A program made the position numbers and the translations under genes. Source: Limnobaculum allomyrinae (GTDB taxonomy: Bacteria; Pseudomonadota; Gammaproteobacteria; Enterobacterales; Enterobacteriaceae). From it: a stretch of 64,000 nucleotides of DNA. The stretch covers positions 682,001 through 746,000 of the forward strand of contig NZ_JADRCR010000001.1 of assembly GCF_016649425.1 (NCBI RefSeq). The letters are read 5' to 3'. Of this stretch, positions 1 through 64,000 are shown piece by piece (position 1 is the stretch's first letter; each line of letters opens with the position of its first letter). The notes under the pieces were generated by a model. The model did no database searches and was not told the DNA's origin. It saw only the letters and a list, made by a program, of their open reading frames with translations.

Positions 1-127
1 TCAATTCAGCCTAACCATTTATCTATTTTTCGATGTTTTACGCTTCTTTCGAACTGAATTCTGCAGCGATCCGAGAGAAGCTTAATGATAACTACCTGAT
101 TTTGACAACAGGCGTAGAGGAAACAAA

Positions 128-3100
128 ATGGGAATGACCACCATGGGCGTTAAGCTGGATGAAGCGACACGCGACCGAATAAAAAAAGCGGCCCAAACCC
201 TGGACCGTACTCCTCATTGGTTGATTAAACAGGCTATTTTCAATTATTTAGAACAGCTGGAACAGGGTAATATCCCTTTCGAACTGTCGGCCAATGACCA
301 GGACAACCGGCAAGATGACGATACTCTGCCAGAGCCAGAACCCGAGCAGGCTTGCCAGCCTTTTCTGGAATTTGCTGAAAACGTACAACCTCAGTCCGTT
401 AACCGTGCCGCCATTACTGCCGCCTACCGTACGCCGGAAACCGAAATTATTCCGCGACTGCTGGAACAAGCCCGCCTGAACGCAGAGCAAAGCAATGCAG
501 CACACCAGCTCGCCTACAAACTAGCCGAAAAACTACGCGGGCAAAAAACTGCCATTGGTCGTGCCGGTATGGTTCAGGGATTACTACAAGAGTTTTCTCT
601 CTCCTCTTCTGAAGGCGTGGCGTTAATGTGTCTGGCTGAAGCGTTACTGCGTATTCCGGATAAGGCCACTCGTGATGCGCTTATTCGTGACAAAATCAGT
701 AACGGTAACTGGCACTCCCATTTGGGACAAAGCCCTTCTCTGTTTGTTAATGCCGCAACCTGGGGATTATTGTTAACCGGCAAGCTGGTTTCCACTCACA
801 ATGAGTCTCAGCTTTCCTCATCCCTTAATCGAATTATCAGCAAGAGTGGTGAGCCGCTTATCCGCAAAGGGGTGGATATGGCGATGCGTCTGATGGGGGA
901 ACAGTTTGTTACCGGTGAGACCATTTCTGAAGCCTTAGCCAATGCCCACAAGCAGGAAGATAAAGGTTTTCGTTATTCCTATGACATGCTGGGTGAGGCT
1001 GCACTCACCGAAGCTGATGCTCAACGCTATCTCTTTTCTTACCAACAGGCGATTCACGCCATCGGTAAAGCAGCCAATGGCCGTGGTGTTTACGAAGGGC
1101 CGGGGATCTCTATTAAACTGTCGGCACTTCACCCTCGCTACAGCCGGGCTCAATATGAACGAGTGATGATCGAACTCTACCCTCGCCTGCTGGAACTGAC
1201 CCTGCTGGCACGCCAATATGATATTGGTCTGAATATTGATGCCGAAGAAGCTGACCGGTTGGAGATCTCGTTAGACTTACTGGAAAAACTCTGCTTTGAA
1301 CCGCGTCTGGCTAACTGGAATGGTATCGGTTTTGTGGTTCAGGCCTATCAGAAACGTTGCCCATATGTGATTGACTATTTGATCGATCTGGCGCATCGCA
1401 GCCAGCATCGCCTGATGATTCGTTTAGTCAAAGGCGCATACTGGGACAGCGAAATCAAGCGCGCACAAACCGACGGGCTTGAGGGCTATCCGGTGTATAC
1501 CCGCAAAGTGTATACCGATATCGCTTATCTGGCTTGCGCCCGTAAACTACTGGCGGTACCGGAGGCAATTTATCCGCAGTTTGCTACTCATAATGCCCAT
1601 ACCTTAGCGGCAGTTTATCATTTGGCTGGTCATAACTACTATCCTGGCCAGTACGAGTTCCAGTGCCTGCACGGTATGGGAGAACCGCTCTACTATCACG
1701 TTGTGGGTAAACACAGTGATGGGAAGTTACAACGCCCTTGTCGTATTTATGCGCCGGTGGGTACTCATGAAACCCTGCTGGCCTATCTGGTGCGTCGCCT
1801 GCTGGAGAACGGGGCGAACACCTCCTTTGTTAACCGTATTGCTGACCACAGTATCACTCTCGATGAACTGGTGGCCGATCCGGTTAAAGTGATTGAAGCG
1901 CAGTCAGTGGCGGAAGGTGAATTGGGTAAACCTCACGCTAAAATTCCATTACCGCGCAATTTGTATGGCAACGTACGCCTGAATTCTAACGGGTTAGATC
2001 TCTCTAATGAGCAGCGTCTGGCTTCACTGTCCTCCGCCCTGTTAGCTGGCGCGTCTCATACCTGGTGTGCTGAACCGATGATTGACGGTGAAACCAACAG
2101 TGACCTAACAGCAGAGAAAGTGTTCAATCCGGCAGACCATCGCGACTGTGTTGGACGGGTCAAAGAGGCAACTGAACAGGATGTCGAGCAGGCACTCAAC
2201 AGCGCGGTGAACTTTGCGCCTATCTGGTCAGCCACCCCATCAGAGCAGCGGGCAGAACTGCTAAACCGTACCGCATCCCTGATGGAAAACCAGCTGCAAC
2301 CACTGATTGGCCTGTTAGTCAGAGAGGCTGGAAAAACCTTTAATAATGCGATTTCTGAGGTGCGTGAGGCTATCGACTTCCTGCGCTATTACGCTGAGTT
2401 GGTACAGCATGACTTTAGCAATGAAACCCATCGTCCTTTAGGCCCGGTGGTATGTATTAGCCCGTGGAACTTCCCGCTGGCCATTTTTACTGGTCAGGTT
2501 GCTGCTGCACTGGCGGCAGGTAACACCGTATTAGCTAAACCGGCGGAGCAAACGCCATTAATTGCGGCTCAGGCGATTCGTTTAATGCATCAGGCAGGAA
2601 TTCCAACCGGAGCGGTTCAACTCCTGCCCGGTAAAGGTGAAACCATTGGCGCCAAACTGGTGAATGATAAACGTATTCGCGGCGTCATGTTTACCGGTTC
2701 AACCGAAGTAGCAATGATATTACAACGTAACATATCCGGAAGGCTTGATACGTTAGGCCACACCATTCCACTGATTGCCGAAACCGGTGGCTTAAACACC
2801 ATGATCGTAGACTCCTCAGCCCTGACTGAACAGGTAGTTAACGATGTGGTTGCTTCCGCCTTCGATAGTGCCGGACAACGCTGTTCTGCTTTGCGCATTC
2901 TCTGCTTGCAGGAAGAGATCGCTGATAAAACCATCACCATGCTGAAAGGGGCAATGAGTGAATGCAAAATGGGTAATCCTGATTGTTTATCAACGGATAT
3001 CGGCCCGGTAATTGATGTTCAGGCAAAAACAAATATTGAACAGCATATCCAAACCATGCATTCCAAAGGACGTAAAGTTTATCAGTCTTCATTTGACTGT

Positions 3101-4102
3101 CATTCAGATAGCGCCCTGCTGACAAAAGGCACCTTCGTACAACCAACTTTGATTGAGCTGGAAAGCCTCGACGAGCTAACCAAAGAGGTGTTCGGGCCGG
3201 TTTTACATGTGGTGCGTTATCAACGTGAAAATGTCTCTCAGTTAATCGAGCAAATTAATGCGGCAGGTTACGGATTAACCATGGGTATTCACACCCGTAT
3301 CGACGAGACCATCGCCAAAATTACTGAGCGGGCAGCCGTGGGTAATCTGTATGTAAATCGAAATATTGTTGGTGCCGTGGTTGGCGTTCAACCGTTTGGT
3401 GGTGAAGGTTTATCCGGAACCGGGCCTAAAGCCGGTGGCCCGCTGTATCTATATCGCCTGCTTTCCCATCGCCCGGATGATGCCATTGCTAAAGCGCTGT
3501 CACGTAGCGATCGGGAACGTCTGGTGGATACTCGCACCAAAGAGCTACTATTACAGCCATTAAATGCATTTAAAGAATGGGCACTGAAAAAAGAGAATCG
3601 TCCGCTGGCAGCGTTATGTGACAGCTACGCTAATTATTCTCAGGCGGGAACCATTCGTCTGCTTACCGGCCCGACCGGTGAACGCAACAGCTATGCGTTA
3701 ATGCCACGCCATCGTATTTTGTGCTTACATCATGAAGAACAGGACGCGTTGATTCAACTGGCCGCTGTTTTAGCCAGTGGCTCCAAAGTGTTGTGGGTAG
3801 ATCATAACTTCACCCGTTCGCTGCATAAAAACCTGCCGGAGCCGGTTCAGTCACAAATCGGCTTTGTTGCCGACTGGCATAATACCGAAGTGGCGTTTGA
3901 CGGCGTGTTGTACCACGGCGACAGCGACAAACTGCAACTGATTAGTGAACAGATCGCCCAGCGCGACGGGCCAATATTATCGGTACAGGGGTTTGCCCAT
4001 GGGGATACCAACATTCTGTTAGAGCGTTTGATACTGGAGCGTGCATTAAGCATTAATACCGCCGCTGCCGGTGGTAACGCCAGTTTAATGACCATTGGTT
4101 GA
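128..4102 (+). CDS. putA: Bifunctional proline dehydrogenase / P5C dehydrogenase and transcriptional repressor PutA
   Basis: PutA oxidises proline to glutamate in two steps and, in enterobacteria, also represses the put genes. At 1324 residues it is the size of E. coli PutA. Residues 1-47 form the ribbon-helix-helix DNA-binding domain (TMGVKLDEATRDR, with Lys9 as in E. coli). The FAD-binding proline dehydrogenase barrel covers roughly 260-570 (LMIRLVKGAYWDSEIKRAQ, QCLHGMGEP). The aldehyde dehydrogenase domain covers about 650-1120, with catalytic Cys919 in GQRCSALR, followed by a C-terminal lobe. The start is supported by GAGG 7 bases upstream and by the E. coli-like N-terminus. The putP transporter, often divergent, would lie off the left edge; the 127 bases upstream contain no obvious GTTGCA operator. 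Confidence 0.98.
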   Translation: MGMTTMGVKLDEATRDRIKKAAQTLDRTPHWLIKQAIFNYLEQLEQGNIPFELSANDQDNRQDDDTLPEPEPEQACQPFLEFAENVQPQSVNRAAITAAYRTPETEIIPRLLEQARLNAEQSNAAHQLAYKLAEKLRGQKTAIGRAGMVQGLLQEFSLSSSEGVALMCLAEALLRIPDKATRDALIRDKISNGNWHSHLGQSPSLFVNAATWGLLLTGKLVSTHNESQLSSSLNRIISKSGEPLIRKGVDMAMRLMGEQFVTGETISEALANAHKQEDKGFRYSYDMLGEAALTEADAQRYLFSYQQAIHAIGKAANGRGVYEGPGISIKLSALHPRYSRAQYERVMIELYPRLLELTLLARQYDIGLNIDAEEADRLEISLDLLEKLCFEPRLANWNGIGFVVQAYQKRCPYVIDYLIDLAHRSQHRLMIRLVKGAYWDSEIKRAQTDGLEGYPVYTRKVYTDIAYLACARKLLAVPEAIYPQFATHNAHTLAAVYHLAGHNYYPGQYEFQCLHGMGEPLYYHVVGKHSDGKLQRPCRIYAPVGTHETLLAYLVRRLLENGANTSFVNRIADHSITLDELVADPVKVIEAQSVAEGELGKPHAKIPLPRNLYGNVRLNSNGLDLSNEQRLASLSSALLAGASHTWCAEPMIDGETNSDLTAEKVFNPADHRDCVGRVKEATEQDVEQALNSAVNFAPIWSATPSEQRAELLNRTASLMENQLQPLIGLLVREAGKTFNNAISEVREAIDFLRYYAELVQHDFSNETHRPLGPVVCISPWNFPLAIFTGQVAAALAAGNTVLAKPAEQTPLIAAQAIRLMHQAGIPTGAVQLLPGKGETIGAKLVNDKRIRGVMFTGSTEVAMILQRNISGRLDTLGHTIPLIAETGGLNTMIVDSSALTEQVVNDVVASAFDSAGQRCSALRILCLQEEIADKTITMLKGAMSECKMGNPDCLSTDIGPVIDVQAKTNIEQHIQTMHSKGRKVYQSSFDCHSDSALLTKGTFVQPTLIELESLDELTKEVFGPVLHVVRYQRENVSQLIEQINAAGYGLTMGIHTRIDETIAKITERAAVGNLYVNRNIVGAVVGVQPFGGEGLSGTGPKAGGPLYLYRLLSHRPDDAIAKALSRSDRERLVDTRTKELLLQPLNAFKEWALKKENRPLAALCDSYANYSQAGTIRLLTGPTGERNSYALMPRHRILCLHHEEQDALIQLAAVLASGSKVLWVDHNFTRSLHKNLPEPVQSQIGFVADWHNTEVAFDGVLYHGDSDKLQLISEQIAQRDGPILSVQGFAHGDTNILLERLILERALSINTAAAGGNASLMTIG

Positions 4103-4110
4103 TCTGCTAT

Positions 4111-4140
4111 TACAGGGCTTGGTAAACACTAAGCCCTGTA
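4111..4140 (+). terminator. Hairpin after putA
   Basis: A perfect 10-bp inverted repeat (TACAGGGCTT / AAGCCCTGTA) with a 10-base loop begins 8 bases after the putA stop. The tail is only mildly T-rich, so termination is likely but not certain. Confidence 0.6.
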
Positions 4141-4298
4141 TATTATCGATAACTCGCCTTAGTAAATCCCCGGGAAACAGCGCCCATATCCCATTGATTC
4201 CCATGTCCGTTTTATTTAATTCCATATACTGGTTATACTATAGCCTACCCTGAATTCTGTTCAGCTCCTTTAACAATGCCTATTGTATAAGTACCGCG

Positions 4299-5054
4299 AT
4301 GAAAACAATCACTACACAAATTCCTGCGCTGGATAAAGTTGTTCGTATTTGTGACTTTTTATCTGATAAAAATGGTGCCACCTTTAGCCAGATTTATCAG
4401 GGCGTTGGCATTGCAAAAAGCAGCACGTCTTCGTTGCTCAACGGCATGGTGGCTCACGGTTTGCTGCGCCAGGAGAATGATAAATACTATCTTGGCCTGC
4501 GGTTGTATGAACTCGGTAATAAAGCCGTTGAGCAGTACGACATCAAAAAAATCGCCCTGCCGGTACTGACAGCATTACGCGATAAAACTAATCTAACCTG
4601 CCATTTAGGGGTATTACAGGGTTCGTCACCTATCTATCTGACTAAACTGGAAAGCCCACAGGCGATTATTATCCGCAGTTGGGAAGGCAAGCGCTTGTCG
4701 TTATACAGTTCCGGTTTAGGTAAAGCGCTGATGGCGCATTTAAGTGATGAAGAAGTAGATGCGCTGTTGCCGGAAGATAAAGTCCTGACTCGTATTACTG
4801 ATACTACCATTACCGATATCAATGTACTGAAAGCCGAGCTGGCTGAGATCCGTGTGCGCGGCTGGGCCTATGATAATGAAGAGGATAGTCAGGGCGTTCG
4901 CTGCATTGCCGTTCCGGTGCTTAACCCGCAGGGCAAGGCGATTGCTGCTATTAGTACCTCCGGAGTAGCTTTCCAAATCCCGGACGATAAACGAGAATAT
5001 CTGGCCTCTCTGGTGATGGAAGCAGGACAGCAGTTGGCTCAACAACTAAAGTAG
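4299..5054 (+). CDS. IclR-family transcriptional regulator (XynR/YagI-like) of the adjacent sugar-acid cluster
   Basis: A 251-residue regulator with the standard IclR layout. An N-terminal winged helix-turn-helix (about 8-65, VGIAKSSTSSLLNGMVAHGL) is followed by an effector-binding domain (about 75-250, GLGKALMAHL, RGWAYDNEEDSQGVRCIAVP). E. coli XynR (YagI) belongs to this family and controls the xylonate genes yagEF. Here the downstream convergent gene is a YagE homologue, so control of the sugar-acid genes is the natural inference. The probable target is the array of AGAACA half-sites at 9.28-9.47 kb. The ribosome-binding site is weak. A TATACT hexamer at 4234-4239 could be its -10 element. 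Confidence 0.88.
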   Translation: MKTITTQIPALDKVVRICDFLSDKNGATFSQIYQGVGIAKSSTSSLLNGMVAHGLLRQENDKYYLGLRLYELGNKAVEQYDIKKIALPVLTALRDKTNLTCHLGVLQGSSPIYLTKLESPQAIIIRSWEGKRLSLYSSGLGKALMAHLSDEEVDALLPEDKVLTRITDTTITDINVLKAELAEIRVRGWAYDNEEDSQGVRCIAVPVLNPQGKAIAAISTSGVAFQIPDDKREYLASLVMEAGQQLAQQLK

Positions 5055-5078
5055 CCTGAATCTCGCCCCAAAAAAACA

Positions 5079-5110
5079 TCAGACCTTCGCCAATAGACGA
5101 AAGTCTGATT
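5079..5110. terminator. Bidirectional terminator between the iclR-like gene and the aldolase gene
   Basis: A 12-bp stem with one mismatch and an 8-base loop sits between two convergent genes. It is followed by a run of T on the minus strand (A-run at 5071-5077 on the plus strand) and a T-rich tail on the plus strand. Confidence 0.75.
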
Positions 5111-5145
5111 GCTTTCTCAATAACTATTTTTACTGTACAGACAAA

Positions 5146-6066
5146 TTAGCGATCCTGATAAGGTATGCCAGCAAAGGTCAATACCTTCATCAATTGCTGT
5201 TTTTTCTCTTCCGATAGTTTCTGTACCGGAGCCAAAACTTCGGTAGAAATATTCAATCCGCACAGTTTAATCGCTTGTTTAATCACACCAAAGAATGGTG
5301 TCTCTAAACTATACACCGTTGATAAACGCGATAACTGACGCTGTAGTTCAAACATGGTTTCATAATCTTTCGCTTTAAACGCCCGGTAAATTCCACAGGT
5401 AATCTGAGATGCAAAGTTAGAGGTTGCCGGAATAGCACCATTACCGCCCATAATCAGGGTATCCATCATATATTCGTCATAACCGGAGAACACCACAAAG
5501 TCCGAGCTTATTGGCCGCACCTGATTAATAATTTCACGTACGTGACTGATATTATCTACGGTATCTTTAATGCCGATAATATTGCTGACTTCTTTTGCCA
5601 GGCGCGCAATCAGATTTACACTGATATCCTGACCGGTTAATGCCGGGAAGTTATACAAAATAACCGGAGAACGAATGCTCTCCGCTACAGTGCGGAAGTG
5701 GTTATACATATACTCTTCATTAAGCAATGCATAGTAAGGATTCAGTACCAGTACGGCATCTACTCCCAACTTATCCGCATGCAGGCCAAACTCAATCACT
5801 TCCTGAGTGCTTGGGCTGCTAATGCCTAATAATACAGGAACTCGACCGGCAATATGTTTTACCGCAAACTCAGCCACTTCAAAACGCTGTGCTTTAGGCA
5901 TATGGCAAAACTCACCGCCGCTGCCAAGGATTAACATACCATTCACGCCATCATTGACTAATTTATCAATCAGCGCCCCCATTCCTACGGTGTCCAGTTG
6001 TCCGTCCGCATGAAAAATCGTCGGTACCGGAGGAAAAACGCCTCTAAACTTATTCAGGTCAGCCAT
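5146..6066 (-). CDS. DapA-superfamily 2-keto-3-deoxy sugar-acid aldolase, YagE-like
   Basis: A 306-residue class I aldolase of the dihydrodipicolinate synthase/N-acetylneuraminate lyase superfamily. Predicted Schiff-base lysine is Lys167 (IIGIKDTVD) and the partner tyrosine is Tyr138 (LYNFPALTGQD). The substrate-carboxylate loop GSGGEF is at about 49-53. It resembles E. coli YagE, a 2-dehydro-3-deoxy-pentonate aldolase, almost end to end. The expected reaction is cleavage of a 2-keto-3-deoxy acid to pyruvate plus an aldehyde. It is the last gene of the minus-strand transport-dehydratase-aldolase unit. AGGAT lies 6 bases before its ATG. The exact substrate (C5 or C6) cannot be read from the sequence. 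Confidence 0.9.
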   Translation of the reverse strand: MADLNKFRGVFPPVPTIFHADGQLDTVGMGALIDKLVNDGVNGMLILGSGGEFCHMPKAQRFEVAEFAVKHIAGRVPVLLGISSPSTQEVIEFGLHADKLGVDAVLVLNPYYALLNEEYMYNHFRTVAESIRSPVILYNFPALTGQDISVNLIARLAKEVSNIIGIKDTVDNISHVREIINQVRPISSDFVVFSGYDEYMMDTLIMGGNGAIPATSNFASQITCGIYRAFKAKDYETMFELQRQLSRLSTVYSLETPFFGVIKQAIKLCGLNISTEVLAPVQKLSEEKKQQLMKVLTFAGIPYQDR

Positions 6067-6112
6067 TGTATTATCCTGTCTTATTACTAATGAATTACAT
6101 CTCTGTTACTTT

Positions 6113-6142
6113 GCCTCCGTCACGTTTAACCGCGACGGAGGC
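6113..6142. other. Intercistronic hairpin between the dehydratase and aldolase genes
   Basis: A perfect 9-bp GC-rich inverted repeat (GCCTCCGTC / GACGGAGGC) with a 12-base loop lies in the 105-base gap between two co-directional genes. Neither strand has a T-run after it. It looks like an mRNA-processing or stabilising element, or a weak attenuator, rather than a full terminator. Confidence 0.5.
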
Positions 6143-6171
6143 CTTACTTGTCCTGTTATGATGACAGAGTC

Positions 6172-7887
6172 TTAACTGGTATAGGCACCAGCCATTAACG
6201 AAGCCGCTCGCTCAGTAAACTGTTTGTACACGCCTTTACGATGAGAATAATCCGGGCGTACCCACTTAGCCTGACGTTCAGCCATAACGACCTCAATCTG
6301 CTCCGGCGTTTTATGCTCACCATTAATACCAACGATATTCAACTTACGGGCTGGTACATCCATTTCGATTAAATCACCGTCTTCCACCAGTGCAATTGGC
6401 CCACCATCAGCCGCTTCCGGTGAAACATGCCCTACACACGGGCCGCTGGTCGCACCGGAGAAACGACCATCGGTAATCAATGCAACTCGACCATCCAGAC
6501 GGTTGTCATACACAATGGCATCAGTAGTCATCAACATTTCCGGTGCGCCGGAACCTTTAGGGCCTTCGTAGCGAATAAACAGCACATCCCCCGGATTCAC
6601 CCGGTTATGAATAATCGCCTGCTGCGCATCTTCCTCTGAATTGAACACTTTGGCCGGGCCTACGTGCTGATGCATATCGGCACGGCAGGCAGCATATTTG
6701 ATAACCGCCCCATCCGGTGCAATATTGCCTTTTAGAATAGCGATGGAGCCTTTCTTGGTGGCTGACTCCGGCTTTCTGATGACCTCTTCCGGCTTCACTT
6801 TATGATTAGCCAGATAGCCCTGATTACGTTCAAAGAAACCGGATTGCTGTAACATGTCCAGGTTATCCCCCAATGAACGCCCCGTTACGGTCATCACGTC
6901 CAGATCCAGTTTGTCGCGCAGTAACCATTGAATCATCGGTACACCACCGGCAAACCAGAACAGTTCTGTCACGTACTCACCGCTTGGTTGAATATTGGTG
7001 AGATAAGGGATGTCATGGTTGATACGGTCAAAGATCTCCGGCTTCAACTCCCAACCCAATTCATGGGCAATGGCCGGTAAATGGATCAGCGCATTGGTGC
7101 TACCGCCAATGGCTGCGTGTACTTTAATGGCATTCTCAAACGCCGCCGGCGTTAATATTTTGGCTGAGGTGATGTTCTTCTCTGCCAGATACATGGCCTG
7201 ATGCCCCGCTGCACGGGCTACCCGACGGATCTCTGACATGGTAGAAGGCATAATAGCGCTACCCGGCAACGCCATACCTAAGGCTTCTGACATACACTGC
7301 ATGGTGCTGGCGGTTCCCATAAACTGACAGGCGCCGGCAGTAGGACAACCGCACTGCTGATGCGCTTCTACCTGCTTCACGCTAATCTCACCTTTCTTCA
7401 GTTTGGCCGTCAGCCCGCCTAAATCGGAAGTGCTCATATTCGGAGCCGGACGCATAGAACCGCCAGGAATATGAATCAATGGCATATCCAGACGAGCAGC
7501 AGCAATCAAATGGGCCGGAACCGATTTATCACAGCTGGAAATCAGTACCGCGCCATCATAAGGCACTACCGATGCATGAATCTCTACCATATTGGCTATC
7601 GCTTCCCGCGAAGCCAGAATGTAGTTCATACCATCATGCCCCTGCCCCCAGCCATCACAAATGTCGGTGACATGATGGCGTACTGCTCGGCCACCACTTT
7701 CATGAACCCCTAACATGGTTTCATAGCCCAGTTCATTGAGGTGGAAGCTTCCCGGATGGCTTTCGCCATAACAGTCATCAATCAGTACCTGGGGTTTCTG
7801 AGTATCTTCTTTGCTGTAGTTCATTCCCATACGCAGTGCATCTAACTGCGACCATAAATCACGAGCGCCCTGACATTTCTGTTTCAT
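6172..7887 (-). CDS. IlvD/Edd-family sugar-acid dehydratase
   Basis: A 571-residue member of the Fe-S dehydratase family that includes dihydroxy-acid dehydratase, phosphogluconate dehydratase and the pentonate dehydratases. Likely cluster ligands are Cys119 (SSCDKSVPA) and Cys187 (CPTAGACQFMGTAST). The family signatures DGWGQGHDGMNY (about 78-89), HAAIGGSTNALIHLPAIAH and TDGRFSGATSGPCVGHVSPEA are present. It is shorter than E. coli YagF/YjhG (655 residues), so it belongs to a different subgroup. With a YagE-like aldolase next door, the likely job is to dehydrate an aldonate to a 2-keto-3-deoxy acid. AAGGA precedes the ATG. Annotation as IlvD of branched-chain amino acid synthesis would be wrong in this context. 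Confidence 0.85.
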   Translation of the reverse strand: MKQKCQGARDLWSQLDALRMGMNYSKEDTQKPQVLIDDCYGESHPGSFHLNELGYETMLGVHESGGRAVRHHVTDICDGWGQGHDGMNYILASREAIANMVEIHASVVPYDGAVLISSCDKSVPAHLIAAARLDMPLIHIPGGSMRPAPNMSTSDLGGLTAKLKKGEISVKQVEAHQQCGCPTAGACQFMGTASTMQCMSEALGMALPGSAIMPSTMSEIRRVARAAGHQAMYLAEKNITSAKILTPAAFENAIKVHAAIGGSTNALIHLPAIAHELGWELKPEIFDRINHDIPYLTNIQPSGEYVTELFWFAGGVPMIQWLLRDKLDLDVMTVTGRSLGDNLDMLQQSGFFERNQGYLANHKVKPEEVIRKPESATKKGSIAILKGNIAPDGAVIKYAACRADMHQHVGPAKVFNSEEDAQQAIIHNRVNPGDVLFIRYEGPKGSGAPEMLMTTDAIVYDNRLDGRVALITDGRFSGATSGPCVGHVSPEAADGGPIALVEDGDLIEMDVPARKLNIVGINGEHKTPEQIEVVMAERQAKWVRPDYSHRKGVYKQFTERAASLMAGAYTS

Positions 7888-7929
7888 TTTGTGGTTCCTT
7901 TAATGATTAATTCTTCACGACATTGCTGA

Positions 7930-9201
7930 TTATTTTTTCGGTGGCCGGGCGGTAATAGCCGGCAGTGTAAATAACAGAAAAACAGCTATCATTAAGGCGG
8001 CGACCAGTACAAACATGCCCGCCGTCTGACTAACTGTCATGGTTAACAGTCCCACCAGATATGGACCAATAAATCCACCCAGGTTACCTAATGCGTTAAT
8101 GGTTCCACGTACACCACCTAACACATTGGATGGGAATAGCAACGGTGGTAGCGTCCAGAATGGACCTGCATAAGCCTGTAAGAAGAAGCCACACAGCACC
8201 ATGACACCATAAGAAAGCCAGATGCTCTCTTTCAGTAACAGAGAAAGGGTTAAACAGATAGCAAAACCAACCAGAGGGATCGCGGTATACAGACGACGAT
8301 TCATCGTCTTGTCACACCACTTAGCGATATAGTATTGACCGAAGATACACAGTACATAAGGCGCAGCGGTCAGCATACCCACCATGGTCATACCACTACC
8401 GGTCAGGTTTTTAATCAGGTTAGGCATCCACAGCGCAAAACCATAGAACCCGACCTGAACAAAGAAGTAGATACCAATCAATTTCCACAGGTTTGGACTA
8501 CGAATAATGGTGCTAATGCTGGCTTTATCATCAACAGAAGCCCCCATACGATCCTCTGCCAGTTTTTTCTCAATCCACTCACGTTCCCGTGGATCCAGCC
8601 ATTTAGCCTGATGAGGATGGTCAGATACTAACGGCATCCAGACAAACAGCAGTGCCAGTGACAGTACCCCTTCAATGATGAACATTTCTCGCCAGCCGTG
8701 CAGCTCAATCAACCAGCCGGATAGCGGGCCTGTGATAATTGAGGCAACCGCCAGATTCATCTGGAAAAAGGCAATGGCTCTGGCCCGCTCTTCATTGGGA
8801 AACCAGTGACCGATTAACGCCAGAATAGCTGGATATACCCCACCTTCAGCTACCCCAAGAATAAAACGAATAATCAGTAACTGAGTTGGGTTTTGCACAA
8901 AGCCGGTTAGCAGGGCAAATCCTCCCCAGGCGACAATTGTCCAGGCAATAAATTTCTTAGCGCTGTAGCGTTCTGCAATATGACCGCCGGGTATTTGCAG
9001 GAAGATATAACCGATAAAGAAAATCCCAGCCACCAGTCCGGCGAATGACGCCGTCATGCCTAAGTCTTTATCCATACCTCCGGCAATACCAATTGCGATA
9101 TTGGTTCGGTCCATATAAGCCACGATATAGACCAAAATGGTTGCCGGGATGATATGCATCCAGCGCCCTTTAGGAATAGGTTTACTTGAATCTGTGCTCA
9201 T
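7930..9201 (-). CDS. MFS transporter, anion:cation symporter type, probable sugar-acid permease
   Basis: A 423-residue major facilitator protein with about 12 hydrophobic segments. It has the family A-motif region after TM2 (GGHIAERYSAKKF) and the ACS-family N-terminus (YIVAYMDRTNIAIG). The closest characterised type is the hexuronate/glucarate/tartrate permeases (GudP, ExuT, YjjL). It is first in the minus-strand unit, 42 bases ahead of the dehydratase gene, so it probably imports that enzyme's substrate. AAGGA lies upstream of the ATG. Its promoter lies in the AGAACA-rich region shared with the divergent dehydrogenase gene. Confidence 0.88.
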   Translation of the reverse strand: MSTDSSKPIPKGRWMHIIPATILVYIVAYMDRTNIAIGIAGGMDKDLGMTASFAGLVAGIFFIGYIFLQIPGGHIAERYSAKKFIAWTIVAWGGFALLTGFVQNPTQLLIIRFILGVAEGGVYPAILALIGHWFPNEERARAIAFFQMNLAVASIITGPLSGWLIELHGWREMFIIEGVLSLALLFVWMPLVSDHPHQAKWLDPREREWIEKKLAEDRMGASVDDKASISTIIRSPNLWKLIGIYFFVQVGFYGFALWMPNLIKNLTGSGMTMVGMLTAAPYVLCIFGQYYIAKWCDKTMNRRLYTAIPLVGFAICLTLSLLLKESIWLSYGVMVLCGFFLQAYAGPFWTLPPLLFPSNVLGGVRGTINALGNLGGFIGPYLVGLLTMTVSQTAGMFVLVAALMIAVFLLFTLPAITARPPKK

Positions 9202-9513
9202 TACTATGTTCCTTGGTTCAACCGCTAAATGATAAAAAACGCGAGTACGTTAGTTGTTTGTTATTCATTGTTACGCAATTTGTTCTACATACAGAACAAT
9301 TATTCAATATGCAGAACAATATTCCTCGCGCTACATAAAAGAGTCAATGGGGTAAATTGCCAAAGTTGAATATCTGTGAACTGACGCAACTTTCGCCATT
9401 TTGAAGTTGACGACTAATCATTTCAGGAAGAACATACCCACAAGCAGAACAATAGTTCTACATAAAGAACAATAAGCACTGGTAACCATTTTTATCACTA
9501 TTAAGGAGCTAAA
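9202..9513. promoter_or_regulatory. Divergent control region with five AGAACA half-sites
   Basis: The 312 bases between the divergent permease and dehydrogenase genes carry AGAACA at 9293, 9313, 9429, 9446 and 9466. Two make near-perfect palindromes with a 6-base centre: TTGTTCT-N6-AGAACAA at 9280-9299 and TAGTTCT-N6-AGAACAA at 9453-9472. The pairs 9293/9313 and 9446/9466 are each exactly 20 bases apart, so repeats fall on the same face of the helix. One cluster lies 78-98 bases from the permease start and the other about 40-85 bases from the dehydrogenase start. The nearby IclR-family regulator is the most likely binder; that link is inference. Confidence 0.7.
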
Positions 9514-10614
9514 ATGATTACTACTGCTATTTTCCCTGGTCGTTACGTACAAGGTTCAGGGGCGGTTGAAAAGTGTTTAGGTGATGAACTATCGCGTCTG
9601 GGTCAGAAAGCCTTGATTCTGCAAGATCCTGTCGTTCATCAAAAGCTGGGTAATGACATCGCTAAAGCGCTGGAGGGCAAAATTGCCTGTCAGGTTGAAG
9701 TGTTTAACAGCGAATGCTCTGATGAAGAGATCGATCGTATTTCTGCACTGGCACAAAACTACGGTGCTGAAGTAATCGTTGGTATTGGCGGGGGTAAAAC
9801 ATTAGATACCGCCAAAGCAACCGGCGCATTCCTTAAGTTACCTATTGCTATTGTACCCACTCTGGCCTCTACCGATGCGCCATGCAGTTCTTTAGTGGTG
9901 ATTTACACTCAGGAAGGGAAATTCAAACGCTATATGATGATCCCTCGCAACCCTGATGTGGTGCTGGTTGATTCAAAAATTATTGCTCAGGCTCCGGTAC
10001 GTTTTCTGGTTTCCGGCATTGGTGATGCATTAGCAACCTGGTTTGAAGCAGAAGATTGCCGCATAAAAATGGCTGGCAATATGACCGGGCGCCCTGGCCC
10101 AATGTCAGCTTATGGTTTAGCCCGTTTATGTTATGACACCTTGCTACAATATGGTGTGCTGGCTAAATCTGCTTGTGAACAACAGCAGGTCACCCCGGCT
10201 CTGGAACATGTTATTGAAGCCAACACTCTGCTCTCCGGATTAGGTTTTGAAAGTGGCGGTTTAGCAGCAGCTCACGCTATCCATAATGGCTTAACGGTAC
10301 TGCCACAAACCCACAGCTACTGGCACGGAGAAAAAGTCGCCTTTGGCACACTGGCAATGCTTATGCTCACCGACCGGGAACCCGAAGTGATCGATACGGT
10401 ATATAAATTCTGTCGTGATGTCGGTCTGCCAACCACACTGGAAGATATAGGCCTAAAACAGGTCAGTGATGATGACCTGATGAAAGTCGCCGAAGCCTCG
10501 TGCAGTCAGGGAGAAACTATCCACAACGAACCCCACGAAATCAGCGCAGAAAATGTACTGGCGGCATTGAGGGCGGCTGATGCTGAGGGGCAAAGACGTA
10601 AACTGTTCGCCTGA
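9514..10614 (+). CDS. gldA: Glycerol dehydrogenase (iron/zinc-dependent alcohol dehydrogenase), GldA
   Basis: A 366-residue protein alignable throughout with E. coli GldA, an NAD-dependent dehydrogenase that interconverts glycerol and dihydroxyacetone and also reduces small aldehydes. The NAD-binding GGG motif is GIGGGKTLDTAK (about 90-101). Metal ligands fall at Asp171 (GIGDALATWFEA), His254 (AAHAIHNGLT) and His271 (YWHGEKVAFG). AAGGAG precedes the ATG. In E. coli gldA is elsewhere. Here it is divergent from sugar-acid genes and shares their operators, so it may process the aldehyde or ketol released by the aldolase. Confidence 0.92.
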   Translation: MITTAIFPGRYVQGSGAVEKCLGDELSRLGQKALILQDPVVHQKLGNDIAKALEGKIACQVEVFNSECSDEEIDRISALAQNYGAEVIVGIGGGKTLDTAKATGAFLKLPIAIVPTLASTDAPCSSLVVIYTQEGKFKRYMMIPRNPDVVLVDSKIIAQAPVRFLVSGIGDALATWFEAEDCRIKMAGNMTGRPGPMSAYGLARLCYDTLLQYGVLAKSACEQQQVTPALEHVIEANTLLSGLGFESGGLAAAHAIHNGLTVLPQTHSYWHGEKVAFGTLAMLMLTDREPEVIDTVYKFCRDVGLPTTLEDIGLKQVSDDDLMKVAEASCSQGETIHNEPHEISAENVLAALRAADAEGQRRKLFA

Positions 10615-10725
10615 GATAATAAAAAACCAAAAGAGACTGCTGATAAAGTCTGGTAGTTCAGTTTATTAAGATAGCCAATCGACGGGAGGGGCGGGTGTTG
10701 GGGGTCGTAGCAGCTTTAGCTGCCG

Positions 10726-10923
10726 GACAAACAGGCAAAGCCTGTTTGAACAGCACTTGCGCTGGCCCGAAGGGTGAAACACCGCAAGGTGTTTCATAAC
10801 CGCCCCTAACCCGGCCAGGCCCGTCGCGCTGCGTAGCTAAGTACAGATTGTTTACCGACCGTTATCGGTGTAGATATAAGCATTGTGTTTTTACGGTCGG
10901 AATATACGCAAGTGCTGATTTAT
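10726..10923 (+). repeat. Dispersed multi-hairpin intergenic repeat, copy A
   Basis: About 198 bases, roughly 85% identical by eye to 29039-29237 with essentially one indel. Hairpins in order are AAACAGGC-aaa-GCCTGTTT, a GGCCCGAAGGG core, GAAACACC-gcaa-GGTGTTTC, and ACCGACCG/CGGTCGG arms further right. A weaker match (GGGGTC...AGCT) extends leftwards to about 10700. It lies between the convergent dehydrogenase and TPR genes and fills most of this 336-base gap. I do not recognise it as ERIC, BOX or REP. Confidence 0.8.
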
Positions 10924-10950
10924 CAGCAACCTAAAATAAAAAATCCAACA

Positions 10951-11691
10951 TCATCCCAGCGCCTTCAACTCCTGATTCACCTTCGTCAGCCATTCTTTAT
11001 GCATTTTACGATAGTGTGGTTTAGCGCGTCGTGCCATCACAGCAATGGTTTCCAACTGATGCTTAGCCTCTGACTTATCACCCTTTTCGAGCAGTAACTG
11101 ATAATAACGAAAACGTGCTTCCGGTCCGGTGTAGTATTCGACCAATACTCTGAATTCATCTTCTGCCTTAGCCAGATCGCCAGTTTGCTGTAGCGATCTG
11201 GCATACAGTAAATGACCATCCTGAGAACGATAATCAGGATTGGCATTAATCAGTCGTTCCAGTGTTTTCTGGCAGGAGACCGGATCGTGGCTATCAAACT
11301 CTGCCTGAGCCAGCTTAACTAAAATATCGGGATCCTGAACGAAGATGCCGGTTAAGGCTTTTTGATAATTTGTCACCGCTTCCTGCGGTCTGCCAATACG
11401 TAACAGCTCATCCGCTAAACGTACATAATTCTGACTGGTTTCTGTAATCACCAGCTCATCACGTAACATACGTACATGACGCTCCGGATCCATTTTGTCC
11501 TGAGCTTTACCAAGCAAGCGTTTTCCATCCCGGCTGCCCAACAAGTCCGGTAATAAAATTGCCAGTGCATATACCGCACAACCAATACCCGGTAAACCAA
11601 TGATAAGATATAACCAATAACGTTCCTGCCCGGTTTTCACCACATGAACGCCACACATGATTTGAATAATAACAACCAGAATGACCGGCAT
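10951..11691 (-). CDS. Membrane-anchored tetratricopeptide-repeat protein
   Basis: A 246-residue protein of unknown specific function. Two N-terminal hydrophobic segments (about 1-15 MPVILVVIIQIMCGVHVV and 25-50 YWLYLIIGLPGIGCAVYALAIL) resemble the small membrane domain found at the start of some phospholipase-D-like and TPR proteins. The rest is helical with TPR-like repeats (YVRLADELLRIGRPQEAVTNYQKAL; LLYARSLQQTGDLAKAEDEF), predicted on the cytoplasmic side. I chose the ATG at 11691 because AGGGAG lies just upstream. An in-frame extension to 11787 lacks a site and reads unlike a protein. It stands alone between two intergenic regions. Confidence 0.75.
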   Translation of the reverse strand: MPVILVVIIQIMCGVHVVKTGQERYWLYLIIGLPGIGCAVYALAILLPDLLGSRDGKRLLGKAQDKMDPERHVRMLRDELVITETSQNYVRLADELLRIGRPQEAVTNYQKALTGIFVQDPDILVKLAQAEFDSHDPVSCQKTLERLINANPDYRSQDGHLLYARSLQQTGDLAKAEDEFRVLVEYYTGPEARFRYYQLLLEKGDKSEAKHQLETIAVMARRAKPHYRKMHKEWLTKVNQELKALG

Positions 11692-11968
11692 TTCAGCACT
11701 CCCTGCCAAAAATAGAATAACAACTATAATGGGTGCATCATATTGCCGAGACCGCCGTCTGACAATGGTTTCAGTAGATAAATACAATAAAATAATAAAA
11801 TATGAAATTAATTGATGCGGCTTTTTCTGTTTATAGTATTAAATGATTCCTTGTTAAGAATCGCCTAAAAATATGCAGAAAAAATAGTCTGCTCACAGGG
11901 ATGCCTAAACCACTGCGTTCTGTGGCATAATGTGCCTAATATCACACTTTCAACTATGAGTATTCGTT

Positions 11969-13567
11969 TTGTTAATCAGCAATAATATTACTATGCAGTT
12001 TGGCTCCAAGCCGCTGTTTGAAAACATTTCGGTCAAATTTGGCGGCGGTAATCGCTACGGCTTAATTGGTGCTAACGGTAGTGGTAAATCCACCTTTATG
12101 AAAATTCTGGGTGGAGATCTGGCTCCTTCTGGCGGCAACGTATTCCTCGACCCAAATGAACGTCTGGGGAAACTGAAACAGGATCAGTTTGCCTATGAAG
12201 AGTACAGCGTTCTGGATACCGTGATTATGGGCCACGCTGAACTTTGGGAAGTCAAAGAAGAACGCGATCGTATCTATAATCTGCCGGAAATGAGTGAAGA
12301 AGATGGGCTAAAAGTTGCCGATCTGGAAGTTCTGTACGGTGAGATGGATGGATATACCGCGGAGTCTCGTGCCGGTGAACTGCTGTTAGGCGTTGGTATC
12401 CCGGTAGAGCAGCACTACGGCCCGATGAGCGAAGTAGCTCCCGGCTGGAAACTTCGGGTATTGCTGGCTCAGGCGCTATTTGCCGATCCAGATATTCTGC
12501 TGCTCGACGAACCAACCAACAACCTGGACATCGATACCATCCGTTGGTTAGAGCAAACGCTGAACGATCGTAACAGTACTATGATCATCATTTCCCATGA
12601 CCGTCACTTTCTGAATATGGTCTGTACCCACATGGCCGATTTAGACTACGGTGAACTTCGTGTCTATCCGGGTAACTATGATGAGTATATGACTGCCTCA
12701 ACTCAGGCCCGCGAGCGCCTGCTGGCTGATAACGCCAAGAAAAAAGCTCAGATTAACGAACTGCAATCTTTCGTTAGTCGCTTTAGTGCAAACGCCTCTA
12801 AATCCCGTCAGGCAACATCCCGGGCGCGTCAGATTGATAAAATTCAGTTGGAGGAAGTTAAGGCTTCCAGCCGTCAGAATCCATTTATCCGCTTTGAACA
12901 GGACAAGAAACTGTTCCGTAATGCGCTGGAAGTGGAAAACTTGTCGAAAGGCTATGATGGTAACGCTCCACTGTTTAAAAACATCAATTTGATGCTGGAA
13001 GTGGGTGAAAAAGTTGCCGTGTTAGGTACCAACGGCGTGGGTAAAACTACCCTGCTGAAAACCTTAATCGGTGAATTAACGCCAGACTCAGGTCGTCTGA
13101 AATGGTCTGAAAACGCCAGCATTGGTTACTATGCTCAGGATCATGCGTCAGATTTTGAAATCGATATGACCGTGTTTGACTGGATGAGCCTGTGGATGCA
13201 GCCGAACGACGATGAACAATCGGTACGCAGCGTGTTAGGTCGTCTGTTGTTCTCTCAGGACGATATCAAGAAATCAATCAAAGTTCTGTCCGGTGGTGAA
13301 AAAGGCCGCATGCTGTTTGGCAAGCTAATGATGACTCGCCCTAACATTTTGATTATGGACGAACCAACCAACCACCTGGATATGGAATCTATTGAATCAC
13401 TGAATATGGCGCTGGAGCTGTATCAGGGAACACTGATTTTCGTCTCCCATGACCGTGAGTTTGTTAGTTCACTGGCAACACGTATCATCGAAATCACCCC
13501 TGAGAAAGTCACCGACTTCCGCGGTAATTATGATGATTACTTGCGTAGTCAGGGTATCAATAACTGA
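11969..13567 (+). CDS. ybiT: ABC-F family ATPase YbiT
   Basis: A 532-residue cytoplasmic twin-ATPase of the ABC-F class, which acts on ribosomes rather than membranes. It closely follows E. coli YbiT. Nucleotide-binding domain 1 has Walker [10 protein letters not shown] and Walker [14 protein letters not shown] charged linker around 240-310 ([15 protein letters not shown]) matches the P-site tRNA-interaction motif. Domain 2 has GTNGVGKTT and LSGGEKGRM. The start is TTG, chosen because the translated sequence [15 protein letters not shown] matches the family. The upstream site is weak. A nine-codon reading frame at 11956-11985 (ATG to TAA) overlaps this start in another frame. Confidence 0.95.
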
Positions 13568-13586
13568 TTAGTCAGTACAAAATAAC

Positions 13587-13613
13587 AAAGGCCACCTTAT
13601 AAAGGTGGCCTTT
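13587..13613 (+). terminator. ybiT terminator
   Basis: A 12-bp perfect stem (AAAGGCCACCTT / AAGGTGGCCTTT) with a 3-base loop and a T-run, 20 bases after the stop. Confidence 0.88.
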
Positions 13614-13648
13614 TAGTTTGATGATAATTTTTGATTTGCTCGCTATCT

Positions 13649-13677
13649 AAAAGGCCATCTATAAATAGATGGCTTTT
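13649..13677. terminator. rhlE terminator, probably bidirectional
   Basis: Stem GCCATCTAT / ATAGATGGC with flanking A-run on the left and T-run on the right. It sits 29 bases beyond the end of the minus-strand rhlE and backs up the ybiT terminator on the other strand. Confidence 0.78.
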
Positions 13678-13705
13678 ATTACATCAAACGCATTCACAAC
13701 GGTAT

Positions 13706-15106
13706 TTAACTACCCGCTGATTCCGAACGACGCGCGCCAGCGAATGAAGCGCGTCTTTGCTGAGCGGGTTTATCCGAACGAGGTTTCTGGCTACGCGGCT
13801 TATTGTCACCCCGTCCCTCAGACTTATTGCCCCACGGACTATTATCACTACGGCCCGCATTTTGACCAGCGGCCGGACGAGTGCGCCCTGAATTTGGACG
13901 TCCTCCCTGCCCTTGGCCCGGGCCTCTGCCCTGACGACCATTGATAATCGGTTCAGCTTTAATCGTTGGATCCGGCTCATATCCCGGTAAAGCGATACGC
14001 GCAATTTCAAACTTCAGCAAGCGTTCAATATCACGCAGCAGTTTATGTTCATCAACACACACCAGAGAGACTGCTTCTCCGGTACATTCTGCTCGGCCGG
14101 TACGACCAATGCGGTGAACATAATCTTCCGGTACGTTTGGCAGTTCATAGTTAACGACATGAGGAAGGTGGTCGATATCCAGACCGCGGGCAGCAATATC
14201 GGTAGCGACCAGCACGCGGATTTTACCGTTCTTAAACTCATCCAACGCACGGGTACGGGCACCCTGGCTCTTATTACCATGAATTGCTGAAGCAGTAATG
14301 CCATCTTTATTCAGCTGTTCTGCCAGATGGTTAGCACCGTGTTTAGTGCGGGTAAATACCAGCACCTGTTGCCACTGGCCTTCACCAATCATTTGTGACA
14401 GCAATTCCCGCTTACGTTTTTTATCAACGAAGTGGACTTTCTGATCTACCAGCTCTGATGGTGTATTACGTTTTGCCACTTCCACAGAAGCAGGATTGTG
14501 CAGTAATTTTGATGCTAACCCTTTAATCTCATCAGAGAACGTCGCGGAAAACAGCAAGTTTTGGCGCTTGGCTGGCAGCTTAGCTAAAACACGACGAATA
14601 TCGTGAATAAAGCCCATATCCAGCATACGGTCGGCTTCGTCCAGTACCAGAATTTCGACTTTAGATAAATCGACCGCATTCTGGTGTTCTAAATCCAGTA
14701 AACGCCCCGGCGTTGCCACCAGTACATCTACACCACCGCGCAGTTTCATCATCTGTGGGTTAATACTGACACCACCGAAAACCACCAGCGAACGAATGTT
14801 TAAATGGCGGCTATAGTCACGCACATTTTCTCCAACCTGAGCAGCAAGCTCACGGGTTGGCGTAAGAATCAACGCCCTAACCGGACGACGACCGCGAGCG
14901 GCTTCACCGTTTGCCGTCAGGCGCTGTAATAATGGAAGCGTAAAACCTGCGGTTTTACCGGTACCCGTTTGCGCACAGGCCATTAAGTCACGACCCGATA
15001 AAACAACAGGAATTGCCTGCTGCTGAATAGGTGTAGGATCGCGATAACCCTGTTCTTCAACCGCGCGCAAAATATCGGCACTTAAGCCGAGGGAATTAAA
15101 AGACAT
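13706..15106 (-). CDS. rhlE: DEAD-box ATP-dependent RNA helicase RhlE
   Basis: A 466-residue cytoplasmic helicase active in ribosome assembly and RNA turnover. Motifs in order are the Q motif ([12 protein letters not shown]), Walker A AQTGTGKT (about 44-51), [17 protein letters not shown] ([14 protein letters not shown]), SAT, and HRIGRTGR in the second domain. The basic Gly/Arg/Gln-rich tail (about 385-466) is typical of RhlE and probably binds RNA. The start is set at [13 protein letters not shown], as in E. coli. An in-frame extension to 15136 adds ten residues without family support. It converges on ybiT, as in the E. coli region where the two genes are close. Confidence 0.95.
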
Positions 15107-15334
15107 ATAAGGAAAAACTCCAGACTCGCCCGGCAAACATTCCCTGAAGGGATTGTCGTTTGCTACGGTCCTGACGAGATTATTATTACGAGGTATGACG
15201 TTGAGGCATTACCGCGAGGAATATGGCGTAGACCGAAGTACGCCGGATGTGAGCAGTATAGCAGAACTTATGTCAGTTAGTGTAACTATTCAGGAACATC
15301 ATGATTAATCGGCAATGAGCGGGCTTTTGAAAAC

Positions 15335-15362
15335 AATAAGGGCGCGAAATCGCGCCCTTATT
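15335..15362 (-). terminator. ybhL terminator
   Basis: A 12-bp perfect stem (AATAAGGGCGCG / CGCGCCCTTATT) with a 4-base loop and a TTGTTTT tail on the minus strand. Confidence 0.88.
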
Positions 15363-15384
15363 AAATATAAACTCGCTGATGATA

Positions 15385-16086
15385 TTAGCGACGATCGCCC
15401 AAAATACGCAGCAGCATTAAGAACAGGTTGATGAAGTCTAAATAGAGCGTCAAAGCACCCATAATAGAAGACTTACGGTAACCTTCTCTGTCATCAATAG
15501 AAACCTGCTCACCAATCGCTTTCAGTTTTTGTGTGTCATAAGCAGTTAAACCAACGAACACAATCACACCGATATAGGTGATTGCCCAGGTCAGAGCCGG
15601 GCTCTTAAGGAAAATATTTACCAGCGAAGCCAGAAGAATACCAATCAGACCCATGATCATCATGCTGCCTAATTTGCTTAAGTCACGCTTAGTGGTATAT
15701 CCGTACAGGCTCATGGCACCAAAAGTACCGGCAGTAACAAAGAAAGTACTGGCAATTGAGCTGCTGGTATAAGCAATAAAGATGCTGGATAACGTTAACC
15801 CGGTCAGAACCGAATAGAGCATAAACAGCGTTGTGGCTAAAGCGCCACTAATACGATTAAGCATACCGGACAGGAAAAACACCACGCCCAGTTGCACAAT
15901 AATCAAACCAAAAAAGGTGATGTTACTGGAGAAAATGAATGACTGAAGCGCAGTTCCGGTAACGAACCAGGCAGTAAATGCAGTCAATAACAGACCGCAG
16001 GTCATCCATCCGTAGACCTGAGCCATAAACGCCTGAATACCGGTATTGGCGTGTTCTACGATAGTACCGTTGTGACGTGGATCCAT
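15385..16086 (-). CDS. ybhL: Bax inhibitor-1/YccA family inner-membrane protein YbhL
   Basis: A 233-residue protein with seven hydrophobic segments and the BI-1 family motifs TLSSIFIAY, FGAMSLYGYTTKRDL and YIGVIVFVGLTAYDTQKLK. It follows E. coli YbhL across its length. The family is linked to membrane homeostasis and, in some members, calcium leak; the bacterial role is not settled. The start at MDPRHNGTIVEH has AAGGA 8 bases upstream, and a longer frame to 16158 lacks such a site. It is next to rhlE and the moa operon, as in the E. coli neighbourhood. Confidence 0.92.
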   Translation of the reverse strand: MDPRHNGTIVEHANTGIQAFMAQVYGWMTCGLLLTAFTAWFVTGTALQSFIFSSNITFFGLIIVQLGVVFFLSGMLNRISGALATTLFMLYSVLTGLTLSSIFIAYTSSSIASTFFVTAGTFGAMSLYGYTTKRDLSKLGSMMIMGLIGILLASLVNIFLKSPALTWAITYIGVIVFVGLTAYDTQKLKAIGEQVSIDDREGYRKSSIMGALTLYLDFINLFLMLLRILGDRR

Positions 16087-16248
16087 TAATTTTGTCCTTC
16101 TTATCTCTAAGTCAAAAATACAGGGGTGAAAACAACTAAATATACCCAAGGTTATCACATATTATGACACCTGATGGCAAAAATAATTTCGTAATGTCTG
16201 GTAAAGATAGATGAAAATACCTCCTTTCACCAGATATCTGAGCATGGT

Positions 16249-16827
16249 TTACACTCTTGACCAGCGCTGCGCTAACTGAGCGATTCGCTGACCAAACAGA
16301 CGAGCGGTTTCCAGTTCACCAGACAATGGCGCTTCCTCTACTGAAGCATCAGCAGGAGAAACCGTCATCAGTCCGGAAACACCGGCAATATAGTTAACAT
16401 CCTGACGGGTTGCCGCTTTGGTATTGGATGGCAGCATACCCATGCCTGCCCAGATGCCACCATGCTGTTGGGAAAGGTGGAACATATAATCCAGGGTACT
16501 AAGCTTGTCACCATTCATACTGGCGGAGTTGGTAAATCCGGCAAACAGTTTATCTTTCCATAACAACGTAGACCAGGGTTTAGAAGAGGCATCAGCAAAC
16601 TTCTTAAATTGCCAGGAAGGCCCGCTCATATAGGTCGGACTACCAAAGATGATGCCATCCGCTATTGAAAGAATAACCCATGCCTGTTCTGGCAAATTAC
16701 CTTCCGCATCGATGGGCAATATATCAACCTGTGTGCCACTGATTTCCGATAATCCTTTTGCTACTGCTTCGGCAACTTTTGCCGTATGTCCATATCCACT
16801 GTGATACACCATTGCTATACGAGCCAT
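16249..16827 (-). CDS. Flavodoxin-fold NAD(P)H:quinone oxidoreductase-like protein (WrbA/NQO family)
   Basis: A 192-residue flavodoxin-like protein. The FMN phosphate-binding loop is HSGYGHTAKVAEAVAKG near the start. The isoalloxazine loops are FGSPTYMSGPSWQFKKFAD (about 62-80) and SMNGDKLSTLDYMFHL. WrbA proteins share the fold and the SPTYxG segment and reduce quinones with NADH, but this one diverges enough that I do not assign wrbA. The start is the ATG at 16827 with AGAGG upstream; the preceding TTG is unlikely. It lies between the moa operon terminator and ybhL and probably has its own promoter. Confidence 0.8.
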   Translation of the reverse strand: MARIAMVYHSGYGHTAKVAEAVAKGLSEISGTQVDILPIDAEGNLPEQAWVILSIADGIIFGSPTYMSGPSWQFKKFADASSKPWSTLLWKDKLFAGFTNSASMNGDKLSTLDYMFHLSQQHGGIWAGMGMLPSNTKAATRQDVNYIAGVSGLMTVSPADASVEEAPLSGELETARLFGQRIAQLAQRWSRV

Positions 16828-16854
16828 CAAAACCTCTTCAAAATCGAAAAAACA

Positions 16855-16882
16855 AAGCCTGCCCTGAACTTCAGACAGGCTT
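16855..16882 (-). terminator. moa operon terminator
   Basis: Stem AAGCCTG / CAGGCTT with an inner CTGA/TCAG helix. On the minus strand it is followed by a T-rich tail (complement of 16846-16854). It lies about 130 bases past moaE. Confidence 0.75.
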
Positions 16883-17014
16883 CTGTAACCGGGGAATTAT
16901 ATCATTTCTGGCAGGGAATGTGATGGTGATTAGGCAGATAGTTTGGTATCAGACGCCATTTGCGTTTTAAACCTCTCCCCAATCTTTTTTAACATAATAA
17001 ATATCGTCGATTAA

Positions 17015-17476
17015 TTACCAGCGTTCAGCAGCCTGCTTGTCGCTGTCGCGGGACTCAACCCAGCGAGCCCCTTCCTGAGTGGCTTCTCTCTTCCAGAACG
17101 GCGCTTTGGTTTTCAGATAATCCATAATAAATTCAGCAGCCTCAAATGCAGAGCTGCGGTGGGCACTGGTTACACCAACGAAAACGATTTCATCACCGGG
17201 AAACAGTTCTCCAATACGATGGATAAGGCTGACCCGCTGCAAAGGCCAGCGCTGGCGCGCTTGTTCAACAATCTCAGCCAGTGACTTTTCCGTCATGCCC
17301 GGATAGTGCTCAAGGGTTAACGCACTGACGCTATCACCTAAATTATGATTACGAACTTTACCGGTGAAAGTAACTACCGCCCCATCATCATTGCACTGGG
17401 ACAACCACTGGTATTCATCGCCAACCTGAAACGCAGCCGGACTTACTGTAATTCGGGTATTCGTTATATCTGGCAT
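17015..17476 (-). CDS. moaE: Molybdopterin synthase catalytic subunit MoaE
   Basis: A 153-residue subunit that, with thiocarboxylated MoaD, converts cyclic pyranopterin monophosphate to molybdopterin. Diagnostic stretches are DGAVVTFTGKVRNHN, LTLEHYPGMTEK, GVTSAHRSSAFEAAEFIMDYLK and the substrate-binding KTKAPFWKRE. The start at MPDITNTRI has GGAGG 8 bases upstream. That site lies inside the last codons of moaD, whose stop is 4 bases before the moaE ATG, which indicates translational coupling. A longer frame to 17524 would overlap moaD and lacks family support. Confidence 0.96.
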   Translation of the reverse strand: MPDITNTRITVSPAAFQVGDEYQWLSQCNDDGAVVTFTGKVRNHNLGDSVSALTLEHYPGMTEKSLAEIVEQARQRWPLQRVSLIHRIGELFPGDEIVFVGVTSAHRSSAFEAAEFIMDYLKTKAPFWKREATQEGARWVESRDSDKQAAERW

Positions 17477-17480
17477 TCTC

Positions 17481-17726
17481 TTATCCTCCGGTAACCGGTG
17501 GAAAAAATGCCACTTCATCACCATCTACGATTGGGTGGTCTGCGGTCACTAAAGTCTGATTAACCGCCATCAGCAATTTTCCTGGTTCCAGTGCCAACGG
17601 CCACTTATTACCACGAGTGCACAGAGCCTGACGTAGTGCCTCTACGGTTGGGTACTCCGCCACAAGTTCTAACTGTTCGGTTCCCACCAGTTCTCTGACC
17701 TGAGCAAAAAATATCACCTTAATCAT
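17481..17726 (-). CDS. moaD: Molybdopterin synthase sulfur carrier subunit MoaD
   Basis: An 81-residue ubiquitin-like sulfur carrier that ends in the required Gly-Gly (PPVTGG), which is adenylated and thiocarboxylated. The N-terminus is [17 protein letters not shown]. Its ATG overlaps the moaC stop by 4 bases (ATGA), so the two are translationally coupled. Confidence 0.96.
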
Positions 17727-18232
17727 GATGTTTTATCTTCCTTTGTTACTGCCCCGCCTTCGGCCAAAAAGTCACCAGACTTGCCACCGCTTTTCGCCAA
17801 CAGTCTTACCGGGCCAATAACCATATCTTTCTGAACCGCTTTACACATGTCATAAATCGTCAGGGCTGCCACTGAGGCGGCGGTTAGGGCTTCCATCTCA
17901 ACCCCGGTTTTCCCCGTTAAACGACAACATGACTCAACGCGTACACGATTACTTTCCGGCAATGCTTCAAGAGAAACTTCCACCTTGCTGAGTAACAACG
18001 GATGACAAAGTGGGATCAGCTCCCAGGTACGCTTTGCCGCCTGAATACCGGCAATACGCGCAGTGGCAAATACATCACCTTTGTGATGGCTACCCTGCAT
18101 AATCATTGCCAGCGTTTCTGCTTTCATTTCAACAAATGCTTCCGCTCTGGCTTCTCTGACCGTTTCACTTTTCGCGGAAACATCCACCATGTGCGCTTCG
18201 CCGGAAGCATTAATATGAGTTAATTGTGACAT
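17723..18232 (-). CDS. moaC: Cyclic pyranopterin monophosphate synthase MoaC
   Basis: A 169-residue enzyme that, after MoaA, rearranges GTP-derived 3',8-cyclo-7,8-dihydro-GTP to cyclic pyranopterin monophosphate. Family signatures are [74 protein letters not shown] and [16 protein letters not shown], which carries catalytic lysines. It starts 8 bases after moaB and overlaps moaD by 4. Confidence 0.96.
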
Positions 18233-18240
18233 GTCGTGGC

Positions 18241-18762
18241 TTATCTCTGTTTTTTGCTTAAGTGAGGTAAAAAGTTACACGGCCGGTGACGGGCATCCAG
18301 CTGTTCGACTATGATGCGCTCCCAGGCCATTTTGCAGGCATTGGTTGAGCCAGGGATGGCAAATATAATGGTTTGATTGGCAATACCGGCCAACGCACGC
18401 GACTGAATAGTCGACGTGCCAATGTCTTCATAAGACATCATTCGAAACAGTTCACCAAAGCCTTCAACGTCGCGATCAAACAACGGTGAAATGGCTTCAG
18501 GGGTATTATCTCTGACGGTAAAGCCAGTGCCGCCGGTTATCACTACTGCCTGTACAGACTCGTCCGCTATCCAGCCAGAAATTACCGCACGAATCTGATA
18601 GATATCATCTTTAATAATACGTTTATCAACCACCTGATGACCGACCTGTTTGGCCGCTTCCACCAGATAATGGCCAGAAGTATCCTCTGCTTCCCCGCGG
18701 GAATCAGAAACGGTTAATACCGCAATAGATACCGGAATAAATTCGCTGGCTGCATGTCCCAT
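18241..18762 (-). CDS. moaB: Molybdenum cofactor biosynthesis protein MoaB
   Basis: A 173-residue MogA/MoaB-fold protein with [19 protein letters not shown] at the start, [19 protein letters not shown] in the middle and [16 protein letters not shown] near the end. The fold binds molybdopterin and adenylates it in some relatives; the need for MoaB in enterobacteria is unclear. AAGGAG lies upstream of the ATG. It is second in the moa operon, 52 bases after moaA. Confidence 0.95.
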
Positions 18763-18814
18763 GTAGGCTCCTTAAATCATAATGTCTGTTGATAACCCAG
18801 CGTGTTGTAGGTTA

Positions 18815-19798
18815 TCAGCCGCCAATAAATGACAGGTTTTGCGTAATACCGCTATTACCCTGATGCAGGAAGTGCGTCTGTTTTTTAGTTTGAAGTTTTT
18901 CCTGAATGCGATCTTTTAACGCTTCGAGCTGGCTATCTTCCTCTAACAGGTCACGCAGTGAAATACCGTGCTCACCAAACAGGCAAAGATGCAAGTTACC
19001 TACAGCAGAAACTCGCAGGCGATTACAGCTCAAACAGAAATCTTTTTCATAAGGCATGATTAGGCCAATTTCGCCCTGATAATCGGGATGAGTAAATACC
19101 TGTGCCGGGCCATCGCTACGGCTACGCACCGCCTGTTGCCAACCTCTTTCCAGCAGTTGCTGGCGGATCACTTCGCCGGAAACATGGTGTTTACGAAACA
19201 GATCGGTTCCCTCGCCGGTTTCCATCAGTTCAATAAAACGCAGTTGAATTGGACGATGTTTGATCCAGTCAAGAAAGGTCACCAGGCTGCGATCGTTCAC
19301 ATCACGCATCAGCACGGTATTGACTTTGATTTTTTTGAATCCGGCGGCAAAACCGGCATCGATACCTTCCATCACCTGACGGAACTTATCCTGTCCGGTG
19401 ATAGCGTGAAACTGACGAGCGTCCAGACTATCAACGCTGACATTTACTGAGGTTAATCCGGCCTCTTTCCAACTTTGAATATCTCTTGCCATCCGATAGC
19501 CATTGGTGGTTACCGCCAGGGTTTTAATGGCTGAGTTTTCCCGGATTGCTGCGATGATATCCACGAAATCACGGCGCAACGTAGGTTCACCACCGGTCAG
19601 ACGGACTTTCTCCGTTCCGAGCTCAGCAAAGCCACGCCCAACGCGTTTAATTTCGTCAAGAGTCAGGAAGCGTTTGTTTGAATTTGGTTTATAACCATCA
19701 GGCAAACAATAGTTGCAACGGAAGTTGCAAACATCGGTAATAGATAAACGCAAATAGTAAAATTTGCGATCAAAAGCATCGGTCAGTTGCGATACCAT
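18815..19798 (-). CDS. moaA: GTP 3',8-cyclase MoaA (radical SAM)
   Basis: A 327-residue radical SAM enzyme for the first step of molybdenum cofactor synthesis. The N-terminal cluster motif is CNFRCNYC (about 23-30). The C-terminal [4Fe-4S] cysteines are in [11 protein letters not shown] and [10 protein letters not shown]. The conserved C-terminal Gly-Gly (SFIGG) is present. The start at [17 protein letters not shown], with AAGGTG upstream, matches E. coli; an in-frame extension to 19813 does not. It leads the five-gene moaABCDE operon and has a long leader. Confidence 0.97.
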
Positions 19799-19905
19799 AA
19801 AACACCTTTCCAATATCGGGAGGCGCAGGCATTTCTACCATACACCCTGGTGACGTTAAGCCACGGCTGCAGCACCATATCATTGACTGACTTAGGTCGA
19901 AGCAG
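19799..19905 (-). promoter_or_regulatory. moaA 5' leader, candidate Moco-responsive RNA element
   Basis: In E. coli the moaA leader carries the Moco RNA motif, a cofactor-responsive element. The minus strand here has a GC-rich, hairpin-forming leader just before the start (ACCA...TGGT and CAGG...CCTG pairings, and a GCCTGCGCCTCCCG stretch near 19813-19830). I place the motif by position and structure; a covariance-model search was not possible. Confidence 0.4.
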
Positions 19906-20209
19906 CTCAGAGTTTCATTTCATTGTATGCTCTAATTCAGTTGATAACTAACAACTGAGTGATTAACAGAGCAATATATAGATACTAATGCGTAATTTAG
20001 CTTACTGCCAGAATTATAAATCGATATGTAATTAATTATATAACGTTTATTCTTCAATTTATTTGTAAGCACCTTACTGAAAAACTAACTGATACAGCTT
20101 GATATAAGTCAATATTGACCCATGTCATGCAAAATCACTCAGATTTCGCCTTTTGTTTCAAAATCGGTTAACTTATGCCGCAAAAATAAGCTTCACAAAA
20201 AGGAATGTT
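19906..20209. other. AT-rich divergent region between moaA and ybhK
   Basis: About 300 bases, strongly AT-rich from 19960 to 20100, between divergent genes. It must hold promoters for both. AGGA at 20201-20204 is the ybhK ribosome-binding site. I see no gene or clear operator. Confidence 0.6.
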
Positions 20210-21121
20210 ATGCGTAATCGCACTTTAAGCGATCTGGAACATGTGGTGGCGCTTGGCGGAGGACACGGTTTAGGCCGGGTAATGTCAGCGCTTTCCCCTT
20301 TAGGTTCGCGCCTTACTGGCATTGTGACCACTACGGATAATGGTGGTTCAACAGGACGCATCCGCAAATCAGAAGGCGGAATTGCCTGGGGCGATACGCG
20401 TAACTGTCTGAACCAGCTGATTACTGAACCCAGCGTAGCTTCCACTATGTTTGAATACCGTTTTAGCGGTAACGGCGAGCTGGCGGGTCATAATCTGGGT
20501 AATCTGATGCTTAAGGCGCTGGATAACCTCAGCGTCCGTCCTTTAGAAGCCATAAACCTGATTCGTAATTTGTTAAAAGTACGCGCTTACCTGATCCCCA
20601 TGTCGGAGCATCCGGTAGATTTGGCGGCAGTAGATGTGGAAGGTAATGTGGTTTATGGTGAAGTCAATGTCGACAGCCTGAAGCAGATGCCAGAACAACT
20701 GTTGTTAGAACCTCATGTCCCGGCAACCCGTGAAGCCATAGAAGCCATTGATGAAGCAGAGCTAATCCTGATTGGCCCCGGAAGTTTTATGACCAGCCTG
20801 CTGCCACCGTTGCTACTCACTGAAATCGCTCAGGCGCTACACCGCAGTAAAGCAAAGATCATCTATATTGGTAATCTGGCGAAAGAGCTAAGCCCTGCTG
20901 CGGCAGCACTTCGTCTGAAAGATAAAATGGATATCATCGAGCAAGCTATCGGTGGACGGAAAATTGACGGTATTATTATTGGCCCGCATACCAGTCCGGA
21001 AGGCATTACTGACAAAGTCATCGTTCAACAACCTCTGGAAGCGGAAGATATCCCTTATCGTCACGATCGTGAAATGCTGCATAAAGCGCTGGAAGCGGCA
21101 CTGCAAAAATTTGGCAGATAG
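20210..21121 (+). CDS. ybhK: YvcK/YbhK-family gluconeogenesis-factor-like protein
   Basis: A 303-residue protein of the CofD/YvcK family, matching E. coli YbhK. The nucleotide-binding region is [17 protein letters not shown] near the start, followed by [26 protein letters not shown] and [13 protein letters not shown]. Gram-positive YvcK binds UDP-sugars and affects cell wall growth; the enterobacterial role is not established. I chose the ATG at 20210, which has AAAGGA upstream and begins [12 protein letters not shown] as in E. coli; a frame back to 20153 is not supported. It is divergent from moaA, as in E. coli. Confidence 0.93.
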
Positions 21122-21129
21122 AACAACAT

Positions 21130-21167
21130 AAAAAAGCGCGAGGATGTTTCATCTCTCGCGCTTTTTT
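21130..21167. terminator. Strong bidirectional terminator between ybhK and the lipoprotein gene
   Basis: Stem AAAAGCGCGAG / CTCGCGCTTTT with an inner GATG/CATC helix, flanked by A6 and T6, between convergent genes. Confidence 0.9.
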
Positions 21168-21182
21168 ATTCTCATTATTCAA

Positions 21183-21656
21183 CTATTTCTGAGTACGGGT
21201 ATCCGCCACGACGCGGGTTGGTTTACCTTCAATCACCAGAACTTTTTGGCCGTTAGACAGCGGTTGATCCATGCCCTGAGCTACGGTAATCATGCCGTTG
21301 CTTTCAGTTTGAATCACATACTCGATCGCCTGTTGCTTAGAAGCGCTGCTTTCAACGGATGAGCCCAGCATTCCTCCCAGTAAAGCGCCGCCAATTGCAC
21401 CCAACGCATTAGCCCGGAAACCACCACCAATGGCAGAACCTGCTACACCACCGGCCGCTGAGCCAACCAGCCCACCAATGCTGCTGTTACCTTCCACATC
21501 AACCACTCTTGAGCTGACAATTACCCCCGCATAGGTGCGGCTGGCCTGCCCAACTTGCTTATCATTGTATGTACTGGAAGAGATATTCGAGGCACAACCT
21601 GCCATGCTTAATACAATGCAAGCGACACCCAGTGTTTTAATAAATGCTGATTTCAT
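21183..21656 (-). CDS. SlyB/Pcp-like outer-membrane lipoprotein with glycine zipper
   Basis: A 157-residue lipoprotein. The signal peptide ends in the lipobox LSMAGC, so Cys21 is the lipidated residue. A glycine-zipper stretch spans about 60-105 (GGLVGSAAGGVAGSAIGGG, ALGAIGGALLGGMLG) and is followed by a small beta domain (ITVAQGMDQPLSNGQKVLVI). The family includes SlyB and the rickettsial 17-kDa antigen. SlyB organises the outer membrane under PhoPQ stress, but this copy is too diverged and too far from the usual slyB locus to name. AGGGAG precedes the ATG. Confidence 0.85.
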   Translation of the reverse strand: MKSAFIKTLGVACIVLSMAGCASNISSSTYNDKQVGQASRTYAGVIVSSRVVDVEGNSSIGGLVGSAAGGVAGSAIGGGFRANALGAIGGALLGGMLGSSVESSASKQQAIEYVIQTESNGMITVAQGMDQPLSNGQKVLVIEGKPTRVVADTRTQK

Positions 21657-21902
21657 CTTGATTCTCCCTTTAGACTTAATTGTCTGCTATCAATCCTGAT
21701 ACACCGACGTTGACATTCCTGTCAGGTGAATTCAATAAGTATAACAGTAGATCGCTACTTCACCCCGGAAACGATATGAATTAACAGATTAAACTACCAG
21801 TGAATCAAACGTTTAACTTATTGAGGGATTAGCGTTTTCACCGGATTGATTAATCGGGTGTCAGGAAGAGTTGCTGGTTTTGTGAGCGATAGAAAAAACT
21901 GA

Positions 21903-22175
21903 CTACTTCTCCCATTTCCCCCAAGGACTTTCCACCTCATCCCCTTTACTCGCCTGATGACTCAACTGGTGATGGACATACAAATCTTCTACCTGTTTAC
22001 GAGCCCATGGCGTACGGCGCAAGAATTTCAGACTAGATTTAATACTGGGATCGTTTTTAAAGCAGTTGATATTGACTTCACGCGCCAAAGCTTCCCAACC
22101 GAATTTATCCACCAGCGTCGTCAGCAGACGTTCGAGGGTTATACCGTGAAGAGGATCTTTAGATTGATGTTGCAT
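21903..22175 (-). CDS. VF530-family (DUF2132) small DNA-binding-like protein
   Basis: A 90-residue protein with the complete VF530 signature: [18 protein letters not shown], then [15 protein letters not shown] and the run [19 protein letters not shown]. The Vibrio member has a solved helical fold thought to bind DNA; the cellular role is unknown. There is no good ribosome-binding site before the ATG, so expression may be low or use a leaderless or weak site. Confidence 0.85.
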
Positions 22176-22381
22176 AAAAAATTAACGGCCTGTGCTGACG
22201 ATAGAGGCTAAGTATAACAAGCCGATGTCCCAAGGTCACTTTATGCCTAAACCTTAAATAATTAATAGCGTAAATATAACCAAGGAAACTAGTAAAGCAT
22301 CCCGGTACGCTATATGCTGAATACGCTTATGAATCACGCAGTTAACTACAACGCTTTTGGTTTTTCTTATGAGGCACAATT

Positions 22382-25030
22382 ATGTTTCTCTCACGTTCTT
22401 ATCGATTAACTGCTTTACTGCTTAGCCTGTCTCTTGCTGTTGCCATTCCAGTTCAGGCAGCAAAAACAGCCCCGGCATCTGACACAAACGCCAGTACACA
22501 AACGGCGCCCTGGCCACACAGCTATACCATTGACAAGATACCCATTACTTTTTATCAGCCACAATTGGATAGCCTGGAAGGGAATACTCTGAAGGGACGT
22601 CTGGCAATCTCGGTTAATAAAGGTTCTGTCTCCGATAAAAATGGTAAGAAAAAGGCTCAACTGGATTATGGTGTGATCTGGTTTTCAGCATTAATTGATA
22701 CCAATACCGCCGCCAGAACAGCACAACTACACGATATCAGCATTGATAAAGCCAATTATCCAACGGCTCCGGATAAACAAAACGACTATCTGGCATTAGT
22801 GAAAAAAGCGCTGCCTCAGAAAAACCTGATGGTTAATCTGGATCAAATTGAAGCCTCACTGGCCATTAATCAGGCGGAAAATCAGCAGGTCGGCATTGCG
22901 GTAGATAATAAACCACCTCAAATTATTTTCTCACTAACCCCTGCACTGTTAGTACTGATCGACGGGGAACCCGTAACGAAACCAACTGCCATCGAAAGTA
23001 TCAGTCGAGCGATCAATACCCGTTCGTTGCTATTGGAGAAGGATAGTCGCTGGTATCTCTATTTTGCCAATCACTGGATGTCCGCCGCTAAGCTGGATGG
23101 TAACTGGCAACCGCTGACCACTATCCCTGATGGTTTTGAACAAGTGATGCAAGAAGCGGTTAAAAGCAAAGCCGTGGATGTCATGGAAAAACCCAGCGAT
23201 GTGATGAAAAAATCATTAGCGGAGGGCAAATATCCAACTATCTATACCGCAACCACACCAACAGAATTGATTACGGTTGATGGCGATCCACAATTTGCCC
23301 CGATTGAAAATACCGCATTAATGTATGTTACCAATACCAGCGGTGATGTGTTCGTTGATTCAGCGACCAATAATGCCTGGTATGTTTTATTGTCCGGGCG
23401 TTGGTTTACGTCTGACTCAACAAAAGGCCCCTGGACGTATGTACCCGGTGAAAAATTACCGGCAGACTTCGCCAAAATACCATCGCTCAGTGCAAAAAGT
23501 GCTGTACTGGCATCCATTCCGGGAACTCCCGAAGCGAAAGAGTCGCTGATTGCTAACTCAATACCACAAACCGCCAGTGTTAATATTCAGCAGGCAAAAC
23601 TTAATGTTAACTATGACGGCGGTAAAGCTCAGTTTAAATCCATTGATGGCACTACTCTTCATTATGCTGTTAATAGCGCGTTGCCGGTTATTGAAGTTAA
23701 TCAGAATCTGTTTTACGCCGTACAAAATGGTATCTGGTTTACAGCGACTTCATCAACTGGCCCCTGGGCAGTAGCACTGTCGGTTCCGGCGATAATCTAT
23801 ACCATTCCTGCTTCATCACCGGTTCACTATGTTACTTATGTTCATGTATATGGACATACCTCCAGCGTCGTGTATGTCGGTTATACCCCAGGTTATTACG
23901 GTACTGTCGTCAGTAATAGCGTGGTGGTTTATGGTACTGGCTATCCTTGCAATGCCTGGGTTGGTAATGTCTGGTATGGCTGCCCTGCTACCTATGGCTA
24001 TAATGCCGCTTTTGGTTATGACCCTTACGTCGGCTGGTCTGTTGGCTTTATTGCCGGATGGGCATGGGCTTCCGCCTGGTATGGCCCATCATGGGGGCCT
24101 TGGTACGATTGGGATGGCCCTACCCCATGGTATGACGGCCCTTCTGTTGCCATCAGCAATGTTTATGGTCGCTGGGGAAATACCGTTGCACAAGGTGTTC
24201 GTACTGGCTGGTCAAACCCATGGACCGGAAACTACGGTACTGGCGTCAGGGGCAGTTTCTACAATCAGGCCACGGGTACTCATGGCTATGGCTATGCTGC
24301 CCGTAATACCAACGATTACACCGGAATCAAATCCGGCGTTGCCGGCAACGTTCGCTATAATCCACAAACCGGTAGAGCCGTTGCTTCTCATGGTGCAGCG
24401 ATTGCCAATCCGGATACCGGAAATGCCATTGGAGCCAACAACAGAACCAGCGTCAATACCCGTACCGGCCGCGTAACCGATAGTGCCCATGTAGCCACTC
24501 GTACCGATCAGGGAGCGACTTCCGCCCGGGCATTTAACAGTCAGGGTATCGCTGGCGACGCTCATGGTTCTGGTTATGTGCACTATGATGCCAGTACTGG
24601 CCAAGTTACCCATGGCGGACACGTCAATACCGATAATGGCTTCTACGCCGGTAAAGACGGTCATGTTTATCGTTATGATAAGGGTCAGGGTTGGCAACAG
24701 GTTCAGTCAAACGGTCAGCTTAAGCAGGTTACACCACCGTCTAATGCCGGTGTAGACCGCGACCAACTGGCCCGCACCCGCGCTAATCAGCGCACTGAAG
24801 ATCGCAGCTTCTCATCTTCTGCTGATATCAACCGGGATAACTTCCAACAGAATCGACAAAATCGTGTTCAGCAACGTCAAAATATTAATCAAAACTTTGA
24901 CGGTAGTCGTTCAGGCGGTGGGCAATTCCAGGGGGGAGGTAACCGTATGGAAAATGTGCATCAGTTCGATCGGGGAAACCTGTCTCATGGGTTCCAGAGA
25001 CGGGTTGGTGGGTTCCGGCATTTTAGATAG
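22382..25030 (+). CDS. Large secreted protein of unknown function with W/Y-GPW repeats and a Gly/Tyr/Asn-rich C-terminal half
   Basis: I do not recognise a named family. The 882-residue product has a signal peptide cleaved after VQAA (about residue 26). Three degenerate repeats of about 40 residues lie near 221-260, 330-370 and 440-475. Each has an aromatic pair, a W-F or W-M, a G-N/P-W and a proline-rich end (RWYLYFANHW..GNWQPL; AWYVLLSGRWF..GPWTYV; FYAVQNGIWF..GPWAV). Residues about 478-600 are rich in Tyr, Gly and Trp. The last 280 are low-complexity, with TGR/TGN turns and a Gln/Asn/Arg-rich tail. The layout suggests an exported surface or matrix protein. GAGGC precedes the ATG. It has its own terminator, so it appears monocistronic. 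Confidence 0.8.
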   Translation: MFLSRSYRLTALLLSLSLAVAIPVQAAKTAPASDTNASTQTAPWPHSYTIDKIPITFYQPQLDSLEGNTLKGRLAISVNKGSVSDKNGKKKAQLDYGVIWFSALIDTNTAARTAQLHDISIDKANYPTAPDKQNDYLALVKKALPQKNLMVNLDQIEASLAINQAENQQVGIAVDNKPPQIIFSLTPALLVLIDGEPVTKPTAIESISRAINTRSLLLEKDSRWYLYFANHWMSAAKLDGNWQPLTTIPDGFEQVMQEAVKSKAVDVMEKPSDVMKKSLAEGKYPTIYTATTPTELITVDGDPQFAPIENTALMYVTNTSGDVFVDSATNNAWYVLLSGRWFTSDSTKGPWTYVPGEKLPADFAKIPSLSAKSAVLASIPGTPEAKESLIANSIPQTASVNIQQAKLNVNYDGGKAQFKSIDGTTLHYAVNSALPVIEVNQNLFYAVQNGIWFTATSSTGPWAVALSVPAIIYTIPASSPVHYVTYVHVYGHTSSVVYVGYTPGYYGTVVSNSVVVYGTGYPCNAWVGNVWYGCPATYGYNAAFGYDPYVGWSVGFIAGWAWASAWYGPSWGPWYDWDGPTPWYDGPSVAISNVYGRWGNTVAQGVRTGWSNPWTGNYGTGVRGSFYNQATGTHGYGYAARNTNDYTGIKSGVAGNVRYNPQTGRAVASHGAAIANPDTGNAIGANNRTSVNTRTGRVTDSAHVATRTDQGATSARAFNSQGIAGDAHGSGYVHYDASTGQVTHGGHVNTDNGFYAGKDGHVYRYDKGQGWQQVQSNGQLKQVTPPSNAGVDRDQLARTRANQRTEDRSFSSSADINRDNFQQNRQNRVQQRQNINQNFDGSRSGGGQFQGGGNRMENVHQFDRGNLSHGFQRRVGGFRHFR

Positions 25031-25050
25031 TGTAATTTTAGAGAAAAGAT

Positions 25051-25074
25051 AAAGGCGGCCGGTTGGCCGCCTTT
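25051..25074 (+). terminator. Terminator after the 882-residue secreted protein gene
   Basis: A 10-bp perfect stem (AAAGGCGGCC / GGCCGCCTTT) with a 4-base loop, 21 bases after the stop. Confidence 0.85.
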
Positions 25075-25213
25075 ATGCTACAAATAAACCGGATAAATCA
25101 GATTTTGAGAACATTCCTGCCGGGCACCAAAGTAATATAAACGCCTTGCTTTTATGGCCGAAATATTCTCTAAAGCCCATCAATACAGGGGCTGGATAAT
25201 CCCCAAAATCACA

Positions 25214-27235
25214 TCATGATATGGCTATAAACTGCTCCCGCAGTTTCTGTAACTGATCCCGCAACTGAGCCGCATCCTCAAACTCAAGATTTTGCGCATG
25301 CTGATACATTTTGCCTTCCAGTTCACGGATCTTTTTATCCAATGCCTGTGGTGTCAGTGCAGTGTAATCTGCCTCTGGCTCTGCCGCTTTCTTCTTACCG
25401 CGACCCTTGGCATGTTTTAGCGTACCCAGCCCCTGACCCAGCTCCAGAATATCCTCAATTGATTTATTCAATCCTTGTGGAACAATTCCGTTAGCCTCGT
25501 TATAGGCTATCTGCCGCGCTCTACGGCGTTCTGTTTCATCAATGGCCTTCGCCATCGACTTAGTAATTCTATCGCCGTAGAGAATCGCTTTGCCGTTTAA
25601 ATTACGTGCTGCACGCCCAATGGTCTGAATCAGTGAACGTTCAGAACGCAAGAAGCCTTCTTTATCCGCATCCAGAATTGCCACTAATGAAACCTCTGGC
25701 ATATCCAGACCTTCCCGCAGCAAGTTGATCCCCACCAGTACATCAAACTCACCTAAACGCAGATCGCGGATGATCTCGACTCGCTCAACGGTATCAATAT
25801 CCGAGTGCAGATAACGTACGCGCTCTCCATGCTCTTCCAGATATTCGGTTAAATCCTCGGCCATTCGTTTGGTTAAGGTAGTAACCAGTACCCGTTCGTT
25901 CTTCTCTACCCGAATACGAATCTCAGACAGTAAGTCATCCACCTGAGTAGTCACAGGACGAACTTCAATCAGCGGATCCAGCAGCCCTGTCGGACGCACG
26001 ACTTGATCGATAACTTCCCCACCCGATTTCTCCAGTTCGTAATTTCCCGGGGTAGCTGATACATAAATAGTCTGTGGAGCCAGTTGTTCAAACTCTTCAA
26101 ACCTTAACGGGCGGTTATCCAGCGCCGAAGGTAAGCGAAAACCATATTCCACCAGCGTCTCTTTACGTGCCCGGTCACCACGATACATACCGCCTATCTG
26201 AGGTACTGTTACATGGGATTCATCAATCACCAGCAGACCATCAGCCGGTAAGTAATCAAACAGGGTTGGAGGTGGTGCCCCTTCCCCACGTCCTGATAAG
26301 TAACGTGAGTAGTTTTCGATACCGGAGCAATAACCGAGCTCATTCATCATCTCTATATCAAATTGAGTTCGTTGGCTCAGGCGCTGTTCTTCTACCAGTT
26401 TGTCATTGGCCAGGAGTACCCGACGACGATCCGCCAGCTCAACTTTAATGCCTTCTATCGCTTCCAGTATGCGTTCCCGCGGTGTGACATAGTGTGTTTT
26501 AGGGTAGATAGTGAAACGGGGAACAACTTGTTGAACCTGACCAGTGAGCGGGTCAAAAACCGACAAACGCTCTACTTCATCATCAAACAGTTCAATACGC
26601 AGGGCGTACTCATCGGATTCGGCCGGAAAGATATCAATCACTTCACCACGCACCCGAAAAGTACTGCGTTGAAATACCTGATCGTTACGGGTGTATTGTA
26701 ATTCGGCCAAACGTTGCAAAATAGAGCGCTGATCGATGATCATACCGCGCGTCAGATGTAACATCATTTTCAAATAGGCATCCGGATCACCCAACCCATA
26801 GATAGCGGAAACCGACGCCACCAAAACGACATCCCGTCGCTCCAGTAAAGCTTTGGTTGCTGACAATCGCATCTGTTCAATATGTTCGTTTATCGATGCG
26901 TCTTTCTCAATGAACGTATCCGAGCTGGGGACATAAGCCTCTGGCTGATAATAGTCATAATAAGAGACGAAATACTCCACGGCATTTTCAGGGAAGAAGG
27001 CTTTCATTTCCCCGTATAGCTGGGCAGCCAGTGTCTTATTTGGCGCCAGAATCATGGTTGGCCTTTCCAACTGAGCAATCACATTGGCAATCGTAAACGT
27101 TTTACCCGAGCCGGTTACCCCAAGTAGCGTTTGATGAGCTAATCCATCTTCCAATCCTTCCGTCAACCGTCTGATCGCCTCGGGTTGATCGCCTGCGGGT
27201 TGAAAAGCAGAGTTTAATTTGAATGTTTTACTCAT
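25214..27235 (-). CDS. uvrB: Excinuclease ABC subunit B, UvrB
   Basis: A 673-residue DNA-damage recognition helicase of nucleotide excision repair, the same size as in E. coli. Walker A is [14 protein letters not shown] (about 39-52). The beta-hairpin region contains [21 protein letters not shown]. Walker B is [10 protein letters not shown]. Motif VI is QTIGRAARN. The C-terminal UVR domain, which contacts UvrC, is at about 630-668. A consensus LexA box lies 106 bases upstream of the start. The bio operon, adjacent in E. coli, is not here. Confidence 0.98.
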
Positions 27236-27340
27236 GATTCACGCTACCTGAATTAAAAGATTAGCTATCTGAAAATAAAGTCCGATAAAGATCGCAATTT
27301 CTATTATGTGGAGCTGGACAGTTTTTTACCACTTCCAGTA

Positions 27341-27360
27341 TACTGTATATTAAACCAGTA
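27341..27360. promoter_or_regulatory. LexA (SOS) box upstream of uvrB
   Basis: The 20-mer TACTGTATATTAAACCAGTA contains CTG-N10-CAG and fits the enterobacterial SOS box closely. uvrB is a known LexA target in E. coli. The distance to the uvrB start is 106 bases. Confidence 0.9.
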
Positions 27361-28127
27361 AAAAACCTCATTTAAGTAACAGATTAATTTTAAAACAACT
27401 ATTGCTCTAATAGGGCAGGTATATCGAGAAGGGACAATAGTCAAGTTATAGAAATGTAATTTATCCCCAAAAACGAGTTGACATTTCTCAAATCAACTCA
27501 TTTTTTCAGTCATAATCACTGAAGCATTTACTGTCTAATATTGGCCTCTTGATTTTAAATAACTGAATGATATTAAACATCTTTATATCGACGTCGAGAA
27601 TGCAAACAAAAACTGGAAAAGCCGCATCAGGGCTGGGATGAGGTGATTTTTCTAACGTTAATACACAAGGTTATCCACAGGAATGGTGGATAAGTAAAAT
27701 TTTCCTACTAATACTGCTGCATTGCGTCCGGTGACTTTTTCAGAAACTCGGCAAAAAACATCTCTTCTAAAAATTTTTTTATCCTGTTTACCAGCGATTT
27801 ATTCTTAAAAATAATTGAAAAAAAATTTTACAGTCGTTCTTTTGAGTCATGATTTCACCAGCTACCTCCTTCTTTCTTCTCAGAATAAAGATCTCTCACA
27901 TTTACCATAAACTTTCGTATTACCCCGCTAAAAGTGGCAATTTAATGATGTTCAGGTTAATCAGCTCAATTCTCCCCTCTTTTACAATACCCTGCTTTAG
28001 TTACAGAAATGTTACACATCACAGATAAAAAGAGTCAGGAATTAAACTTTGATAATATGCTGGTTTTATGCTCGAATTGAGACTTACACACCCTCCTATC
28101 ACGTTAACAGCAGACCATATAGCCACC
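27361..28127. other. Gene-free region upstream of uvrB and ybhA
   Basis: Apart from the DnaA-box cluster, I find no convincing coding frame here. It is AT-rich, with scattered promoter-like hexamers such as TTGACA near 27478-27483. In E. coli this interval contains bioABFCD and other genes, so it is probably the scar of a loss or of a relocation. Confidence 0.6.
27659..27693. other. DARS1-like cluster of three DnaA boxes
   Basis: Three DnaA boxes lie within 35 bases: TAATACACA (27659-27667, one mismatch to TTATNCACA), a perfect TTATCCACA (27671-27679) and, on the opposite strand, TTATCCACC (27685-27693). The last two form an 8-bp inverted repeat. E. coli DARS1, which recharges DnaA with ATP, has three boxes with one inverted and lies in the bioD-uvrB gap; this cluster lies upstream of uvrB in an 890-base gene-free stretch. 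Identity as DARS is inference. Confidence 0.65.
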
Positions 28128-28952
28128 ATGAAATATCAGATTATTGCTCTCGACCTCGACGGTACTTTACTCAACTCACAAAAGCAGATTTTGCAGGAAT
28201 CTCTCGATACTCTGGCTCTTGCGCGTCAACAAGGTGTTAAAGTGGTTATCGTTACCGGACGCCATCATGTCGCTATTCATCCTTTCTATCAGGCTCTGCA
28301 ATTGGATACTCCCGCAATTTGCTGTAACGGTACTTATACCTATCACTACCAAAAGCAGCAGGTACTCTCCGGAACGCCACTGACAAAACCACAGGCAACT
28401 CGCGTGGCACAATTACTGCGTAATCACCCTATTCAAAGCCTGATGTACATTGATAACGCCATGACCTTTGAACAAAAAGATGACAGCATAGACCGCTGGT
28501 ATGCCTGGGCTGCCCGCCTGCCGGAAAACCAACGCCCGAATATGCTGCATGTGGATAAATTCGAAACGGCGATCGATAAGGCTGATAACGTGTGGAAATT
28601 TGCTACCTCAAGCGATGATGCGGATGTACTTAGTCATTTCAGTAATCTGGTAGAAAAAGAGCTGGGACTGGCCTGTGAACGCTCATGGCATAACCAGATA
28701 GATCTGGCTCAACAAGGTAACAGTAAAGGCAACAGACTGCGTGAATGGGTCGAATCTCAGGGAATCAGCATGAATAACGTCATTGCTTTCGGCGATAACC
28801 TGAACGACGTCAGTATGCTATCTCAGGCAGGATTAGGCGTCGCAATGGGCAATAGCAGCGACGAAGTAAAAATGCACGCCAATCTGGTAGCAGGAGAAAA
28901 TGACACTCCTACCATCGCGAATATCATCCGTGAGCGTGTTTTGCAGCAGTAA
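28128..28952 (+). CDS. ybhA: HAD-superfamily (Cof-type) phosphatase YbhA, pyridoxal phosphate phosphatase
   Basis: A 274-residue Cof-subfamily phosphatase that matches E. coli YbhA, which hydrolyses pyridoxal phosphate and other phosphate esters. HAD motif I is ALDLDGTLLNSQ near the start, motif II is VIVTGRHH, and motif IV is AFGDNLNDVSML (about 220-231). The segment AIHPFYQALQLDTPAICCNG is typical of YbhA. The start at MKYQIIALDLDGTLL fits the family but has no strong ribosome-binding site. A 20-residue longer frame from 28068 has no better support. Confidence 0.92.
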   Translation: MKYQIIALDLDGTLLNSQKQILQESLDTLALARQQGVKVVIVTGRHHVAIHPFYQALQLDTPAICCNGTYTYHYQKQQVLSGTPLTKPQATRVAQLLRNHPIQSLMYIDNAMTFEQKDDSIDRWYAWAARLPENQRPNMLHVDKFETAIDKADNVWKFATSSDDADVLSHFSNLVEKELGLACERSWHNQIDLAQQGNSKGNRLREWVESQGISMNNVIAFGDNLNDVSMLSQAGLGVAMGNSSDEVKMHANLVAGENDTPTIANIIRERVLQQ

Positions 28953-29038
28953 ATAGAGTGATGATAACGTAAGGTGGTTTAATATTTACGCCAAGAAATA
29001 ACCAATCGTCTGAAGAGGCCGCCGTGGGGTCAGCTAAC

Positions 29039-29237
29039 GACAAACAGGCAAAGCCTGTTTGAACAACACCCGCGCTGGCCCGAAGGGTGAAACACCGTAA
29101 GGTATTTCATAACGGCCCCCTTACCCGGCCTGGCCCAACGCACATCATAACCAAGTACAAATTGTTTACCGACCACTTTCGGTACAGATATAAGCACCGT
29201 GTTTTTACGGTTGGAATATGCACAGATGTTGATTTAT
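29039..29237 (+). repeat. Dispersed multi-hairpin intergenic repeat, copy B
   Basis: The second copy of the element at 10726-10923, in the same orientation relative to the plus strand. Like copy A, it sits between convergent genes (ybhA and modC) and occupies most of a 311-base gap. The left hairpin (AAACAGGC-aaa-GCCTGTTT) is identical in the two copies. The GAAACACC/GGTATTTC hairpin has drifted and now has a mismatch. Confidence 0.8.
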
Positions 29238-29263
29238 TCGCGCTATCAAAAATAGCATCATCA

Positions 29264-30331
29264 TCACCATGCCTCACGACTAATCGACACCGACTTCACC
29301 AACGCAAACAGAGACTGCCCCACTTCGATCTGTAACTCATCCCGAGCCCAGGGCGTGATCCTCGCCCAAATGGCGTGTTGACCTACCGACAGCTTCACAT
29401 CAATGCGATCGTCCGAAGCATGAATTTCTGTCACCTCCGCAGCCAGTACGTTACGGATACTGCTATCTTGTGGTTTAGTGAGTGCTAAAGAAACATCAGC
29501 GGCATTAATACGAATACGTAATCTTTGCCCCTGCGCTACATCCACCCGATTAACCCACAGGCACTGCTCCCCTAACGCCAACGCACTCATCGAATACTTA
29601 TCATGTTGCTGCAATAAGGTCACATTCAGTACGCTACTTTGTTCATCCTGCTGTAACCATGGCGCCATCGCATCGCTGGCCCATACGCTTTCCAACTCCC
29701 CGGAGGCACGCACTTTGCCACTATCCAAGACGATTACCTGTTCTGCCAGACGCAAAATCTCTTCCATACTGTGGGTCACATACAAGATGGGAATATTCAC
29801 ATCTTTCGCCAGACGTTCCAGATAAGGGATCAGTTCCCGTTTACGAGGTACATCCAGTGAGGCCAATGGTTCATCCATCAGCAACAGTTCAGGGGCGGTT
29901 AACAACGCCCGACCAATGGCTACCCGTTGTTTTTCACCGCCAGATAAAGTGAGAGGAAAACGTTTCAATAAATGACTAATACCCAACAGCTCAACGATAT
30001 CATCAAACTGTCGCTGCATTTGTGCTGGCATACCGTACTGTAAGTTACCTTTAGTGCTGTAATGAGGAAACAGACGCGCATCCTGAAATACATAGCCAAT
30101 ACGGCGTTTTTCCGGCGGCAGGTGAATTCCGCGCGAACAATCCACCAGCACTCTGTCGTTTAAAACAATTTCACCGCTGTCCGGACGCGTCAATCCACTT
30201 ACGGCATTAATCAGTGAGGTTTTACCTGCGCCAGACAGGCCAAAAATTGCTGTGATACCCTCTCCGGGAACTTCAACTGAGATATCCATCTCCAAAGCTC
30301 CCAGGCGCTGTTTAAAATTTAGTTTTAACAT
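29264..30331 (-). CDS. modC: Molybdate ABC transporter ATP-binding protein ModC
   Basis: A 355-residue ATPase that powers molybdate import. Walker A is [15 protein letters not shown], the signature is [16 protein letters not shown], and Walker B is [14 protein letters not shown]-terminal TOBE/MOP domain (about 285-350) binds molybdate and mediates feedback in related proteins. The start at [11 protein letters not shown] follows E. coli, has AAAGG upstream and overlaps the modB stop by one base. A longer frame to 30370 runs inside modB. Confidence 0.96.
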
Positions 30332-31020
30332 CAGCCTTTCAGCCTCCGTTGACTCCAGCGCGCCAGCCACTCAGACATCAGTAACGATAGTAACGACAGT
30401 AAAATAGCGATAATACACAGACGGGCCGCATCGCCTTCTGCTCCGGGTGTTTCAATCAGGGTATACATCGCCAGGGGAATAGTACGAGTTTCACCTGGAA
30501 TATTAGATACAAAAGTGATGGTCGCGCCAAACTCCCCCAGCGATCGGGCAAAGGCCAGCACCACCCCCGCTAACAAACCGGGAAAAGCCAGAGGTAAGGT
30601 TACGGTAAACAGTACGCGCCAGAAGCCTGCTCCCAGTGTTCTGGCGGCCTGCTCCAGCTTGGTGTCAACCGCTTCAAGCGCCAGTCGTATTGCCCTGACC
30701 ATAAGGGGAAAAGCAATAACTGCGGAAGCGAAAGCCGCTCCACGCCAGCTAAAAGTAAAGCTAAAACCAAACCACTGATATAGCCATTCACCAATAATGC
30801 CTCTGCGACCAAAGCCAATTAGCAGTAAATAGCCAATAACAACAGGAGGTAGCACCAGAGGGAGATGAATAATACTGTCCAATAACGCTTTACCCGGAAA
30901 CTGGCAGCGAGCCAGAATCCAGGCAACGAAAATACCGACAGGTAAACTGAAAGCGACTGCTACTCCAGCCACTTTAAGGCTGAGCAGCAGGGCTTCTAAC
31001 TCATATTGAGATAACATCAT
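30331..31020 (-). CDS. modB: Molybdate ABC transporter permease ModB
   Basis: A 229-residue inner-membrane permease with five to six hydrophobic segments. The binding-protein-dependent transport signature (EAA loop) is [21 protein letters not shown]. Other conserved stretches are [27 protein letters not shown] and [26 protein letters not shown]. Its ATG overlaps the modA stop by 4 bases. Either of the two leading methionines could be the start. Confidence 0.96.
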
Positions 31021-31790
31021 TTAGTACGTGGACTGAACCCATATTTTTCAAATACCGCCGACGCTTCCGGTGTTGTCAGATATTTAGCAAATTCCTGCAC
31101 AACCGGGGTTGCATGGTCTTTTACCGCCGCCATAGGATACTCCACCGGTAAGTGGCTGTCGTCCGGGAATATACCGACCATTTTTACTTTTTTACTGGCG
31201 ACCGCATCAGAACCATACACAATACCCAATGGCGCTTCTGCGCGCTCAACCAGCGCTAATGCTGCACGTACGTTGTTTGCCCTGGCCATTTTTGGTGATA
31301 GTTGATCCCAAACACCAAGGAAAGTTAATGCTTGTTTGGTGTAAATACCTGCCGGAACGTGATCCGGATCGCCTACCGCCAGACGGCCATCTTTTAATAA
31401 AGACGACCAGTCAGTCACTTTATTCACATTAACGTGTTTCAACTGGCTATCAAGTGGAGCAACCAGAACCAGATCGTTACCCAACAGGGTTACACGGGTT
31501 TTGTCATCCATCAGTTTCTTTTCGACTACGTAATCCATCCACTGCTGGTCAGCAGAAATAAACATATCAGCCGGAGCACCTTGTTCAATTTGACGAGCCA
31601 GCGTTGAAGAAGAAGCAAACGAGGACGTGACCTCTACGCCGCTCTTTTTCTTATAATCTGTAGCGATCTCTTCCAGCGCGTTGGTCAGCGATGCCGCAGC
31701 AAATACGGTGATCTTTTCTGCGGCTGATGCCGTTTGTAGCAGAGCAGCAGCTAACAATCCAACCAGAGTAAGTTTCAGTTTGTTCTTCAT
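31017..31790 (-). CDS. modA: Molybdate-binding periplasmic protein ModA
   Basis: A 257-residue periplasmic binding protein. The signal peptide is cleaved after TASA (about residue 23), giving AEKITVFAAASLTNALEE. The conserved ligand-binding features of ModA are FASSSTLARQIEQGAPADMFISAD and GIVYGSDAVAS. It is first of modABC. A ModE-type palindrome lies 50-70 bases upstream, so the operon is probably repressed by molybdate-bound ModE. Confidence 0.96.
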   Translation of the reverse strand: MKNKLKLTLVGLLAAALLQTASAAEKITVFAAASLTNALEEIATDYKKKSGVEVTSSFASSSTLARQIEQGAPADMFISADQQWMDYVVEKKLMDDKTRVTLLGNDLVLVAPLDSQLKHVNVNKVTDWSSLLKDGRLAVGDPDHVPAGIYTKQALTFLGVWDQLSPKMARANNVRAALALVERAEAPLGIVYGSDAVASKKVKMVGIFPDDSHLPVEYPMAAVKDHATPVVQEFAKYLTTPEASAVFEKYGFSPRTK

Positions 31791-31836
31791 TTTAGCCTCG
31801 TTATTTTATTGTCGATAATATCGGGCAATATCGCCT

Positions 31837-31862
31837 TCGATATATAGACAAGAATATAACGA
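31837..31862. promoter_or_regulatory. ModE operator upstream of modA
   Basis: TCGATATATA-N6-AATATAACGA is a near-perfect palindrome (8 of 10 positions) and resembles the E. coli ModE site with TATA-rich arms bounded by CG. It is 47 bases from the modA start. Confidence 0.75.
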
Positions 31863-31936
31863 TTTCCTGTTTACTTGTCATTGATTGATGTTTGATTTAT
31901 GAAAGAACTACCGAAAAGAGGTATCGCAGAAACGAA

Positions 31937-31969
31937 AAGAAGCTGGCCTGCAATGCAGGCCAGCTTCTT
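31937..31969 (-). terminator. acrZ terminator
   Basis: A 15-bp perfect stem (AAGAAGCTGGCCTGC and its complement) with a 3-base loop and a T-rich tail on the minus strand, 35 bases past acrZ. Confidence 0.85.
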
Positions 31970-32003
31970 ATAATATTCAAATTAACACTAATCCCTTGCG
32001 GAA

Positions 32004-32147
32004 CTAGTTATTGCGGGTTTTGCTTGGGCCTAATTTTGAGATAAAGTTAAATACTTCACCCAGACCATAAATCAACCCCAAAATAATTGCCATCACCACG
32101 GGAACCATACAGGCGGCAAATACCAGACTTTTTAATAACTCAAACAT
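32004..32147 (-). CDS. acrZ: Multidrug efflux pump accessory small membrane protein AcrZ
   Basis: A 47-residue single-helix inner-membrane protein. It begins [20 protein letters not shown], continues [16 protein letters not shown] and ends SKTRNN. It closely matches E. coli AcrZ, which binds AcrB and improves export of certain drugs. The kinked helix with the proline ([19 protein letters not shown]) is intact. GAGGAA precedes the ATG. As in E. coli it lies between modE and modA, on the modA strand. Confidence 0.95.
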
Positions 32148-32340
32148 AAGTTCCTCATTTAACTATTCATGCTGACGCATGTCCGCGCTGGTTTTATTAC
32201 CAGCGGTATTAATCAATATAACACAGAGTTTATCAGCTATCTGCTGATAATTTTCATCTATCTGTGCTGCCTGTACATTTGGCAGAAGGACAAAAATAAA
32301 GGACAATGCCATATGCCTTTACCAAACGGACCTTATCGCG

Positions 32341-33126
32341 ATGAATGCTGAAATCTTACTTACCCTAAAATTACAAGGCCATCTTTTCGCTGACCCTCGT
32401 CGTATTGCTTTACTAAAACAAATTGAGCATACCGGCTCTATCAGTCAGGGAGCCAAACTGGCAGGGATCAGTTATAAAAGTGCCTGGGATGCAGTTAATG
32501 AGATGAATCAGTTAACCGATAACCTGTTAGTTGAGCGAGCTACCGGCGGTAAAGGTGGTGGTGGCGCTCATTTAACACCCTATGGTAAACGCCTGCTTCA
32601 ACTATATGACCTGTTAGAAAAAATACAGCAAAAAGCTTTTGATGTATTACAAGATGACGCCATGCCGCTGGACAGTCTGCTGGCTGCCATCGCCCGTTTT
32701 TCACTCCAGACCAGCGCCCGTAACCAGTTCTTTGGCACTATCCTCGATCAACAGCCTGCGAGTCAACCAGACTGCGTTACTGTACTGATGAACGATGGTA
32801 AAACTGAAATTCATGCCTCCCTGACTCAACAAAGCATAACTCGCCTGCAACTTACTCAGGGAAAAGAGGTATTAGCGCTGATCAAAGCACCGCTAATTGG
32901 CTTACACCAGCAACCTCCTGCTGTCAGTGATAACTGTCTGCGCAGTACCGTCAAATCGGTAAACTCCGGCGAACACCGTAGCGAAGTATTAGTGCAATTA
33001 GATGGGGGAGAAACGCTCTGTTCTACCATTTCTAATCAGCAAGCAGAGGCACTCTCTGTTCAATCAGGACAAACACTATGGGCAACCTTTAGTGCCGAAA
33101 GTGTCATTATCGCTACGCTGTGTTAA
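32341..33126 (+). CDS. modE: Molybdate-responsive transcriptional regulator ModE
   Basis: A 261-residue regulator. The N-terminal winged helix-turn-helix has GSISQGAKLAGISYKSAWDAVNEMN (about 31-55). The hinge has ATGGKGGGGAHLTPYG. Two C-terminal MOP domains (from about 125; SARNQFFGTI at the domain start) bind molybdate. The end VIIATLC is as in E. coli. It is divergent from acrZ-modABC and probably regulates that operon and perhaps moaA. Confidence 0.97.
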   Translation: MNAEILLTLKLQGHLFADPRRIALLKQIEHTGSISQGAKLAGISYKSAWDAVNEMNQLTDNLLVERATGGKGGGGAHLTPYGKRLLQLYDLLEKIQQKAFDVLQDDAMPLDSLLAAIARFSLQTSARNQFFGTILDQQPASQPDCVTVLMNDGKTEIHASLTQQSITRLQLTQGKEVLALIKAPLIGLHQQPPAVSDNCLRSTVKSVNSGEHRSEVLVQLDGGETLCSTISNQQAEALSVQSGQTLWATFSAESVIIATLC

Positions 33127-33223
33127 ATCGTCAGAATAGGTTTTAGTCAGTTAGCACAAGTGCCAATTATTTCACTCACCCGGAGGATTTAATTGGCATC
33201 CGATATAACCAAATAATAAGGCG

Positions 33224-34126
33224 TTAGGCCGAAACGACCTTTAGTTCATCAATCAACCTTAGGGTTGTTGAAGTGATCTGCGATTCATCATAAACCACAT
33301 ACACATCGGCAGGAATTCGCTCTTCCAACGGTCGAAAAATTACCCCGGGCCAGTTCATTTGAGCATAACTGTCCGCTATCAACGTAATCCCCAATCCCAT
33401 ACTGATTAATGCCAGCACCGTTTGTGGTTCAACAGCCTCACGGACAATATGCGGCGAGAAACCTGCTTTATTGCATACTTTTTGTAAAAAGGACCAATCC
33501 GAATGCACCGCTGGCAGCGTTACAAAAGCTTCATTTCTTAACTCGTGCAGAGGAATAGCGTCATATCGGGCCAGACGATGCTCACTCGGTAAGGCCACCA
33601 AAAAAGAGGCTTCTTGTAATCGCAGGCTGGTTAACCCTTGAGGGGGTATAGAAACCATGCGCCAGATACCGGCATCAATTTCGTGGCGCTCCAACATGGC
33701 CATCTGTATACCGGGGGATTTTTCACGAAAGATAATATCAACGGTAGGATTGGCTTTAATAAAATTATGCAAAATCGGTCTTAACCGCCCCCACAGCGCG
33801 GTACCAACAATACCTAATTCTATTCTCCCTCTTTCTCCCCTACCTATTTGCTCAACTCTGGCCAGTGCCTGATTGGTCGCCGCCAGCAGATTACGCGTCT
33901 CTTCCATTAGTACCTTTCCCGCATGGGTCAAGGCAACGCTGCGGGAATGACGAATAAACAACATAGTTCCCAGCTGAGCTTCCAGCTCTTTTATATGAAT
34001 ACTGAGCGGCGGCTGCGACATATTCAGGCGCACCGCCGCTTTGCCAAAATGAAGTTCTTCCGCTACCGCTAAAAAATAGCGCAATAGCTTCAGGTCAGTA
34101 CGATAAACGCGTTCAATTGAATCCAC
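33224..34126 (-). CDS. xapR: LysR-type regulator, XapR-like activator of xanthosine/purine nucleoside genes
   Basis: A 300-residue LysR-type regulator. The N-terminal helix-turn-helix contains LHFGKAAVRLNMSQPPLSIHIKELE, and the C-terminal effector domain (about 95-295) contains MGLGITLIADSYAQMNWPGVIF. The sequence follows what I remember of E. coli XapR closely, and the next genes upstream are xapX, xapB-like and xapA, which supports the name. The start is GTG with AGGAG 6 bases upstream; an ATG two bases away is out of frame. The perfect palindrome at 37584-37606 is its likely operator. Confidence 0.82.
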   Translation of the reverse strand: MDSIERVYRTDLKLLRYFLAVAEELHFGKAAVRLNMSQPPLSIHIKELEAQLGTMLFIRHSRSVALTHAGKVLMEETRNLLAATNQALARVEQIGRGERGRIELGIVGTALWGRLRPILHNFIKANPTVDIIFREKSPGIQMAMLERHEIDAGIWRMVSIPPQGLTSLRLQEASFLVALPSEHRLARYDAIPLHELRNEAFVTLPAVHSDWSFLQKVCNKAGFSPHIVREAVEPQTVLALISMGLGITLIADSYAQMNWPGVIFRPLEERIPADVYVVYDESQITSTTLRLIDELKVVSA

Positions 34127-34204
34127 ATCGACTCCTGTCCCGGGTATTTATTATCGTTAGTTTATGTTACCGCCAGTCAGAACCTCATCATGACAATTTA
34201 AACA

Positions 34205-34974
34205 TCAATAGCCATTTTGAGAGATAGCAGACTGTTTATCATCCAGCGTTGCCAGTAAACTCGCCAACAGGCTGGAAGCACCAAAGCGAAAATGCGCAGG
34301 TGTTATCCATGCTTCGCCCAATAAACGGGCAGCAATAGCCAGATAAACTTGTGCTTCTTCTGCTGAACGGACGCCCCCGGCGGCTTTAAATCCACAGCGA
34401 CCGCCTTTTTCAGCAATCACACCAAGCATGATCTCCGCCGCTTCCGGCGTGGCATTAACCGCTACTTTACCGGTGGAGGTTTTAATAAAATCAGCGCCGG
34501 CATCAATAGCGATGATGGATGCCTGACGAATCAATTCAGGCGTTTTTAACTCTCCGCTCTCAATAATCACTTTCAGTAATTTATCACCGCAGGCTGCTTT
34601 ACAGGCAGCAACCAGATCGTAACCGATTTGGGTATCACCCGTCTGTAACGCCGCCACGGAAATACCACGTCAACTTCATCAGCACCTGCTGCAATAGCAG
34701 CCTTCGTTTCTCGCTCGGCTAATGCCACATCCGCCGCTCCGGTCGGAAAATTAGTGACGGTGGCTATCTGCACTTCAGATATCCCCTGTTCGCTTAAAGC
34801 ACGACGCGCATCCGCAATAAAAGCCGGATAAACACAAACTGCGGCTGGATGACCATGAGCAGTTTTGGCGTTTTGACAAAGTTTATTGATAACCTCTGTA
34901 GTGTCATTATCGTTCAATGAGGTGAGATCCATCAGATTCAGTGCCTGTCGTGCAATGGTTTTTAAATTCTGCAT
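34205..34974 (-). pseudogene. deoC: deoxyribose-phosphate aldolase gene deoC, split by a one-base frameshift
   Basis: Two overlapping frames together spell a full DeoC of about 256 residues. The first frame (from [17 protein letters not shown] at 34974) runs through [12 protein letters not shown] and then goes astray. The second frame picks up at [14 protein letters not shown] and ends at 34205. One missing base (a C on the plus strand, in CGCCGCC at about 34649-34655) explains the break. Both catalytic lysines ([10 protein letters not shown] and GFKAAGGVR) lie after it, so the gene as written makes no active enzyme. DeoC would cleave deoxyribose 5-phosphate made by deoB. The rest is well conserved, so the break is either very recent or a sequencing error. 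Confidence 0.88.
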
Positions 34975-34994
34975 GTTGCTTGTTCCTTTATTTC

Positions 34995-35153
34995 TTATTG
35001 CATGAGCCATTTAATAGCCAGATAACCAATATACATGAAGACAATAGTCAACACGCCCGGCAGGACGTTAGGTGCCGGAATAGGAACCCGAAGAAATGTA
35101 CACAGGGCACCCACGGCAAAGCCCACTCCGGAAGATAATAGAATTTCTTTCAT
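34995..35153 (-). CDS. xapX: XapX-family small membrane protein
   Basis: A 52-residue hydrophobic protein ([20 protein letters not shown], then [20 protein letters not shown], then [12 protein letters not shown]). It has two transmembrane segments separated by the P-x-P-x-P turn typical of the XapX domain, a family often linked to xanthosine utilisation genes. GGAG lies 6 bases before the ATG. It is between the nucleoside permease gene and deoC on the same strand, with a 20-base gap to deoC. Its function is unknown; the context suggests a transport accessory. Confidence 0.85.
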
Positions 35154-35258
35154 TTACTACTCCATTTACACACTGCTATTGCCTGACCGTCATGCTCAGG
35201 CCTGAAAAATTGACCAACTGAGAATATTGGCCCGCCGAAACGGGCCTGTTTTCAGTAT

Positions 35259-36515
35259 TTAGTGAGCGATACTGGTTTGAGCCAGTTTTTCTGGTTGATG
35301 CTTGTACTGGAAGGTAAAGAAGAAAACGACTGCCAGCAGAACGGCATAGGCAGCAAATACCAACCAAGTGGTGTGCCAGTCTTTAATCCCATCAACAGAG
35401 AAGTAATCCACCGCTTTACCACTCAGGATAGCCCCGACATAGGCACCCACACCGTTGACCATGGTCATAAACAGCCCCTGAGCACTGGCCCGAATATCCG
35501 AGCTGACTTCCTGTTCCACAAACACCGAACCGGAAATATTGAAGAAGTCAAAGGCGCAGCCATAAACGATCATTGACATCATCAGTAATACAAAGCCCAC
35601 CGGAGAAGGATCGCCATAGGCAAACAGACCAAAACGCAGACACCAGGCCACCATGCTTAGCAACATGACGGTTTTAATACCAAAACGTTTAAGGAAGAAT
35701 GGAATGGCCAGAATAAACAGCACTTCTGACATTTGCGAAACCGACAGCAAAATGGAAGGATACTTCACCACAAAACTGTCTTTAAACTCCGGATTCAGTG
35801 CAAAATCGTGCAGGAACGGACTACCGAAAGTATTGGTAATTTGTAATACCGCTCCTAACAACATGGCAAACAGAAAAAACACCGCCATTCTTGGCTTTTT
35901 GAACAGCACAAAGGCATCCAGTCCCAACATACTGACCCAGGTCTGATTTTGCTTTTTATTCGCCGTTGGAATAGAAGGTAAAGTTAATGAATAAGCTGCC
36001 AGTAACAGCGAAGCTCCCGATGCGATATACAGCTGCATGTTGCTCAGTTCAAGCCCCAGCAGGCTGATGGTCCACATGGCAACAATAAAGCCGATGGTGC
36101 CAAACACCCGAATAGGTGGGAAATTACTTACCGTATCCAGTCCGGCTTTTTCCAGACAGTAATAAGAGATGGTATTAGATAGCGCAATGGTTGGCATAAA
36201 TGTCATGGCGTTAATCAACATCACCCAAAACATCAGGCCAGGTTCATTAATACTGGCGGCATAGAACAGCGCCACCGCACACGCCAAATGACATAAGGTA
36301 TAAACCCGGTTAGCCCTCATCCACTTGTCGGCAATAATACCGATCAGGCTTGGCATCAGTACCGCAGCTAACCCCTTAGTGCTATACACCACGCCAACTG
36401 ATGCACCGTTAAAATGAAGCGTATTGATCATGTAGGAACCCAGCGTTACCAACCAGCTTCCCCAAATGGAATACTGTAAAAACGACATGATTTTTAAGCG
36501 ATTTTTAATTCCCAT
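35259..36515 (-). CDS. xapB: Nucleoside:H+ symporter of the NupG/XapB family
   Basis: A 418-residue MFS permease with about 12 membrane segments. It has the NupG/XapB signatures LKIMSFLQYSIWGSWLVTLGS, FPPIRVFGTIGFIVAMW, LLGAVLQITNTFGSPFL and SMIVYGCAFDFFNISGSVFVE. It is downstream of xapA, as in the E. coli xapAB order, so xapB is the better name; nupG cannot be excluded by sequence alone. It would import xanthosine and other nucleosides across the inner membrane. Confidence 0.88.
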   Translation of the reverse strand: MGIKNRLKIMSFLQYSIWGSWLVTLGSYMINTLHFNGASVGVVYSTKGLAAVLMPSLIGIIADKWMRANRVYTLCHLACAVALFYAASINEPGLMFWVMLINAMTFMPTIALSNTISYYCLEKAGLDTVSNFPPIRVFGTIGFIVAMWTISLLGLELSNMQLYIASGASLLLAAYSLTLPSIPTANKKQNQTWVSMLGLDAFVLFKKPRMAVFFLFAMLLGAVLQITNTFGSPFLHDFALNPEFKDSFVVKYPSILLSVSQMSEVLFILAIPFFLKRFGIKTVMLLSMVAWCLRFGLFAYGDPSPVGFVLLMMSMIVYGCAFDFFNISGSVFVEQEVSSDIRASAQGLFMTMVNGVGAYVGAILSGKAVDYFSVDGIKDWHTTWLVFAAYAVLLAVVFFFTFQYKHQPEKLAQTSIAH

Positions 36516-36631
36516 GTTGTTTTCCCTTCCCGCCGTATGGCTGACCTATCGCGGGTAACACCGCGCTATGTAACATCACAGATAACTTCATTAGTACAGA
36601 CATTCCTGTCTCCTTATGGATGTTCTCTGTT

Positions 36632-37465
36632 TTAAGCCAGCTTGCGTAAAAAACCGCAAATCAGAGTGATAAAGTTTTGACGAGAAAGCTCGGCCGCTGC
36701 CAGCGTTTGAGCATGGGACAACGTCACCTTGCCTAATCCTTCTGCCAGATTAGTGATCGCCGATACTGCCACCACTTTTAAACCACAGTGACGAGCGGAG
36801 ATCACTTCCGGCACCACCGACATACCAACCACATCGCCACCGATAATCTGCATCATGCGTATCTCTGCGGCGGTCTCAAAGTTAGGCCCCGGATAAGAGA
36901 CAAAAACCCCTTCGGACAATGGGAAACCTGACTCTTTCGCTACTTGCTGAAGCACTGCGCGGTAATCAGCATCATAGGCATTGGCCAGTGTGAAGAAGCG
37001 CTCACCAAAACGCTCATCATTCAAACCAACCATTGGTGTGCCCGGCATGGTGTTAATATGGTCGTTCAGAGAAACCAGACTGCCCGGCTCAACTTCCGGT
37101 CGTAAAGAGCCTGCCGCATTGGTTGAAAACAACAGTTCACAACCCAACAGTTTAAAAGTGCGAATAGCATCGGTCATGATGGTCATACCGCGACCTTCAT
37201 AAAAGTGTCCGCGCCCTTTCATACAGGCTACCGGAACGCCGGAAAGTGTTCCCAATACCAACTCACCCGCATGGCCATGAACGGTACTAACCGGAAACCC
37301 TGGCAATTTTTCATAAGAGATAGCAACCGCATCTTCAATTTGTTCAGCCAATGCCCCCAGACCAGAGCCTAAAATAAAAGCCACTCGAGGTGTAAAGTCT
37401 GGTTTATATTTACGAATAATGTCTGCAGCATAAAATGGATTTTGAGATAATTCTATTTGTGACAT
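36632..37465 (-). CDS. xapA: Purine nucleoside phosphorylase II (xanthosine phosphorylase) XapA
   Basis: A 277-residue trimeric-type purine nucleoside phosphorylase, the same length as E. coli XapA and very similar. Motifs include ILGSGLGALAEQIEDA, VSTVHGHAGELVLG, GRGHFYEGRGMTIMTDAIRTF, FSTNAAGSLRPEVEPGSLV and MSVVPEVISARHCGLKVVAVSAITN. It releases a base and (deoxy)ribose 1-phosphate. The start MSQIELSQNPF matches the family and has GAGG upstream; a longer frame to 37552 runs into the AT-rich promoter. It is the first gene of the minus-strand xap unit. Confidence 0.94.
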   Translation of the reverse strand: MSQIELSQNPFYAADIIRKYKPDFTPRVAFILGSGLGALAEQIEDAVAISYEKLPGFPVSTVHGHAGELVLGTLSGVPVACMKGRGHFYEGRGMTIMTDAIRTFKLLGCELLFSTNAAGSLRPEVEPGSLVSLNDHINTMPGTPMVGLNDERFGERFFTLANAYDADYRAVLQQVAKESGFPLSEGVFVSYPGPNFETAAEIRMMQIIGGDVVGMSVVPEVISARHCGLKVVAVSAITNLAEGLGKVTLSHAQTLAAAELSRQNFITLICGFLRKLA

Positions 37466-37583
37466 AACAGTTTTCCTCATTGATTGAGTTTTTTTAGTTT
37501 TAATCGCAATAAAGCTTTTCTTTTTAATCCTGTTATTTATACCGACTGCCAAATCACTTTATCCAATATTGTTTTCCCACAAG

Positions 37584-37606
37584 ATCAATACGGATTTAGT
37601 ATTGAT
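37584..37606. promoter_or_regulatory. Palindromic operator between xapA and deoB
   Basis: ATCAATAC-N7-GTATTGAT is a perfect 8-bp inverted repeat of 23 bases that contains the LysR-type T-N11-A pattern (TCAATAC...GTATTGA). A further ATCAAT lies at 37624-37629. It is centred in the 221-base gap between two divergent nucleoside genes and is a good candidate for XapR binding. Confidence 0.68.
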
Positions 37607-37686
37607 TAAATTCACCCACGTTAATCAATTCCTGTTATATATAAATTTATATAATTTAACTGACTGAATTATTATTCGGAGATAAT

Positions 37687-38916
37687 ATGCGCGCGATTAT
37701 TTTAATCATGGACTCCTTTGGCGTGGGAGCAACTCCCGATGCGGGTACGTTTGGTGATACCGGTTCAGACACTCTGGGACACATTGCTGAATATTGTGCA
37801 ACAGGCCGGGCTGAGCTGGGACGCCATGGCCCATTAAAATTACCTCATCTGGAACAGCTGGGATTGGGGCTGGCGGGTCAACTGGCTACCGGTAAATTAC
37901 CCGCTGGATTTAATCAGAATCCGGTTATTCGTGCTGCCTATGGCGCAGCCAAAGAGGCTTCTTCCGGTAAAGATACCCCTTCCGGCCACTGGGAGCTGGC
38001 AGGCGTTCCGGTGCGTTTTGATTGGGGTTACTTTAGTCAGCCAACCAATACTTTTCCACAAACCTTACTGGACAATCTGGTACGCAGAGCCAATCTGCCC
38101 GGCTATCTGGGGAACTGCCATTCATCCGGTACCGTAATTCTTGACCAATATGGCCAAGAGCATATGGCGACCGGTAAACCGATTTTCTATACCTCGGCAG
38201 ATTCAGTTTTTCAGATTGCCTGTCATGAAGAAACCTTTGGTCTGGAACGTCTTTACCAACTGTGCGAAATCGCTCGTGAAGAGGTTGATCCTTATAATAT
38301 ATGTCGAGTCATCGCCCGTCCTTTTGTGGGCGATGCCAGCAGTGGTTTTAACCGCACCGGTAACCGTCACGATCTGGCGGTAGAACCCCCGGCAGATACC
38401 GTATTGAAAAAGCTGGTTGATGCAGGGGGTTCAGTGATTGCTATTGGTAAGATATCCGATATCTATGCGGGAGTCGGCATTAGTCAAAAGATTAAAGCCA
38501 ACGGTCTGGATGCTTTGTGGGACGCCACGTTAGAAGCCACCGCTCAGGACAATGATTTCAGCATTGTGATGACCAACTTTGTTGATTTTGACCAAAACTA
38601 TGGCCATCGTCGTGATATTTCTGGGTATGCAGCAGCGCTGGAACTGTTTGATCGCCGCCTGCCGGAACTTTATCCATTATTGCGTGATGACGATGTGGTC
38701 ATTATCACCGCTGACCATGGCTGTGACCCAACCTGGCCGGGCACCGACCATACCCGTGAACACATTCCGGTTCTGGTTTATGGTAAGCAAGTACAAAACG
38801 GCAGCCTGGGAATCAGGGAATCCTTTGTTGATATTGGCCAAAGTCTGGCTACCTGGTTTGAACTACCACTATTCGATGAAGGCAGCAGTTTTCTGAATAA
38901 GGCCCTCCAACGATAA
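37687..38916 (+). CDS. deoB: Phosphopentomutase DeoB
   Basis: A 409-residue alkaline-phosphatase-superfamily mutase that moves phosphate between C1 and C5 of ribose and deoxyribose. Metal and active-site motifs are [16 protein letters not shown] at the start, [12 protein letters not shown] (about 95-106, including the phosphorylated Thr), [14 protein letters not shown] and [27 protein letters not shown] is 7 bases before the ATG. It connects XapA (sugar 1-phosphate) with DeoC (5-phosphate cleavage). In E. coli deoB sits in the deo operon; here it is divergent from xapA, so it may be a second copy or a relocated gene. Confidence 0.95.
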
Positions 38917-38971
38917 CCCTCTGTTTTGAGAAATATTATTTCTAATCAATCAATAAACTAAGCTCAATATT

Positions 38972-38998
38972 CGGGGGCGTTTATATTTAACGCCCCCG
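38972..38998 (+). terminator. deoB terminator
   Basis: A 10-bp GC-rich perfect stem (CGGGGGCGTT / AACGCCCCCG), 7-base loop, followed by TTGTTATTT. Confidence 0.85.
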
Positions 38999-39422
38999 TT
39001 GTTATTTAATACTTAATTTATTTTAAATCTGTAAAAATTATTTATAAGATCATTCTTCATTTAATTAACAAATTAATTACCTGCTGCAACATCAAAACAT
39101 TAACCATTTCATTTTGAATGAGTCACCCGATAATTTAATTATCGTTTTTCATTATATATTTTGACTTCCATCACAGAAAATGAATTATAATTATTTCACA
39201 TCAAATCATCCTGATTCAATTTATAATCACAATAGCCTGTTTTAAATAGGCTAATTACCATTCATATTAAAATTATATTGATAACTAAAAATTGAATATT
39301 GGTTTTAATTCTTTCCCCCCTTTAATAATACAGCGCCATCATTTTATTCCGGCATAACAACAATCAAATTCTATTCGGGATAACTTCCCAAATACGCTTA
39401 TTGGACAAAGGGAATAACATTA
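38999..39422. other. AT-rich region upstream of the nucleoside channel gene
   Basis: More than 400 bases of very AT-rich DNA with no convincing coding frame. It must hold the promoter of the channel gene; AGGGA just before 39423 is its ribosome-binding site. I see no clear operator. Confidence 0.6.
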
Positions 39423-40187
39423 ATGAAAAAATATCTCTCCGGCATGGTTGCTCTTACTGCTGTTGCTGTCAGCCCCGCAACTCAGGCCGATTACCTGTGG
39501 GGTTTTGCTGACATCGGTATTCACTATCTTGACTGGACATCTCACACGACTCACCGAACCTCGAACAAATCCCATAAAGATGACTTTGCCTATCTGGAGC
39601 TGGAAGGCGGTGCAGGTTTTACCTGGGGTGAAACCTATGGCTTTTTCGACTGGGAAAACCCTTTCAACGGTCGACACGACAAACCGGGTAGTGAACAGCG
39701 TTACACCTTCAAAAACACCAACCGCATTTATCTTGGGGATACCGGTCTTAATCTGTACGGCCATGTTTATGGTACCTATGGTTCGCCAAACGGCAGAAAC
39801 TTTCATGATGTTATGGCCCTTTATGGCTTAGGCTATAACGTTAAACTGGATCAGTTCTGGTTTAAGCCTTTTATTGCCAAGCGCTACACCGACCAAACCT
39901 ATTACAGCGGGAATAACGGTTATGTATTTGGTTGGGTCGCCGGATATGACTTTAACCTGTGGAACGAAAAGTTCGCACTGACTAACTGGACAGAGTATGA
40001 GTTTGATCGTGCTGCTCGCTATGCCGCCGGTAACGGAGGTAAGGAAGGTACCAACGGTGCCGTGGCGCAGTGGTGGAAACCAAACCCATCGATTACTACC
40101 GGAATTCAGTACCGTTATGCAGATAACAGGCTGGGGGAAAGCTTCCTGCAGGACGGTATAATCTATTCGGTCAAATATAATTTCTAA
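39423..40187 (+). CDS. Nucleoside-specific outer-membrane channel, Tsx/OmpK family
   Basis: A 254-residue outer-membrane beta-barrel. The signal peptide is cleaved after TQA (about residue 22) to give DYLWGFADIGIHYLDW. Family segments are DFAYLELEGGAGFTWGETYGFFDWENPF, DVMALYGLGYNVKL, WVAGYDFNLWNEKFALTNWTEYEFDR and a C-terminal phenylalanine (SVKYNF) as expected for barrel insertion. It is nearer in size to Vibrio OmpK than to E. coli Tsx (294). Next to the xap/deo genes it probably supplies nucleoside entry across the outer membrane. Confidence 0.9.
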   Translation: MKKYLSGMVALTAVAVSPATQADYLWGFADIGIHYLDWTSHTTHRTSNKSHKDDFAYLELEGGAGFTWGETYGFFDWENPFNGRHDKPGSEQRYTFKNTNRIYLGDTGLNLYGHVYGTYGSPNGRNFHDVMALYGLGYNVKLDQFWFKPFIAKRYTDQTYYSGNNGYVFGWVAGYDFNLWNEKFALTNWTEYEFDRAARYAAGNGGKEGTNGAVAQWWKPNPSITTGIQYRYADNRLGESFLQDGIIYSVKYNF

Positions 40188-40207
40188 TCGGATTTTAGTT
40201 AATGAAA

Positions 40208-40235
40208 AGCCTGTGAGAGCTGGAATTCACAGGCT
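40208..40235 (+). terminator. Terminator after the Tsx/OmpK-like gene
   Basis: A 9-bp stem (AGCCTGTGA / TCACAGGCT) with a 10-base loop, 20 bases after the stop. Confidence 0.7.
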
Positions 40236-40445
40236 CATTCTCCAAAGATTAATCATCACAATTTATAATCCTCTATTCACATCGCATATTTCCCCATCCC
40301 TTCTAATAAAAAATTGCTGTTTAGCTAAAAAGCAGCACTTTATGTGGTGTCATTTCGCTTTTATTTTGAGATGCTTATAAACAGCTATAGTCACATCATA
40401 GAAAATAATAAGAACTTACTGATATCTAAGTACAAAGGTCGTGAT

Positions 40446-41948
40446 ATGAAACAGTTAACTATTACTGATGGATGCTTTCGATTAAGTGATACCAAAACTT
40501 TAACCCTACCGGCACTTTGCTTAAATGAAGGTGAAAGTTGGGGGGTTGTTGGTTCTAACGGCAGCGGAAAATCGGCGCTGGCCAGAGCCTTGTCTGATGA
40601 GCTAGTCTTGCTTAGCGGTTCCCGCTACAACAATTTTCAACACATTGTTCGCCTGTCATTTGAACAACTACAAAAAATTATTGAAGAAGAATGGCAGCGT
40701 AATAACACCGATCTGTTAAGCGAAGGGGAAGATGACACCGGCCGAACCACCGCCGAAATCATTCAGTTAGAGTATCATGATGAGAGCAAATGCCAACAGT
40801 TGGCGGAAATGTTTGGTATCAGTCATCTGCTTAGCCGCCGGTTTAAATACTTATCCACCGGAGAGACTCGCAAAACATTACTGTGTCAGGCGCTCATTTC
40901 CTCTCCCGACCTGCTGATTTTAGATGAGCCGTTCGATGGATTAGATGTAGCTTCGCGCCAGCAATTAGCCAATTTACTGGAGGAGCTATCGGCTAATGGG
41001 TTGACACTGGTTCTGGTTCTGAACCGGTTTGACCAAATTCCCGACTTTATTACCCACGTTGGCGTTCTGGCAGATTGTCATTTGACCAGCATAGGTTCTC
41101 GTCAGGAGATTTTGTCAGAGGCTCTGGTTGCACAACTGGCACAGAGCGAACGGATCGCCGGAATTTCTCTACCTCCGCCTGAAACTATCACAGAGCCAAC
41201 TTTTCCTGCTAATACTCCACTCATCACTCTGAATAACTGTTTGATTACCTATAACGATCGCCCCATTATTAACGGCCTTAACTGGCAGGTTAAACCCAAT
41301 GAACACTGGCAAATTGTTGGCCCTAATGGTGCAGGAAAATCTACCTTACTCAGTTTAATTACCGGCGATCATCCACAAGGATACAGTAACGATCTGACGC
41401 TATTTGGCCGCCGTCGCGGCAGTGGTGAAACCATATGGGACATCAAAAAGCATATTGGCTATGTTAGCAGCAGCCTGCACCAGGACTATCGTGTTAGCGC
41501 CAGCGTACGTAATGTCATTCTTTCTGGCTATCTGGATTCTATTGGTATTTATCAGGCCACTTCCGATACTCAGGAAAAACTCACACAGCAATGGCTGGAT
41601 ATACTAGGCCTCAGCCAACAGGCTGATAGCCCTTTTCATGCTCTGTCATGGGGACAACAGCGGTTAACGCTGATTGCCCGGGCGCTGGTAAAACATCCTA
41701 CCCTACTGATTCTTGATGAACCACTACAAGGGCTCGACCCACTCAATCGACAATTAGTCAGACGCTGGATCGATGTGTTGATGAGTGAAGGTAACAGCCA
41801 ACTGCTGTTTGTTTCCCATCATGCAGAAGATGCACCTGAATGTATCACTCATCGTCTAAGCTTTATTCCTACCGGCAATAGCTATGCTTATGCAATAGAA
41901 CAACTGCCGGGTTGTCGTTCGTCGACTATGCTTAAAATTAGTGACTGA
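40446..41948 (+). CDS. modF: ABC-type twin ATPase ModF (photorepair protein PhrA)
   Basis: A 500-residue cytoplasmic protein with two ATP-binding domains that matches E. coli ModF. Domain 1 has VGSNGSGKSALARAL, LSTGETRKTLLCQAL and LLILDEPFDGLD. Domain 2 has VGPNGAGKSTLLSLITGDHPQG, LSWGQQRLTLIARAL and LILDEPLQGLDP. It is linked by neighbourhood to molybdate genes in E. coli, but the role is poorly defined. The start MKQLTITDGCFRLSDTKTL has AAAGG upstream; a longer frame from 40344 is unlike the family. Unlike E. coli, modE is not adjacent: the nucleoside island has come between them. Confidence 0.93.
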   Translation: MKQLTITDGCFRLSDTKTLTLPALCLNEGESWGVVGSNGSGKSALARALSDELVLLSGSRYNNFQHIVRLSFEQLQKIIEEEWQRNNTDLLSEGEDDTGRTTAEIIQLEYHDESKCQQLAEMFGISHLLSRRFKYLSTGETRKTLLCQALISSPDLLILDEPFDGLDVASRQQLANLLEELSANGLTLVLVLNRFDQIPDFITHVGVLADCHLTSIGSRQEILSEALVAQLAQSERIAGISLPPPETITEPTFPANTPLITLNNCLITYNDRPIINGLNWQVKPNEHWQIVGPNGAGKSTLLSLITGDHPQGYSNDLTLFGRRRGSGETIWDIKKHIGYVSSSLHQDYRVSASVRNVILSGYLDSIGIYQATSDTQEKLTQQWLDILGLSQQADSPFHALSWGQQRLTLIARALVKHPTLLILDEPLQGLDPLNRQLVRRWIDVLMSEGNSQLLFVSHHAEDAPECITHRLSFIPTGNSYAYAIEQLPGCRSSTMLKISD

Positions 41949-41985
41949 AAAATATTATGTCCGCCAATGAATACAGGGAAACCTT

Positions 41986-42567
41986 ATGTCCAGTGCTTTA
42001 ATTATCATTGACCTTATTGAAGAAATTGTCGGCGAACACGGGCGTTCCAACAGTAGCCACCAACAAGTGAAGGAACGCCGCCTGATCCCATTAACTAATC
42101 AGGCAGTGGCTTTCGCCCGTCGACACCATATCCCCGTAATCTGGGTGAAAGTTGGTTTTGCTGATGATTACCACGATATTCCTCCCTACTCTCCATTGTT
42201 TAACCTGGCGAAAAAAAATGGCGCTCTGCGCCTGAGCGATCCTGGTTGTCAGTGGGTAAAAGATTTAGATGTTCAACCAGAAGATGAAGTGGTGATTAAA
42301 AAAGCGGTTTCTGCCTTCGCAGGCAATAACCTTTATGACTGGTTAACCGGTCGGGGATATGACCATATCGTGTTGGGTGGCGTGAGTTCCCTGATGGCTA
42401 TCCAGAGTACCGCTCGTCAGGCTCACGATCTGGGATTTAACGTTACGGTTCTGGAAGATTTGTGCGCTGCTGCTTCTCCGGAACTTCATCAACAAAGTAT
42501 GCAATCTCTGACGCCATTAGCTGAAATCACCACCAGCATGCAGTGGCAGGAACATAACGCGTCATAA
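41986..42567 (+). CDS. Isochorismatase-fold hydrolase lacking the canonical cysteine
   Basis: A 193-residue protein of the isochorismatase/nicotinamidase fold. Asp9 (ALIIIDLIEE) and Lys105 (VVIKKAVSAF) match two of the three catalytic residues. The nucleophile position in GVxxxxC reads GVSSLMA, so Ala138 replaces cysteine. Isochorismatases such as EntB also lack this cysteine and act without a covalent intermediate, so the protein may be an isochorismatase-like vinyl-ether hydrolase or may have no hydrolase activity. AGGGA precedes the ATG. It lies 37 bases after modF and shares its terminator. Confidence 0.8.
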   Translation: MSSALIIIDLIEEIVGEHGRSNSSHQQVKERRLIPLTNQAVAFARRHHIPVIWVKVGFADDYHDIPPYSPLFNLAKKNGALRLSDPGCQWVKDLDVQPEDEVVIKKAVSAFAGNNLYDWLTGRGYDHIVLGGVSSLMAIQSTARQAHDLGFNVTVLEDLCAAASPELHQQSMQSLTPLAEITTSMQWQEHNAS

Positions 42568-42597
42568 TCAGGTTAACTCCGTTTTATCGTTTTGATT

Positions 42598-42628
42598 GCT
42601 CCGCGCTAATGACGCGGAGCCTCTTTTT
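42598..42628 (+). terminator. Terminator before the gal operon
   Basis: An 8-bp perfect GC-rich stem (GCTCCGCG / CGCGGAGC), 7-base loop and CTCTTTTT tail. It ends the modF unit. Confidence 0.87.
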
Positions 42629-42659
42629 ACTATAGCCATATGTATTATTTCCCGCCAAA

Positions 42660-42675
42660 ATGTAAACGCTTTCAT
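42660..42675. promoter_or_regulatory. GalR/GalS-type operator upstream of galE
   Basis: ATGTAAACGCTTTCAT matches the E. coli gal operator pattern GTGNAANCGNTTNCAC at nearly all defined positions, including the central CG. It is 80 bases upstream of the galE start. Confidence 0.75.
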
Positions 42676-42754
42676 TTTTTTATCTCGATCACCTTTTTCC
42701 CTATTTTTGTTGTGCTATCATTGCCTCAATTACTTTATATGTGGAGAGAGTCTT

Positions 42755-43774
42755 GTGAATGTTCTGATTACAGGTGGTATCGGTTACATAGGCAGTCATA
42801 CTTGCGTTCAACTGATTGAAGCCGGACATACTCCGGTTATCATCGATAACTTATGTAACAGTAAGGCCAGCGTACTTAAACGTATTGAACAGCTCACAGG
42901 CCATAAGCCTGCGTTCTACAACGGTGATGTTCGCGATGCCGCTTTGCTGGATAAGATTTTTGCAGAACATCGCATTGACTCAGTTATCCATTTTGCCGCG
43001 CTGAAAGCGGTAGGTGAGTCAGTCAACAAGCCGTTGGAATATTATGACAATAACATTCATGGCTCCTTAACGCTGGTAGATGCTATGCGTCGGGCAGGTG
43101 TTAAGAACTTTATCTTTAGTTCATCCGCAACCGTCTATGGCGATCAACCGGTTACCCCTTATGTGGAAACCATGCAAACCCGCCGCCCTTCCAGCCCTTA
43201 TGGCAACAGTAAACTGATTATCGAACAGTGTCTGGAAGATATACAAAAAGCACAGCCGGACATGAGCGTAGCGCTATTACGTTACTTTAATCCGGTTGGA
43301 GCACACTCTTCCGGTTTGATGGGAGAAGATCCACAGGGTATCCCGAATAATTTGATGCCATTTATTGCTCAGGTAGCCGTTGGTCGCCGCGAATATCTCT
43401 CTATCTTTGGAAACGATTACCCAACGCCGGATGGCACCTGTGTACGTGATTATATCCACGTAGTCGATGTGGCAGATGGTCATGTTGCCGCACTAAATAA
43501 AGTCACTCATCATCCTGGTACTTATATCTACAATCTGGGTGCCGGCTTTGGTTACAGCGTACTGGACGTGGTAAATGCCTTTAGTAAAGCCTGTGGTAAA
43601 CCGGTTCCTTATCAGTTCGCTGCTCGTCGTGATGGCGATCTGGCCAGTTACTGGGCAGATTCAACTAAAGCTGCGAATGAATTAGGCTGGCAGGTGAAAC
43701 TGAACCTGGACAATATGTGTGCAGATACCTGGCGTTGGCAATCAATGAATCCTCAAGGGTATCCCGATGAGTAA
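42755..43774 (+). CDS. galE: UDP-glucose 4-epimerase GalE
   Basis: A 339-residue short-chain dehydrogenase-type epimerase of the Leloir pathway. The NAD-binding loop is [10 protein letters not shown]. The catalytic Ser and YxxxK are in SSSATVYG and SPYGNSKLI. Also typical are [15 protein letters not shown] and the run [17 protein letters not shown]. The start is GTG with GGAGAG 8 bases upstream and the product begins (V)NVLITGG; a longer frame from 42596 would read through the operator region. It overlaps galT by 8 bases. The operon order galETKM is as in E. coli. Confidence 0.97.
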
Positions 43775-44837
43775 TACCAATACTGTTGGTTTTAATCCTG
43801 TTGATCATCCACACCGTCGGTTTAATCCACTAACCGGACAGTGGATTTTGGTCTCCCCCCATCGGGCTAAACGCCCGTGGCAAGGGCAGCAAGAATCCGT
43901 AGACCATACCCGGCAGCCAGCTCACGATCCGGACTGTTTTTTATGTGCAGGCAACACTCGGGTAACCGGTGATGTGAACCCCGATTACCATGGAACTTAT
44001 GTGTTCACCAATGATTTTGCCGCACTGATGCCAGATACCCCTGACGCGGAGCAATCTGTCGATCCGCTAATGCGCTGCCAAAGCGCACGGGGAACCAGTC
44101 GGGTGATCTGTTTTTCTCCCGACCACAGTAAAAGCCTGCCTGAATTATCACTTCCCGCTTTGGAAGAGATCATTTGTACCTGGCAACAGCAGTTAGACGA
44201 GCTGGGAAAAAGCTATCCCTGGGTACAAATTTTCGAAAATAAAGGTGCGGCTATGGGGTGCTCGAACCCGCATCCCCATGGGCAAATATGGGCTAACAGT
44301 TTTCTACCCAATGAGGCCGAACGGGAAGACCGGCTGCAGCGAGAATATTTCGAACAGCAACATTCCCCCATGTTGGTGGACTATGCGAAGCGGGAAATGG
44401 CCGACGGTAGCCGCACGGTGGTAGAGACTGAACACTGGCTGGCGGTTGTTCCTTACTGGGCCGCCTGGCCTTTTGAAACGTTGTTATTACCTAAGGCTCA
44501 TATTCGTCATATGAGTGAGCTGAGCGCTGAACAGAGTCAGGATTTGGCTTTGGCATTAAAAAAACTCACCAGTCGTTATGATAACCTGTTTCAGAGCTCC
44601 TTTCCTTACTCAATGGGCTGGCATGGTGCACCATTTAACGCACAAGATAATCCACACTGGCAACTGCATGCTCACTTCTATCCGCCGTTGCTGCGTTCCG
44701 CTACGGTGCGTAAATTTATGGTGGGTTATGAAATGATGGCAGAATCACAGCGAGATCTCACCGCAGAGCAGGCCGCAGAACGTCTGAGAGCAGTTAGCGA
44801 TGTGCATTACAATGAGTCAGGAGAGCCAAATGAGTGA
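43767..44837 (+). CDS. galT: Galactose-1-phosphate uridylyltransferase GalT
   Basis: A 356-residue HIT-superfamily transferase. The nucleophilic histidine lies in [14 protein letters not shown]. Zinc-site residues are in [16 protein letters not shown]. It exchanges UMP between UDP-glucose and galactose 1-phosphate. It starts inside the end of galE and overlaps galK by 8 bases, which indicates coupled translation. Confidence 0.97.
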
Positions 44838-45981
44838 GTTAAAGCAAAAAACCCAGGCTATTTTTCAACAGCAATTTGACTATCTCCCTGACACGACTAT
44901 TCAGGCTCCGGGAAGAGTCAATCTGATCGGCGAACATACCGATTATAATGACGGTTTCGTACTGCCTTGCGCCATTGATTACCAGACAGTCATTAGCTGC
45001 GCTAAACGTGATGATAATGTAGTACGCGTGATTGCTGCGGACTATCACAACCAACAGGATAGCTTCACTCTCGGTGAAGATATCGCCTCCCATCCTGAAT
45101 ATATGTGGGCTAACTATATTCGCGGGGTAATTCTGTTTCTGCAACAGCGTGCACCCGGGTTCGGCGGTGCCGATCTGGTGATTAGCGGTAATGTTCCCCA
45201 GGGAGCAGGTTTAAGTTCCTCCGCATCATTAGAAGTGGCGGTTGGCAAAGCTTTTCAGGTGTTATATCAATTGCCGCTGGATGGTGTAGAGCTGGCGCTG
45301 AACGGGCAGCAGGCTGAAAATCAGTTTGTTGGTTGTAACTGTGGGATTATGGATCAGCTTATCTCCTCACTGGGCAAAAAAGATCATGCCCTGCTGATTG
45401 ACTGCCGCAGTCTGAAAACCAAAGCGGTTTCTATGCCTGAAGATATGGCAGTGATTATTATCAACTCTAACGTGAAACGTGGACTGGTTGATAGTGAATA
45501 CAACACCCGTCGCAAACAGTGCGAAGCAGCTGCCGATTTCTTTAATGTGACTGCACTACGTGATGTAACAATTGAACAATTAAATGCGGCTGAAGCCAGT
45601 CTGGATCCGCTGGTATTTAAACGCGCCCGTCACGTAATCACTGAAAATACCCGTACTCTGGCCGCCGCTGATGCACTGGCTGCAGGCAATCTGCCTGAAC
45701 TGGGTCGCCTGATGGCTGAATCGCATATTTCGATGCGTGATGACTTCGAGATTACTGTTCCTGCGATCGATACTCTGGTTGAAATCATTAAGCCCGTTAT
45801 TGGCAACCGCGGTGGTGTACGTATGACCGGCGGTGGCTTCGGGGGTTGTATTGTGGCGCTGGCTCCTCAGGATTTGGTGGATGAGATCCGTCAGGTGGTA
45901 CATCAACAATATCATCAGCAAACCGGCATGAAAGAAGTGTTCTATATTTGCCGGGCGTCAGAAGGAGCTGGATTATGCTAG
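44830..45981 (+). CDS. galK: Galactokinase GalK
   Basis: A 383-residue GHMP kinase. The galactokinase signature is [15 protein letters not shown], the ATP loop is [18 protein letters not shown] and the third motif is [13 protein letters not shown]. The start [12 protein letters not shown] has AGGAG upstream inside galT, and a ten-residue longer frame is unsupported. It phosphorylates alpha-D-galactose supplied by galM. Confidence 0.97.
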
Positions 45982-47018
45982 AAACTACTGCCGCGCTGGC
46001 TCCTGATGCTCAGCCATTTCATATTGTTACTCTGACAAACCAATCGGGTAGTCAGGCTCAAATGATGGACTGGGGAGCTATCTGGCTCTCCTTCCGCCTG
46101 CCTATGGGTGATGGTTCAGTACGTGAATTACTGTTGGGTTGCAGCAAACCGGAAGATTACCTTCATCAGGGTGCCTATTTGGGCGCTACTGTTGGCCGCT
46201 ATGCCAATCGAATTGCTCACTCACGTTTGATTCGTCAGGCTATTCAAACTGCGTTGGCTGCTAATCAGGGCGATCATCAATTACACGGTGGTGCTAACAG
46301 TTTTGATCAGCGCCGCTGGACAATTGAAAGCCAGTGCGATCAATCGGTGACCTTTAAGATCTATTCTGCTGACGGCGATAATGGCTATCCGGGAAACTTT
46401 TCCGCAGAAGTTACCTATACCCTGACAGAAACTAATCGTATAGAAATTAGCTATCTGGCTACTGTCGATCGCGATTGCCCGGTCAACCTGACCAATCATG
46501 CTTATTTCAACCTGGATGGTAAAAATCAGGACAGTCGCCATCATCGACTACAAATTAATGCCAATAACTTCTTACCGGTAAATAGCGAAGGTATTCCTGA
46601 TGCAGATTTGACGCAGGTTAATGGCTTAAGTATGGATTTCCGTCAGCCTAAAACCCTGATGCAAGATTTTCTTGCTGATGAATACCAGCGAAAAGTCAGC
46701 GGTTATGATCATGCTTACCTGTTATCTCCGGAGTGCCATAGTGGAGAACAGCCTGCTGCCCTACTCTGGTCTGCGGATAATAAGGTGAAGATGAGCGTAT
46801 TTACCACTAAACCTGCGCTTCAATTGTATAGCGGTAACTTCTTACAGGGTACACCATCTCGCGATGGCAAAACCTATGGCAGCTTTGCCGGCATCGCTCT
46901 GGAAAGCGAATTTTTACCCGATAGCCCTAATCATCCGGAATGGCCGCAACCTGACTGTTGGTTAACGCCAGAGCAAACTTATCGTTCTTCAACTGTCTAT
47001 CAATTTGATTTGGCTTAA
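45975..47018 (+). CDS. galM: Aldose 1-epimerase (mutarotase) GalM
   Basis: A 347-residue galactose mutarotase. The conserved catalytic histidine region is [12 protein letters not shown] and the catalytic glutamate region is [16 protein letters not shown]. It has the sugar-site motif [12 protein letters not shown]. The ATG overlaps the galK end by 7 bases and AAGGAG lies upstream within galK. Last gene of the operon. Confidence 0.96.
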
Positions 47019-47043
47019 CTATCATCATTATTAACTTCCAGGT

Positions 47044-47079
47044 AAAAAGCCCGATATCACTGATGAATTCGGGCTTTTT
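47044..47079 (+). terminator. gal operon terminator
   Basis: Stem AAAAAGCCCG / CGGGCTTTTT with a 16-base loop, ending in T5. Confidence 0.85.
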
Positions 47080-47160
47080 ACTCTTCTGATTTGCCTCGTT
47101 ATGGATAACTTCATCTATCATTAAGTCATACCCTTCTATTTGAATTTATTTTAATAAGAG

Positions 47161-47179
47161 TATAGTGATAATCATTATC
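47161..47179. promoter_or_regulatory. Fur box upstream of gpmA
   Basis: TATAGTGATAATCATTATC matches 17 of 19 positions of the Fur consensus GATAATGATAATCATTATC. It ends 30 bases before the gpmA start. E. coli gpmA is reported to be iron/Fur-responsive. Confidence 0.85.
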
Positions 47180-47209
47180 ATTTAATGAATATATGGAAAG
47201 GAGATAACG

Positions 47210-47962
47210 ATGGCTGTAACAAAACTAGTTCTCGTCAGACACGGTGAAAGTGAGTGGAATAAAGAGAACCGTTTTACCGGTTGGACTGACGTAGAACTTT
47301 CCGATAAGGGTAGAGCCGAAGCCGCTCAAGCCGGCGAGCTTCTTAAAGCAGAAGGCTTTGCCTTTGATTTTGCTTATACTTCCGTATTAAAAAGAGCGAT
47401 TCATACGTTGTGGAGCATCTTAGATAAGATGGATGCTCAATGGCTGCCTGTTGAGAAATCCTGGAAGCTAAATGAACGTCACTATGGTGCACTGCAGGGG
47501 TTAAATAAGGCTGAAACCGCACAAAAATATGGTGACGAACAAGTTAAGCTTTGGCGTCGTGGCTTTGCTATTACCCCTCCTGAGCTGACTAAAGATGATG
47601 AGCGTTATCCTGGTCACGACCCACGCTATGCCAAACTAAAACCAGCTGAATTACCGGTAACCGAAAGTCTGGCAACCACCATTGAACGGGTAATTCCTTA
47701 CTGGAGCGATGTTATTAAACCGCGTATTGCCAGCGGTGAGCGTGTCATTATTGCGGCTCATGGTAACTCTATTCGCGCTCTGGTGAAGTATCTGGATAAT
47801 ATGACCGAGGATGAGATCCTGGAACTCAATATCCCAACCGGCGTACCCTTGGTGTATGAGTTTGATGAGAATATGAATCCAATCAAGCACTACTATCTTG
47901 GTGATGCGGATGAGATCGCAGCGAAGGCGGCGGCAGTAGCTAATCAGGGTAAGGCTAAATAG
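47210..47962 (+). CDS. gpmA: 2,3-bisphosphoglycerate-dependent phosphoglycerate mutase GpmA
   Basis: A 250-residue glycolytic mutase of the same length as E. coli GpmA. The phosphohistidine is His11 in [10 protein letters not shown]. The second histidine is in [18 protein letters not shown], and [14 protein letters not shown] is typical. AAGGAG precedes the ATG. It uses 2,3-bisphosphoglycerate as cofactor and acts in the cytoplasm. Iron control through the Fur box is likely. Confidence 0.97.
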
Positions 47963-47981
47963 CCCTTACATTACGTTGAAT

Positions 47982-48015
47982 ATAAAACGGGAGAGCCAAC
48001 GCTCTCCCGTTTTAT
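47982..48015. terminator. Bidirectional terminator between gpmA and aroG
   Basis: A 15-bp perfect stem (ATAAAACGGGAGAGC and its complement) with a 4-base loop, A-rich left and T-rich right flanks, between convergent genes. Confidence 0.92.
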
Positions 48016-48033
48016 TATATTTCACACTTTCTA

Positions 48034-49089
48034 TTACTTACCGCGACGAGCCTGAACCGCATAGGCCAGATTTTGCAGCAACAGTTCGGTGTCGTCCCAG
48101 CCGATACAGGCATCGGTAACGCTCTGACCATAGATTAGCGGTTCGCCGCTTTCCAGGCTCTGAGCCCCTTCCACCAGATGGCTTTCAACCATTACGCCGG
48201 TAATCGCATTATCACCACCGGCAACTTGCTGGCACACGCTCTCGCACACTTCCATTTGCTTTTTATACTGTTTGCTACTGTTAGCATGGCTGAAGTCGAT
48301 CATGACGTTCAGCGGCAGTTTGGCCTTATTCAGACTCTCTTTGACGTTTTTCACGTCTTCTGGGCTGTAATTTGGCGCTTTACCACCACGCAAAATGATA
48401 TGACAATCATGATTTCCACGGGTATTCACAATCGCGGAATGACCATATTTGGTTACTGACAGAAAACAGTGCGGCGCACCGGCAGCATTGATTGCGTCAA
48501 TCGCAACTTTAATCGTTCCGTCGGTTCCATTTTTAAAACCAACCGGACAGGATAAACCGGATGCCAGTTCACGGTGAACCTGGGATTCAGTAGTACGAGC
48601 ACCAATAGCACCCCAACTCATCAAATCCGCCAGATATTGTGGAGTAATCATATCCAGAAATTCGCCGGCGGTTGGCAAGCCACTGTCATTGATATCCAGC
48701 AATAGCTTACGTGCAATACGCAGACCATCATTAATCTGGTAGCTGTTATCCAGATTAGGATCGTTAATCAATCCTTTCCAACCCACTGTTGTACGCGGCT
48801 TTTCAAAGTAAACCCGCATAACAATTTCCAGATCTTTATCAAGGCGTTTACGTACTTCAGCCAGACGGCGAGAATACTCAAGGGCAGCATCAATATCATG
48901 AATAGAGCAAGGCCCAATTACCACCAGCAGGCGATCGTCTTCACCTGCCAGAATATTATGAATCGCTTCGCGGGAAGCCGCGACCGTTAAAGCAGCCTTC
49001 TCCGTAGCAGGGAACTTCTCCAGTAACGCAACCGGAGGTAACAGCTCATTAATCTCTTTTATTCTTATATCATCATTTTGGTAGTTCAT
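48034..49089 (-). CDS. aroG: Phe-sensitive 3-deoxy-7-phosphoheptulonate synthase AroG
   Basis: A 351-residue DAHP synthase, the first enzyme of the shikimate pathway. Motifs are VIGPCSIHD, RVYFEKPRTTVGWKGLINDP, GARTTESQVHRELASGLSCPVGFKNGTDG and VMIDFSHANSSKQ. AroG, AroF and AroH are close paralogues; the N-terminus (MNYQNDDIRIKEINELLPP) and the position next to gpmA identify AroG. I found no clear TyrR box upstream. Confidence 0.96.
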   Translation of the reverse strand: MNYQNDDIRIKEINELLPPVALLEKFPATEKAALTVAASREAIHNILAGEDDRLLVVIGPCSIHDIDAALEYSRRLAEVRKRLDKDLEIVMRVYFEKPRTTVGWKGLINDPNLDNSYQINDGLRIARKLLLDINDSGLPTAGEFLDMITPQYLADLMSWGAIGARTTESQVHRELASGLSCPVGFKNGTDGTIKVAIDAINAAGAPHCFLSVTKYGHSAIVNTRGNHDCHIILRGGKAPNYSPEDVKNVKESLNKAKLPLNVMIDFSHANSSKQYKKQMEVCESVCQQVAGGDNAITGVMVESHLVEGAQSLESGEPLIYGQSVTDACIGWDDTELLLQNLAYAVQARRGK

Positions 49090-49452
49090 TTTTACCCATC
49101 CGGTGTCTAATCAAACAACAATATTACAGCCTACAACAATCCCCTGCCTTCAAACAACCGGAGAAACGGACATTATTTATTAAAGATAATTACATGGCAA
49201 AAATTGATAATGACGTAGTTTTGTATAGTTAAAAATGACTCAAATAAACTAAAGCACCATAAATAGACATTCTTTTAGTGACAATGTGTTTGAAAAACTA
49301 AAAATTGCTTGCCTGAATGACGCTTGAAGCTCCAAAAACAGGTGGATTAACATGTAATCTGGCTCACAACTTCCCGCCAGCAAATTTTTCCACACCAAAA
49401 ATGTGTGTTATTATGCCCGCCGTAAACACCTTTCAACTCAATCAGAGGCTTG

Positions 49453-49479
49453 ATGCTGGAGAATGTAATCATCAGATAA
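49453..49479 (+). CDS. Possible 8-codon leader peptide upstream of topAI
   Basis: ATG CTG GAG AAT GTA ATC ATC AGA TAA would encode MLENVIIR. AGAGG lies 5 bases before the ATG. The stop codon lies inside the left arm of the 49475-49514 hairpin, so ribosome position could open or close it. It is too short for compositional tests, so this is a candidate only. Confidence 0.35.
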   Translation: MLENVIIR

Positions 49480-49551
49480 TCAGACACCCGCGACCTTACG
49501 TCGGGCTGATTATCAATGCGCTAAAACAGGATGCGAACACCTTGTGTTTGC
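49475..49551 (+). promoter_or_regulatory. Tandem hairpins in the topAI leader
   Basis: Hairpin 1 is GATAATCAG (49475-49483) pairing with CTGATTATC (49506-49514), with inner CCC/GGG and GAC/GTC helices. Hairpin 2 is GCGAACAC (49533-49540) pairing with GTGTTTGC (49544-49551). There is no T-run, so a role in translation or Rho-dependent attenuation is more likely than intrinsic termination. Confidence 0.6.
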
Positions 49552-49586
49552 AGGTTTGCTCATGATGATTAACAGGTTTTTCCAGT

Positions 49587-49844
49587 ATGAATATTTCCCG
49601 TCAAGAACAACGTACACTTCACGTCCTCGCTAAAGGTGGACGTATCACTTATATTCGCGATATCTCTGGTCGTGTCACTTCCGTTGAATGTTATTCCCGG
49701 GAAGGATATTTACTTAGCGATTGCACCCTGGATATTTTCGGTAAGCTAAAACGTAAAAAACTGATCAAATCAGTTAACAGTCAACCTTATCGTATCACTA
49801 TGGCTGGGTTACGAGCGGTTCGCCCTCAGTTAGATAACCAATAG
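49587..49844 (+). CDS. topAI: YjhX/TopAI-family toxin (topoisomerase I inhibitor homologue)
   Basis: An 85-residue protein very like E. coli YjhX/TopAI, which binds and inhibits topoisomerase [21 protein letters not shown], then [20 protein letters not shown] and [19 protein letters not shown]. In E. coli the downstream yjhQ (GNAT protein) is the antitoxin. Here a terminator follows 25 bases after the stop and no yjhQ is present, so the gene is an orphan. The ribosome-binding site is weak (ACAGG, 10 bases away) and the leader is structured. Confidence 0.9.
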
Positions 49845-49869
49845 TTTGATATTGGTGCTTTGGCAGATG

Positions 49870-49893
49870 AAGGCGCAGGTCAAACTGCGCCTT
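49870..49893 (+). terminator. topAI terminator
   Basis: A 9-bp perfect stem (AAGGCGCAG / CTGCGCCTT) with a 6-base loop, followed by a T-rich stretch. Confidence 0.85.
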
Positions 49894-49899
49894 TACTTC

Positions 49900-50134
49900 T
49901 TTTAGTCAATGAATCAGACAGTCATTTATTCAAACCATCAATGGAAGATTTAAACCTTGTGTTGAACAGTTGCCCCTCTATGCCATCCTTGAGCGTTTAA
50001 AAAGATCAGGATGAAGGAATTTATCTGTTTAGAAAGAATAACGCTGACAGATGCCATTCAGAGCCCAGAAATCTTATATATGCTGCATATTGGCGCGAAG
50101 TGTAAATTGAAGTACTAACAGAGATGATGTCTTT
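49900..50134. other. Non-coding or decayed DNA between topAI and the tRNA-derived repeats
   Basis: About 235 bases with short open stretches in different frames (for example FKPCVEQLPLYAILERLKRSG near 49945-50010 and a 35-codon frame from 50011). These could be remains of a lost gene. I recognise no family and see no intact start with a good site. Confidence 0.4.
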
Positions 50135-50506
50135 CCACGATTTTCAGACATAAAAAAAGCGCCTTAGGCGCTTGTTCAATAATGGTGGGTCGTGCAGGAT
50201 CACTCGGCCTGTGGCCTCGCCCTTCGGGCCGTTGCCGCTGGCAACGTTGTCTCACTGCGTTCGACTCGAACCCTGGGTTCTTCATCCCCACGATTTTCAG
50301 ACATAAAAAAAGCGCCTTAGGCGCTTATTCAATAATGGTGGGTCGTGCAGGATCACTCGGCCTTTGGCCTCGCCCTTCGGGCCGTTGCCGCTGGCAACGT
50401 TGTCTCACTGCGTTCGACTCGAACCCCGGGTTCTTCATCCCCACGATTTTCAGACATAAAAAAAGCGCCTTAGGCGCTTGTTCAATAATGGTGGGTCGTG
50501 CAGGAT
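50135..50506 (-). repeat. Tandem 153-bp repeat derived from a tRNA-Lys 3' end
   Basis: Units start at 50135, 50288 and 50441 with a period of exactly 153 bases. Each unit has a minus-strand terminator (AAGCGCC-tta-GGCGCTT) and an 18-base copy of the tRNA-Lys 3' end including CCA. In the first two, 65 bases of GC-rich hairpin DNA follow, and then TCGAACC and a spacer. The third unit runs instead into the intact tRNA gene at 50489. The first two units differ by only a few bases. Confidence 0.88.
50457..50479 (-). terminator. tRNA-Lys terminator
   Basis: A 7-bp stem with a TTA/TAA loop and a run of seven T on the minus strand, 10 bases after the tRNA CCA end. Confidence 0.85.
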
Positions 50507-50564
50507 TCGAACCTGCGACCAATTGATTAAAAGTCAACTGCTCTACCGACTGAGCTAACGACCC
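50489..50564 (-). tRNA. tRNA-Lys (UUU anticodon)
   Basis: 76 bases, with CCA encoded. It forms a standard cloverleaf with anticodon TTT in TTGACTTTTAATCAA and T-loop GGTTCGAATCC. It is nearly identical to E. coli lysT-type genes, which occupy the same place beside cpoB. Confidence 0.97.
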
Positions 50565-50620
50565 ATTATTGATATTCTGAAGTGATAACAACGAAATAAA
50601 TCAAGATGAAATGGCTTAGA

Positions 50621-50732
50621 TGGTGGTCGTGCAGGATTACTCGGCCTTTGGCCTTGCCCTTCGGGCCGTTGCCGCTGGCAACGTTATCTCACTGCGTTCG
50701 ACTCGAACCTTTGGTTCTTCATCCTCACGATT
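50621..50732 (-). repeat. Third, diverged copy of the tRNA-Lys-derived element between the two tRNA genes
   Basis: It carries the same tRNA 3'-end fragment (one G missing), the same hairpin block (GGCCTTTGGCC, GCCCTTCGGGC, CGTTGCCGCTGGCAACG) and TCGAACC. It lacks the terminator part and differs at about a dozen positions from the 153-bp units. It lies between the two tRNA-Lys genes, so it is part of their spacer RNA if they are co-transcribed. Confidence 0.8.
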
Positions 50733-50756
50733 ATCTATCGTGCTAAAGCTTAGTAA

Positions 50757-50832
50757 TGGTGGGTCGTGCAGGATTCGAACCTGCGACCAATTGATTAAAA
50801 GTCAACTGCTCTACCGACTGAGCTAACGACCC
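50757..50832 (-). tRNA. tRNA-Lys (UUU anticodon), second copy
   Basis: 76 bases, identical in sequence to the copy at 50489-50564, with CCA encoded. It is upstream on the minus strand, 192 bases from the other, so the two probably form one transcript separated by the tRNA-derived element. Confidence 0.97.
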
Positions 50833-51042
50833 TAAGCTTTACTATCTTTACTAATTTGCTATCTGTTACATGCGGATGCTGTATCCAGTTATCCCCTGCA
50901 ACGGCGGCTTATATTAATCACTTCTGGAATTTGTGCAACAAAAATTTTCCCTTTCGGCATCTAACTGCCTGATCTTTACCCATCTGACCTCATAAAATAG
51001 CCAATCTGGTAAAAATACAGGCAGATTATAATAACCAAAAGC

Positions 51043-51807
51043 TTACAGAGCGCTTAAACGTTTCTCTGCTTGTTTAGCGCTGGCGCTGTTCGCATACAGG
51101 GAGATAATACGCTGATACACCGCTTTAGCCTTATCCTTCTCACCTTTCTCCTGCATGATAATGCCTACTTTCAGCATTGATTCAGAAGCTTTAGGGGATT
51201 TAGGATAATTTTTTACTACCGTAGCAAAATAGTATGACGCATCATCTTTCTTGCCTTTGTTGTAATTCAGTTGTCCCAGCCAGTAATTAGCATTTGGCTG
51301 ATAGCTGGAGTTTGGGTACTGTTTTACAAAACTCTGAAAAGCAGTGATAGCATCATCATACTGTTTCTTTTCCAGAGCCAGGGTTACCGCATTATCGTAA
51401 TCCTGTTTTTCATTACCACTGCTTGCTGCGGCAGCACCGGTTGAGGTACTTGCTGCTGTGCCGGTGGTGGTAGCCGCGCTGGCAGATGATGTATTGGAAG
51501 TACTCGCGGCAGATGAAGCCCCTTTGCTGCCCAGTTCATCTATCTGCTGCAAAATAATCTTTTGTCGTTCGACAATTTGTTCTAACTGATACTGATTGGT
51601 TTGGATCTGACCACGCAGACTATCAATATCTCTCTGCGAATCGGACAATTGCTGCTGCAATTGAGTCAGCAATTGCCCATGTGCGTTAGATATACGCTCC
51701 AGCTGAGTGAGGCGCTCATCATCTGACGCAGCAATAGCAGCCCCAGGGGCTGCTATGCCAACCAGTAACGACAGACCTAATAAACGATATCTGAAATTAC
51801 GGTTCAT
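51043..51807 (-). CDS. cpoB: Cell division coordinator CpoB (YbgF)
   Basis: A 254-residue periplasmic protein. The signal peptide ends at AIAA (about residue 27). A coiled-coil trimerisation region covers about 30-95 (LTQLERISNAHGQLLTQLQ). A Ser/Thr/Ala-rich linker spans about 97-135. A C-terminal TPR domain (KQDYDNAVTLALEKKQYDDA; YQPNANYWLGQLNYNKGKKD) binds TolA. It couples Tol activity to PBP1B during septation. It is the last gene of the tol-pal operon and follows pal by 9 bases. Confidence 0.95.
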   Translation of the reverse strand: MNRNFRYRLLGLSLLVGIAAPGAAIAASDDERLTQLERISNAHGQLLTQLQQQLSDSQRDIDSLRGQIQTNQYQLEQIVERQKIILQQIDELGSKGASSAASTSNTSSASAATTTGTAASTSTGAAAASSGNEKQDYDNAVTLALEKKQYDDAITAFQSFVKQYPNSSYQPNANYWLGQLNYNKGKKDDASYYFATVVKNYPKSPKASESMLKVGIIMQEKGEKDKAKAVYQRIISLYANSASAKQAEKRLSAL

Positions 51808-51816
51808 GAGTTTCTC

Positions 51817-52329
51817 TTAGTAAACAAGTACTGCGCGACGGTTTTTAGCATAAGCAGCTTCGTCATGACCTAATACTGCAGGTTTCTCTTTACCATAAGA
51901 GACGATAGCCATTTGCTCACCAGATACGCCTTTACCCTGGAGATACATCTTCACCGCATTAGCACGACGTTCGCCCAGTGCGATGTTGTATTCCGGAGTA
52001 CCACGCTCATCCGCATGACCTTCGATAGTCACTTTGTAAGACGGGTTTGAACGCAGGAATGCTGCATGAGCATCCAGCATTTGAGCGAAATCAGAACGCA
52101 CATCGTAGCTGTCGTAATCGAAGTAAACGATGTTGTTGCTTTGCAGCTGTTGCAGAGTCAGACGCGCTTGCTCATCCAGAGATGAACTGTTGCCACCCAT
52201 ACCGTAACCGCCATTAGCACCCATACCTGACTGGCTACCATCAGTGTCAGAGCCACTGCTGCTACATGCAGCCAGAGCCATAACAGGTAACGCAAACATC
52301 AGCCCCTTCAGCACTTTATTCAGTTGCAT
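51817..52329 (-). CDS. pal: Peptidoglycan-associated outer-membrane lipoprotein Pal
   Basis: A 170-residue lipoprotein. The lipobox is ALAAC with lipidated Cys22. The OmpA-like peptidoglycan-binding domain covers about 60-170 ([42 protein letters not shown]). The start [15 protein letters not shown] has AAGGA upstream; the longer frame to 52362 is not in the family. It partners TolB. Confidence 0.97.
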
Positions 52330-52381
52330 TTTTCTCGATCCTTTAATAAATAAGATTGCCATACATTTTTAACATCATGCA

Positions 52382-53674
52382 TCACAGATACGGCGACCAG
52401 GCAGGAAATTTAACCTGACCTTCAGTTGCCGGAAGACGCGCTTTAAAACGCCCATCGGTCGAAACTAAACGTAACACGCTACCCGGCCCTTCAGTGGCAC
52501 TATAGATAATCATGGTTCCGTTAGGTGCGATACTCGGCGTTTCATCCAGGAAGGTTTCGGTCAATACTTGCACCGCTCCTGTGTCCAGATCCAGTTTAGC
52601 GATGTGCTGTTGACCATTCGCGGAACTCACCATCGCCATAAACTTGCCGTCTGGTGATACATCCGTGTCTTGATTTTGAGCACCTTCCCAGGAAACGCGA
52701 ACCGGCGCACCGCCGTTAATATTCACTTTATAAATTTGTGGATGTCCACCCTGGTCAGAAGTGTACGCCAGAGTTTGGTTATCCGGATACCAGGATGGCT
52801 CGGTGTCGTTGCTACGACTGCGAGTCACCTGAGTAATTTGACCTGAAGCTAAGTTCATCACATACAGATTCAAACTGCCATCTTTTGATAATGCAAAAGC
52901 CAGTTTAGAACCATCCGGAGAGAACGCCGGAGCACCGTTGTGACGAGGGAAAGCGGCAACGCGCTTAATTGCGCCGTTAGATAACGTCTGAACTACTAAT
53001 TCAGAGCGACCACTTTCAAAAGTTACATAGGCAATTTTGCTACCGTCCGGAGACCAGGCCGGAGACATCAACGGCTCTGGTGAACGGTGAACCACTGACT
53101 GGTTAAATCCATCATAGTCGGATACACGCAGTTCATGAGGGAATTGACCACCGGCTTTACGTACCACGTAAGCAATACGAGTACGGAATGCACCTTTAAT
53201 GCCGGTCAATTTTTCAAAGGTTTCATCACTGGCGGTATGAGCCGCAAAGCGTAACCATTGTTTAGTGATCTTATATTGGTTTTGCGATAAAACCGTTGGG
53301 CTGGCCGTTGAGGTATCAACTAATTGATAAGATACCAGATAACCACCATCTGCACTTGGCTGGATTTGTCCAACCACTACCGCATCGATCCCTAAAGCAG
53401 ACCATGCTGCCGGAGTCACTTCAGAAACGGTGGTTGGTGATTGTGGGTTACGTTCAGCCGCCAATGGGTTAAATTTGCCGCTGTTTCTTAAATCAGAAGC
53501 AATAATATCAGCGATATTTTCTGGCGCAGCGCCAGTACCAGTCCACTTAAATGGCACAACACCAATTGGTCTGGCTGAATCCACGCCCTGAGTAATAACG
53601 ATTCTGACTTCAGCGTGTAGCACAGATGCCCACAAAATCAGCAAACCCATGGCTAGTCGAAATGCATGCTTCAT
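52382..53674 (-). CDS. tolB: Tol-Pal translocation protein TolB
   Basis: A 430-residue periplasmic protein, exactly the E. coli length. The signal peptide is cleaved after VLHA (about residue 21); the mature N-terminus [16 protein letters not shown] contains the TolA-binding segment. An N-terminal alpha/beta domain is followed by a six-bladed propeller from about 165 with repeats such as [32 protein letters not shown] and [16 protein letters not shown]. The start at 53674 has AGGGAG upstream. Confidence 0.97.
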
Positions 53675-53815
53675 GTTCTCTCCCTTATCCCGGCCGAATG
53701 GCCTTGATAAATTGCTCGTTTGTAACAAAGTGACAACGTTTAAACCGTTCAAATATTGGCTATAACCAATCAGAAATCAAGTCTAAAACGTAATTTCTCT
53801 TTATCTATCTTCCAG

Positions 53816-54868
53816 TTACTGTGGTTTAAAATCGATTGGGGCGTTTTTAAACTTTTCATACACGGCAGTTGATGGGGGTTTCGGTATCTTCGCCTGCCTT
53901 GCTGCCACTAATGCAACCTGACAAAGCGCCGGATCCCCACCTTCTGCCTGAACACTAAACAAGGTTCCATCTGGTGCTAACTTGATTCGCAGCGTACAGG
54001 TTTTACCTCTGTACAATTGCGCATCATAAAAATTTCGCATAATTGCAGATTGAATCTGCGACATATAAGCATCAACCTCAGGCCCCGTGGCTCCTGCTTT
54101 AGTACCGCCACCCGAAGCACCATTAGCTGATGGTGCATTTTTATCAGAAGCCAATCCGCCAAAAATATCATCGACTTCTGCGGCAGCCTTTTTGGCATCC
54201 GCTGCGGCTTTTTTCGCATCCGCTGCTTTCTTGGCATCATCTGCGGCTTTTTGCTTAGCATCCGCAGCAGCCTTCTGTTTGGCATCTTCTGCCGCTTTCT
54301 GCTTAGCTAATGCTTCGGTTTGCTTTTTAGCGTCATCAGCAGCTTTTTTAGCATCGGCTTCCGCTTTCTTTCGTGCTTCTGCAGCGGCTGCCGTGGCTTT
54401 TTGTTGAGCTTCGGCTTCAGCCTTAGCCTGAGCAGCCTGAGCCTCAGCTTGCTTTTGTGCTTCCTGCGCTTTCTTCGCTGCCTGCTCGGCCTGTTGCTGT
54501 TGTTCCGCCTGTTTTTTTGCTGCTTCCTGAGCAGCCAGACGATCTTTTTCTAACTGCTTCAGACGTTGTTGCTCAGCGGCCTGTTGTTGACGCTGCTCTT
54601 CAGCCTGACGGTCAACTTCCTGCTGTCTGAGTTTTTCTGCCCGCTTGGCATCTGATTTTTGTTGCTGTTGGCGTTCATACTGTTGAGCCATAGCGTTAGG
54701 ATCGACCATCACAGCATCAATAACTGAGCCACCACCGCCCCCGCCGGTCAGGATATCTTTTTGCATAAACGCGCCGATCGCCAATAAGCCAATCACCAGG
54801 ATATGCAAAATTATCGAAACCATTACTGAACGGTTTAGTTTATCTTCGTGCTCTGTTGCCTTTACCAC
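53816..54868 (-). CDS. tolA: Tol-Pal energy-transducing protein TolA
   Basis: A 350-residue inner-membrane protein that spans the periplasm. An N-terminal membrane helix (about 14-34, VMVSIILHILVIGLLAIGAF) contacts TolQR. Domain II (about 60-235) is a long Ala/Lys/Glu/Gln-rich helix with KAADDAKK-type repeats. Domain III (about 265-350) has a disulfide pair, Cys291 and Cys316 (GKTCTLRIKLAPDG, DPALCQVAL). It is shorter than E. coli TolA (421), with the loss in the repetitive domain II. The start is GTG, as in E. coli. Confidence 0.95.
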   Translation of the reverse strand: MVKATEHEDKLNRSVMVSIILHILVIGLLAIGAFMQKDILTGGGGGGSVIDAVMVDPNAMAQQYERQQQQKSDAKRAEKLRQQEVDRQAEEQRQQQAAEQQRLKQLEKDRLAAQEAAKKQAEQQQQAEQAAKKAQEAQKQAEAQAAQAKAEAEAQQKATAAAAEARKKAEADAKKAADDAKKQTEALAKQKAAEDAKQKAAADAKQKAADDAKKAADAKKAAADAKKAAAEVDDIFGGLASDKNAPSANGASGGGTKAGATGPEVDAYMSQIQSAIMRNFYDAQLYRGKTCTLRIKLAPDGTLFSVQAEGGDPALCQVALVAARQAKIPKPPSTAVYEKFKNAPIDFKPQ

Positions 54869-54932
54869 TCGCTGCTTCCAAAAAACAAATGAACTGACAA
54901 GACCGCTGACTTAACTAAGCTAAACTCAACCA

Positions 54933-55367
54933 TTATATCGGTTGAGTCATCAACCCAACAGAGGTTACACCTGCACGATGAAGCATATTTAACGCTTTAA
55001 TAACTTCATCATAGGGAACTTCTTTAGCGCCACCGATTAAAAATACTGTTTTTGGATCTTCCTTTAACCGTGCCTGAGCTTCCGCAATCACCTGTTGCTC
55101 GGGGATCTGCTCAATGCGCTCTTTATCCACAACTAACGCATACTGCCCTACTCCAGATACTTCGACAATAACCGGAGGTTTATTATCCGTAGAAACTGCT
55201 TTGGAATCGGAAGCATCCGGTAAATCAACCTCTACGCTTTGGGTAATAATTGGTGCAGTTGCCATAAAAATCAACAACAACACTAATAATACGTCCAATA
55301 GCGGAACGATGTTAATTTCAGCTGTTTTACCCGTGCTACTGCGCCGAGATGTACGTTTATACGCCAC
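54933..55367 (-). CDS. tolR: Tol-Pal motor subunit TolR
   Basis: A 144-residue ExbD/TolR protein. The single membrane helix contains the essential aspartate (EINIVPLLDVLLVLLLIFM, about 19-37). A periplasmic domain ends in a C-terminal amphipathic helix. It works with TolQ as a proton-driven motor. It is 14 bases downstream of tolQ. Confidence 0.97.
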   Translation of the reverse strand: MAYKRTSRRSSTGKTAEINIVPLLDVLLVLLLIFMATAPIITQSVEVDLPDASDSKAVSTDNKPPVIVEVSGVGQYALVVDKERIEQIPEQQVIAEAQARLKEDPKTVFLIGGAKEVPYDEVIKALNMLHRAGVTSVGLMTQPI

Positions 55368-55381
55368 GCTAGCCCCCTTGC

Positions 55382-56065
55382 TTATTTAGTCTCTGTTGAG
55401 AACGCCTGACGATGGAGAATTGTGGTGAACTCTTCCATAAAGTTGTCATAATTCTGCTCGAGCTTAAATACCCGCAAGCTAAGGCGGTTGTGTGCCATTA
55501 CGGCAGGGATCGCAGCAAATAAACCAATTGCGGTAGCGATCAATGCTTCAGCAATACCCGGCGCAACCATCTGCAAGGTAGCCTGTTTTACTGCGCCCAG
55601 TGCGATAAAGGAGTGCATAATCCCCCATACGGTACCAAACAGACCGATATACGGACTGATAGACCCGACCACACCAAGGAATGGAATATGGTTTTCCAGG
55701 TTCTCAAGCTCACGATTCAGAGAAAGGCGCATTGCTCTGGTTGCCCCTTCAATGGCTGCTTCCGGCGCATGATTGTTAGCGCGGTGCAGGCGAGCGAACT
55801 CTTTAAAACCTGAATAGAAAATTTGTTCGGAACCACCCAGCTCATCGCGGCGGGAGTTGCTTTCCTGATACAAACGCGACAAATCAATACCAGACCAGAA
55901 TTTATCCTCAAAAGCTTCCGCTTCACGTCTTGCCGTACTTAAAATACGGGTACGTTGGATAATAATGGCCCAGGATGCAATCGAGAACCCAACCAGGATC
56001 AGCATTACAAATTTTACGAGTAAACTAGCCTCAAGAAACAGGCTCATGATATTCATGTCAGTCAC
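55382..56065 (-). CDS. tolQ: Tol-Pal motor subunit TolQ
   Basis: A 227-residue MotA/ExbB-family protein with three membrane helices. Conserved parts are [42 protein letters not shown] and [26 protein letters not shown]. Its ATG overlaps the end of ybgC by 4 bases. Confidence 0.97.
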
Positions 56066-56466
56066 TTCTTCAACTCCGCGACAATAGACTTGGAAAGCTT
56101 CATTGGCTTCATCAAGTGTGAATCAATACATGCTACTAACACATCTGCCTGGCTTAAAAGTTTACCATGTTGGTCAAAGATGCGTTGTGCAAACGTAAGG
56201 GATGCGCCGCCAATAGCTACCACTTCAGTTTCAATTTCCAGCATGTCATCAAGACGAGCAGGAAAAATATACTCAACGGCCATACGACGAACAGCGAAAG
56301 CGACATGCTCACTCAGCAATTGTTGCTGATTATAATTGTATTGGCGCAGCATCTCAGTGCGCGCTCTTTCATAAAAGGCCACATAACGGGCATGATAAAC
56401 TACACCGCCGGCGTCAGTGTCTTCAAAATAGACCCGAACGGGCCATTTGAACAGCAAGTTACTCAC
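56062..56466 (-). CDS. ybgC: Acyl-CoA thioesterase YbgC
   Basis: A 134-residue hot-dog-fold thioesterase at the head of the tol-pal operon. The active-site motif is [25 protein letters not shown] with Asp18. The start is GTG, consistent with the family N-terminus ([13 protein letters not shown]); the upstream site is weak. In E. coli YbgC associates with phospholipid synthesis proteins. Confidence 0.93.
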
Positions 56467-56610
56467 AAATATATCCAGTCTGACTCTATAACTAACCGAC
56501 TGATACTATACGCAAGAGCAAACCACTTGGGAATGGAAAGCAGCAGATGAGAGCAAAAATAATTCTCAGTTAGGAAAACTGACCATTATTTTTGCTATGT
56601 GAAAATGAGC

Positions 56611-56904
56611 TTATGACAAAAAGTAAGCTAAGCCTGCGATCAAGATCGCAATTGCAGGAAGCGGTGTAAAAAAGGCTTTCCAGCGAATTCTCCGCGGGCG
56701 GAACCCTACCCCGTGGATAATTCCGGTGCATATGGCCCACATAATCAGAAAACTTTGCCATATTTCAATAGAACTGGTTTTAGCTGCGAATCGGGCAGGA
56801 TCCCAGAAAACGCAGAACGCCAGTGAAAACGCTAAGATTAAAGAAAGGGCCCGAAACGGGCCCTTATCCATAATAGCGTACAGTTTATTAAACACAGTAC
56901 CCAT
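56611..56904 (-). CDS. ybgE: Cyd operon protein YbgE
   Basis: A 97-residue inner-membrane protein with three hydrophobic segments, matching E. coli YbgE (FWDPARFAAKTSSIEIW; MWAICTGIIHGVGFRPRRIRW). Its role is unknown; it accompanies cydABX. It starts 2 bases after the cydX stop. Codons around 56845-56865 form a strong GC-rich palindrome. Confidence 0.92.
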   Translation of the reverse strand: MGTVFNKLYAIMDKGPFRALSLILAFSLAFCVFWDPARFAAKTSSIEIWQSFLIMWAICTGIIHGVGFRPRRIRWKAFFTPLPAIAILIAGLAYFLS

Positions 56905-56906
56905 TA

Positions 56907-57008
56907 TTATTCGTCTTTATTCCCGTTGTTGGTTTCATACCATACTGCACCGATGATACCACATGCACAGGCAAGCAACGTACCGAGACTCCAGGCAAAA
57001 TACCACAT
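56907..57008 (-). CDS. cydX: Cytochrome bd-I oxidase small subunit CydX
   Basis: A 33-residue single-helix protein: MWYFAWSLGTLLACACGIIG then AVWYETNNGNKDE. The MWYFAW-LGTLLAC core is the hallmark of CydX (YbgT), which stabilises the haem site of CydAB. AAGGAG precedes the ATG. It lies 20 bases after cydB. Confidence 0.97.
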   Translation of the reverse strand: MWYFAWSLGTLLACACGIIGAVWYETNNGNKDE

Positions 57009-57028
57009 TGTTTTGCTCCTTGTTGATA

Positions 57029-58168
57029 TCAATACAGTGAAGCGTGGTTGTCTTCGATGTGTTTCTTATCGAGACGACCGAACATTTTCACGTAACTCCA
57101 AATCGTATAAATCAGTACGATTGGTACGAAAATCAGCGCAACAAAGGTCATTACTGTCAGAGTCAGGTGACTTGAAGTTGCATCCCACATCGTCAGACTA
57201 ACACTTGGGTTAATGTTTGACGGCATGATGAATGGGAACATGGTGATCCCCGCCGTAAAGATAACACAAGCAATGGTCAGTGATGAGAACAGGAATGCCA
57301 TACCGCCGCTGTTACAACGAGAGCTGATGATGGTCAGTAACGGTAACACCACACCTAATGCAGGCACAGCCCACAGAATCGGATAGTTGTTATAGTTAAT
57401 CAGCCATGCGCCTGCCTGAACAGCAACTTGCTTATTCAGCGGGTCAGATGGAGCGGTATAATCCAGTGCCGAGGTTACAACATAACCATCGATACCATAA
57501 ACCACCCAGGCACCTGCTGCTGCAAAAGCAATCAGTACCACTAAAGCACCAATTTGCGTTGCGGCACGAGCACGTAAACGCAGTTCAGCAGTGGTCTTCA
57601 TTTGTAGCCATGCTGCGCCCTGAGTCACTAACATCATCAGGCTAACCACGCCAGCAACCAGTGCAAACGGATTCAACAGCTGGAAGAAGTTACCGGTGTA
57701 AGTTAAGTGGGACATGCTGTCGATGTTGAAAGGTACACCTTGTAACAGGTTACCAAACGCCACACCAAACACCAATGCTGGCACAAAGCTACCAAAGAAG
57801 ATGCCGCCATCCCACAGGTTACGCCAGCGCTGATCTTCAACTTTACCGCGATAGTCGAAACCAACCGGACGGAAGAATAATGCCGCCAGAACCAGAATCA
57901 TCGCAATATAGAAACCGGAGAATGCAGCGGCATAAGCCTGTGGCCATGCAGCAAACAGCGCACCACCAGCAGTGATCAGCCATACCTGGTTACCATCCCA
58001 GTGAGGGGCAATACTGTTAATCATAATACGACGTTCAGTATTGGTCTTACCGATAATAGGAACAAGGATACCGACGCCCATATCAAAACCATCGGTAATG
58101 GCGAAACCTACCAGTAACACGCCAACCAACAGCCACCAGATAAATCGTAATGTATCGTAATCTAACAT
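57029..58168 (-). CDS. cydB: Cytochrome bd-I ubiquinol oxidase subunit II CydB
   Basis: A 379-residue membrane protein with about nine helices. Family segments are FIWWLLVGVLLVGFAITDGFDMG, IAPHWDGNQVWLITAGGALFAAWP and a C-terminal GRLDKKHIEDNHASLY. It forms the oxidase with CydA. AGGAG precedes the ATG; cydA ends 14 bases upstream. Confidence 0.97.
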   Translation of the reverse strand: MLDYDTLRFIWWLLVGVLLVGFAITDGFDMGVGILVPIIGKTNTERRIMINSIAPHWDGNQVWLITAGGALFAAWPQAYAAAFSGFYIAMILVLAALFFRPVGFDYRGKVEDQRWRNLWDGGIFFGSFVPALVFGVAFGNLLQGVPFNIDSMSHLTYTGNFFQLLNPFALVAGVVSLMMLVTQGAAWLQMKTTAELRLRARAATQIGALVVLIAFAAAGAWVVYGIDGYVVTSALDYTAPSDPLNKQVAVQAGAWLINYNNYPILWAVPALGVVLPLLTIISSRCNSGGMAFLFSSLTIACVIFTAGITMFPFIMPSNINPSVSLTMWDATSSHLTLTVMTFVALIFVPIVLIYTIWSYVKMFGRLDKKHIEDNHASLY

Positions 58169-58182
58169 GTCTGGACTCCTGT

Positions 58183-59754
58183 TTACCGTGTTTCTTGCGC
58201 TAATGCGGCACTGCTTTGTTCAAAGTGATAACGCCCTGTTTTCAGGCTGCTTGGGCCCAGACGCGCATATTTGAACATTAAGTACATTTCCGCAATGAGG
58301 AACAGTGTGTACAGTCCGCAAATCAGAATGATTGAGAACCACAGATCACCCGTAGTCAGGTGTGATGTTGCCGCCGCAATTGGCAGGACATCAGCAATCG
58401 CCCATGGTTGACGACCATACTCAGCAACGAACCAGCCGGCTTCACAAGCAATCCACGGTAATGGAATACCGTACAGTGCTAAACGAAGTAGCCATGGTTT
58501 CTCACCGATACGGTTACGTGCAACCTGATATACCGCAATACCGATTATCAGCAGCATCAGGAATCCACAGGCAACCATGATACGGAATGAGAAGTAAAGC
58601 GGAGCCACTTCTGGAATAGTGCTGGCAGCAGCAGCTTTAATTTCAGCTTCTGTTGCGTTGTTGATATCTTTAGCTTGTGTATGCAGCAAGATGCCATATC
58701 CCAGATCTTTCTTGGTCTGGTCAAAGGCAGCGCGTACCGCTGGGTCTTTATCCCCTGCACGCAGTTTTTCCAGCATCTGATAAGCAGTAACACCATTACG
58801 AATACGTAACTCGTTTTCTGTCATCAGATCTTTCAGACCGGTGATTTGTTGATCTAAAGAACGCGTGGCGATAATCCCTAAAGCATAAGGGATTTCAAGA
58901 GCGTAATGGTTCTTCATCTCTTTTTGATCAGGAAGACTAATGATGTTGAATGCTGCCGGAGCAGGCTGTGTTTCCCATTCAGCTTCAATAGCTGCCAGCT
59001 TCACGCGCTGTACATCACCGAGTTCATGACCAGACTCATCACCTAACAGAATAACTGACAGGGTTGAAGCCAGACCAAAACAGGCAGCGATAGCAAATGA
59101 ACGCTTGGCGAATGGCAGATCGCGTTTCTTCAGTAAGTAGAATGCGCTAATGCCAAGAATAAACATCGAACCGGTTACATAACCAGCAGAGACGGTATGA
59201 ACGAATTTAACCTGCGCAACAGGGTTTAATACCAGCTCCGAAAAGCTGAGCATTTCCATACGCATGGTTTCAAAGTTAAATTCTGATGCAACTGGATTTT
59301 GCATCCAGCCGTTTGCCACAAGAATCCACAGTGCAGAAAGGTTAGAACCTAAAGCAACAAACCAGGTTACTGCTAAGTGTTGAACCTTACTTAAACGATC
59401 CCAACCGAAGAAGAACAAACCGACTAACGTTGACTCCAGGAAGAACGCCATCAGACCTTCGATCGCCAGAGGCGCACCGAAGATATCCCCTACATAATGA
59501 GAATAGTAAGACCAGTTTGTACCAAACTGGAACTCCATGGTTAAACCCGTGGCCACACCCAGTGCAAAGTTAATACCAAATAACTTGCCCCAGAATCTGG
59601 TCATATCTTTATATATTTGCTTACCTGTCAGCACATATACCGATTCCATGACTGCCAACAAAAACGCCATACCCAGCGTTAGTGGGACAAACAGGAAGTG
59701 GTACATTGCCGTCAGGGCAAACTGTAATCGTGATAGTTCGACGATATCAAACAT
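58183..59754 (-). CDS. cydA: Cytochrome bd-I ubiquinol oxidase subunit I CydA
   Basis: A 523-residue subunit that carries the haems b558, b595 and d. His19 (haem ligand) lies in [17 protein letters not shown]. The quinol-oxidising Q-loop runs through about 245-380, and the GRQPW signature is in [15 protein letters not shown]. The start [15 protein letters not shown] has AAGGAG upstream; the longer frame to 59835 is not family-like. It leads cydABX-ybgE. Oxygen control is probable from FNR- and ArcA-like sites far upstream. Confidence 0.97.
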
Positions 59755-60429
59755 CTTGACTCCTTGCTCCTCAGGAAGACAAACGGTAACAACCCAAACT
59801 AATGCTGTACCTGTTGTCTTACACCCATTACTCACCAGAGGTGAATGCCTTAAAAAATCAATTTACATCAATCTGTAAGCAATATTTGTTTCATCAACTA
59901 TTCTAATAGTCATACAGCGCTTAACTATCTATCCACGCTGCCCTGTTGAACATAAACACCTATTAACTTAAACAACCCTATAACACACGTTAAATACTAC
60001 GCTTCTAATCCCTTACAATAAATAGGTATTTCACAATAAAATCAGAATTGTGAACTCAAATCAAAATCGATATGTAACACACATGCATAAAAATTGATGT
60101 AGAACAATTTTCGCTAATTACACCATAGATTTAATATTTTTCAATTCCATTTAATTACTATTTTGGCGATATATACTAAATAAAATGGCTTAATCGCTAC
60201 AATTAATTAACATAAACACACAACAAGAAACAATAAAGAAACAATAAACACTATTTATTAAAAAATAGCGTTCATATTAATAAGCGACTCTATTGGATGA
60301 AAATGAAGTACTGATAGAAAAAGAATAGTAGAGTACAAAGAAACTGCTGCAATTCTTCTTATTTAAAGCAAAATTACAACAGAGATATTAAGACGGTGGT
60401 TTTACATCCTGCGATACTGAAACAAAAAA
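59755..60429. promoter_or_regulatory. Long AT-rich cydA control region
   Basis: 675 bases without a gene. For the minus strand, an FNR-like site TTGAT-N4-AACAA (60094-60107, 9 of 10 positions) lies about 340 bases before the cydA start. An ArcA-like GTTAATTAA core (plus-strand TTAATTAAC at 60203-60211) lies about 450 before it. E. coli cydA is also transcribed from a distant promoter under FNR and ArcA. A weaker FNR-like match is at 59858-59871. Confidence 0.55.
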
Positions 60430-61509
60430 CTAATGAGTTGATATTATTTCATAAACGCCTTTCAGAACATCATCCGGCTTAATTGATGATAATCCTGATC
60501 CTTCTTCAGTAATCAATACTTTATGTTGAGCCAAATCCTGTAATGGCCTGGTACCTGCGGCATGCTTTGTGCCCCGGAACATAACAACCGTGGGTGTCTT
60601 AACTGCAATAGCCACGTGTAAAGGCCCGGTATCACCAACAATCAAACATTGAAGAGACGCTATTTTTTCAACCAGTTGCTTCAAATTTGTTTTTCCGGCG
60701 GAGTTTGTCACTCGCTGGCTAAAGGGAAGTAATAATTGTATCAGTTGATTATTGCGTTCAATCTCGCCCGGCCCACCGAGAAGTTCGATATCAATATCGG
60801 GAAAATTAATCATAATTTGTGTGGCAACAATAGCAAATGATTCAATCGGCCAGCATCGTTCTTCTGAAGAGGCACCAGGATGAATGCCAACTGTCTTTCT
60901 ATGCTTTTTCTCAGGAAGAAATTCAATCGGGATCATCATTTCCACTGAAGGAAGGATGATTCCAATACTCTGCAATAATTCTGCTTTTTTATGGATAAGG
61001 TGCACATCATCAATCCGTTTATGGCCAGGCACCGATAAATATGGGTTGAGATAAAAAGTAGGCAGGCCTAAATAGTCGTTGTAATACACATCCTTAATGA
61101 TAATGTCTGAATTTGCCAGTGTTGCTGAAATGATGTCATAAGGTGCCCTGGAGTGCAGCAGAAACACGGCGTCAAGATGATGCCGTCTTAAGGCTTTAAC
61201 GAGTTTCAGTACACCATTCAGCTTACCGTCCCAATAGAGGATATTGCTGAACATATCACTGCCTTCAACTAGCATGGCATTTCGCTGATGAACAACCATT
61301 GTGATATTGGCATCAGGGTATCTTTTTCGAATAGCGGCAATTGCTGGCGTATTGAGAAGAAAATCCCCTAACGCTGTAGTAGAGAAAATAGCGATATTCT
61401 TTAAATCAGAGATATCAGAGGGCTGTTGATATTTTTTAACCCGAAAGCCAGTGAGCCGATAGGCGGTAATAAATAGAGCGGCTAACTTCTGCTTTAATAA
61501 CTTACTCAT
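60430..61509 (-). CDS. GT9-family (ADP-heptose:LPS heptosyltransferase-like) glycosyltransferase
   Basis: A 359-residue GT-B glycosyltransferase of family 9. N-terminal IAIFSTTALGDFLLNTPAIAAIRKRYP is the acceptor-side motif. The C-terminal donor-site motif is CLIVGDTGPLHVAIAVKTPTVVMFRGT, with GIHPGASSEERCWP before it. The best-known members (WaaC, WaaF, WaaQ) add heptoses to lipopolysaccharide core, so this is probably a core or O-unit enzyme. The start at 61509 has AGGGA upstream. It stands alone, in AT-rich flanks, between cydA and sucD, where E. coli has mng genes, which suggests acquisition. Confidence 0.85.
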   Translation of the reverse strand: MSKLLKQKLAALFITAYRLTGFRVKKYQQPSDISDLKNIAIFSTTALGDFLLNTPAIAAIRKRYPDANITMVVHQRNAMLVEGSDMFSNILYWDGKLNGVLKLVKALRRHHLDAVFLLHSRAPYDIISATLANSDIIIKDVYYNDYLGLPTFYLNPYLSVPGHKRIDDVHLIHKKAELLQSIGIILPSVEMMIPIEFLPEKKHRKTVGIHPGASSEERCWPIESFAIVATQIMINFPDIDIELLGGPGEIERNNQLIQLLLPFSQRVTNSAGKTNLKQLVEKIASLQCLIVGDTGPLHVAIAVKTPTVVMFRGTKHAAGTRPLQDLAQHKVLITEEGSGLSSIKPDDVLKGVYEIISTH

Positions 61510-61731
61510 AACAATCCCTATCATGGACTCTGATAAAAGTTGCAAAAAATGATATTGTCCACAAAAATGAGTTTCACCTCTCAGATTATGGATGTTTATA
61601 TACAAATATTATTATAAACAACAATATAACTTCAACAAATGATTATAATAAATAATATAATTGAAGTAATAATTATTGATTTTTATAGTAAAACCAACAC
61701 GATTACTAAAAAATATTGAATAACAAACAAC

Positions 61732-61757
61732 AAAAAAGCCGCATAAGCGGCTTTTTT
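61732..61757. terminator. sucD terminator
   Basis: An 11-bp perfect stem (AAAAAAGCCGC / GCGGCTTTTTT) with a 4-base loop, 30 bases past sucD. It can end transcription in both directions. Confidence 0.92.
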
Positions 61758-61786
61758 ACAAACTAGTCATGAAGTGACTTTTATTA

Positions 61787-62692
61787 TCAATTCACTTCAG
61801 CTGAGATCTTTTTTGCAGCATGAGCTCCCAGCGAAGCTTTAACCGCATCACCAATGTCCGCCAGGCTACGTACTGTACGAACGCCGGCAGCCTCCAACGC
61901 AGCGAACTTCTCATCAGCAGTACCTTTACCACCTGCGATGATAGCGCCAGCATGCCCCATACGCTTACCCTTAGGTGCAGTTACGCCTGCGATATAGCCA
62001 ATAACGGGTTTGGTAACATGGTGTTTAATATAGTGAGCCGCTTCCTCTTCCGCTGAACCACCAATCTCACCAATCATGACAATGGCTTCGGTTTGTGGGT
62101 CTTGCTCAAACAGCTTCAGAATATCAATAAAGTTAGACCCCGGAATCGGATCGCCACCAATACCTACGCAGCTTGACTGACCAAATCCGGCATCGGTAGT
62201 TTGCTTCACCGCTTCATAAGTCAATGTACCAGAACGGGAGACAATCCCCACATTACCTGGTTTATGAATATGACCCGGCATGATACCAATCTTACAGGCC
62301 CCCGGGGTAATGACACCCGGACAGTTAGGGCCAATCATACGTACGCCCAATTGATCAACTTTCACTTTTACCGTCAACATATCCAGAACCGGAATACCTT
62401 CGGTAATACAAATGATCAACTTAATCCCCGCATCCGCGGCTTCAAGGATAGAATCTTTGCAGAATGGCGCCGGTACATAGATAACTGATGCAGTAGCGCC
62501 TGTAGCTTCAACCGCTTCACGCACGGTATTAAATACGGGTAAACCTAAATGGGTGGTACCGCCCTTACCCGGGGTCACACCGCCAACCAGTTTAGTACCA
62601 TATTCCAGCGCTTGTTCAGAATGGAATGTACCCTGACTGCCGGTAAAACCCTGACAAATGACTTTAGTATCTTTATCTATCAGAATGGACAT
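61787..62692 (-). CDS. sucD: Succinyl-CoA synthetase alpha subunit SucD
   Basis: A 301-residue subunit that binds CoA and carries the phosphohistidine in [21 protein letters not shown]. CoA-binding [16 protein letters not shown] is near the start and [11 protein letters not shown] is in the middle. It is about 12 residues longer than E. coli SucD at the C-terminus ([14 protein letters not shown]). Its ATG shares a base with the sucC stop. Confidence 0.97.
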
Positions 62693-63864
62693 TATCTAAC
62701 CTCCCCGGCTGCTACACTGACCACACGCTGAGCGGCATCGGTCAGGCTGGCTGCACCAATAATATTCAGGCCACTGGCGCTGAGTTTTTTAACACCCAGT
62801 TCAGCATTATTACCTTCCAGACGAACAACCACTGGTACGTTAACGCCAACGTCTTCAACCGCGCTGATAATACCGTCAGCAATCAGGTCACAGCGAACAA
62901 TACCGCCAAAGATATTAACGAATACCGCTTTTACCTTTTCATCGGACAGAATGATTTTAAATGCTTCGCTAACGCGCTCTTTGGTTGCACCACCGCCCAC
63001 ATCAAGGAAGTTAGCCGGTTCGCCTCCGTGAAGCTTAACAATATCCATGGTGCCCATCGCCAGACCAGCACCATTAACCATGCAGCCTATATTACCGTCC
63101 AGAGCAACGTAGTTTAACTCCCACTCCGCTGCATGTGCTTCACGCTCATCTTCCTGGCTTGGATCGCGCATATCGCGCAGTTCTTGCTGGCGATATAGCG
63201 CATTGCTATCTACATCCAACTTACCATCCAGACAGATTAGCTCGCCGGAACCGGTAACCACCAGTGGGTTAATCTCCACCAGAGACAGGTCACATTGCAG
63301 GAACAGATTCCCTAAACCAACAAAAATATTGGTAAATTGATTGACCTGTTTACCTGTTAAGCCCAATTTAAACGCCAGTTCTCTGCCCTGATAAGGCATT
63401 GGCCCTGTTAATGGGTCCAGCACCATTTTATGGATCAGATGTGGTGTCTCTTCCGCAACTTTCTCGATTTCAACACCACCTTCTGTTGAAGCCATGAAAA
63501 CTACGCGACGAGAACTGCGGTCAATCACCGCACCTAAATAAAGCTCACGATCGATATCAGTAGCCGTTTCAACCAAAATCTGATTAACCGGTAAGCCCGC
63601 TGCATCAGTCTGATAAGTTGCCAGACGTTGGCCTAACCAACGATCGGCAAACTCACGAACTTCGTCTTTAGTCTTCGCCAGCTTTACACCACCGGATTTA
63701 CCACGACCGCCGGTATGTACTTGACACTTAACTACCCAAGGCCCCTGACCGATCTTTTCTGCTGCTTCGACCGTTTCCTGTGCCGTGCTACAGGCATAGC
63801 CTGTTGGTACCGGTAAGCGATACCGAGCAAAAAGCTGTTTTGCCTGATACTCATGTAGGTTCAT
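62692..63864 (-). CDS. sucC: Succinyl-CoA synthetase beta subunit SucC
   Basis: A 390-residue ATP-grasp subunit. N-terminal [15 protein letters not shown], nucleotide-binding [19 protein letters not shown] and succinate-site [13 protein letters not shown] are present. With SucD it makes ATP from succinyl-CoA in the TCA cycle. GGATAG precedes the ATG. sucB should lie just past the window's right edge on the same strand; the 136 bases upstream hold no gene. Confidence 0.97.
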
Positions 63865-64000
63865 GATGTTCTATCCATTATTGTAGGGATTAAAGAACTG
63901 CGCCTCTCGACACTAAAGATACCGCTTGCTGAGCGAATACTAAGTTCGAAAACACACTCATTCTGATATGTACTCTCATTACACTTCAGAGAATAGGTAC

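Follow-up and report, generated by a model that had tools for sequence, protein, structure and literature searches.

Within the window, a stretch of 64,000 nucleotides from Limnobaculum allomyrinae, two tRNA-Lys genes on the minus strand are accompanied by repeats that end like the tRNA itself, and the locus raises the question of what these repeats are and how they came by such ends. In transcript order, tRNA-Lys(UUU) 1 (50757..50832; ARAGORN, 79.2 bits with the Rfam tRNA model) is followed by repeat copy 1 (50621..50742), by the identical tRNA-Lys(UUU) 2 (50489..50564; ARAGORN, repeat family D3, 100%) and by an intrinsic terminator-like hairpin with a T-run (50463..50479). Copy 2 (50336..50458), a second terminator-like hairpin (50310..50326), copy 3 (50183..50305), a third such hairpin (50157..50173) and the initial bases of a truncated further unit complete the array, all on the minus strand. 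The terminator scan found four terminator-like sites in the region against 1.2 expected from shuffling, and none between the two tRNA-Lys genes, where copy 1 lies. Direct-repeat analysis recovered the two tandem 153-bp units (50135-50287 and 50288-50440; family D1, 98% identity) and the diverged third copy (50572-50724; 72% identity) that an earlier note on this DNA had described, and the tRNA terminators that it had seen in the tandem units are those at 50310-50326 and 50157-50173; the initial 66 nt of the unit are found again at 50441-50506, at the edge of tRNA-Lys 2. The tail TGGTGGGTCGTGCAGGAT (18 nt with CCA; 50336-50353 in copy 2 and 50183-50200 in copy 3) matches tRNA-Lys at 18 of 18 nt, as had been claimed for the repeats in general, and that of copy 1 (50621-50637) is 17 nt long with one base lost. 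All three units also contain the 65-nt GC-rich hairpin block that had been noted between GGAT and TCGAACC (50638-50702, 50354-50418 and 50201-50265 in copies 1, 2 and 3, respectively), which splits the tail from the T-loop bases GGTTCGA. A 114-aa open frame (50182-50526, plus strand) crosses the repeats on the opposite strand and is probably a by-product of them and no gene. Past the array lie a small hypothetical protein of the PRK13687 subfamily (49587-49844, plus strand) and AroG (48034-49089, minus strand), where E. coli has nadA instead. A CpoB/ybgF intercistronic RNA thermometer (Rfam, 103 bits; 51778-51915, minus strand) lies upstream of cpoB, and the closest CpoB matches found are from Pragia fontium (83%), an Enterobacteriaceae MAG (78%) and Budvicia aquatica (74%).

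The Rfam model of RtT RNA, RF00391, covers all three copies over its full length (positions 1-130) with scores of 72.4, 76.3 and 74.5 bits for copies 1, 2 and 3 against a curated cutoff of 45 bits; the E values of about 1e-13 to 1e-14 are far past chance. The copies have the family's setting behind or between tRNA genes, here two for tRNA-Lys, and its 3′ end, a CCA-bearing copy of the adjacent tRNA 3′ end (one base short in copy 1). The homologous E. coli locus, cpoB-lys/val-nadA, carries the RefSeq annotation 'RtT sRNA', with two copies in OkiPb01713 and one in 504211. As the matches lie above the cutoff and the homologous locus carries this annotation, the elements are RtT, an already known family, and a new tRNA-Lys insertion is excluded. 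The picture of a repeat inserted into tRNA-Lys 3′ ends thus holds for the duplicated tRNA end and the block at the T-loop and fails for the rest, as the element has a name and is not specific to Lys. In K-12, no RtT is annotated within the stretch of the cpoB-nadA locus examined; the tRNA genes in this part number at least four for Lys and two for Val, in line with the larger number of such genes that had been noted for E. coli. RtT RNA reportedly goes back to Bosl and Kersten (1991) and the tyrT operon of E. coli. It was first described as an RNA released from the transcript of a tRNA operon, and two RNAs of the family gave Northern signals in Actinobacillus, where their reported position is upstream of tRNA genes (PMC4986893); the guess that the repeats give an RNA with a tRNA-like 3′ end is in line with both observations. 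A passage of the same paper also cites a stringent-response effect reported for E. coli rtT (PMC4986893).

The earlier note had allowed for a block absent elsewhere and hence for a merely local duplication. RtT is instead widespread: RF00391 is present in 16 of 40 relatives, and in a sample of 143 genomes from across the Gammaproteobacteria it has matches, mostly below the cutoff, in 27. The host tRNAs in the relatives are Tyr, Lys, Pro-cgg, Pro-tgg, Ser-gga, Arg-acg and Glu, to which the class-wide sample adds Gln-ttg, Gln-ctg, Ser-gct, Ser-cga and Ser-tga. RtT-like units of other gammaproteobacterial families (L150-L189) have several hairpins, variable in their stems and conserved at the junctions, and mostly score below the cutoff, and RF00391 may understate the extent of the family. 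The genome of the window itself has a diverged RtT behind tRNA-Tyr (L004; G000:C7:32487-32615), which scores 36.6 bits, below the cutoff, and has several changes in its tail. At the cpoB locus, Budvicia aquatica (L071) has two tRNA-Lys genes and three Lys tails, and across 80 named contigs the number of tail copies ranges from none to four, with the reservation that not all of the zeros are real because some of the contigs end near cpoB; every tail found is Lys, Lys-Val arrays included. Copy number differs both within E. coli and between genera, and a 175-bp variable repeat was reported for rtT RNA in a comparison of Salmonella Typhi with Paratyphi A (PMC2658671). The notion of a hotspot for tRNA array expansion and loss agrees with this variation in copy number; a causal role in tRNA gain or loss goes beyond what the variation shows.

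What the window copies share with the rest of the family is most evident at the 3′ end. In the relatives, 66 of 88 RtT hits share their last 15 or more bases exactly with the upstream tRNA (a hand count from the hit table; 61 distinct units); in several of the non-matching hits the match ends a few bases off, or a Val tRNA was picked while a Lys tRNA lies inside the hit. In the class-wide sample, where most hits fall short of the cutoff, 18-19 nt of the local tRNA form the end of 37 of the 51 hits. The tail is cut at a constant point of the T-loop, before (A)ATCC; the search for tails used their last 17 nt, and the exact boundary comes from comparisons of tail and tRNA in the relatives and class-wide. 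The Rfam model takes no account of whether the tail matches the local tRNA, so such identity supports most of these class-wide hits as real RtTs. On these counts, most RtT copies across the Gammaproteobacteria finish in a perfect copy of the 3′ terminus of the nearest upstream tRNA. No statement of this rule was found in the open-access literature searched, which does not prove that there is none.

The 5′ arm follows the tRNA as well, through an inverted match, and in this respect the description in the earlier note was incomplete. In many units 17-27 nt of the arm match the reverse complement of the local tRNA, from the 3′ strand of the acceptor through the T-arm, and the T-loop TCG often appears as GAG. 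The best match of the arm among the panel tRNA types is the local tRNA in 35 of 61 units, with ties in six, a count uncorrected for relatedness. Duplex energies of arm and tail did not discriminate (own tail best in 23/56), apparently through dominant GC-rich off-register pairing, and a count of pairs in fixed register was therefore adopted after that result; of the units, 45 had an arm that fitted the pattern and were usable, and 15 were skipped. In this register the arm forms pairs at 5.18 of seven positions when set against its own tail, compared with 3.48 of seven for the tails of other tRNA types, and the own-tail sum was reached by none of 5000 permutations (relatedness uncorrected). Gln, Tyr and Lys units give a strong signal and Ser units a weak one, and tracking fails in the Arg RtTs, where the arm is mostly missing. 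The arm has diverged in the genus of the window, with five of seven pairs; minimum-free-energy folds of the single sequences contain the arm-tail helix in copy 1, and a simple arm-tail helix is not the minimum in copies 2 and 3. From these comparisons we infer that arm and tail are predicted to form a minihelix like that of T-arm and acceptor, with the CCA as an overhang. What the analysis appears to add is thus a quantified rule, in which RtT ends track the host tRNA, most strongly in the tail and partially in the arm.

The cores record how RtT has spread. Of 25 sites in the Enterobacteriaceae, 17 have their nearest core in a different genome behind a tRNA of the same type (4.9 expected), and none has it in the same genome; since nearest cores mostly share the tRNA site and never the genome, these RtTs mostly descend in place. 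Class-wide, the nearest core is from the same genome in five cases (1.4 expected; P 0.024), for example at Ser-gct and Ser-gga in one genome (G172) and at Tyr, Ser and Gln in another (G053), and these few neighbours point to occasional copying between tRNAs.

The best explanation overall, to which we give a probability of roughly 60%, is that the window holds three RtTs in a tRNA-Lys operon that form a tRNA-like minihelix, copy 1 being processed and copies 2 and 3 being repeated terminator modules. In each unit the 5′ arm would pair with the copied tRNA-Lys 3′ end and so mimic the T-arm/acceptor minihelix, leaving the CCA free, with the hairpin block standing in place of the T-loop. Copy 1 lies between the tRNA genes and would belong to the same primary transcript if both genes form one operon; its 3′ end would most likely be cut by the ordinary tRNA 3′-processing enzymes to give a small RNA with a tRNA-like end. 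Copies 2 and 3 would be tandem duplicates of the unit that holds the operon terminator. Of the 181 distinct spacers that precede an RtT, a simple scan places a terminator in 66, which makes the copies behind them, copies 2 and 3 of the window included, dependent on readthrough. These two copies may therefore be little transcribed, would be reached mainly via readthrough and may serve chiefly as repeated terminator modules. The observed variation suggests that unequal exchange or slippage, acting through the identical tails and spacers, shifts the tandem number. Comparison among genomes shows that in the long term RtT mostly keeps its tRNA site, with both ends tracking that tRNA.

A wider reading, which we put forward tentatively, takes RtT as a class-wide element customised to its tRNA, with both ends built from it (the 3′ tail copied directly, the arm as an inverted copy of T-arm and acceptor); this would call for a copying mechanism or for strong selection on the minihelix, and part of the function might be as folded single-stranded DNA, at which the C-GNA-G loops of the hairpins hint. 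That RtT is altogether an element of DNA, its hairpins acting as single-stranded or cruciform coding-strand DNA behind heavily transcribed tRNA genes (in topology, in replication or through a mobilising protein) and its RNA being incidental, seems to us unlikely. The many terminal RtTs behind intrinsic terminators would suit such an element, as would core stems that are mostly perfect (197/254). Sense-strand C-GNA-G loops, which we take to be unusually stable as DNA mini-hairpins, occur in 50 of 254 unique RtT hairpins versus two of 303 terminator-like hairpins, but this motif could serve in RNA. G-U and A-C mismatches stand at 15:9 in RtT versus 51:24 in terminators (unique hairpins; p = 0.63); the ratio not differing from that in terminators, the mismatches do not favour DNA, and selection on RNA and on DNA is not separated by them. 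A loose hairpin finder gave no G-U excess, and the RNase P and tmRNA controls are crude because that finder calls spurious stems. RtT RNAs have, however, been detected in cells (PMC4986893), and the reading as RNA is kept as the best, with that as DNA as its rival.

It is also improbable, in our estimation, that RtT is no more than a tRNA 3′ end duplicated locally with its spacer, a selfish or neutral repeat that is functionless as RNA and as DNA and retained only since tandem tails recombine. Tandem arrays, changes in copy number, presence and absence between close relatives and E. coli strains, and a terminator copied along with the unit are all what such duplication would leave behind, but the same multi-hairpin layout with variable stems and a fixed cut point recurs class-wide and the arm follows the tail, which together go beyond neutral duplication alone. 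Exact tRNA 3′-end repeats flank inserts at many tRNA integration sites, and 18-19 nt of exact repeat lie beside the RtT insert, but a footprint of site-specific integration (an att-like duplication by a recombinase) is highly improbable and is ruled out as the main explanation by an insert of just about 100-130 nt and by tails that vary with the host tRNA while the cores are alike and so share no constant att core, a combination that one att sequence cannot explain; nor was there an integrase among the few ORFs read next to the window array.

The window copies are ordinary RtTs at a locus that is already annotated with RtT in E. coli, and the wider rule is what matters. A constant cut point in the T-loop, a tail taken from the local tRNA and an arm matched to it provide a concrete way to study an RNA described as early as 1991. 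The matching of the ends predicts tRNA-type 3′ maturation of RtT, can be used to check distant RtTs whose scores fall below the Rfam cutoff, and makes one ask how a single element fits its ends to each tRNA anew. By their description, the rtT-like repeats within BIMEs, for which an attenuator role ahead of gatY, rbfA and cvpA has been proposed, are like RtT in their reported similarity to rtT, in their GC-rich hairpins and in a possible terminator role and unlike it in lying upstream of protein genes, with no tRNA tail described (PMC2965389). The window RtTs differ from the known RtT RNA in their host tRNA, which is Lys and not Tyr, in having two copies behind intrinsic terminators and in the diverged 5′ arm of this genus, and they share with it the full-length match to the model, the place behind a tRNA, the CCA-bearing tRNA 3′ tail, the tandem copies and the annotation at the corresponding E. 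coli locus.
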